From: a virus
Virus record (IMG/VR): IMGVR_UViG_3300032323_002994
Span: 1 to 30,714 of that record
Direction: 5' to 3' (one strand)
Length of the DNA: 30,714 nucleotides
Shown here: in pieces, positions 1-30,714 of the stretch
Layout of the letters: every line of letters starts with the position of its first letter
How positions within the stretch are numbered: position 1 is the first letter of the stretch
The notes under the pieces: generated by a model
The model's database searches: none
What the model was told of the DNA's origin: nothing
The model's input: only the letters and a program-made list of their open reading frames with translations
Made by a program: the position numbers and the translations under genes

Positions 1-572
1 AACAAATTACTAGTACTACCACGAGGACCAGAAGATGATGTTGTACTGATTGTTATTGCAGAATCATTTCCCAGATTAAAACCATCTTTTCTCCAAGACT
101 TAATATGGGGTTTTAAGAAAACAGGAAGTTGTTCATATGCCATTTTAATTCTAGCAAAAATTTCTTTTGCAGTAGATTCTTTGTTAGCAACTATGGTTAT
201 TCTTTTGTCTGATTGGAAACATACCAACCAAAGAGCATAAATAGTAATTGTAGTGGTTTTACCGCTCTGTCTAGAACTAAGAACTACATTAAATCTATTG
301 TTCTTAAAAGCCTTTAAAAGTTTCTTTTGATATTTATATAACTCAATTTTCTTTTTACCATCTTCGGTTATAATATAAAAATGCTTTTCAGCGAAATGCA
401 AAACACTTTTGGCACAAAGTTTAACCTCTGCCAACATTTCTTCTGTCCATTTGAAGGTAGCATCCTTACGAAGAATATTTTCGTTTCCTTGGTAAAATTT
501 ACCATCTACTAAAATTTCTTCATTATCGTACTCTTCAATACTTTGCTCTATCTCTTTTTTCTTTTTACTCAT
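1..572 (-). CDS. 17: Terminase large subunit, N-terminal part (partial)
   Basis: ATP-driven DNA-packaging motor of the head; only the first 190 codons are inside the window. Read from ATG at 572, the protein has a lysine-rich start and then the adenine-binding and Walker A region SSRQSGKTT (residues 99-107), matching the SRQLGKTT type of T4 gp17. Downstream I can follow the T4 pattern of a VCF segment, a motif like ILAHK (here IVANK), LP.FL.P, and the S..GPRGS stretch that corresponds to the SPDAVRGNS region. The Walker B, coupling motif and nuclease domain would lie beyond the left edge. A TAAATA box sits 11 nt before the start. It is the last gene of the tail block seen here, whereas in T4 it lies next to the tail sheath gene. 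Confidence 0.93.
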   Translation of the reverse strand, partial: MSKKKKEIEQSIEEYDNEEILVDGKFYQGNENILRKDATFKWTEEMLAEVKLCAKSVLHFAEKHFYIITEDGKKKIELYKYQKKLLKAFKNNRFNVVLSSRQSGKTTTITIYALWLVCFQSDKRITIVANKESTAKEIFARIKMAYEQLPVFLKPHIKSWRKDGFNLGNDSAITISTTSSSGPRGSTSNL

Positions 573-583
573 TATACTCTAAA

Positions 584-589
584 TATTTA
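584..589 (-). promoter_or_regulatory. TAAATA late-promoter-like box before the terminase gene
   Basis: TAAATA on the minus strand, preceded by CA, ends 11 nt before the ATG at 572. It resembles the core of the T4 late promoter (TATAAATA). There is no purine-rich Shine-Dalgarno sequence between box and start. Confidence 0.5.
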
Positions 590-613
590 TGAAATATACC
601 TCAAAAGTATATT

Positions 614-970
614 TTATTTAGATAATTGTGAATTTAGTTGGGTTATTACAGCCGAAACATATTCAGGCTTTAACAGTTTGAGAACAGTCCCTTGTTTTGG
701 TTTTTCTACAGGATTTAGTATTTGATTATATGCACAGACAAGCCACCAAAGATCCATTGTATTGTAATAATTAAATGAAATAGAAACCCAAGTATCATTA
801 AATCTAACAACATAATCTTCTTCTACCTGTGTATTTTTAGCAGGAATAACACTTATGTTAGATAATAAATTATAGAAATTAAATCCATCAGAATCAGTAT
901 GAATATTAAAAAAATTTTCATATCTGTAAAATGATAAGATCGGTAATGTTTTTATGTCTGTTTGTTTCAT
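614..970 (-). CDS. LysM-like baseplate wedge protein (gp53-like)
   Basis: Small tail protein of about 118 aa. The second half reads like a LysM-type domain of phage baseplate proteins: a V.F.DTW.SIS..YYNT.DLWWL..A.NQI.NP....K.GTVLKLL pattern, with the double tryptophan typical of tail LysM and T4 gp53-type wedge proteins. A GTG at 991 would add seven residues but would overlap the stop of the upstream gene; I prefer the ATG at 970, which lies 4 nt after that stop. It sits directly downstream of the gp48-like gene, consistent with a baseplate role. The gp53 assignment rests on fold-like pattern and position, not on an alignment. Confidence 0.6.
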   Translation of the reverse strand: MKQTDIKTLPILSFYRYENFFNIHTDSDGFNFYNLLSNISVIPAKNTQVEEDYVVRFNDTWVSISFNYYNTMDLWWLVCAYNQILNPVEKPKQGTVLKLLKPEYVSAVITQLNSQLSK

Positions 971-974
971 GGTT

Positions 975-1943
975 TTATTTGGAAATAACACTTACCACAT
1001 CTCCACCCAATGCTCCTGCCATTATATTTGCACTTTCAGGAACAAGTTCTGTTAAGGTTATAGAAACTTTATAGGCTTCTGGTATTAAAGTACCATAATT
1101 TCCGCTCTGTTGTTGTCCTGTTAAATTGGCTATATTACCCAAACCAGTTTCACCCAAATCTATATTTCTTGTTGTTCCTATAGATTGTACGTCAAATTTA
1201 CTTACATATGCGGCGGGTATTGCTAAACCACCAAGACCATAACTATCTACTTTATATAATTTTGGTGGTATATAAGATAAAAAGCTTGTTCTAACTTTTA
1301 AATTCTGTATACCAAACAAACTTACGAAACTAAAATTTCCAATAGTAGAATCGACATCAAGTGTATTATAAAGAGGGAAAGAGAATGAAATACTTCTTGG
1401 TGCTGTTCCTGAATATTTATAAACAGGCTCATCACCGTATCCCGGAGTCACAAAATTACCCACAAAAGATCCAGCTTTTTGTACTGTTTCAAATCCAGCT
1501 TTTGCCATACCACCTACAATCGGAATTGCTCCTAACATTTCTGTTGTAGGATTATTAACTTGATCCCATTTATTGTCGATGGATCCCCTAATACTAGTTC
1601 CCGGTTTTATCAAATATGGAAGAATATATTTAAATCCTGTGGGATTTCCAAAATATAAAGAACTATACGGATCTGTAGCTTTGTTATTTTCTCTCGCTTG
1701 GTTTGCTGTATTAGCTATTGTTAATAATCTTAAAAGATTATTTGTCCATATACCAAAACTAAGTTCATATTCTTCCAAAATAACAGCAGGAACTTCTTTT
1801 GTGTTTTCACTACTATTTTTCCAAGGAAGAGTTTTCAAGACATCAACATATCCACCACCATCTGATGGAGTCACCCTCGGGTATTTAAAATAAATACCTC
1901 CTATTCTTTGTGTATTAACTGTTTTTACTTTAAAAAATTTCAT
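975..1943 (-). CDS. Baseplate tail-tube cap protein (gp48-like)
   Basis: A 322-aa protein likely to cap the baseplate and start tail tube growth. The C-terminal third matches the layout of T4 gp48: a Y.V....GLA.PAAYVSKFDVQSIG stretch, then a final strand pair ending PEAYKVSITLTELVPESANIMAG, comparable to the S.TLEITMREI end of gp48. In the middle, a PRSISFSFPLYNT segment corresponds to the gp48 TPRS region, followed by a glycine-rich hydrophobic stretch around residues 135-165. Length is near gp48 (364 aa) and gp54 (320 aa). It follows the tape measure gene by 6 nt, as in T4, where the genes for the tape measure and gp48/gp54 are close. It could be gp54-like rather than gp48-like. Confidence 0.62.
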   Translation of the reverse strand: MKFFKVKTVNTQRIGGIYFKYPRVTPSDGGGYVDVLKTLPWKNSSENTKEVPAVILEEYELSFGIWTNNLLRLLTIANTANQARENNKATDPYSSLYFGNPTGFKYILPYLIKPGTSIRGSIDNKWDQVNNPTTEMLGAIPIVGGMAKAGFETVQKAGSFVGNFVTPGYGDEPVYKYSGTAPRSISFSFPLYNTLDVDSTIGNFSFVSLFGIQNLKVRTSFLSYIPPKLYKVDSYGLGGLAIPAAYVSKFDVQSIGTTRNIDLGETGLGNIANLTGQQQSGNYGTLIPEAYKVSITLTELVPESANIMAGALGGDVVSVISK

Positions 1944-1949
1944 ATATTA

Positions 1950-4352
1950 TTAATTTCCAGATCTAGCTAACCTTAATGGGCTATATCTCCACATGTTTTT
2001 GTTATGATCAAGGTGATCATTTCTCGAAGCAATAATGATGATATCATCGTCTTTTGAATTGCCACCATTACTATTTAGTGATATAGCGGGTGATGGTTGT
2101 TGAAATACTGATGTGAGTTTTTCCACAGACTCATTATCCAAACCAATCGATTTGGTAGTCATTGTAGGTAAATCATTATTCTTTGTAAGATCTTTAATAC
2201 TTGGAGTTTTTGTTTCACCAGATGGAAGTCCATAATAAGACATTAAAGATTTGCTTATTTCCCCACTTTGTAAATCAACTCTTCCTCCTGTTTGCTTTTT
2301 TATTGTTTCCATTACTTCCGGAGACATTGCCATTATAGCTTCTGGTGAAAATTGTTTTGATATTTCTTCAGAAGATTTGATTGCTTCTGGTGAAGATGTT
2401 GCTGTTTCTGGTGAAGATGTTGCTGTTTCTGGTGAAGATGTTGTCGGTTGCGGTGAAGATGTTGTCGCATCTGGCTTTGCAGCATTATTTTCACCTTTAC
2501 CAGATTTAGGGGAAGGTGTTGGGTGTGGAGATGGCTTTGCAGCACCTTCTTGGTTTTCATTTTTACTTTTATCGGGTTCTGGTATTTCATCAGAACTCGA
2601 ATCGGAAGTTTCGAGACCCAGTGCTTTATATATTGGATCTTTTACCCAAGAAGGAGCAAAGTAAAACATAAAGTCTAACATCTTCTTTGTTACGCTTCTT
2701 CCAATATCTGTTAATGTTTTCCAAAGTAACCCCCAACTTTTCTTTTCACCTTTACCTCCTGCCTTTTCGGTTAACATATCATCCAAAAAGTCCGCAGCCA
2801 TAGAAACACCAAAACCTATCAAACCAAATCCCGGTATTATTGATAAAAGGTTACCAATACCTCCTATAGTCCTCAATACACCACCAACTGTATCACCTTG
2901 AGTAAAATCTGATATGGCTGCTGCAAAATCAATTATAGCACCGATAAAAGGTATTTTTCTGAAGATAAATCCAAGACCACCCTTTAAAAGAGCACCTAAT
3001 CCTGCCTTTGCTACCGCTTTTGTTCCGGTTTTTGCTAAAGCACCCCCAAGAGCACTACTGGCTTCTGCACTAGCAGAAGCGGCTCCCTTCGCAGCTGTAC
3101 CGCCAGCTTTTACTGCCATTTTACCTACATTACCCGCAGCTTTTTCTGCCTCCACAACGCTAGATTTAACCATTTTGTTACTGACCTTGTCGTGCCAACG
3201 TCCGGTTTTTTCGTTGAATGTATATTTAGATTCTGCTAAAGGAACACTAGGTTTCTTCGCACCAAATAAAGCTGCTGAACGGGAAGCGACTCCAGCAGCT
3301 GTTACTTTTGTGGCATCTAAAACCATTTTAGCGGTTTGTACAGGACTAGTCAACACTTTTGCAAAAAGCTTTAAAGATTGAGTAAGAACTGTTATTGCCA
3401 TCAAAAGTGCTTTTGAACCATCCAATATATAACCACTAAATTTTTGGAGAGATGAGGTGGCATTATCAAATGCTTCTGATAAATTGGTTCCAAACATTTT
3501 ATCAACCATGCCTAGCAGAGGCTTACCAAAAATAAGTGCAGTAATACCAACAGCCAAAAGAGCAAATAATTCTGTTAATGTTTTAAATAATCCTTCTCCC
3601 TGTGCTTTTAAAAAGTCTCTCAATGCACTTTTTTGTTCTTTTTCTTCTGTAACAAGTTCTTTCAATAAAGAATCGGTTTCTTCTCCAGTAAGCTTTAATT
3701 TTTTTGTAATATCTAAGATAGACTTTTCATCTAATTCAAATTTTTTAGGTCCAACTTCATATAGTTCTTGTGACAACGGAGCCTTCTTTTTCTTTTGATC
3801 AAAAGCCATGCTATAAAACTTTTTCAACACATCATCACTCAGACCCGTGTTCTTTTTTATTTTGTCAAAATTACCTTCTTGTATTACTGCTGTTTTTTTA
3901 GTTTCCTTACTTTCGAGTAGTTCTTCTAATTTTGTAGTAATAAGAGAAAGTGATTTGTTAGTTTTTGGATCTATACTGGCAACCAAAGACGATACCACGT
4001 TTGTTGTGGATGCTCCAGCAGTTGCACTTGCTGTTGCTGTTGCTGGAGTTTTGATTCCATTCTCTATAGTTTTTCCTAAGTCTAGGTCGATTTTATCTAA
4101 CTTTTCTTTTATACTGTTCCACTTTTTTTCAAACTCTGCTTTAGATGTTTTACGAACCTCTAAAATACCAAAAGGATCTGCCATCTTATCAAAATCATCA
4201 TCTTTAAGAGCACTTATTCTTGTGTCTACTTTACCAAGAGAATCTATCAACTTGTTAAGGACATCCTTTTTTAAAGTTGTAAATGTTTCCGAACCAAAAG
4301 GCTCCCCTGCCTTTTGAGCTTCGTTTAATAAATTTTCAACCGATTCTGACAT
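1950..4352 (-). CDS. Tail tape measure protein
   Basis: An 800-aa protein, the longest of the tail block, lying between the assembly-chaperone-like genes and the gp48-like gene. This is the usual position of the protein that sets tail length. Residues 1-250 are charged and helical (coiled-coil-like). Several long hydrophobic stretches follow: one around 255-290 and a glycine/alanine-rich one around 420-540 containing GLIGFGVSMAADFLDDM. These are typical tape-measure transmembrane-like helices. After about residue 595 comes a Pro/Ser/Thr-rich linker with tandem heptads (separate entry), then a polar tail ending RLARSGN. Length exceeds T4 gp29 (590 aa), which would predict a longer tail than T4. 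Assignment is by size, composition and position; no enzymatic domain (lysozyme, peptidase) is recognised. Confidence 0.72.
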   Translation of the reverse strand: MSESVENLLNEAQKAGEPFGSETFTTLKKDVLNKLIDSLGKVDTRISALKDDDFDKMADPFGILEVRKTSKAEFEKKWNSIKEKLDKIDLDLGKTIENGIKTPATATASATAGASTTNVVSSLVASIDPKTNKSLSLITTKLEELLESKETKKTAVIQEGNFDKIKKNTGLSDDVLKKFYSMAFDQKKKKAPLSQELYEVGPKKFELDEKSILDITKKLKLTGEETDSLLKELVTEEKEQKSALRDFLKAQGEGLFKTLTELFALLAVGITALIFGKPLLGMVDKMFGTNLSEAFDNATSSLQKFSGYILDGSKALLMAITVLTQSLKLFAKVLTSPVQTAKMVLDATKVTAAGVASRSAALFGAKKPSVPLAESKYTFNEKTGRWHDKVSNKMVKSSVVEAEKAAGNVGKMAVKAGGTAAKGAASASAEASSALGGALAKTGTKAVAKAGLGALLKGGLGFIFRKIPFIGAIIDFAAAISDFTQGDTVGGVLRTIGGIGNLLSIIPGFGLIGFGVSMAADFLDDMLTEKAGGKGEKKSWGLLWKTLTDIGRSVTKKMLDFMFYFAPSWVKDPIYKALGLETSDSSSDEIPEPDKSKNENQEGAAKPSPHPTPSPKSGKGENNAAKPDATTSSPQPTTSSPETATSSPETATSSPEAIKSSEEISKQFSPEAIMAMSPEVMETIKKQTGGRVDLQSGEISKSLMSYYGLPSGETKTPSIKDLTKNNDLPTMTTKSIGLDNESVEKLTSVFQQPSPAISLNSNGGNSKDDDIIIIASRNDHLDHNKNMWRYSPLRLARSGN
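2386..2469 (-). repeat. Four 21-bp tandem repeats in the tape measure gene
   Basis: Four adjacent 21-bp units; the first two are identical and the others diverge slightly. They encode a heptad of the form S-P-E-T-A-T-S (variants with Q-P-T-T) in the Pro/Ser/Thr linker. The reading frame is kept, so copy number could change without breaking the protein. Confidence 0.85.
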
Positions 4353-4384
4353 ATAGAATACTTAATCTATATGTCTAGATATAA

Positions 4385-5197
4385 TTAATTTGTAAGAAAT
4401 AAAGAGGTATCTACTTCTATATTTTTACTGAATGTATCGTGTGTAACTGTTGAAATTTTGTTTAAATCTTCTTTAAGTGTGACAATCTTTTCCAATACAC
4501 TTTGAACCAAAGCTGCTGGAAGTTTTTCAATTATAGAAATTTTATTTGGAATATGTAATACATTATAGTTTAATGAGTTACCATTTATTCTAATTTCTTT
4601 AATATATTTTGCAGTTTCGCCCAAAAATGCACCAGATATTATTTTTTTTACTTCTTCGATCTGATCTTCTGATTTTTCTTTTCCATAGATATAAAGGTCA
4701 AATTTAGCTTCCTGTGAAATCGTTGGAAGTTCTATTTCAGCATCTATAGATACGCCATTTTTTGAGAATTCTATAGTTTCTATGTCTGGGTGTTTGTAAT
4801 TGGAAAATCTTTTAATTATTTCATTCAGTTCTACTATTTTTTCAACTTTTGGATCATCTTGAAAAACTACTGTAATTTTATCTGAGATCTGTGACCTGAT
4901 AGAAAACGCTATAGAAGCCTTGTCAGCGACCGTAAAAGCCTCTATAACTGACTTTTCTTCTAAACAGTTGGAAGATACTATTTCGGAAAATATTTTAGAA
5001 AAAGTTGACTTAGATGCAACAGAATCTATAGCAGATTCAATAATGTTTTTTTGCTGTTTTGCTGTTATTTCTTTAAATTTTACTGTTCTCTTCAAGGAAG
5101 GTATCCATGCATCAGTAAGGAATGATTCTTTTGAAGCATTATCTAAAAGGCTAAGTGCCTCGTTAAAGTTTATTGGTTTGATTTCTTGTTCTGACAT
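4385..5197 (-). CDS. Tail/baseplate assembly protein, gp26/gp51-like
   Basis: A 270-aa protein with the N-terminal pattern of the T4 baseplate hub/assembly family (PF12322-type): a WIPSLKRTVKFKEITAKQQKNI stretch begins near residue 27, meaning a short beta pair followed by a helix with QQK. After it comes a helical region with SIRSQIS near residue 97, and a C-terminal helical bundle. It lies 17 nt downstream of a second gene with the same kind of start (318 aa) and 32 nt upstream of the tape measure gene, where tail assembly chaperones normally sit. I read it as a non-enzymatic assembly factor or hub component; which T4 protein it equals cannot be settled here. Confidence 0.55.
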   Translation of the reverse strand: MSEQEIKPINFNEALSLLDNASKESFLTDAWIPSLKRTVKFKEITAKQQKNIIESAIDSVASKSTFSKIFSEIVSSNCLEEKSVIEAFTVADKASIAFSIRSQISDKITVVFQDDPKVEKIVELNEIIKRFSNYKHPDIETIEFSKNGVSIDAEIELPTISQEAKFDLYIYGKEKSEDQIEEVKKIISGAFLGETAKYIKEIRINGNSLNYNVLHIPNKISIIEKLPAALVQSVLEKIVTLKEDLNKISTVTHDTFSKNIEVDTSLFLTN

Positions 5198-5213
5198 ATG
5201 ATTAATTACTCAC

Positions 5214-6170
5214 CTACCCCCCAAATTCATCCATAAGATCCTGTAATTGTGTAGAATTTCCTCCACCAGAAATTTCCGAACTGAATACGTTTTGTTCTCT
5301 ACTTTTCATCTCTTCTTCAACAAATGATATGAAAACCCTTCTTTCTGGTATAGACAGGGAATCAACAAAAGAAGGGCTAATTTTCTTTGATGCTAATATA
5401 TAATAGTCTTGGTATATGGATCTTAAATCATTTGAAAAGAAAAATCTAATTAACTCTTGGTGAGATTTATTATAAAAATTAAATTTAAAAATATCCATAT
5501 TCGGAAGCCCGAATAAATTTTTATTTGATAGCGTTTTTATGAAACTTAAGACTTTTAATTGTATTTTAGACCTTAAAGAAACAGGAAGTCTTTCATACAT
5601 TTCATTTTTTTCTTCAGTAGTAAATGACAACATTTTTATTGTCTTTCCCTCTATTTCTATAGTTTGAATGTACTCTGAAACTGATGATAAAATATGTTCT
5701 ATGCTGTTTTTTCCTTTAGAATCCAGAAGAAAACATTCAGATGTAATATTAGGATAATCTAGTTTTATCTTTATATTTTTTTCTACCAAAAATGATTCAC
5801 GCAACGACTCCACAGCAGATTCGTATAATGTTTTCATAAACACGTTTAAATCTAGAGTTACCTTTTCAGGATCTTTTTTATCGGTTTGTTTGAAATAAAG
5901 TTCAAAATCACTACCAATGCTTATTATTCTTAACTTTGTTATAAAAAGAACATAATCTAATAAGGTTATGTTAAAAAAGTCTTTTTTATTTTCTACACAG
6001 TTTAATATTATTTTTTGCAAAACCCTCGCATAATCTAAAGCATTTTCATCGTTTAATGGTAAAATTATATTTGTTTTTGCTAATATTAATTGTTCTCTTG
6101 AATTCAACTCACGATAAGAGAGTTTAACGCCAGAAAACGGCAAATCTACTGTATAGATGTAATAATCCAT
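5214..6170 (-). CDS. Tail/baseplate assembly protein, gp26-like paralogue
   Basis: A 318-aa protein. Its start, VDLPFSGVKLSYRELNSREQLIL (residues 9-31), has the same architecture as the next gene downstream: short strands, a conserved R/K-E-L/I, then a helix with REQ or KQQ. A DYVLFITKLRIISIG motif follows near residue 77, like the LF..KLR.IS.G pattern of phage T4 gp26-type proteins. The C-terminal part is helical with a YYILASKKIS segment and ends in an acidic tail DLMDEFGG. Together with the neighbouring 270-aa gene it looks like a tandem pair. A TAAATA box lies 10 nt before the ATG, so it may head its own transcript. Confidence 0.52.
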   Translation of the reverse strand: MDYYIYTVDLPFSGVKLSYRELNSREQLILAKTNIILPLNDENALDYARVLQKIILNCVENKKDFFNITLLDYVLFITKLRIISIGSDFELYFKQTDKKDPEKVTLDLNVFMKTLYESAVESLRESFLVEKNIKIKLDYPNITSECFLLDSKGKNSIEHILSSVSEYIQTIEIEGKTIKMLSFTTEEKNEMYERLPVSLRSKIQLKVLSFIKTLSNKNLFGLPNMDIFKFNFYNKSHQELIRFFFSNDLRSIYQDYYILASKKISPSFVDSLSIPERRVFISFVEEEMKSREQNVFSSEISGGGNSTQLQDLMDEFGG

Positions 6171-6180
6171 TACAACAACT

Positions 6181-6186
6181 TATTTA
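6181..6186 (-). promoter_or_regulatory. TAAATA box before the 318-aa assembly gene
   Basis: TAAATA on the minus strand ends 10 nt before the ATG at 6170; no Shine-Dalgarno sequence in between. Confidence 0.42.
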
Positions 6187-6205
6187 ATACTTCTGATTAA
6201 GCAAT

Positions 6206-6904
6206 TTAGAAACCACCAGTTTTGTTCAAGTATTCACCACCAGTTGGATCAATTATACTGTAATAATCATATACAAAGTCTACGGAAGAAAACTGAAGAC
6301 CTTCGGATGCATATGTGTTGGACAGACCAGAAACAGACACAGGTGCTATGTTGTAAAATCTAGCAATTTTTCTAATAACTGAAGAACTTTTAGGGCCAGT
6401 TTTAGCTAGATAAAACATATCGGCATATCGACACTTTACTTGATTCACACTTCTAGAAACTAAACCATAATATCCTACAGCAACTATCCAAGGTCTTATT
6501 ATAAAATCAATAAATGAACTATTTGTTTCTGTAAAAATAACCTTAAGTTTACCATATGCTTGTCTTCCGTTTGTGGTTGCTGGTGCTTGATATCCTCCAT
6601 AACTCAAACCCTGATTGCCAGCATCTACTGTTTCATTTGGAAGGGTTACTTGTCTAGCAAAAACACAACCTATTAAATTTTCAGTTTTTGCTTGATTATC
6701 ATTATTAATTAATGTGGCAATAGTTTCTATATTAATACCCCAATCTGATTTAGATTCATATGTGTTTAATATATTAGAAACGTCTTTCTGTAAAACACCG
6801 ACAGATTGTAAATCAAAATAACAAAACCATTGACTTTCTAATGCAATAGCCGTAGGCCATGCATTTAATATTTGATTATAATACTGATAGGGACTAGTAG
6901 CCAT
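6206..6904 (-). CDS. Tail-tube-like structural protein
   Basis: A 232-aa protein directly downstream of the tail tube gene. It has the feel of the gp19/gp54 tube fold: a FTETNSSFIDFIIRPWIVAVGYYGL stretch (roughly residues 129-153), a KCRYADMFYLAK strand, and an ending IAPVSVSGL...LQFSSVDFVYDYYSI, the alternating strands common to tube and tube-initiator proteins. It is longer than the true tube protein and lacks that protein's N-terminal NLFRV and LPAR motifs. It could be a second tube protein, a hub-tube adaptor or a tail terminator. The start is preceded by TAAGTATTCTA, also found before the tape measure start. Confidence 0.5.
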   Translation of the reverse strand: MATSPYQYYNQILNAWPTAIALESQWFCYFDLQSVGVLQKDVSNILNTYESKSDWGINIETIATLINNDNQAKTENLIGCVFARQVTLPNETVDAGNQGLSYGGYQAPATTNGRQAYGKLKVIFTETNSSFIDFIIRPWIVAVGYYGLVSRSVNQVKCRYADMFYLAKTGPKSSSVIRKIARFYNIAPVSVSGLSNTYASEGLQFSSVDFVYDYYSIIDPTGGEYLNKTGGF

Positions 6905-6935
6905 TTAGAATACTTATCTAAATGGCTATTCTAAG

Positions 6936-7481
6936 TTAAGCAACTGCAGAGTTAGTCCAATACTGATAAGCGAGTGTAGCTTGTGTTTCTACAACAGTAC
7001 CTTCAGTAGTTGTGTTGAGGGTAAATGTACCAATATTTTGTACATATGCTCCAATAAGATTATAAATACTTAAAGGCTCTCCGGTCTTATCCATAAGCGC
7101 AAGTGTTACGTTTCCGAGATTACCTGCACTATATGCTCCTGTACTTGTAGCATCATCAAATATGGAACGTGACCATGCTTCGAGTTTATTACGAATAGCA
7201 AGATCTTGTCCCATTCTAAATGTTACCTGCCAACCTTCACTTCCGGGATATGTTGCTGTTCCGGGTACATTAAATTTGAGACCCATGAAAGGAACAGCAA
7301 CATTAGAGATTGCTCTTGCAGGAAGAGTAGTTGTAGTTATATAAACTAAATCTGATTCGTCAAATGTAATTTCAGGAGTTACTATACTAATAACTCTGAA
7401 AAGATTTGTACGAGCAAAATCTTTGTTTATGGCATTTTGGAAGAAGCCTTGGATGTCTTGGTTTGCGAATAAATTTCCCAT
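6936..7481 (-). CDS. 19: Tail tube protein (gp19-like)
   Basis: Major tube subunit that DNA passes through. At 181 aa it is close to T4 gp19 (163 aa). Family hallmarks are visible: DFARTNLFRV near residue 21, TTTLPARAI (49-57), then the PGTATYPGSEGWQVTFRM stretch (73-90) that forms the tube beta hairpin, and a C-terminal strand with QATLAYQYW. It is encoded 40 nt downstream of the sheath gene, the same sheath-then-tube order as T4 genes 18 and 19. A TAAATA box 10 nt before the ATG suggests strong independent late expression, expected for a protein needed in many copies. Confidence 0.9.
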   Translation of the reverse strand: MGNLFANQDIQGFFQNAINKDFARTNLFRVISIVTPEITFDESDLVYITTTTLPARAISNVAVPFMGLKFNVPGTATYPGSEGWQVTFRMGQDLAIRNKLEAWSRSIFDDATSTGAYSAGNLGNVTLALMDKTGEPLSIYNLIGAYVQNIGTFTLNTTTEGTVVETQATLAYQYWTNSAVA

Positions 7482-7491
7482 ATGTTTTAAA

Positions 7492-7497
7492 TATTTA
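7492..7497 (-). promoter_or_regulatory. TAAATA box before the tail tube gene
   Basis: AGATAAATATT on the minus strand; TAAATA ends 10 nt before the ATG at 7481. It is the same core as before the acidic protein at 14509. Confidence 0.5.
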
Positions 7498-7521
7498 TCT
7501 TATTGTTATTCAATTCAATCA

Positions 7522-9732
7522 TTAAAACGTACCTTGTGCGATAACTTCATTGAAGTTAACTCCGGTTTGTGTTGCAATGAAATCACAGAGAATAAATTCT
7601 GCTGTTCTTACTGGTTGAATATAAACTGATACATTCATTTGATTAGCATCAATGATAGATGGTGGGTTATTTCTTGAGTCACATACAATCTGATAAGCAA
7701 ATAAACCATCACTATTAAGTGCCTTGTCAAATATTGGTTTTAATGTATTAACAAGACGGGTTTGTGTTGTGTAGTTATTAGGCTCAAACACATAGTATTG
7801 TAATGCAGTCTTAGTTGATTTTTCAAGTGTTAAGAAAAGTCTTCTTACATTGATTCTATCGAAAGCCGAAGGCTTAGTGTAGAGTGTTTTTTGACCAAAT
7901 ATTACAATACCTTCACCTTGGAATGATGCGATTGGATTTACATTTATTCTATAAAGAAGATCTCTTTGTTTTTGTGTCGGACTTACTCCGATATCAATTA
8001 CATTTGTAAGAGTACCACGATTGAATCCTGCAGGTGCTGCCCAAGGAGCTACTCTTTGTGAGGTTGTTGCTATAATTGATGCAGCCCAACCAGAGGAAGG
8101 AACCCAAACATTACTGTTTGATGCCGTATCGTTCACAAGCAACCAGTTACCGTATGTTGCAGCATAGCTAGAAACATTAGAAGCAAACTGATTATGTACA
8201 GGCCAGTATATATCTTGTGAGAAGTTATAACCATTTACAGTAGTTGCTTTAGTGTTTTTTCCTTGTACAAAAATGTTACGAATAGGATCTGCGATGAATA
8301 AGTGATCTTTTCTTGTTTGATCAGCAAATGTTATGAATTGTGTAGCAATTGCTTGATAAGCATTGTAGAGAGATCCACCTACAATATTTCCTGTTTGTTC
8401 TTTAAGTGTGGAGATGTCAACGTTATATGTTTCATCGAAGATATAAACACCATTTCCATCTCCATAATTAGGATCTGCTTCTCTCATTACTGCACTAGAC
8501 CAAATTGTTCCAAGACCTGCTTCTACAACAACATCAAGTGGTTGATCTAAGTTATCAATGTTGTTGAGAATTCTTTGAAGTTTTGCTGGAACATTTCCAA
8601 CATTTCCAGCAATTTGATTTGTTGTGGAGATGTAAACACCTTCAGAATAAAGGTTTTTAGCTTCATCTGAGACTCTTACAGTCTTTGCAGGTGTTCCGTC
8701 AGAGTTAACCCATGTTCCTGTGTCTGCGATGTATGGGTTAGTTACAACTTTAATATTTGATGAATTGCGGTTTGCTACATTATCAAGATTAAAGGTTACA
8801 GGTGCTCCACCAACAGGATTGTTCTGGGTTCTCTTGGCATAAAGTGATCCTGTATAGGATTCGCTGACCAAGGCATCCAGAACAACAGTATCCTGTGCAT
8901 ATATGGATGTACGAATCTTGAACACCATGAGTGTCAAGCAATCATTATAAGAAGAAGATCCAAAATTAAATGCTGTTGGGAACTGCTCTATTGTTTGTGA
9001 GATACTTTCTCCACCAGCAGAGAAACTTTGTGTTAAGCTGAAGTCGAGTCTGGATGAAGGAACATTAGTAAATGTCTGATATGATCCGTCAATTATTGTG
9101 TTCGATGCCTTGATGCCAGTGATTGAATTAAAATCAGATGCAGGATTTGCATTTGAGTTATCACAGAGACCTACATAATAACCTTCATAGATTTCACTGA
9201 TAGCTGTTTTAGCAGAATCTAAAACAACGATACCACCCTTTGTGGATATATCAGCAAATGACTCAATATCACCTGCAGTATATCCATTACCCCAAACAAT
9301 ATTGTTTTCGAGTATTTGTGTATATTCATCGTCTGTGAGAAGAACCGAAACAGGAGGTAATACCTTGAAGCTTGTGGAATCTTCATATGTTGCGGCATCC
9401 GAAGAAAGCGGATAAACAAGTGCGGAATATTGATTTGAAAATCCTTCACCAGCACCAGAACCATAAGGCATTCTTGTTACTAAAACATTAGCAGGGGATG
9501 TTGTTAAAAGCTGACGAGCAGAATGATAAAGATAACGTTCTGCTGCATTAGTTGGAGAACCGAATGTTCCTTCAAAATCTGAAATGCTTGTTACATTTAT
9601 TAATTCATTTGTCGGTCCTTGTGAAGCGAATCCTGTTAAGAAAACATTTGTTGCTCCAGAAACCTGAGAAATCTGCGAAAGATCTACTTCATTGATTTGT
9701 ACGCCGGGTGATGCTATTGTTAGTGTTGACAT
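7522..9732 (-). CDS. 18: Contractile tail sheath protein (gp18-like)
   Basis: A 736-aa sheath protein, slightly longer than T4 gp18 (659 aa). The start TIASPGVQINEVDLSQ followed by VFLTGFASQGPTNE is the classic sheath N-terminus (PGV...E.D, then G.a..Gp). The C-terminal part contains GEGIVIFGQKTL and the RINVRRLFLTLEKS...LQYYVFEPN series, the conserved sheath domain that includes the handshake arm region. The protein ends FIATQTGVNFNEVIAQGTF. It identifies the phage as a contractile-tail virus. The insertion relative to T4 is probably in the surface-exposed middle domains. The ATG at 9732 has a TAAATA box 12 nt upstream. Confidence 0.95.
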   Translation of the reverse strand: MSTLTIASPGVQINEVDLSQISQVSGATNVFLTGFASQGPTNELINVTSISDFEGTFGSPTNAAERYLYHSARQLLTTSPANVLVTRMPYGSGAGEGFSNQYSALVYPLSSDAATYEDSTSFKVLPPVSVLLTDDEYTQILENNIVWGNGYTAGDIESFADISTKGGIVVLDSAKTAISEIYEGYYVGLCDNSNANPASDFNSITGIKASNTIIDGSYQTFTNVPSSRLDFSLTQSFSAGGESISQTIEQFPTAFNFGSSSYNDCLTLMVFKIRTSIYAQDTVVLDALVSESYTGSLYAKRTQNNPVGGAPVTFNLDNVANRNSSNIKVVTNPYIADTGTWVNSDGTPAKTVRVSDEAKNLYSEGVYISTTNQIAGNVGNVPAKLQRILNNIDNLDQPLDVVVEAGLGTIWSSAVMREADPNYGDGNGVYIFDETYNVDISTLKEQTGNIVGGSLYNAYQAIATQFITFADQTRKDHLFIADPIRNIFVQGKNTKATTVNGYNFSQDIYWPVHNQFASNVSSYAATYGNWLLVNDTASNSNVWVPSSGWAASIIATTSQRVAPWAAPAGFNRGTLTNVIDIGVSPTQKQRDLLYRINVNPIASFQGEGIVIFGQKTLYTKPSAFDRINVRRLFLTLEKSTKTALQYYVFEPNNYTTQTRLVNTLKPIFDKALNSDGLFAYQIVCDSRNNPPSIIDANQMNVSVYIQPVRTAEFILCDFIATQTGVNFNEVIAQGTF

Positions 9733-9744
9733 AATTACTAGTAT

Positions 9745-9750
9745 TATTTA
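9745..9750 (-). promoter_or_regulatory. TAAATA box before the tail sheath gene
   Basis: ACAAAGGTAAATAAT on the minus strand; TAAATA ends 12 nt before the ATG at 9732. The preceding ACAAAG is shared with the boxes at 10221 and 14521, suggesting an extended element. Confidence 0.5.
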
Positions 9751-9823
9751 CCTTTGTTTGTTATCATTTTTAGATATTTTTTTTTACTTTAAAAAACAAC
9801 AGTTGCATATAATTATATATAGA

Positions 9824-10201
9824 ATGAACAAATTCTCACAAATAATAGAAAAAACCCTAAATCAATTAAATGAAGTAAATGCTGATGGAACTGATTCTGG
9901 GGGATATTACAATAATCAACCATCACCAACATCACCACAAGCAGCAGGTGCAGCTAGTCTCCATCCAGATTTAGTAGCCGCTTTGAAGAAAATACAAACA
10001 AATCCCAGCACTCCAAATTTAAATGCAAACGAAGCTGCTGCGATTCAGGCACTTTCAAAAAATTTAAAAACAACAAACAATACTGAATCAAAACCAGAGG
10101 AAAAAGATACAGAAAACAAATCTGAAAAAGACACTAATAGTAATACTGCAAACTCAAATGGTGGACAGGTTCAAAATACTATTGTAAGCAGCATTCCCTA
10201 A
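9824..10201 (+). CDS. Small Asn/Ser/Thr-rich protein, possible head-internal protein
   Basis: Unrecognised 125-aa protein. I choose the ATG at 9824 because the upstream in-frame sequence overlaps the sheath start on the other strand and is not protein-like. The first 17 residues form an amphipathic helix ending L-N-E (residues 15-17), one of several such N-termini in this window. The rest is low complexity: Pro/Ser/Ala-rich (30-60) and then Asn/Lys/Glu/Thr-rich, probably disordered. It is the first gene of the plus-strand block, divergent from the sheath gene. No TAAATA box is seen before it. Function unknown. Confidence 0.7.
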   Translation: MNKFSQIIEKTLNQLNEVNADGTDSGGYYNNQPSPTSPQAAGAASLHPDLVAALKKIQTNPSTPNLNANEAAAIQALSKNLKTTNNTESKPEEKDTENKSEKDTNSNTANSNGGQVQNTIVSSIP

Positions 10202-10220
10202 TTTGTTTGTATAAACAAAG

Positions 10221-10226
10221 TAAATA
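10221..10226 (+). promoter_or_regulatory. TAAATA box before phoH
   Basis: ACAAAGTAAATAACTT; TAAATA ends 11 nt before the ATG at 10238. The same ACAAAG precedes it as at the sheath gene and the acidic-protein gene. Confidence 0.5.
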
Positions 10227-10237
10227 ACTTATAACAT

Positions 10238-11152
10238 ATGGGAAAATCCCCCCGCAACAAAAAGGATTCTATCAAAAAACAATCCGGTAGAATTCATCAC
10301 GAAACGACAACCATTCAAGCTGGCAAGACAGAAGATAATTCTCCTTACGTCTTTCAAAGAGATAAAATATCATTCGATCTTACTATTAAGAACCTTCCTT
10401 GGACAGAAAAGCAAAAAGAAATTATTGCTACTTTCCTAGACAAGAAAACAAAGGTGTTATTCCTTAAAGGTCCTGCTGGTACATCTAAAACTACACTTGC
10501 AATGTACTGTGGATTAACTCTTCTTAACATGAGAAGAATATCCGATATGGTACTTGTAAGATCAGCAGTTGAATCTTCAGATTCAAAACTAGGGTTTTTG
10601 CCCGGTGATGTTGCTGAAAAGTTCAATGTTTATCTAACTCCTTTCCATGATAAGTTTGAGGAACTTCTCTGCAAACCACAATTAGATAGATTAGAAAAGG
10701 ACAACAGACTGACCATCTGCCCAATTAACTTTGCGAGAGGTCTCCACTTCTCCGCAAAATTTGTATGTGCTGATGAAGTTCAGAACTTCTCTAAAAGAGA
10801 AATCCATACTCTTATGAGTCGTATCGGTGAATTCTCAAAGGTATTCCTTTGTGGTGATCCAGAACAGAGTGATCTACCTGCTGGTAAATCAGGATTCGAT
10901 AAGGTTTATAATCTTTTCAATAATGATGAAGCCAAAGAACATGGTATTTTCTGTATGGAATTAACCGAAGATGATATTGTTCGTTCTGAGCTTTGCAAAT
11001 TTATTACTCATAAATTTAAAGAATTACAACTTGCCACACAGCAGGAAGAAGCTAATAAAAATCAACATCACAGAGAAAACAAACATGTGGATCATAATAT
11101 TAGTGGCTCAGATTTAGAAAAAACAACTTGGAAACCTACCAACAATAAGTAA
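10238..11152 (+). CDS. phoH: PhoH-like ATPase
   Basis: A 304-aa P-loop ATPase of the PhoH family, common in marine and other phages; its role in infection is not established. After a basic 40-residue leader come Q-motif-like TEKQKEII, Walker A GPAGTSKT (residues 78-85), the RSAVE...LGFLPG segment typical of PhoH, Walker B ADEVQNFS (around 178-185, DExQN) and the sensor LCGDPEQSD (204-212). The core is complete. The last 60 residues are polar and His/Gln-rich and look unstructured. The stop codon forms part of a TAAATA box for the next gene. Confidence 0.93.
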   Translation: MGKSPRNKKDSIKKQSGRIHHETTTIQAGKTEDNSPYVFQRDKISFDLTIKNLPWTEKQKEIIATFLDKKTKVLFLKGPAGTSKTTLAMYCGLTLLNMRRISDMVLVRSAVESSDSKLGFLPGDVAEKFNVYLTPFHDKFEELLCKPQLDRLEKDNRLTICPINFARGLHFSAKFVCADEVQNFSKREIHTLMSRIGEFSKVFLCGDPEQSDLPAGKSGFDKVYNLFNNDEAKEHGIFCMELTEDDIVRSELCKFITHKFKELQLATQQEEANKNQHHRENKHVDHNISGSDLEKTTWKPTNNK

Positions 11153-11155
11153 ATA
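11150..11155 (+). promoter_or_regulatory. TAAATA box before a small zinc-ribbon gene
   Basis: TAAATA begins with the phoH stop codon and ends 8 nt before the ATG at 11164. Confidence 0.4.
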
Positions 11156-11163
11156 CATATCTA

Positions 11164-11343
11164 ATGACCAATACAACATACACATCAGTAGTAAACAGAC
11201 CCATACCATGTTCTTTTTGCGGAGCACAAGTACAAGGACAAGTAAATCAAATACCAAACAGCGCAACAAGAACTACAGAAAACATTTGTAGATGGGTTTG
11301 TGCAAGATGCGGTAATTTAGTAAAAATGGGAAAAGTTTCTTAA
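11164..11343 (+). CDS. 59-aa zinc-ribbon protein
   Basis: Very small protein with two metal-binding knuckles: PCSFCG (Cys at about 16 and 19) and CRWVCARCG (CxxxCxxC, around 44-51), which would bind zinc. It sits 11 nt after phoH and 2 nt before the next gene, so it is probably cotranscribed. No partner or role is recognisable. The four suitably spaced cysteines and the tight spacing support it as a true gene. Confidence 0.75.
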   Translation: MTNTTYTSVVNRPIPCSFCGAQVQGQVNQIPNSATRTTENICRWVCARCGNLVKMGKVS

Positions 11344-11345
11344 AA

Positions 11346-11822
11346 ATGGATTTTAAAAAAACATTAAATGAATCTTTGGACGGGATGTGGAATAACCGTC
11401 AATATGGTGGTTCCAGTGAACCACCTCGTAAAGATTACGTACCCCTCAGTTCGAGTGGTGGTTACAATTTCCCATATCAACACGGCGCACCCCCAATATC
11501 CCCACCAACTGCACCTGAACCAGAAAACACACCAGAAATACCTTGGCCCCTTCAAACAGTAAGTGCAGATTTTGCCGATAGTTTTGTCTATTTATTATCC
11601 GCATTGAAGAAGATGGAGGCTTGTCTTAGAATGAATCCTACGCTTAAAAAGAAGCAAAGGTATGAGTTGAAGAAGTTTATAAAATATACAAAAGGTGCTT
11701 TGGCTAGAATACAAGTAGTTGGTTCACAGATAGTATCTGCTACAAATTTAGCAGGGAGTCTTCCTACTCAAACTCCCCAAAATACACAGAGCACTTTATA
11801 CAAAGAATTAGAAAAAAAGTAA
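11346..11822 (+). CDS. Unknown 158-aa protein with L-x-E N-terminus
   Basis: Unrecognised. The start M-D-F-K-K-T-L-N-E-S has L-N-E at residues 7-9 and resembles other short amphipathic starts in this window. Residues 15-65 are rich in Gly, Pro, Ser and Tyr and look disordered. From about 70 to 135 there is a helical domain (ADFADSFVYLLSALKKMEACLRM followed by basic KKKQRYELKKFIKY). It follows the zinc-ribbon gene by 2 nt. A structural or head-internal protein is possible; no function can be assigned. Confidence 0.7.
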   Translation: MDFKKTLNESLDGMWNNRQYGGSSEPPRKDYVPLSSSGGYNFPYQHGAPPISPPTAPEPENTPEIPWPLQTVSADFADSFVYLLSALKKMEACLRMNPTLKKKQRYELKKFIKYTKGALARIQVVGSQIVSATNLAGSLPTQTPQNTQSTLYKELEKK

Positions 11823-11868
11823 TTTTTCTACTTTACATTACCAGATATATGTTGCATTATTATCTGGT

Positions 11869-12285
11869 ATGAAAAATCAAATCGCAATATTCATTAAATC
11901 TACTCTAGTAGTTTTATTCATTTCTTCATTGATATCACTTTCTGTTTGGATGTTTGGTGGCAATTTTATTGCTGCCTTTATTCTAGCTGTTTCTTTACAA
12001 TATATTCTTTTTAGTTTTGTTGGAACTATTGTGAACAATTATTTTATTCAGAAAACAAGACAGAAAGAACTGGATAAACTAGAACAACTTTCTTCTATTT
12101 TGGGTTGTTCTTCATGTAAACAACCAAATGTAATTACATTTATTCCAGATGAAAAAGAAAGAGTGGAATTTGTTTGTGATAAATGTTCTAAGAAAAATGT
12201 TGTGAATATTGTATTCAGTGTAGCGGGTGTTACAGATCCTATCATTATGAACAATCCTACCGGAGCATCCCTTACCAACGAATAA
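11869..12285 (+). CDS. Membrane protein with C-terminal zinc ribbon
   Basis: A 138-aa protein. Two hydrophobic segments (residues 8-26 and 30-55) form a likely membrane hairpin. A charged linker follows (KTRQKELDKLEQLSS), then a zinc ribbon with CSSC (82-85) and CDKC (105-108). This layout would put the ribbon in the cytoplasm if both ends are inside. Homologue not recognised. The next gene starts 1 nt after its stop, so they are probably translated together. Confidence 0.75.
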   Translation: MKNQIAIFIKSTLVVLFISSLISLSVWMFGGNFIAAFILAVSLQYILFSFVGTIVNNYFIQKTRQKELDKLEQLSSILGCSSCKQPNVITFIPDEKERVEFVCDKCSKKNVVNIVFSVAGVTDPIIMNNPTGASLTNE

Positions 12286-12286
12286 T

Positions 12287-12583
12287 ATGAAAACAGTAAC
12301 ACAAACAACAAACAAACAATCTCTTGAATGGTGGGAGAAAACTCACACAGAAGCAGCTACTTTGGCAAAATGGATGGCTATGTATGAGGCGATTAATATC
12401 GTAGCAGATAAAGCAGAAGAAAAGGGTATTCCTCCAGAGGAAATCGTCTATAAACCAAAAGCTATCCAAGATTATATTGATAAGACTCAAGATATCATTT
12501 TAAGAAAACTTCTTGAACAAGATTTTAAAATTCAAATCTGTTATTCAGAGGAACCTAATGATAAGGAATCATATATCGTCTGA
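12287..12583 (+). CDS. Unknown 98-aa helical protein
   Basis: Unrecognised soluble protein with an even helix-forming composition: EWWEKTHTEAATLAKWMAMYEAINIVADKA (an aromatic, alanine-rich helix), a GIPPEEIVYKPKAI turn, then a helix and an acidic C-terminus. It is the last gene of this plus-strand block and ends exactly where the convergent neck-protein gene ends (no spacer), so any terminator would have to lie inside coding sequence. Confidence 0.68.
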   Translation: MKTVTQTTNKQSLEWWEKTHTEAATLAKWMAMYEAINIVADKAEEKGIPPEEIVYKPKAIQDYIDKTQDIILRKLLEQDFKIQICYSEEPNDKESYIV

Positions 12584-13213
12584 TTAATAACCTCCATAAA
12601 CAGAGGTATTATCACACGGATTCTCTGTGGCATAATCAAAATTATTGAGAGAGGCTTCGTCTGCTTGGGCAGTATCGTCTAATGGATTATTTCCGAGTCC
12701 AGAACCGGGACCATTAGGTGCATAACTAGCATCATAACGTTTAGCCTTGAAAAACCAAACATAATGTCCACCGAGAGGATTTCCTTGAAATTCATCAATT
12801 ACTTCTGTAAGTTGAAAAACATTTGCACCTCTTTTTGGATAATTTAAACGATCAACACCATATTCTGAAAGTGTCATACAGTCACCAGCTTTTGGTTCTG
12901 ATGAAGCTCCATAATAGAGTGTATATGTTTTTGGATGAATAACACCAGCCAAATCACTATCTGCTATAATTCCAAATTTAGATAAAAGAAGAGAATCGTT
13001 GTTTAAATTTAAAAGAACAACAAATTCTTTTGGTGGAGAAAAACCAGCATCTGGCTGTTCACCATATAAGAAATTGGAAGCAGAAAGAGATGTGTCTAAT
13101 GAATAATATAGGATGTCTTGTCCATAGATATTAATTTGCTCATACCACCAATTTGAAAAGTTTTCCCTTTCATTTTGGTTTATATGTTTATTTAAAAATC
13201 TTAATTTTTCCAT
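12584..13213 (-). CDS. 14: Neck protein (gp14-like)
   Basis: A 209-aa protein resembling T4 gp14 (256 aa), which with gp13 closes the filled head and joins it to the tail. I see the gp14 pattern in order: an early YGQDILYYSLDT strand where gp14 has GVECYYVPRE; FLYGEQPDAGF like the LIFGED region; LLNLNNDSLLLSKFGI like the NSF.G...FFSNFGM stretch; then EPKAGDCMTLSEYG like EPKEGDLIYFP; and VFQLTEVID...NPLGGHYVWFFKAKRYD at the end. The C-terminal 40 residues are acidic and low complexity. It overlaps nothing and starts 1 nt after the 127-aa gene. Confidence 0.72.
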   Translation of the reverse strand: MEKLRFLNKHINQNERENFSNWWYEQINIYGQDILYYSLDTSLSASNFLYGEQPDAGFSPPKEFVVLLNLNNDSLLLSKFGIIADSDLAGVIHPKTYTLYYGASSEPKAGDCMTLSEYGVDRLNYPKRGANVFQLTEVIDEFQGNPLGGHYVWFFKAKRYDASYAPNGPGSGLGNNPLDDTAQADEASLNNFDYATENPCDNTSVYGGY

Positions 13214-13214
13214 A

Positions 13215-13598
13215 TTATTTCTTTTTTTCGGATCTGGAAACGTAAAATTTTCCTTTTCCTGCTTGTTCTTCTTCGTTTTCTGCTTTCGCAGGTGGATAAT
13301 AACTTAATATAATTCCGGTCTGTTTTATTGCTTTAGAATATTTTCTTTTTGGATCATGAGTTAAGCCATATGTTCTAGCAAGTCTTAGTCCAGCATCATA
13401 TGAAATATTCCAAAATCCATATTTTTCATTCTTTACAATATTATCTATGATAGGATCTTCTTTTTTTCCTTTATAACCATGTACATACCCAACCTGATTT
13501 TGATGTTTTCTTATTGGTGATCTAAGCAAGTTTTGATGTTGTTGTCTGCTGTTCTCAGTGGGCTTTGCAATATTAAAGTATTTTTTAAAGGAGTCCAT
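13215..13598 (-). CDS. Unknown 127-aa basic protein upstream of the neck gene
   Basis: Unrecognised. It starts MDSFKKYFNIAKPTEN, a short amphipathic N-terminus, then a Gln/His/Arg-rich stretch and a compact middle region FWNISYDAGLRLARTYGLTHDPKR (residues about 62-85). The end is basic (SRSEKKK). Its stop is 1 nt from the gp14-like start, so the two are expressed together, suggesting a head-completion or neck role. A TAAATA box lies 6 nt before the ATG, downstream of a terminator, so this pair appears to form its own transcription unit. Confidence 0.68.
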   Translation of the reverse strand: MDSFKKYFNIAKPTENSRQQHQNLLRSPIRKHQNQVGYVHGYKGKKEDPIIDNIVKNEKYGFWNISYDAGLRLARTYGLTHDPKRKYSKAIKQTGIILSYYPPAKAENEEEQAGKGKFYVSRSEKKK

Positions 13599-13604
13599 GT
13601 ATTA

Positions 13605-13610
13605 TATTTA
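13605..13610 (-). promoter_or_regulatory. TAAATA box before the neck operon
   Basis: AAGTAAATATAATAC on the minus strand; TAAATA ends 6 nt before the ATG at 13598 and lies 10 nt past the terminator hairpin. Confidence 0.5.
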
Positions 13611-13620
13611 CTTACCAATA

Positions 13621-13646
13621 AAAAAGCCCTCCGAAGAGGGCTTTTT
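13621..13646 (-). terminator. Rho-independent terminator, UUCG tetraloop
   Basis: Perfect 11-bp hairpin with GC-rich core GCCCTC/GAGGGC flanked by A5/T5. On the minus strand the loop reads C(TTCG)G, an extra-stable tetraloop, followed by T5. It lies 23 bases after the stop of the acidic 279-aa gene and would end that transcript. The symmetric A/T arms could also stop plus-strand transcription. Confidence 0.92.
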
Positions 13647-13669
13647 ATGTTTAATTTATTTATTATTTA

Positions 13670-14509
13670 TTACTGATCGAATAAAGACTTACCAACAGTA
13701 ACTCCACCAACATTTTGTTTACTCTTGCTTGTAAGACTTTCTCCTTCTGATGAGGAGAGGGGTTCAAACTTTCCGGTTGTTTTTACACCCTTTGTTGCTT
13801 CTCCCTTTTTCTTAGAAACAGGAACTGCACCCTTAACTGTTTGCTTGCTCTTATCTGAAAGATCTTCACAAGAACCGAGTTCTTCAATCTCTGTAGCTTC
13901 TTCGGTCATTGGACCACCGTCCATTGTGTCGTCTCCTTCTGATTCTCCGTCTAAATCTTCTTCTTCTTCGAGTTCCTCTTCACCGAGTTCTTCGCCTTCG
14001 GATTCTTCAGACTCTTCTTCACCTGCTAATTGCTCTAAAGCTTCTACAGCAGATTTTAAGTGATTTAATACAGTGTGTAAGGAAACTTCTTCCTCTTCTT
14101 CACTAGAAAATTCATCTTCCTCGCCGTCTGTTTCGTCTTGGTCTTCGATTTCGGTGTTGAAATCAAAGCTATCACCTTCAGGGGAAGCCTCGAAATTGTC
14201 TTCCATATCTAAATCCTTAATTTCTTCTTCAGAAATTATCTTATTGAAAAGAAGATCAAATGGATTTCTTGTCTTCTCTTCAACCTTGTGTGGAAGAGAT
14301 TCTGAATCTTGTTCAGAGTGAGGACCCTTAACAGGAGCTTCGATTTCCTTGGCAACCTTTTCAGTTGCTTTGTTCTTAGGCTTTGAATTTTCCTTGGCTC
14401 CGGGAAGATCACCGACGATCTTTTTTGTCTCGTCAGCAATACCGCTGCTAGTAAAGGTTGTAGCCTTATCTTCGTTTAATACGTTGAGGTATGATTTCAT
14501 TAATGACAT
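13670..14509 (-). CDS. Highly acidic protein, head-core or scaffold candidate
   Basis: A 279-aa protein dominated by Asp/Glu between about residues 100 and 215, including runs such as SSEEEEEVS and EELEEEEDLD. One short helical segment (HTVLNHLKSAVEALEQLAGEEE) sits inside the acidic part. The N-terminus, M-S-L-M-K-S-Y-L-N-V-L-N-E, with L-N-E at 11-13, recalls the capsid-targeting peptide of T4 internal proteins; an internal ATG (Met4) would give MKSYLNVLNE, even closer. The C-terminal third is Lys/Ser/Gly-rich. Acidic, helix-containing proteins with such starts serve as prohead core in T4-type phages; that role is inferred. A TAAATA box is upstream and a strong terminator downstream, so it is a single-gene unit. 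Confidence 0.72.
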   Translation of the reverse strand: MSLMKSYLNVLNEDKATTFTSSGIADETKKIVGDLPGAKENSKPKNKATEKVAKEIEAPVKGPHSEQDSESLPHKVEEKTRNPFDLLFNKIISEEEIKDLDMEDNFEASPEGDSFDFNTEIEDQDETDGEEDEFSSEEEEEVSLHTVLNHLKSAVEALEQLAGEEESEESEGEELGEEELEEEEDLDGESEGDDTMDGGPMTEEATEIEELGSCEDLSDKSKQTVKGAVPVSKKKGEATKGVKTTGKFEPLSSSEGESLTSKSKQNVGGVTVGKSLFDQ

Positions 14510-14520
14510 AGTGTTAAAAA

Positions 14521-14526
14521 TATTTA
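14521..14526 (-). promoter_or_regulatory. TAAATA box before the acidic protein gene
   Basis: ACAAAGATAAATATT on the minus strand; TAAATA ends 11 nt before the ATG at 14509. It shares ACAAAG with the boxes of the sheath and phoH genes. Confidence 0.52.
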
Positions 14527-14561
14527 TCTTTGTTTAGTTCAAATTCAATAAAAATTATATA

Positions 14562-15632
14562 TTATTTTTTCTTTACACTTTTTGATGTAATTTTCTTACC
14601 ATATTTCTTAGCACTTTTCTTAACACCCTTTACGATTTTTTCTTCCTCTTTAGGGCCAAGATGTTTCTTCTTAGCTACTGATTTAGCAACTGCCCAAGGA
14701 TTAACTTTCTTTTTGGATTCGATTAAAGTAGTCTTTTCAGAAGATACGGATTCAAAAGGATTATCGGAATATTGTTTATGACCACCTTCTTTTTCATTAT
14801 CATTATATCCTTCATAATAATCTTCAATTTCTTCATCCGTCATTTGATCTTCTGGTATTCTTTTTGAAGTTCCGTCTTGATTTTTAATATAATAATGAGG
14901 AGATTGAGGACGACGATACCAACTATCAGCACTACCACGATCATAAGGACCATTATGACGTTTACGTTGCTCTTCTTCGTATTCCTTTGCATCTTTCAGA
15001 TTGTCATTATAAGAATCCGAATTCATGCGATTTGAAATTTCTTGATTTCTTATTGCTTTTTCTTCATCTTCAGCTTCATCGGAAAAATCTTCATATCGAT
15101 TAGACTCCATAAGACCAAGTGACTGTAGTTCATCATAAACTAATGCAGTGATATAATCAACATCTGTTGAAGATTTACCAACCATAGGCAAATATTTTTT
15201 AACATACATTTTTAATGTAGGAACATTTAAATTAGGGGTTCCTTTTATTTTTTCTGCAATCTTTTTAGCAGCAACATCGTCTGGAATAATATTAGCTGAT
15301 TCCTTTATGATATAACCACTATCTGCATAATGATTTAACATATGTTTCTTTGTGGCAATTGCGTCTTCTAAACTATCTGTATAATAAGAAGGTCCCTCTT
15401 GATATTTGCCATTGATATAAACTTTAGCAACATATTCTCCTGTTTCTGCTTTCTTAACTACAGAAATTTTTACAACTCCTTTAGTGCTTCTTATTTTTGC
15501 ACTTGGTTTTAGAGCATCGTTTTTTTCTTCGTAATCTAATGCGTCTGCTCTAGAGTCTTCTCTACGAAAATCGTCGTTGTTATAAATGTTAGAATATGCT
15601 TCAGAAAGCATTCTTAAATCTTTGGAGTCCAT
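14562..15632 (-). CDS. 356-aa protein with GSADSWYRR phage motif, possible head-internal protein
   Basis: Function unknown. The N-terminus M-D-S-K-D-L-R-M-L-S-E-A-Y is nearly the same as those of the proteins at 19994 and 26620, and contains L-S-E/A at 9-12, which fits a T4-type prohead protease site. Residues about 40-110 form a small mixed domain (VKISVVKKAETGEYVAKVYING). Residues around 235-290 carry a pattern I know from many phage genomes: R-G-S-A-D-S-W-Y-R-R, then P-H-Y-Y, then an MTDEEIEDYYEGYNDNEKEGG turn. The last 45 residues are very basic, with NPWAVAKSVAKKK as in other small phage proteins. It could be a packaged DNA-binding protein. Confidence 0.7.
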   Translation of the reverse strand: MDSKDLRMLSEAYSNIYNNDDFRREDSRADALDYEEKNDALKPSAKIRSTKGVVKISVVKKAETGEYVAKVYINGKYQEGPSYYTDSLEDAIATKKHMLNHYADSGYIIKESANIIPDDVAAKKIAEKIKGTPNLNVPTLKMYVKKYLPMVGKSSTDVDYITALVYDELQSLGLMESNRYEDFSDEAEDEEKAIRNQEISNRMNSDSYNDNLKDAKEYEEEQRKRHNGPYDRGSADSWYRRPQSPHYYIKNQDGTSKRIPEDQMTDEEIEDYYEGYNDNEKEGGHKQYSDNPFESVSSEKTTLIESKKKVNPWAVAKSVAKKKHLGPKEEEKIVKGVKKSAKKYGKKITSKSVKKK

Positions 15633-15645
15633 AATATGTATAGAC

Positions 15646-15651
15646 TATTTA
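15646..15651 (-). promoter_or_regulatory. TAAATA box before the 356-aa gene
   Basis: GAGTAAATAGTC on the minus strand; TAAATA ends 13 nt before the ATG at 15632. Confidence 0.42.
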
Positions 15652-15660
15652 CTCCATACG

Positions 15661-16452
15661 CTAAACATTTTGTAAAATATATTCTGCTTCTTTGGATAAA
15701 TCCAAAGTAGGGATCACTTCATAACTTTTTTGTCCTGCCACCCAAACAATCGCAGGAGGTTCAACTTCAAACGAAGTATTCTTTTCAATCATTAATTTAT
15801 ATAACCATAATTGAAGACTATACTTTACAAGTTCACATTCCTCAAGATAATCAAAAGGCTCCAGAAGCTTATTTCCATAATCACTAGACATACCGATTTT
15901 TTTGTTTGTTTTGTAATCGAATATAGCTAGTTTTTTGGTTTTCCTATTATATGAAAGATTATCAATCGTTCCACATACACTTGCATCTTTGTCACCGATT
16001 ACAAATTCTGTCTTTAAAAGAATATAATCTTCTTTCCACCATTTATAAAACTCTAGGAAATTTTTTACTAGCAAGGCAATTTCATCATAATAGTCATTGA
16101 TGAAAACTACATCACCCCTTTCGATTAGAAAATTTCGGATAGCTTGTCTATCAATAGCAATTTGTCTTCTCTGTAAGAAGTTTTCTGCAAATAAATGAAA
16201 CTCAGATCCTTTATGGGTTGAATAGTCTCTTTTGTAATCCCATTCTTTGATTACATCCTTAACTGATATTCCCCGTTTTTTTGCAACTCTTTGCGATATC
16301 TTTTCAGAATCAAACGGTTTTTCATATTTTTTAAGAAGTTTTGTTACAGAATATTTTGCAATTTCATTTCCTATTTTATAGGAATGATCTTTCTCTATGA
16401 ATCTTATATCAGAAAAACTATCTTCTAATTTTAAAAAATCTTCTAGGTTCAT
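15661..16452 (-). CDS. PD-(D/E)XK nuclease, RecB/Cas4-like exonuclease
   Basis: A 263-aa nuclease of the PD-(D/E)XK superfamily (PF12705-like). Motifs in order: HKGSEFHLFAENF near residue 79 (the G..xH...E helix), CGTIDNL near 160 (motif II aspartate), IFDYKTNKK near 173 (motif III, D-Y-K-T), and the C-terminal KYSLQLWLYKLMIE helix (Q..xY motif). This is the arrangement of RecB-family and phage single-domain exonucleases, which act on DNA ends. Its ATG overlaps the stop of the AAA+ gene by one base (TAATG), so translation is coupled and the two products may work together. No iron-sulfur cysteine cluster is seen, which argues against Cas4 proper. Confidence 0.82.
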   Translation of the reverse strand: MNLEDFLKLEDSFSDIRFIEKDHSYKIGNEIAKYSVTKLLKKYEKPFDSEKISQRVAKKRGISVKDVIKEWDYKRDYSTHKGSEFHLFAENFLQRRQIAIDRQAIRNFLIERGDVVFINDYYDEIALLVKNFLEFYKWWKEDYILLKTEFVIGDKDASVCGTIDNLSYNRKTKKLAIFDYKTNKKIGMSSDYGNKLLEPFDYLEECELVKYSLQLWLYKLMIEKNTSFEVEPPAIVWVAGQKSYEVIPTLDLSKEAEYILQNV

Positions 16453-17738
16453 TATGCTCCGAATCCAATTACACGTTCTGTTTTGTTGTTCTTTTCGTAG
16501 AAGTCAACCTTTATCTTAAGATTGTAAACATCTGCCAAAGACATATCTTCTGTAATTTCAGTATCTATAATTTCCTTCGGATAATTCAATGATTTGGCAA
16601 GTGCAATGGCATCGTCCTTGGGCAGAAGACCAAACTCATAATCTACTTGCAACCTTCCCTTACGACGAAGAGCCTCATCGATATCTTGTTTAGAACAATT
16701 ATATGTAAGAATGATTGCTGTCTTCATGATATCACTCATGATACCATCGGAAAGATTTAAAAGCGAAGAAACCGAAGAAGAGCTACCACCATCTTCTCTC
16801 TTGAGAATAGCCTTTTCCGCATCTTCCAATACAAGCACCGAGTTTGGTTTCTTTAATAATACCGAAAGACTGTTCGGATCTGATGTAAAATATTCAAGCA
16901 TGTTAGTAGGTATATAAATAAAATCCCTTTCTATCTTTCCTGCTAGATATTTAATATATGTAGTTTTTCCTGTTCCGGGCAAACCATGAAACATATACAA
17001 ACCACTAGGCTTTTCGGTAAGCCTCTGTGTAATAGTATCATGTATCTCTTTGAACTTTGCACCATAGTTAAGTTCAAGATTCATGTCTGTATTTGTTTCT
17101 AATTTAATTGGTTCAAAATCATATTCATTATATTGATTTTTAATAAAAATATGAACCTTACCTTTAGCATCTTTGATTATAAAATCTTTAAAATCTTCGA
17201 TTGGGAATTTCTGAACAATTGACGGAGCAGCCATCATTATTGAAAATGTTTTATTATCTGGAATAATTTTTTCGCTTCCATCCTCTTCTAGTTTGATATT
17301 CATCGGCATATGTGAAAAACTAGAAGAAGTAAACATATTTTCAGATTCATCCGGAGCATTATCAAGAGAAATTCTTATATAAACATCTTTATAAGAAAAC
17401 CAAAACGTACCACCACGAAGACCCTTATAAGAATCTTCAATCATTGGAAGTAGTTTTCCAACAGAAGTATACGAAAGAAGAGTTCCATGTTTTAACATAT
17501 ATTGGAAAATTTCTCCTTTGAAATGTTCATCAGAATAAAAAAAACTAGGAGCATACCCGTGTTTCTTCTCTATATATCTTCTAATTGGAAATTCATTATC
17601 ATTAGTAGCATTATAAAATGAAAGATCATTTCCAGTGATTTCTATGGATTGGATTTGTTTTTTTGGAATCGAGAACATGTCACTGACTATAAACGAACAT
17701 TCTGTATATGCAACCTTTTTTTTAAACAAAAGAGACAA
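16452..17738 (-). CDS. AAA+ ATPase, BCS1/FtsH-type core
   Basis: A 428-aa protein. The N-terminal 220 residues are an uncharacterised domain; the C-terminal half is an AAA+ module. Walker A is GLPGTGKT (252-259), Walker B VLVLEDAE (301-308), sensor-1 asparagine is in TYNCS (345-349), and an arginine-finger segment EALRRKGR lies at 355-362. The Walker A and the RRKGR element are like BCS1-type AAA proteins. The start is TTG at 17738; an ATG at 17678 would drop 20 residues. The gene overlaps the nuclease by one base, suggesting a motor-plus-nuclease pair, perhaps for recombination or host DNA processing. Partner and substrate are inferred only from the overlap. Confidence 0.82.
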   Translation of the reverse strand: MSLLFKKKVAYTECSFIVSDMFSIPKKQIQSIEITGNDLSFYNATNDNEFPIRRYIEKKHGYAPSFFYSDEHFKGEIFQYMLKHGTLLSYTSVGKLLPMIEDSYKGLRGGTFWFSYKDVYIRISLDNAPDESENMFTSSSFSHMPMNIKLEEDGSEKIIPDNKTFSIMMAAPSIVQKFPIEDFKDFIIKDAKGKVHIFIKNQYNEYDFEPIKLETNTDMNLELNYGAKFKEIHDTITQRLTEKPSGLYMFHGLPGTGKTTYIKYLAGKIERDFIYIPTNMLEYFTSDPNSLSVLLKKPNSVLVLEDAEKAILKREDGGSSSSVSSLLNLSDGIMSDIMKTAIILTYNCSKQDIDEALRRKGRLQVDYEFGLLPKDDAIALAKSLNYPKEIIDTEITEDMSLADVYNLKIKVDFYEKNNKTERVIGFGA

Positions 17739-17744
17739 TTAGGC

Positions 17745-17772
17745 TTTACAAGTTTATTTTTTAATTTATAAG
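17745..17772 (+). promoter_or_regulatory. Possible sigma70-type promoter
   Basis: TTTACA, 16-bp spacer, TATAAG; the -10 ends 10 nt before the ATG at 17783 in the divergent gap between the AAA+ gene and the HExxH gene. Confidence 0.35.
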
Positions 17773-17782
17773 TATTATAGAT

Positions 17783-18163
17783 ATGGAAAAGTTAGGAAGA
17801 CCCAAGATAAAAAGACTTTATAGTAAATGTTTGAATTTGGTTAAAAGAAAACCAGCAGAATTTTTCCTTTTAAAAAAAATGAGGGGTGTGCATGGATATT
17901 GTAATTGGACAGACATAGAAATTAATCCTAGCGGAGAACTTTTAGCGACCGCATATCATGAATGCATACACTACATTCATCCAGAGTGGTGTGAAACGCA
18001 AGTGTTATATGCTGAAAAAAGAATGATAAATTTGATGACATATTTAGATCATGCAAGATTCCTAAAAGACATAAGCTTAAAGCTTTACAAATCAGAATTA
18101 ATTAGACACATTGCTTCACGCCCAAGAAAAAGAAAAACATCTACAAAAAAAATAAAAAAATAA
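17783..18163 (+). CDS. Small HExxH protein, metalloprotease-like
   Basis: A 126-aa basic protein with the zinc-protease motif H-E-C-I-H (residues 59-63) in the context ATAYHECIHYIHPEWCE. Upstream is a short strand pair (YCNWTDIEINPSGEL) as in small HExxH peptidases, where a beta strand precedes the active helix. The third zinc ligand is not clear; Glu71 or Glu78 downstream are candidates. It ends in a basic tail rich in Lys and Arg. Catalytic activity is not assured because the protein is short. It is the first gene of the plus-strand block leading to nrdB, with a possible sigma70-type promoter. Confidence 0.68.
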   Translation: MEKLGRPKIKRLYSKCLNLVKRKPAEFFLLKKMRGVHGYCNWTDIEINPSGELLATAYHECIHYIHPEWCETQVLYAEKRMINLMTYLDHARFLKDISLKLYKSELIRHIASRPRKRKTSTKKIKK

Positions 18164-18199
18164 AAATTGAAACACCCAAGCTTAATGGTAATCTCATGG

Positions 18200-18205
18200 T
18201 AAATA
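18200..18205 (+). promoter_or_regulatory. TAAATA box before nrdB
   Basis: GGTAAATAAAAG; TAAATA ends 14 nt before the ATG at 18220. It lies just after another in-frame ATG (18196), which favours 18220 as the real start. Confidence 0.4.
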
Positions 18206-18219
18206 AAAGTACATTTTTT

Positions 18220-19215
18220 ATGAGCAAAAACAAACCCAAAGTCAAAATTTTCGATGAAGTAATTCCCCTCAAGCCAAACCACTATCCTTGGACAAAAGAT
18301 TTCATTTTGGCAATGCACAATGGATTCTGGACAGATGCAGAATTCAACTTCCAAAGCGATTTGCAGGACTTTAAAGTAAAGCTCAACGATGTTGAAAAGG
18401 AAATCATTATTCGCTCTCTTTCCACAATTGGTCAGCTTGAAATCTCAGTTAAGAAGTTTTGGGCAAAGCTTGGTGACAATCTTCCTCATCCTTCTTTGAA
18501 TGATTTGGGATATGTCATGGCAAATATCGAAGTCATTCATGGAGATGCATATTCTCGTCTTCTTGAAGTTCTTGGTATTGAGGATTCTTTCGATAGAATT
18601 TTGGAAGAGCCAATCATCAAAGGTCGTGTCAATTATCTTCGTAAACATCTTCGCAAGTTCCACGATGACAACAAGAAACAATTTGTATATTCATTGATTC
18701 TCTTCACATTGTTTGTTGAAAACATTGCACTATTTTCTCAGTTCTATACCATTAACTATTTTGGTAAGTTCAAGAATCTTCTCAAAGATACCAACAAGCA
18801 AGTTGAATACACTTCAAGAGAAGAAGACCTTCATGCAAAGGTTGGTATGAAGATTGTTAATGTTATTCGTAAAGAATATCCAGAACTTTTTGACGATGAG
18901 CTTGAAAATAAAATTCTAACAGAAGCCAAAGAAGCCATTGAACACGAATGCAAAATCATCGAATGGATTGTTAATGGTTATGTCAGCGACAATTTGAACT
19001 CTCCCCTTCTTAAGGAGTTTATTAAGAATCGAATGAATGAAGCACTCAAGGAAATCGGTTTCAAAAAGATTTTTGATATTGATAAGGAAGAACTCAAAAA
19101 AACTATTTGGTTTGATGAACAACTTTTAGGAAACGGAAAGCAAGATTTTTTTCAAAACAAACCCGTTGAGTATAGTAGAAATTCACAATCATTTGATGAA
19201 AGTGACTTATTTTAA
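18220..19215 (+). CDS. nrdB: Ribonucleotide reductase class I, beta subunit
   Basis: Radical-generating small subunit that works with NrdA to make deoxyribonucleotides. About 331 aa from the ATG at 18220; an ATG at 18196 adds eight residues but lies before a TAAATA box. The diiron ligands are visible: TIGQLEIS (first acidic ligand as Glu), EVIHGDAY (Glu, His and the radical Tyr four residues after the His, as in E. coli Y122), LFVENIALFS (Glu), and REEDLHAKVG (Glu and His). The tyrosine is retained, so this should be a Tyr-radical enzyme. The C-terminal SQSFDESDLF is the acidic tail that docks on NrdA. nrdA follows after a homing endonuclease and one small gene. Confidence 0.95.
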   Translation: MSKNKPKVKIFDEVIPLKPNHYPWTKDFILAMHNGFWTDAEFNFQSDLQDFKVKLNDVEKEIIIRSLSTIGQLEISVKKFWAKLGDNLPHPSLNDLGYVMANIEVIHGDAYSRLLEVLGIEDSFDRILEEPIIKGRVNYLRKHLRKFHDDNKKQFVYSLILFTLFVENIALFSQFYTINYFGKFKNLLKDTNKQVEYTSREEDLHAKVGMKIVNVIRKEYPELFDDELENKILTEAKEAIEHECKIIEWIVNGYVSDNLNSPLLKEFIKNRMNEALKEIGFKKIFDIDKEELKKTIWFDEQLLGNGKQDFFQNKPVEYSRNSQSFDESDLF

Positions 19216-19247
19216 TATTCTATAGGTCGAGTAGTATAAGTATAAAT

Positions 19248-19964
19248 ATGGCAACACCATATTTTTATATTATAAAACATAAACCAACTAAAAAATATTA
19301 TGCTGGTTGTAAAATAAATTCATCAGCAGATTCATCAAATCTAATGACCGAATTTGGTTATAAGACTACTTCAAAAATCATAAAAGATTTGATAAAGAAA
19401 GATGGTCTAAATTCATTTGAAGTTTTAAAAATAAAACATTTTAAAACACCAGAAGAAGCTTTATCATATGAATCAAGATTCTTAATAAAAGTAAATGCTG
19501 CTGAACATCCTATGTTTTTTAATCAACATAATGGTGGTAAAAACTTTGTAAACAAAGGTGGTTATAATTTATCCGAAGCTACAAAGAATAAAATGAAAAA
19601 ACCAAAATCTAAAGAAACTATACAAAAACAAAAAGAAGCCTTAAAGAAAAGAAGTAAAGAATCTTGGAAGAAAATGGTAGAAACTCGTAGAAAAAAAGGT
19701 TTACCTTGGATTTCTGATGAACAAAGAGAAAAAATAAAAAAATTTAATAAAAGATATTGGAATGAAAAAACAAAAGAAGAACAAAGACTTAGAATGATAG
19801 AATTCTATAAAAAAAATCCTGTTTCTGAAGAAACAAAAGAAAAATTCAAAAAAGTCAATGCTGGTGAAAATAATGGTATGTATGGTAAAACTCACAACGA
19901 ATCAACTAGAGAAAAGATGAAACTAGCTTGGGCTAAAAGAAAAGAAAAATTAAAAATTTCATAA
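19248..19964 (+). CDS. GIY-YIG homing endonuclease with NUMOD3 repeats
   Basis: A 238-aa free-standing homing endonuclease. The N-terminal GIY-YIG module starts YFYIIKH (residues 5-11) and continues KKYYAGCK (15-22), a Y..YxG variant of the signature. The catalytic glutamate is likely the E of SYESRFL near residue 75. The remaining 130 residues are basic DNA-binding repeats, with NUMOD3-type units such as SEETKEK and NNGMYGKTHNESTREKM near the end. It sits between nrdB and nrdA, the same niche where T4 carries mobE. Its Lys/Asn-rich composition is more extreme than that of its neighbours. A TATAAATA overlaps its ATG. Confidence 0.85.
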   Translation: MATPYFYIIKHKPTKKYYAGCKINSSADSSNLMTEFGYKTTSKIIKDLIKKDGLNSFEVLKIKHFKTPEEALSYESRFLIKVNAAEHPMFFNQHNGGKNFVNKGGYNLSEATKNKMKKPKSKETIQKQKEALKKRSKESWKKMVETRRKKGLPWISDEQREKIKKFNKRYWNEKTKEEQRLRMIEFYKKNPVSEETKEKFKKVNAGENNGMYGKTHNESTREKMKLAWAKRKEKLKIS

Positions 19965-19981
19965 AAATGTTTTTTTTTTGG

Positions 19982-19987
19982 TAAATA
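19982..19987 (+). promoter_or_regulatory. TAAATA box before the 110-aa gene
   Basis: GGTAAATATTAAAT follows a T10 run at the end of the homing endonuclease gene; TAAATA ends 6 nt before the ATG at 19994. Confidence 0.48.
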
Positions 19988-19993
19988 TTAAAT

Positions 19994-20326
19994 ATGAGAA
20001 ACAAAGATACAATTTTATTAGAACAAGCTTACGGACAAGTTCAAGATGTTAATCAAACATATAACCCTTCAAAGCACGGAAATTATACAAGCATTTATAT
20101 TGGATTTGATAATAGAGGACAAATAACCAAAACTATAAGTGGTGTTGATTATAATAAATTAGCTCCTGATATCAAGTCAAAATATATGCAACTTACGGAT
20201 AGAGGATATGTTTTTGATCCAATTCAAAAAACAGGTTCAAAGATATCTCAGCAAAATATTGGTACACCAATGGCTAAACAGATTTTTGATGGTCTAAAAA
20301 AAGAGTTCCCTAATATAGGTTTGTAA
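19994..20326 (+). CDS. Unknown 110-aa protein with a shared LLEQAY N-terminus
   Basis: Unrecognised. The N-terminus M-R-N-K-D-T-I-L-L-E-Q-A-Y is nearly the same as in the proteins at 26620 and 15632 although the bodies differ, so it looks like a portable leader; L-L-E at 8-10 would fit a prohead protease site. The remainder is a small mixed domain with NYTSIYIGFDNRGQI (two strands) and a helical end with PMAKQIFDGLKKEFP. It lies between the homing endonuclease and nrdA and has its own TAAATA box, so it may be expressed late and independently of nrdA. Confidence 0.7.
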   Translation: MRNKDTILLEQAYGQVQDVNQTYNPSKHGNYTSIYIGFDNRGQITKTISGVDYNKLAPDIKSKYMQLTDRGYVFDPIQKTGSKISQQNIGTPMAKQIFDGLKKEFPNIGL

Positions 20327-20392
20327 AATATAGTGATTATGCTATATAAGATAATCATTAAACGATAAGGAAAAAATAAATCTACAATTTGA

Positions 20393-20420
20393 TTGCTATT
20401 CAAACGCAATGTGCTAAGAT
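20393..20420 (+). promoter_or_regulatory. Possible extended -10 promoter of nrdA
   Basis: TTGCTA, 16-bp spacer, TAAGAT preceded by TGC (extended -10). The -10 ends 15 nt before the ATG at 20436. An AT-rich hairpin (20334-20357) lies upstream. Confidence 0.4.
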
Positions 20421-20435
20421 ATAGATATCAAATTT

Positions 20436-23228
20436 ATGAGTAACAACACGCAGAATTCCGACAAATATTATTGGCTCAACAAAGATTCCCGAAAGTTCTT
20501 GGAGGGTGGTTACCTTGAAGAAGGAACCACACCAGAACAAAGAGTTAGACAAATCGCAGACAATGCGGAAAAGATTTTAGGAATCAAAGGTTTTGCCGAC
20601 AAATTTGAAGACTATGTCTCCAGAGGTTACTACTCGTTGAGTACGCCCGTTTGGACAAACTTTGGAAACAAGAGAGGCTATCCGGTTTCCTGTTTCGGTT
20701 CATATTGTGAAGATCGCATGGAAAGCATTCTCAACAAAGTTGCTGAAGTTGGAACCATGTCAAAAATGGGCGGAGGCACTTCTGGTTATTTTGGTGATCT
20801 TCGTGAGAGAGGTGCAAAGATTTCCACTGGTGGTGAGTCTAGTGGTCCTGTGCATTTCATGGAACTTTTCAGCACCGTTGCTGATGTGATTTCTCAAGGA
20901 TCTGCTCGTAGAGGATCATTTGCTGCATATCTTCCGGTTGAACATCCCGACATTGAAGAGTTCTTGCAGATTCGTTCCATCGGTCATCCTATTCAAAACA
21001 TGAGCATCGGCGTTACTATTACCGATCAGTGGATGCAGGAAATGACAGAGGGAGACAAGGCAAAGAGAAAGATTTGGGCAGCAATCATCAAGAAGAGATT
21101 TGAAACTGGTTATCCCTATATTCAGTTCACAGATACCGTAAACAACAATGCTCCTAAAGTCTACAAAGACAAGGGATTAAAGATCAACAACTCAAATCTT
21201 TGCGTAACAGGAGATCAAAGAGTTCCTTCTAATTTTGGTATTTTAACAGCAAAAGAACTTTGTGAAATCGGAGAAGAATTGAGCTTATTTGATAATAATA
21301 AAATTGTTAAATCTTCTCCGATGAAGATTATAGAAAAAGATGCAGATGTATTTAAAATTACATTGGAAAATGGTATGACACATACCATTACATCCTACCA
21401 TAAAGTTTCTGTTCTTGATAAAAGAACACAAAAACCAAACGAACCCCAAGTAATAATCACAAAGGATGTCGCCTGTGAAGATTTAAAAATTGGTGATTCT
21501 GTTGCAATTCAAACTAATAAAGGAATATTTGGTAATAGAAATATGCCTAAAGAAGCATTTCTTCTTGGCTTATATCAAGCAGATGGAACCCAACATAAAG
21601 ATTTGATTATGATTGATTTGTGGGAAAATGATTTTGATCTTTTAGATGAAGTTCAATCATATCATGATTATGTTTGTGAAACATATAAAACACAAATTTC
21701 AAATCATAATAGAAGAATTTATGATAAACCTACATTTAATGATTGTGTGGTACAAGAAGGATCTGACGCAAAAAAAAGATTAACTGGAAGAGCTTTGAAA
21801 AAATCACTTAATTTTGAAAAGGGATATGTACCAGAATGGATTTGGTCAGCAGATGAAGAAACACAATGGCAATATATCAGAGGTCTTTATTATGCAGATG
21901 GTACAGTATTTAAATCAAATTCACACGGTGATCCTTTACAAATTGCACTAGCATCCATCAATAAAGAATTTCTGAAAGAAATTCAATTAATTCTAGCTAA
22001 TCTTGGAATGCAATCTTCTATTAGAGTTATTAGAAAAGCTGGTGAAACTTTACTACCAGACGGTAAAGGTGGTAACAAATATTATGATGTTAAAGACTGT
22101 TACAGACTTATTATTAGTAATAAAAACGATGCACTTGTTTTTGAGAAAAACACAAGATTCTTAAGCAGAAAAAGCATCACAATAGATGATAGAGAATATA
22201 GAGACAACACAAAGAAATTTTACAAGATTTCTTCTATCGAATATGTTGGTAAAGAGGATGTATATTGCTGCACTGTTGAATCCGATGAACATCATTGGAT
22301 TTGTAATGGAATAGTCACGCACAATTGTTCCGAAATTGAACTTTCAAATGGCGTTGATGAATCATTTGTTTGTGTTCTTTCTTCAATTAATCTTCTTCAT
22401 TGGGATGAGATTAAGGAAACTGATGCAGTTGAGACAATGGTTTATTTCCTTGATGCAGTAAATGAAGAATTTGTAAATAAGACCGAAGGTGTAAAATTTA
22501 TGGAAGCACCTCATAAGTTTGCAAAAAATCAAAGAGCATTGGGTCTTGGTGTTCTTGGATGGCATTCCTACCTTCAGTCCAATATGATTGGATTTGAATC
22601 CATGCAAGCAAAGATGCTTAATAATTCCATCTTCAAAACTATCCGTGAAAGAGCCGACAAAGCTACCGAAGAACTTGCGAATATTTTAGGTGAACCCGAA
22701 CTCCTCAAGGGATATGGTCGTAGAAATGTAACAACTCTTGCGGTTGCTCCAACAACATCTTCGTCATTCATTCTCGGTCAGGTAAGTCAGTCGATTGAAC
22801 CACTCAATAGCAACTACTTTGTCAATAAGCTTGCAAAGGGAAACTTCACCTACAAGAATCCTTATCTCAAGAAACTTCTCAAAGAGAAGGGAAAACACGA
22901 CGAAGAAACTTGGAAGAGTATTTTAGTAAAGGGTGGAAGTGTTCAGCATTTGGATTTCCTTACTCAGGACGAGAAAGATGTTTTCAAAACTTTCGGAGAA
23001 CTTTCACAAAAGGAGATTGTTATTCAAGCATCTGCCAGACAAAAATATATTGATCAATCTCAGTCTTTGAATATCATGGTTCCTCCATCAACTCCTGCAA
23101 AGGATGTTAGCACATTGCTTATTGAAGGTTGGAAGATGGGTGTAAAGACTTTCTACTATCAGAGATCCAGTTCACCTAGCCAAGAACTTTCTAGGAATAT
23201 CTTATCGTGCAAATCCTGCGAGGCATAA
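20436..23228 (+). CDS. nrdA: Ribonucleotide reductase class I, alpha subunit, with intein
   Basis: Catalytic subunit reducing ribonucleoside diphosphates. The precursor is 930 aa; removal of the 375-aa intein (256-630) leaves 555 aa, the short form without an N-terminal ATP cone. Exteins read NLC+SEIE across the splice site, the N-x-C-x-E motif holding the thiyl-radical cysteine (E. coli C439). The redox-pair cysteines are PVSCFG (residue 86) and FVCVLSS; the C-terminal relay is SCKSCEA. Other RNR marks are GGTSGYFGDLR, RRGSFAAYLP, NVTTLAVAPTTSSS and the radical-transfer YYQRSS. It resembles the short class I enzyme of Bacteroidetes as I remember it. The next ORF begins inside its last 22 bases. 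Confidence 0.96.
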   Translation: MSNNTQNSDKYYWLNKDSRKFLEGGYLEEGTTPEQRVRQIADNAEKILGIKGFADKFEDYVSRGYYSLSTPVWTNFGNKRGYPVSCFGSYCEDRMESILNKVAEVGTMSKMGGGTSGYFGDLRERGAKISTGGESSGPVHFMELFSTVADVISQGSARRGSFAAYLPVEHPDIEEFLQIRSIGHPIQNMSIGVTITDQWMQEMTEGDKAKRKIWAAIIKKRFETGYPYIQFTDTVNNNAPKVYKDKGLKINNSNLCVTGDQRVPSNFGILTAKELCEIGEELSLFDNNKIVKSSPMKIIEKDADVFKITLENGMTHTITSYHKVSVLDKRTQKPNEPQVIITKDVACEDLKIGDSVAIQTNKGIFGNRNMPKEAFLLGLYQADGTQHKDLIMIDLWENDFDLLDEVQSYHDYVCETYKTQISNHNRRIYDKPTFNDCVVQEGSDAKKRLTGRALKKSLNFEKGYVPEWIWSADEETQWQYIRGLYYADGTVFKSNSHGDPLQIALASINKEFLKEIQLILANLGMQSSIRVIRKAGETLLPDGKGGNKYYDVKDCYRLIISNKNDALVFEKNTRFLSRKSITIDDREYRDNTKKFYKISSIEYVGKEDVYCCTVESDEHHWICNGIVTHNCSEIELSNGVDESFVCVLSSINLLHWDEIKETDAVETMVYFLDAVNEEFVNKTEGVKFMEAPHKFAKNQRALGLGVLGWHSYLQSNMIGFESMQAKMLNNSIFKTIRERADKATEELANILGEPELLKGYGRRNVTTLAVAPTTSSSFILGQVSQSIEPLNSNYFVNKLAKGNFTYKNPYLKKLLKEKGKHDEETWKSILVKGGSVQHLDFLTQDEKDVFKTFGELSQKEIVIQASARQKYIDQSQSLNIMVPPSTPAKDVSTLLIEGWKMGVKTFYYQRSSSPSQELSRNILSCKSCEA
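21201..22325 (+). other. Intein with LAGLIDADG endonuclease in nrdA
   Basis: A 375-residue protein insertion. The N-terminal splice block is CVTGDQRV with Cys1; block B is THTITSYHKV (the T..xH motif); the C-terminal block is HHWICNGIVTHN followed by Cys +1 of the extein. Between them are two dodecapeptide motifs of a LAGLIDADG homing endonuclease, LLGLYQADG and IRGLYYADG. Both aspartates are kept, so splicing and DNA-cutting functions look intact. It is inserted directly before the catalytic radical cysteine, which doubles as the +1 splicing nucleophile. Its codon usage is more AT-rich than the exteins. Confidence 0.95.
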
Positions 23229-23452
23229 TCTTATTGTTAGGTTTTACATCTTGTTTAGCGCAAGATGTAAAACCAAATAAGGAAATTAATGCAGAAGATC
23301 AAACAATAGAACTTATAAATAATCATTTACAAAAAAACTATAATATAGTTTTGTTAAAAAAAACTAATTTGGTTCTTACAGGATTGGTTATAAAAGAACA
23401 AGACAGGAATATTCTTAATAGAACATTTACAAATTTTAAAATAGAATTTTAA
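23207..23452 (+). CDS. Small lipoprotein-like protein overlapping nrdA
   Basis: An 81-aa ORF whose only start seen is GTG at 23207, inside the last codons of nrdA in another frame. The N-terminus has a short basic region, a hydrophobic stretch GIILLLGFTSC and a cysteine at residue 16 that could be a lipobox (F-T-S-C), followed by LAQDVKPNKE. The mature part (about 65 aa) is polar with two short strands. If lipidated it would sit in the host membrane or periplasm. The codon pattern after 23240 looks coding. Start and secretion are uncertain. Confidence 0.55.
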   Translation: MQILRGIILLLGFTSCLAQDVKPNKEINAEDQTIELINNHLQKNYNIVLLKKTNLVLTGLVIKEQDRNILNRTFTNFKIEF

Positions 23453-23453
23453 G

Positions 23454-23459
23454 TAAATA
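23454..23459 (+). promoter_or_regulatory. TAAATA box before the 80-aa gene
   Basis: AAGTAAATACTTCT; TAAATA ends 5 nt before the ATG at 23465, directly after the stop of the previous ORF. Confidence 0.42.
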
Positions 23460-23464
23460 CTTCT

Positions 23465-23707
23465 ATGCAATTTAACTTTTTAGTAGAAAACATTTTAAAC
23501 GGTTTGGCAAAAGATCAAACTGTGGAAAGTCTTGCCAGTAAACATAACGTAAGTTTAGAAGAAATTCAAAGCGAATTAAATGCAGGTGTTGAGATAGAAA
23601 GAGAACATACACAAGACGAAGAAACAGCAAAAAAAATTGCTATGGATCATCTATTTGAAGATCCTAAATACTACACGAAATTAAAGAGAATAGAAAAAAC
23701 TTCTTAA
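23465..23707 (+). CDS. DUF5661-like small phage protein
   Basis: An 80-aa protein of unknown function. Residues 45-72 follow the pattern I associate with DUF5661: G-V-E-I-E-R-E-H-T, then A..IA.DHL.EDP.YYTKL. The N-terminal third is a helix with L-V-E at 6-8 followed by a LASKHNVSLEEIQSEL segment, resembling a small helix-turn-helix. It has a TAAATA box and stands just before a sigma70-type promoter of the next gene. Confidence 0.65.
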   Translation: MQFNFLVENILNGLAKDQTVESLASKHNVSLEEIQSELNAGVEIEREHTQDEETAKKIAMDHLFEDPKYYTKLKRIEKTS

Positions 23708-23726
23708 TAGTAATAATAGAATCTCG

Positions 23727-23755
23727 TTGACTTATTATACGAAATATTATAAAAT
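23727..23755 (+). promoter_or_regulatory. Sigma70-type promoter before the second HExxH gene
   Basis: TTGACT, 17-bp spacer, TAAAAT (or 15-bp spacer with TATAAA). It ends 9 nt before the GTG start at 23765, which implies a very short leader. Confidence 0.5.
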
Positions 23756-23764
23756 ATCCGTATT

Positions 23765-24451
23765 GTGAAAATAAAGTATAAACTCAAAGAAATACATCCT
23801 AGCATTTTCATGGTTTCTATGGATGATTCATACGATCTTAGTATGACCTTTTGTAGGATTCAAGAATTTTATGAATCTCCTTTCAAGGAAATAAAAGGGA
23901 AAAGATTTTCTATGATGCAATTTCAAAAGCTCTATTCAAAAAAATTAGGTAATGGTGTTTTTACATATCCTGAAGATTGGGCAGGTTTCAATATACCCTC
24001 CAATACAATCAAAAGGTTTCGCAGAATTATGTGGGAATCAAATGGTTATGATGATTGGAATGAATATGATGATATTTTCGATATTATTTTATCAGAAATA
24101 GAGAAAAAAATTAAAAAGAATCAAGATTACTATTTAATAGGAGTTAATGGATCTGACCAAGAAACCATTGATCATGAAGTTTCTCATGCCTTATATTATT
24201 TGTATCCCACATATAAAAAGGAGGCAGATAAAATTACAGATAGACTTTCAAAAAAAACAAAAGAAAAGATAGAAAACTGGTTGCTTAATATAGGATATAA
24301 TAAATCTTCTTTAAAGGATGAATTACAAGCATATATTTCATCTGATGAAAAATTTGGAAACTTTAATATTTCTTTAAATGAAGAAAAAAAGATAAAAAAT
24401 CTCTCTGCAGAATTGAAAAAATTAAAGGAAAACTGGATTAATAAAAATTAA
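23765..24451 (+). CDS. HExxH protein, putative metallopeptidase
   Basis: A 228-aa protein starting at GTG 23765 (next in-frame Met at residue 16). The motif H-E-V-S-H (137-141) lies in DQETIDHEVSHALYYLYPTYKKE, preceded by a strand (DYYLIGVNGSD) as in zinc peptidases. A later DELQAYISS (around residues 206-214) supplies a likely third zinc ligand, a pattern (D-E-x-Q-A-Y) seen in several small HExxH families. No signal peptide, so a cytoplasmic role is likely. Resemblance to the 126-aa HExxH protein at 17783 is limited to the motif and the following hP. Substrate unknown. Confidence 0.68.
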   Translation: MKIKYKLKEIHPSIFMVSMDDSYDLSMTFCRIQEFYESPFKEIKGKRFSMMQFQKLYSKKLGNGVFTYPEDWAGFNIPSNTIKRFRRIMWESNGYDDWNEYDDIFDIILSEIEKKIKKNQDYYLIGVNGSDQETIDHEVSHALYYLYPTYKKEADKITDRLSKKTKEKIENWLLNIGYNKSSLKDELQAYISSDEKFGNFNISLNEEKKIKNLSAELKKLKENWINKN

Positions 24452-24459
24452 GTATTATT

Positions 24460-24654
24460 GTGAATTCTTCTGAAAATGTCATAAAATGGTCTGGATTTTA
24501 CAAAAATGACGATGAAGCACAGGAAGTTTTAAACCAAAAAGCATTTATTATTTCCCAGAAAAAACTTATAGTAAGTTCAAAAAAGGAATTAACACAAAAA
24601 AAGGCTCAAAATTTATTATTATATAAATTTACAATTATAACTACTGAAAAGTAA
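24460..24654 (+). CDS. Small 64-aa protein, uncertain
   Basis: GTG-started ORF 8 nt after the preceding stop, on the same strand. The composition (Lys, Gln, Asn, Ser) is like its neighbours, and the strands SGFYKNDDEA...AFIISQKKLIV...KFTIITTEK look foldable. No family recognised. It could be a real small gene cotranscribed with the HExxH gene. Confidence 0.42.
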   Translation: MNSSENVIKWSGFYKNDDEAQEVLNQKAFIISQKKLIVSSKKELTQKKAQNLLLYKFTIITTEK

Positions 24655-24665
24655 AATAACTGGTG

Positions 24666-24671
24666 TAAATA
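24666..24671 (+). promoter_or_regulatory. TAAATA box before the 643-aa gene
   Basis: GTGTAAATATTAAT; TAAATA ends 6 nt before the ATG at 24678. Confidence 0.48.
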
Positions 24672-24677
24672 TTAATA

Positions 24678-26609
24678 ATGTATACCAAGTTTAATATTTA
24701 CACAGAAAATCATGATGATTGTCCTTACTGTGCGGAAATCCTAACAGAAGCAAAAGCTGATATCACACCCGAAGAAAGTGAAAAGGTTAATGAAATCATT
24801 AAAGCTACCCAGAGATTAAAGTTAAATCTTCTCTCTGTTGCCTCCGATCCAAAAACACTCAAATCTCTTTATGACAAGAGAACTGGAGACAGATATCTTA
24901 CTGGTATTCTTTATATCGCACCAGCCAAAGAAGGTGGCGTAAATGTTTGTGTAGGATCTACTGGTTGTTGCAGAATTGGTTGTTTGAATACAGCAGGTAA
25001 TGCTGCCTTTTTGGATAGTAAAATAAAGTCCAGAATAAGAAAGGCAAAAGAACTTCATCTTACTCCAGAATCCTTTTATCTAAAATTACAATCTGATATT
25101 ATCCTTCTTAAGGATCTTGCCAATCAACTTGGATTGAAATTAGCAATCAGACTCAATGGAACATCTGATGTGGATTTTGGTGAAAATTTAGAAGCTTTTA
25201 TTAATCAACACAGTGATATAAAATTCTATGACTATACAAAAATTGTTCCTAGATACAAGAAATATAAACAAAGTGGTTTAATTCATCAAACCTTCAGTCG
25301 TAGCGAATTAAATGATAAAGCAGCAGAACAAATTCTTAAAGATGGCGGAAATGTTGCATATGTTTTTTATCAAAAAAATAATATTTTACCCGCATATTAT
25401 AAAGGATACAAAGTAATAAACGGAGATGAAAGTGATTTAAGATTCTTAGATGATGTACATAAAGAACTAGACAAAGAAGGTAAACCGAAAGGTATCATTG
25501 TCGGACTTAATTCAAAAGGTGTATTGAAAGGTAGAGGATCGAGAGCAAGAGCAATCAGACGTAGTAAGATGTGGAATAAAAAGCAAAAGAACCCAAACTA
25601 CATCGATTCTCCAGAGTTTAAAAAGGATGCTGCTGATTATTTTGGTGTAGCATCATTAGATGAGCTTTTAAACGATCCTGACAAATTAAAAGAATATCAG
25701 AATTTTAGAAATCCTGATGGAAGATTGTTAGAACCAGATGGTGGTTTTGAAATTATTGTAGATGATCTTAAAAAGATCAAACCTTCAATTTTTGATGCCC
25801 CGGAAGGTGTAAAACCAGACGGAACTCCTATATTGGATACTTCTGTAGAAGCACAGGCTGGAGCCGAAAGTGTCGAGGATGTTAAAGAATCTAGATATGT
25901 GAATAGATTTGGAAACCTTATCAAAAGTGTTATGGAAGGTGCGTATGTTCATACCAAACCATCCATAGATCCAAATTTAGATCAAGAAGGAGCTTCTAAA
26001 AGATTAGCAGAACATGTCGGATCACTCAAACAAAATCCAAGTGATTATCAAGCTCTCAAAGATGCTTTCAATATAATTCAAACTTTTAGTGGAGATGATT
26101 TTGTTATAAATAACAAAACAGTATCAAAAGTAGATGTTTTAAAATATCTTTTAAATATTACAAAAACAGACGAACACGATTACACAAAATTAAAAACCCA
26201 CACTATTGATGAATTCAAAGATGAAGGTGGATTAGAATCCTTTTATCATCTTTATAAAAACATGATTTCCGCTATCGGTGAGCTTTCCAAACCTCGCAGT
26301 AGAAGAGAAGATGCTGCTGGAAATTTTCCCATATATTACATAGGTACTGATGGAGAACCTTATGTATCCAAGATTTATGTTCCAGAAAATGGTATTGTTA
26401 GCAAGCCGATTTTTTGGAAAGGAAATAGAATGGCAGGAAAATTAAAACCCGGTCCAATAGGATTTGGACATGAACCAAAAGAATTATTAGGAAAAACCTT
26501 ACAGGAAATTAGAGATGCGGTTGAACATGATAAAGCAAAAGCTGCTTTTCAAAAAAAATACCCACCCAATGATCCTAAATTTGCAGCATTCTATAAAAAA
26601 TTAAGATAA
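24678..26609 (+). CDS. 643-aa phage protein with cysteine cluster and CPYC leader
   Basis: Belongs, by pattern, to a widespread but uncharacterised phage family. Residues 65-230 carry the hallmarks: GVNVCVGSTGCCRIGCLNTAG (Cys 91, 97, 98, 102), a basic RIRKAKELH helix, RLNGTSDVDFG (158-168), KFYDYTK (182-188) and HQTFSRSE (203-210). The clustered cysteines suggest a metal or iron-sulfur site; the layout loosely recalls mycobacteriophage Gp88, but I cannot prove kinship. The N-terminal 28 residues hold CPYC (15-18), a thioredoxin-type motif, then L-T-E/A (22-25). The last 230 residues are a second part, with a PRSRREDAAGNFPIYYIG segment and a basic end. Function unknown. Confidence 0.72.
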   Translation: MYTKFNIYTENHDDCPYCAEILTEAKADITPEESEKVNEIIKATQRLKLNLLSVASDPKTLKSLYDKRTGDRYLTGILYIAPAKEGGVNVCVGSTGCCRIGCLNTAGNAAFLDSKIKSRIRKAKELHLTPESFYLKLQSDIILLKDLANQLGLKLAIRLNGTSDVDFGENLEAFINQHSDIKFYDYTKIVPRYKKYKQSGLIHQTFSRSELNDKAAEQILKDGGNVAYVFYQKNNILPAYYKGYKVINGDESDLRFLDDVHKELDKEGKPKGIIVGLNSKGVLKGRGSRARAIRRSKMWNKKQKNPNYIDSPEFKKDAADYFGVASLDELLNDPDKLKEYQNFRNPDGRLLEPDGGFEIIVDDLKKIKPSIFDAPEGVKPDGTPILDTSVEAQAGAESVEDVKESRYVNRFGNLIKSVMEGAYVHTKPSIDPNLDQEGASKRLAEHVGSLKQNPSDYQALKDAFNIIQTFSGDDFVINNKTVSKVDVLKYLLNITKTDEHDYTKLKTHTIDEFKDEGGLESFYHLYKNMISAIGELSKPRSRREDAAGNFPIYYIGTDGEPYVSKIYVPENGIVSKPIFWKGNRMAGKLKPGPIGFGHEPKELLGKTLQEIRDAVEHDKAKAAFQKKYPPNDPKFAAFYKKLR

Positions 26610-26619
26610 GTAATATATT

Positions 26620-27033
26620 ATGGCATCAAAAGATCATTTCTTATTAGAACAAGCTTACTCTAAAGTATTATACAAAGAGGAAGAATCGACACAACCCGAA
26701 ACAGAAGAAACTCCTGAAACGGAAACACCTGAAGATGATTCAGATGTCAGCTATAATACAGAACTCGGCGGTCACTCAAAGAGCCCAACAGGAAATCAAC
26801 CCGCTTCCGAAATTAAGAGTGCAATTAAAGAACTCTTAAGATATAAGAGACCTTCCCATGATATTTCTGATGAAGTTATCGATTCTATGTCAGAAGAAGA
26901 ACTCGAAGAAATTCAAGATTTCTTGGATCAGAAACTTGATAGTGCAAAGATCAAAGAAGTTGCACACGGATCTTCTCCCATAGCAAAAGCTGCTACATAC
27001 GCCAATACAGGGCACTACATGAGTGGTTTATAA
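26620..27033 (+). CDS. Acidic 137-aa protein with a shared LLEQAY N-terminus
   Basis: Unrecognised. The first 14 residues, M-A-S-K-D-H-F-L-L-E-Q-A-Y-S, match those of the 110-aa protein at 19994 (K-D-x-x-L-L-E-Q-A-Y) and resemble the 356-aa protein. They are followed by a Glu/Thr/Pro-rich disordered segment (20-45). The centre is helical (IKSAIKELLRYKRP, then SEEELEEIQDFLDQKL), and the end is GHYMSGL. It follows the 643-aa gene by 10 nt. Its last six bases overlap the end of the convergent dCMP deaminase gene. Confidence 0.72.
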   Translation: MASKDHFLLEQAYSKVLYKEEESTQPETEETPETETPEDDSDVSYNTELGGHSKSPTGNQPASEIKSAIKELLRYKRPSHDISDEVIDSMSEEELEEIQDFLDQKLDSAKIKEVAHGSSPIAKAATYANTGHYMSGL

Positions 27034-27438
27034 TTTCTCACAAGAGATATTATAAAATTTAAAAATTTCTAAAGCAGAAGTATCTCTTTTATAGAGTTCC
27101 TTGTATATTACTCTTTTAATACCATGTCCTGCTATTAGTGTTGCACAGGCACTACATGGAAGTAATGTACAGGCTAATAATTCGCCGTCACCTCTTGTTA
27201 CTTGAAACAAAGAATTTGGTTCTGCATGAATCATATATTTCCTTCTTTCATCTCTATCGTCCCAAAATTCTGGAGTAACATCTTTTCCTGCTACAAGTCC
27301 GTTATATCCTAAACCAACCACTTTATGGTTGTGATCCAAAACACAAGAACCTACCTTCATATAAGGATCTTCTGAACGGGTGGCAGCAACTTCTGCCAAA
27401 GACATTGCATATTCTTCCCAAGAAGGTCTTTTATTCAT
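27028..27438 (-). CDS. Deoxycytidylate (dCMP) deaminase family protein
   Basis: A 136-aa zinc enzyme converting dCMP to dUMP, feeding dTTP synthesis. The zinc site is complete: H-A-E (71-73) and P-C-S-A-C (94-98). DPYMKVGSCVLD (24-35) and GLGYNG (42-47) are the usual strands before it. It is shorter than T4 Cd (193 aa), closer to bacterial ComEB-type deaminases. It overlaps the HNH gene by 8 bases at its start and the plus-strand 137-aa gene by 6 bases at its end. A free cytidine-type deaminase is a less likely alternative. Confidence 0.85.
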   Translation of the reverse strand: MNKRPSWEEYAMSLAEVAATRSEDPYMKVGSCVLDHNHKVVGLGYNGLVAGKDVTPEFWDDRDERRKYMIHAEPNSLFQVTRGDGELLACTLLPCSACATLIAGHGIKRVIYKELYKRDTSALEIFKFYNISCEKL

Positions 27439-28021
27439 AACAATTCAAAAAGATGTTCCATTCTTTGATTTTGTGTTTGTTCTTTATATAAAAGGTTGTA
27501 GGAAGAGATCTAGGCTCTTTAGGAGAACGCAGAAGCTTTAATCCAGCTTCGTGTGGTGTTCTATCTGCTTTTTCTGCATTAACGTCCTTATGAGACAATA
27601 CACAATTTGTCCAAGTAGATGATCCTCCACGAGACCTTGGAATTACATGATCAATATTACCTTCGTTTGGAGTAAGTTTTTTTCCAGTATATTGGCATAT
27701 ACCGCCATCACGAATCCAAATTGCATTTGAGGAAAACTTAGGTCTTTTTTGTGGAACTTTATTAAATCTAGCAAGTACTATGACTTTGGGAATTTTAATA
27801 TTCCCTCTGACGGTTTTAATATAATCCGAAGTACTATCAAAAGGAAGTTGTATCCATTGATCCCAAGTATACGGAACCATACTATCTTCCCCTTGAATAT
27901 CTAAACCAGTAGCACTTCCTGAATACATCATAGCCAATGCTTCTGATGGAGTTTTTACATGAATTGCTTGCCAACATTTATTTAAAATCAAAACAGTTTG
28001 TTTCTGTAGAATATCAATCAT
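27431..28021 (-). CDS. HNH endonuclease family protein
   Basis: A 196-aa protein with an N-terminal domain typical of bacterial and phage HNH proteins (VLILNKCWQAIHVKTPSEALAMMYSG, residues 10-35). The HNH core is CQYTGKK (109-115), NIDHVIPRSRGGSSTWTNCVLSH (122-144) and then NAEKADRTPHEAGL. The D-H pair, the N of TNC and the His are in place, so nuclease activity is likely. The zinc ligands appear incomplete (C109 and C140 are visible). It may be a homing endonuclease or a DNA-processing enzyme; it stops 8 bases inside the deaminase gene and starts 3 nt after the upstream gene. Confidence 0.83.
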   Translation of the reverse strand: MIDILQKQTVLILNKCWQAIHVKTPSEALAMMYSGSATGLDIQGEDSMVPYTWDQWIQLPFDSTSDYIKTVRGNIKIPKVIVLARFNKVPQKRPKFSSNAIWIRDGGICQYTGKKLTPNEGNIDHVIPRSRGGSSTWTNCVLSHKDVNAEKADRTPHEAGLKLLRSPKEPRSLPTTFYIKNKHKIKEWNIFLNCYE

Positions 28022-28024
28022 AAA

Positions 28025-28372
28025 TTATATACCTAGAAGTTTCTTATAGACTTCTCTGTTGTTGTGAAGAAAATCACACTCTCCCCATGCACGAGAATCC
28101 ATAGCATCATCATATTGAACATCAAGCTGTTCTAGATTCTTTTGTATTTCTTTTCTACAATCACCTGAAAGTTTAGTAGATAAGAAGTTTAAAAGCTGAT
28201 CAACATCATCATCCGATAAATGAAGAGTGACACGTGCTCCATCATATTTTGATCCATAATCAAAAGACATCTTAAGATCAACATCTGGTCCACATGGACT
28301 AAGAGGTTTTCCTGTGAAATCAGAATAATACGCTGCTTCTTCTCTTTCTGCTGGTTTGAATACTTTTTTCAT
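28025..28372 (-). CDS. Unknown 115-aa acidic protein
   Basis: Unrecognised. The start KKVFKPAEREEAAYYSDFTGKPL and a strand pair GARVTLHLSDDDVDQLLNFL suggest a compact alpha/beta domain. The end is helical with DFLHNNREVYKKLLG. It is the first gene of a minus-strand block with HNH and dCMP deaminase, 3 nt upstream of the HNH gene. A near-consensus sigma70 promoter lies 12 nt before its ATG, so it is probably an early gene. Confidence 0.7.
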   Translation of the reverse strand: MKKVFKPAEREEAAYYSDFTGKPLSPCGPDVDLKMSFDYGSKYDGARVTLHLSDDDVDQLLNFLSTKLSGDCRKEIQKNLEQLDVQYDDAMDSRAWGECDFLHNNREVYKKLLGI

Positions 28373-28384
28373 AAGATACTTTAA

Positions 28385-28413
28385 ATTATATTATACTTTT
28401 TTACAAAAGTCAA
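28385..28413 (-). promoter_or_regulatory. Strong sigma70-type promoter
   Basis: On the minus strand TTGACT, 17-bp spacer, TATAAT; the -10 ends 12 nt before the ATG at 28372. It drives the 115-aa, HNH and dCMP deaminase genes. The leader would be only about five bases. Confidence 0.72.
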
Positions 28414-28439
28414 TGGCCTAACTATATCTAGTAAAAAAA

Positions 28440-28513
28440 TGGTAGGAGATGACGGTAACGCCCCGCCGAATTCTGCGTGTAAAGCAGATGTTTTACTTTT
28501 AAACTAATCTCCC
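28440..28513 (-). tRNA. tRNA-Val (UAC) with altered elbow
   Basis: Cloverleaf of 74 nt including CCA. Acceptor GGGAGAT/ATCTCCT, D-stem GTTT/AAAC, anticodon stem TCTGC/GCAGA with loop TTTACAC (anticodon TAC), T-stem GGCGG/CCGTC. The T-loop is GGCGTTA rather than TTCxAxx, so the usual T54, T55 and A58 are G, G and T. The D-loop AAAAGTA has A at position 18 instead of G. The variable/T-stem bases resemble E. coli tRNA-Val, so this is a real but modified gene rather than chance. It sits alone between the early promoter and the 70-aa gene. Confidence 0.85.
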
Positions 28514-28573
28514 AAAATTTTATATATTAATATATTAATTTAAAAACCTGCTATTGTCAAATTTATTTATAGT

Positions 28574-28786
28574 TTATATCGAACCACTGTCAACTTTTTT
28601 TATATCAAAAGTTGCGTTTGAATAGATTTTAATCTGATCGGTTCTGAAATGTTTTATTATACCACCCTCTTCTAAAACAACTGTAAAAATATCATTTTCA
28701 AATGTTCCAGAATTAACAACATAAATCGCATATCCATTACCTAATGGAGTTACTACTGGCATAGGATTTTTGAATTCGTGTATCAT
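28574..28786 (-). CDS. Unknown 70-aa protein
   Basis: Unrecognised small protein, mainly beta: PVVTPLGNGYAIYVVNSGTFENDIFTVVL followed by GGIIKHFRTDQIKI, resembling a small barrel. It starts 1 nt after the stop of the HAD phosphatase gene, so it is cotranslated with it. It ends 60 nt before the tRNA-Val gene. Confidence 0.7.
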   Translation of the reverse strand: MIHEFKNPMPVVTPLGNGYAIYVVNSGTFENDIFTVVLEEGGIIKHFRTDQIKIYSNATFDIKKVDSGSI

Positions 28787-28787
28787 T

Positions 28788-29345
28788 TTACAAGTCTTTT
28801 ATTTTCTTTAGTTGTTCCGTAAGGCTATCTACAAGATCATGAAATTGCCCCTGATCTGCTTCAAACTTAATTCCAATACCACCAGCAGCATTCCATGCGT
28901 TAATGTTATCTTCTAGATCATCAATTAAAATGTTGGGCTTTCCATCTGTTGTTGCAAATTTGGATTTATCAAAAGTATAATGAGCAGTAATAGGTCTATC
29001 CTCTTTGTCTATGTTTTTAAGAATCCATTGATTTTTTCCATATATGGATTGTTTTGTATAATTCTTCAAAGGCATGGAACAAATTCTATAGCTGCCAAAT
29101 AATCCAATAATAAATTTAATCAATTTCTCTCCTTCTGGATATTTTGGAAGTTTTGAAAAATATTCTGCTACATTTGTGTTTGCAAAATATTCATTAAATT
29201 CTCTATTGGTTACTTGGAAAAAACTCTGCTTCATAAGAGCCATTGTTATTGGGGATTTAAAATCACACAACACGCCATCCATATCCAAGTAAACTTTTGG
29301 TTTATATGTGTTTTTTATTTCTTCGTGAAATTTCTTAAAATTCAT
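28788..29345 (-). CDS. HAD-family 5'(3')-deoxyribonucleotidase-like phosphatase
   Basis: A 185-aa HAD phosphatase. Motif I is YLDMDGVLCDF (19-29) with nucleophile D21 and general acid D23. Motif II is weak: SMPLKN near residue 94 (Ser). A lysine for motif III may be in FDKSKF. Motif IV is ILIDDLEDNINAWNAAGG near residue 140, with two acidic residues. The arrangement matches the short NT5C type found in phages and bacteria, which dephosphorylates deoxynucleoside monophosphates. Together with nrdAB and dCMP deaminase it fits nucleotide pool management. Both a TAAATA box and a sigma70-type promoter precede it. Confidence 0.8.
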   Translation of the reverse strand: MNFKKFHEEIKNTYKPKVYLDMDGVLCDFKSPITMALMKQSFFQVTNREFNEYFANTNVAEYFSKLPKYPEGEKLIKFIIGLFGSYRICSMPLKNYTKQSIYGKNQWILKNIDKEDRPITAHYTFDKSKFATTDGKPNILIDDLEDNINAWNAAGGIGIKFEADQGQFHDLVDSLTEQLKKIKDL

Positions 29346-29355
29346 TTGTACTATA

Positions 29356-29361
29356 TATTTA
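29356..29361 (-). promoter_or_regulatory. TAAATA box before the HAD phosphatase gene
   Basis: CGGTAAATATATAG on the minus strand; TAAATA ends 10 nt before the ATG at 29345, downstream of a sigma70-type promoter. Confidence 0.45.
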
Positions 29362-29367
29362 CCGAAT

Positions 29368-29395
29368 ATTATAGCACACCTTTCCGATATGTAAA
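29368..29395 (-). promoter_or_regulatory. Sigma70-type extended -10 promoter
   Basis: On the minus strand TTTACA, 16-bp spacer, TATAAT preceded by TGC. It begins one base past the 3' end of tRNA-Gln, so it separates the tRNA block from the HAD gene and may give early expression next to the late-type box. Confidence 0.62.
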
Positions 29396-29396
29396 G

Positions 29397-29470
29397 TGGC
29401 TACCCCTCGTGGACTCGAACCACGACAAAGAGAGTCAAAGTCTCTTGTGCTACCATTACACCAAAGGGTA
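29397..29470 (-). tRNA. tRNA-Gln (UUG)
   Basis: Canonical 74-nt cloverleaf with encoded CCA. Acceptor TACCCTT/AGGGGTA, D-stem GTGT/GCAC with loop AATGGTA (G18 G19), anticodon stem AGAGA/TCTCT with loop CTTTGAC (TTG), T-stem CGTGG/CCACG with loop TTCGAGT. Discriminator G. Confidence 0.95.
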
Positions 29471-29530
29471 TTATTTTTTGTAAAGGTATTTTACAAAAGA
29501 ATATTTACTTTGTCAAATGACAAAAAAAAA

Positions 29531-29585
29531 TAGTGCTTGTAATTGGATTTGAATCCAATATTGTAAGTTCAATTCCACCAAAAGC
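29531..29585 (-). other. tRNA-like remnant lacking an anticodon arm
   Basis: Between tRNA-Asn and tRNA-Gln. An acceptor-like pair GCTTTTG/TACAAGC (one mismatch) encloses a T-arm-like hairpin ATTGG...CCAAT with loop ATTCAAAT, then discriminator A and CTA where CCA would be. At about 52 nt it is too short to hold an anticodon arm. It is likely a decayed or deleted tRNA gene, but chance similarity is possible. Confidence 0.35.
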
Positions 29586-29658
29586 TCCACTGGCTAGACT
29601 CGAACTAGCATGATGAACAAATTAACAGTTTGCTGGCTTACCATTAGCCCACAGTGGA
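29585..29658 (-). tRNA. tRNA-Asn (GUU)
   Basis: Cloverleaf: acceptor TCCACTG/CAGTGGA, D-stem GGCT/AGCC with loop AATGGTA, anticodon stem GCAAA/TTTGT with loop CTGTTAA (GTT), T-stem GCTAG/CTAGC with loop TTCGAGT. Discriminator G. CCA is not encoded (CTT follows), unlike the other five. The variable loop TCATCAT has 7 nt, longer than usual. Confidence 0.93.
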
Positions 29659-29666
29659 ATTTAAAT

Positions 29667-29741
29667 TGGTCGAGCACCCCGGTTACGCTCCGGGTATATC
29701 TTCGTCCCAAACGAAGCGGATTACTATCTTCCTCGTGCTCG
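29667..29741 (-). tRNA. tRNA-Pro (UGG) with altered elbow
   Basis: 75 nt with encoded CCA. Acceptor CGAGCAC/GTGCTCG with discriminator A, anticodon stem CTTCG/CGAAG with loop TTTGGGA (TGG, G37 as expected for Pro), T-stem CCCGG/CCGGG. The T-loop is AGCGTAA, lacking T54, T55 and A58, and sharing G-C-G-T-x-A with tRNA-Val. The D-loop GATAGTA has A18. Position 8 is G instead of T and position 14 is G instead of A. The perfect stems argue it is functional. Confidence 0.85.
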
Positions 29742-29746
29742 ATTGT

Positions 29747-29929
29747 TTATTTATTTATTTTGTAACCATAATTTATCAACACTTCTTTACAAAAGCAAAC
29801 AAATTCTTCAGGTGTCATTGTATTTTTTGCTTCATTTGCTGTTTTTGTAGTTAATCCTATATTTTCTAAACTTTTATCACCATTTAGTCTAATAAGTTTT
29901 ACAGACTCGCAACTAGCCGCTCGGTTAAT
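29747..29929 (-). pseudogene. Coding-like fragment without a standard start
   Basis: The 200 bases between tRNA-Pro and tRNA-Ser contain an open frame of 60 codons that looks coding: it begins INRAASCESVKLIRLNG and ends TPEEFVCFCKEVLINYGYK before TAA. No ATG, GTG or TTG occurs before the frame runs into tRNA-Ser; only ATT at 29929 (or an internal ATG giving 23 aa) is available. The first third also resembles the 5' half of a tRNA-Tyr: CCGAGCGGCTA like a class II D-arm and CTGTAAA as an anticodon loop. Either a gene truncated by a tRNA insertion, an ATT-started gene, or a fused fragment. Confidence 0.35.
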
Positions 29930-29939
29930 GGCTCTTAAA

Positions 29940-30031
29940 TGGAAGCAGGTGTGGGATTTGAACCCACGGAACCGATAAAGGTTCTCCGCATTTCAAGTGC
30001 GGTGCAATAAACCAGACTCTACCAACCTGCC
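29940..30031 (-). tRNA. tRNA-Ser (UGA)
   Basis: Class II, 92 nt with CCA. Acceptor GGCAGGT/ACCTGCT, anticodon stem CCGCA/TGCGG with loop CTTGAAA (TGA), variable arm GAACC/GGTTC, T-stem GTGGG/CCCAC with canonical loop TTCAAAT; the D-loop contains GG. Discriminator is T, unusual for Ser. Confidence 0.92.
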
Positions 30032-30037
30032 ATGTTT

Positions 30038-30126
30038 TGGAAGGAGCGGTGGGATTCAAACCCACGGAACCTTTTGGGTTCTTCCGATTAGTAATCGGAC
30101 ACTTTAAGTCGCTCAGTCACGCTCCC
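30038..30126 (-). tRNA. tRNA-Ser (ACU) with A34 and altered elbow
   Basis: Class II, 89 nt with CCA. Acceptor GGGAGCG/CGCTCCT, discriminator T, anticodon stem TCCGA/TCGGA with loop TTACTAA (anticodon ACT), variable arm GAACC/GGTTC, T-stem GTGGG/CCCAC. The T-loop TTTGAAT has T56 and the D-loop GAGCGACTTAA has G18 A19, so the 19-56 pair is A-U rather than G-C. Variable arm and T-stem are almost the same as in the adjacent tRNA-Ser(UGA), indicating duplication. A34 in a Ser AGN tRNA is rare in bacteria. Confidence 0.88.
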
Positions 30127-30159
30127 TTCATTTATATATTAATACAGTTTTGATTAATA

Positions 30160-30600
30160 TCAAGCCTTTTTCTTCCACTTTATTCTCTTGTGGCTTTTCT
30201 TTTTCTTCTTACTACCAGAACACATGGAAAGAGTAGGTCTACAAGCTGGATATCCTTTGCCGCTTTTAGTTCCTTTTTCTCGTCCACAGGGAACAATATG
30301 TCCTTTGCGACTTCTCTTGCAATTTACCCATCCTTTTCCATGATTTCTAGAAAACCAACCATGCAGCCCTTCTTTCTTTTCCTTTTCAAAACCTTCTTTC
30401 ACTAATTTGGCAACTGCACCATTTATGCCTTGGAATTCTTTAACATTTTTTTTATGTTTTCTTGCAACATTTTCTATTGCTTCTTCGCTTTTATAGGCAC
30501 GAGTATATTCTCCATTTATGCCATACTTTAAAAAAGTTACTTTATATAACTTTTTTTCAGTTGCTTCGAGTAAAACAGATACTAATAAATCGAATTTCAT
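30160..30600 (-). CDS. Small basic protein with GWFSRN...GWVNCK domain
   Basis: A 146-aa basic protein. The C-terminal half has a pattern common in phage and giant-virus small proteins: GLHGWFSRNHGKGWVNCK, then PCGREKGTKS, YPACRPTLSMC and a lysine-rich end (DUF5872-like, from memory). The cysteines could bind zinc. The N-terminal half is a small separate domain (KLYKVTFLKYGINGEYTRAYKSEEA). The first 13 residues, M-K-F-D-L-L-V-S-V-L-L-E-A, hold L-L-E/A, fitting a prohead-protease site, so it may be packaged with DNA. Its ATG overlaps the stop of the upstream gene (ATGA). Confidence 0.72.
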   Translation of the reverse strand: MKFDLLVSVLLEATEKKLYKVTFLKYGINGEYTRAYKSEEAIENVARKHKKNVKEFQGINGAVAKLVKEGFEKEKKEGLHGWFSRNHGKGWVNCKRSRKGHIVPCGREKGTKSGKGYPACRPTLSMCSGSKKKKKSHKRIKWKKKA

Positions 30601-30714
30601 TTCTTTTTAGATTTCCCCCAATTTTTAGCACCTACTTTTCTACATTTTACCAAAGCACCAGACGCATAAGCAGAAGGCCATACTTTATATCTGCTTTTTA
30701 CTTTAGTATAACAA
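30597..30714 (-). CDS. Small basic protein, C-terminal part (partial)
   Basis: Only the last 38 codons are in the window. They read YKVWPSAYASGALVKCRK then VGAKNWGKSKKK, a motif often found at the ends of small basic phage proteins and in the same family as the neighbouring gene's domain. The stop TGA overlaps the next ATG, so translation is coupled. Confidence 0.75.
   Translation of the reverse strand, partial: CYTKVKSRYKVWPSAYASGALVKCRKVGAKNWGKSKKK

Follow-up and report, generated by a model that had tools for sequence, protein, structure and literature searches.

The window, i.e. the whole stretch of DNA analysed here, is a fragment of 30.7 kb from IMG/VR and derives from a T4-like myovirus, the tail sheath protein of which shows ~30-38% identity to those of T4-type phages and cyanophages; sheath, GP88, HNH and dCMP deaminase Pfam domains are present. 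A large ribonucleotide reductase-like ORF (20436-23228) contains an internal intein-like stretch, as judged from the translation only. Between positions 28440 and 30126, six intact tRNA genes lie on the minus strand, all of which form a cloverleaf with 7/4/5/5 stems and U33, with NCCA encoded 3' of each (6/6).

In the canonical bacterial elbow, the D-loop and T-loop are held together by G18-Psi55 and G19-C56, with T54-A58 and U8-A14 as further tertiary contacts. An ordinary elbow was found in tRNA-Gln(UUG) (29397-29470) and tRNA-Asn(GUU) (29584-29658), both with D-loop AATGGTA and T-loop TTCGAGT, and in tRNA-Ser(UGA) (29940-30031), with G18G19 and T-loop TTCAAAT. The canonical G18 G19 is replaced by A18 G19 in tRNA-Val(UAC) and tRNA-Pro(UGG) and by G18 A19 in tRNA-Ser(ACU), and both Val and Pro depart from the canonical combination of U54 U55 C56 and A58. 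The tRNA-Val gene (28440-28513 with CCA; tRNA 28443-28513) has D-loop AAAAGTA (A18 at 28497, G19 at 28496) and T-loop GGCGTTA (28456-28462; G55 at 28461, C56 at 28460), with G54 and U58. The tRNA-Pro gene (29667-29741 with CCA; tRNA 29670-29741) has D-loop GATAGTA (A18 at 29725) and T-loop AGCGTAA (29683-29689; G55 at 29688), as well as G8 (29734) and G14 (29728). Because the D-loops of both tRNAs are 7 nt long, positions 18 and 19 are unambiguous. In tRNA-Ser(ACU) (30038-30126), the D-loop AGCGACTTA carries A19 (30109) and the T-loop TTTGAAT (30054-30060) carries U56 (30058). The loop sequences quoted in the original prediction are thus all present, on the minus strand.

The D-stem of tRNA-Pro has one mismatch (13-22). 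Its anticodon arm (CUUCG UUUGGGA CGAAG), C1-G72 and A73 mark it as a proline tRNA rather than a chance hairpin. ARAGORN reported four of the six tRNAs in the window, missing Val and Pro, whereas the Rfam tRNA model reported five, including Val (50.2 bits), and missed Pro. Near-identical homologues of tRNA-Val, with AGCGTTA/AAAAGTA, were found in two other loci (L113 and L133), and the D-arm family of tRNA-Pro has 16 more homologues. Homologues of tRNA-Ser(ACU) have either A19/U56 (L089) or G19/C56 (L091, L093 and L096). A G1-U72 pair occurs in three of the window's tRNAs (28444-28513, 29944-30031 and 30042-30126) and in 79 of 127 phage Val(UAC) tRNAs.

Survey of phage tRNAs

Approximately 1,550 distinct tRNAs were gathered from phage DNA with a custom scanner that is blind to loop sequence: only stems, loop lengths and U33 are demanded, and positions 18, 19 and 54-60 are not scored. 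At an equal threshold, reversed DNA gave 0 hits, compared to 1,386 in the real sequence. Sources of the DNA surveyed were relatives of the sheath protein, matches of a T-loop pattern, matches of a Val pattern that left out positions 18, 54, 55 and 58, phage isolates and larger contigs. In separate D-arm searches, the D-arm of one family was fixed, while position 18 (A or G) and the entire T-loop were left free. Relatives of the GP88-like protein were too distant and too short to be informative, the exact pattern of the Pro anticodon arm plus T-loop had no match outside the window, and BLAST of phage records with a Val tRNA of the class with A18 and G55 (hereafter, the A18/G55 class) gave no match.

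Coupled changes in positions 18 and 55

Positions 18 and 55 change jointly, across many isotypes and phages, in otherwise intact genes. Among 527 distinct phage tRNAs with 7-nt D-loops, the 18/55 combinations were G/U in 448, A/G in 73, G/C in 3, G/G in 2 and A/U in 1. Thus, A18 and G55 imply each other, with three exceptions (one A/U and two G/G) among 524 tRNAs. In the same set, the 19/56 combinations were G/C in 507 and A/U in 13, such that 520 of the 527 are complementary; no link was found in the cross-controls, 18 with 56 and 19 with 55. The information on position 18 contained in position 55 amounts to 0.54 bits, against at most 0.08 bits for any other D-loop position. The association of 18 with 55 is formally extreme (p = 5 × 10−86, Fisher's test), although, the sequences being related, this value is not to be read as a true probability. 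We addressed kinship by analysing switches within homologous pairs, the spread over isotypes with parsimony, and the D-arm searches in which position 18 and the T-loop were free. Among homologous pairs (at least 70% identity outside the elbow) that differ, both sites were switched in 37 of 37; both elbow states were found in 19 isotypes, and parsimony gave ~112 state changes, on tRNA trees that are poorly resolved. The D-arm searches for Phe (in a sample, at least 29 A/G, at least 64 G/U and at least one A/U), Val (4 A/G, 8 G/U) and Pro (6 A/G, 11 G/U) together yielded at least 39 A18/G55, at least 83 G18/U55 and a single A18/U55 among the matches listed, 122 of 123 fitting the rule.

These observations bear out the claim of the original prediction that the elbow changes are paired, and the A19-U56 pair postulated for tRNA-Ser(ACU) recurs in other isotypes (the 13 cases above). 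The prediction would have been refuted by homologues combining the same T-loops with G18, but the test did not refute it: the Val T-loop pattern matched 34 sites in the viral collection, 10 of which were discarded as non-tRNA structures, and A18 was present in all 24 valid tRNAs found by T-loop alone. The switch is visible between related Streptomyces phages, at the level of gene sequence: tRNA-Phe of Moab and BRock has AGATGGAT with a TTCGAT(T/A) loop, whereas tRNA-Phe of Faust, TunaTartare and Bmoc has AGATAGAT with a TGCG(TT/AT)A loop.

Distribution and detection of the A18/G55 class

Among 963 tRNAs from the set assembled irrespective of positions 18, 54, 55 and 58, 18 tRNAs, in 17 of 99 loci, belonged to the class, which is therefore uncommon but widespread. 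It spans 19 amino acid identities, includes initiator-like Met tRNAs with a C1-A72 mismatch, and is present in cultured Streptomyces, Acinetobacter and Erwinia phages. Conversion is nearly complete in two phage contigs, with ~35 of 37 tRNAs in G030 and ~19 of 24 in G036. Ser tRNAs account for none of 149 members of the class, compared to 80 of 1,388 tRNAs outside it, and both Ser genes of the window retain U55; long variable arms are likewise rare in the class (6 of 150 vs. 202 of 1,388). In 84,980 cellular genomes, where the control covered Val with RGCRTWA loops only, the Val T-loop pattern gave 54 matches, 53 of which were discarded as non-tRNA structures. The single valid tRNA is from a Verrucomicrobiales MAG, on a contig of 41 kb with low coverage, the other tRNAs of which mostly belong to the A18/G55 class; this contig is probably phage DNA.

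Several features of the two converted contigs are worth recording. Amid the converted tRNAs of G030 there is a tRNA with a CUA (amber) anticodon and an ordinary elbow (L328:4854-4924), and the same phage (L327-L330) encodes a T4 Rnl1-type RNA ligase, a PARP-like protein and a macro domain protein. Four tRNAs of G036 (L353:4436, 5421, 6769 and 7391) have other D-loop/T-loop combinations, e.g. G18 C19 with C55 G56 in Lys and GG with CC in Phe, as if the contact were of the Watson-Crick type. Among the sampled protein genes of two highly converted phages, no dedicated elbow-modifying enzyme was found.

When applied to 168 survey loci, ARAGORN found 1,327 of 1,337 U55/C56 tRNAs but only 61 of 149 G55 tRNAs (26 of 97 where position 54 is not U), i.e. 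it misses ~60% of the A18/G55 class and less than 1% of U55 tRNAs, so that ARAGORN-based phage tRNA counts are too low. In Faust, the tRNAs of which are otherwise ordinary, an A18/G55 tRNA-Phe (L264:13887-13957) is unannotated and an ORF is annotated across the site; in Bmoc, the corresponding tRNA-Phe (L324, ~8001-8070) is unannotated as well. The A18/G55 class of phage tRNAs is widespread and mostly unannotated.

Other tertiary contacts

Positions 54-58 were mostly T-A across the survey, with A-T in 97 tRNAs, G-G in 28, C-A in 17 and A-A in 17; where this pair is not T-A, position 60 is usually A. The 8-14 contact was U-A in 1,357 tRNAs, A-U in 32 and G-G in 27. In ordinary tRNA, U8-A14 and U54-A58 have equal geometry, and A-U and G-G turn up as substitutes at both contacts. 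The G8-G14 combination of tRNA-Pro, which the original prediction counted among the paired elbow changes, is real, but it is a trait of a phage Pro tRNA family that is retained with either G18/U55 or A18/G55 and is, therefore, separate from the elbow switch. Altogether, the earlier interpretation is partly supported.

Proposed structure of the elbow

G18-Psi55 is regarded as a nearly universal tRNA contact: in ordinary tRNA, G18 reaches into the T-loop, where its pair with Psi55 is capped by G19-C56. Judging from the sequences, Val and Pro are probably functional phage tRNAs in which this inner contact has been replaced, as a unit, by A18-G55. The outer 19-56 pair stays complementary, as G-C or, rarely, A-U. 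G55-C56-R57 and an intercalated A18 probably form a composite turn of the GNRA type, in which G is paired with A and by which the L-shape would be kept. A comparable arrangement is found in UGNRA lonepair triloops of unmodified RNAs: in riboswitch T-loops of this type, the loop G commonly meets an adenine from elsewhere to make a composite GNRA turn, and in the TPP riboswitch the ligand occupies the place of the outside A (PMC2258182). The elements of this motif, G at loop position 2, a purine at position 4 and an outside adenine, correspond to G55, G57 and A18 in Val and Pro, and R57 is present in 150 of 150 G55 tRNAs. Here, however, the motif lies within a tRNA, and the closing U-A pair (54-58) is retained in only 51 of 150 members of the class, with G54-U58 in Val and A54-U58 in Pro; the analogy is thus exact only for class members with UGCRA.

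Compared to the canonical bacterial elbow, these tRNAs share the cloverleaf, the 7-nt T-loop, C56, R57, a complementary 19-56 pair and encoded CCA but have A18-G55 in place of G18-Psi55 and, at 54-58, G-U (Val) or A-U (Pro), with no targets for TruB, TrmA or TrmH. Specifically, A18/G55 tRNAs have no U55 for TruB and no G18 for TrmH, and so cannot carry Psi55 or Gm18; Val and Pro also lack U54 and, hence, the TrmA target and m5U54, along with A58. The predicted loss of the T54 and Psi55 modification targets in these two tRNAs accordingly follows from the sequence. Given that TruB and TrmA double as tRNA chaperones (PMC10969862), folding of A18/G55 tRNAs would proceed unaided by them or with a different kind of assistance. 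Replacement of T54-A58 is also known from eukaryotic tRNA-Ala, tRNA-iMet and tRNA-Ile, which have A54-A58 or C54-A58 but, unlike the phage tRNAs, keep G18, G19 and Psi55; these exceptions at 54-58 aside, G18G19, U54, Psi55 and C56 are reported to be conserved in the eukaryotic tRNAs analysed (PMC7566577, PMC9023262). The open-licence reviews consulted on the tRNA elbow and T-loop make no mention of G55 or A18, and the elbow, T-loop and D-loop are not discussed in the open-licence phage tRNA studies consulted, although such absence is no proof of novelty.

Possible causes of the switch

The failure of ARAGORN to report two of the window's genes, and of Rfam to report one, could suggest decaying pseudo-tRNAs. 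This reading is extremely improbable: the stems are intact, U33, purine 37 and encoded CCA are present, homologues are conserved and the two-site association is nearly perfect. On average, the class resembles ordinary tRNAs rather than degraded ones (0.76 mean stem mismatches in the G55 class vs. 0.59 in U55 tRNAs; CCA encoded in 89% vs. 87%), in agreement with the original view that these genes are not decaying. On the strength of the covariation, both decay and chance were rejected. A non-translational role appears very unlikely as well. The precedent is the cell-wall tRNA-Gly of S. aureus, in which position 18 is also altered, G18G19 being replaced by UU or CU, and which binds EF-Tu weakly (PMC4052509). 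Val and Pro, however, have A18 G19 and their own anticodons, not UU or CU with glycine identity; across the class, G19-C56 is kept, 18 changes along with 55, and the 19 identities include Met tRNAs with the initiator C1-A72 mismatch.

The most likely reason for the switch, so far as the gene sequences can indicate, would be an elbow that is stable without host modifications, which may be useful for tRNAs made in the burst of infection; against such modification independence counts the fact that some ordinary phage tRNAs share a cluster with converted ones. Compensated neutral drift is possible but somewhat improbable. Under this explanation, tRNAs in brief service and under weak selection would tolerate a disruptive change in 18 or 55 that is later compensated, with no benefit; paired variation at the 8-14 and 54-58 contacts is consistent with such drift, and so is the scatter of only 18 converted tRNAs among 963, over 17 of 99 loci, in the set chosen blind to 18, 54, 55 and 58. 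Yet, there are hardly any intermediates (3 of 524), and drift acting on each tRNA independently would not be expected to convert nearly the whole set in several phages. Such near-complete conversion is what pressure on all tRNAs would give, as in the scenario, unlikely on present evidence, in which the altered elbow shields phage tRNAs from nucleases or toxins, of the host or of competitors, that read the ordinary elbow or its modifications. The RNA ligase of the T4 Rnl1 type encoded by the fully converted phage G030 is compatible with such escape, but most phages, that of the window included, convert only some of their tRNAs, and the outer 19-56 pair, the face on which elbow-binding partners stack, is retained. 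To our knowledge, no nuclease reads 18/55. The contacts of Cas12a3, for one, are with the backbone of the T-arm and with the CCA tail (PMC12851939). In favour of escape, phage tRNAs do evade tRNA-targeting defences, so far by changes in the anticodon loop or by replacement (PMC10264068, PMC11555353). The tRNase-resistant phage tRNAs likewise depart from the host consensus, but their change is in the anticodon loop, with no mention of the T-loop, D-loop or elbow in that study (PMC10264068). Modification independence, nuclease escape and compensated drift are all candidate reasons, ranked only loosely.

Implications

A bolder reading, to which we give somewhat less than even odds, is that phages have evolved a second, modification-free elbow and that some of them have transferred almost all of their tRNAs to it; host ribosomes would accept such tRNAs, whereas host elbow-modifying enzymes and any elbow-reading defences would fail to see them. 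A replacement of G18-Psi55 that arose in nature, and repeatedly, provides a clean test of the roles of the elbow and its modifications, and changing just two positions, to A18 and G55, offers a way to an elbow that cannot be modified in model tRNAs. With a standard finder missing most A18/G55 genes, our observations also suggest that the tRNA repertoires of phages have been under-counted.
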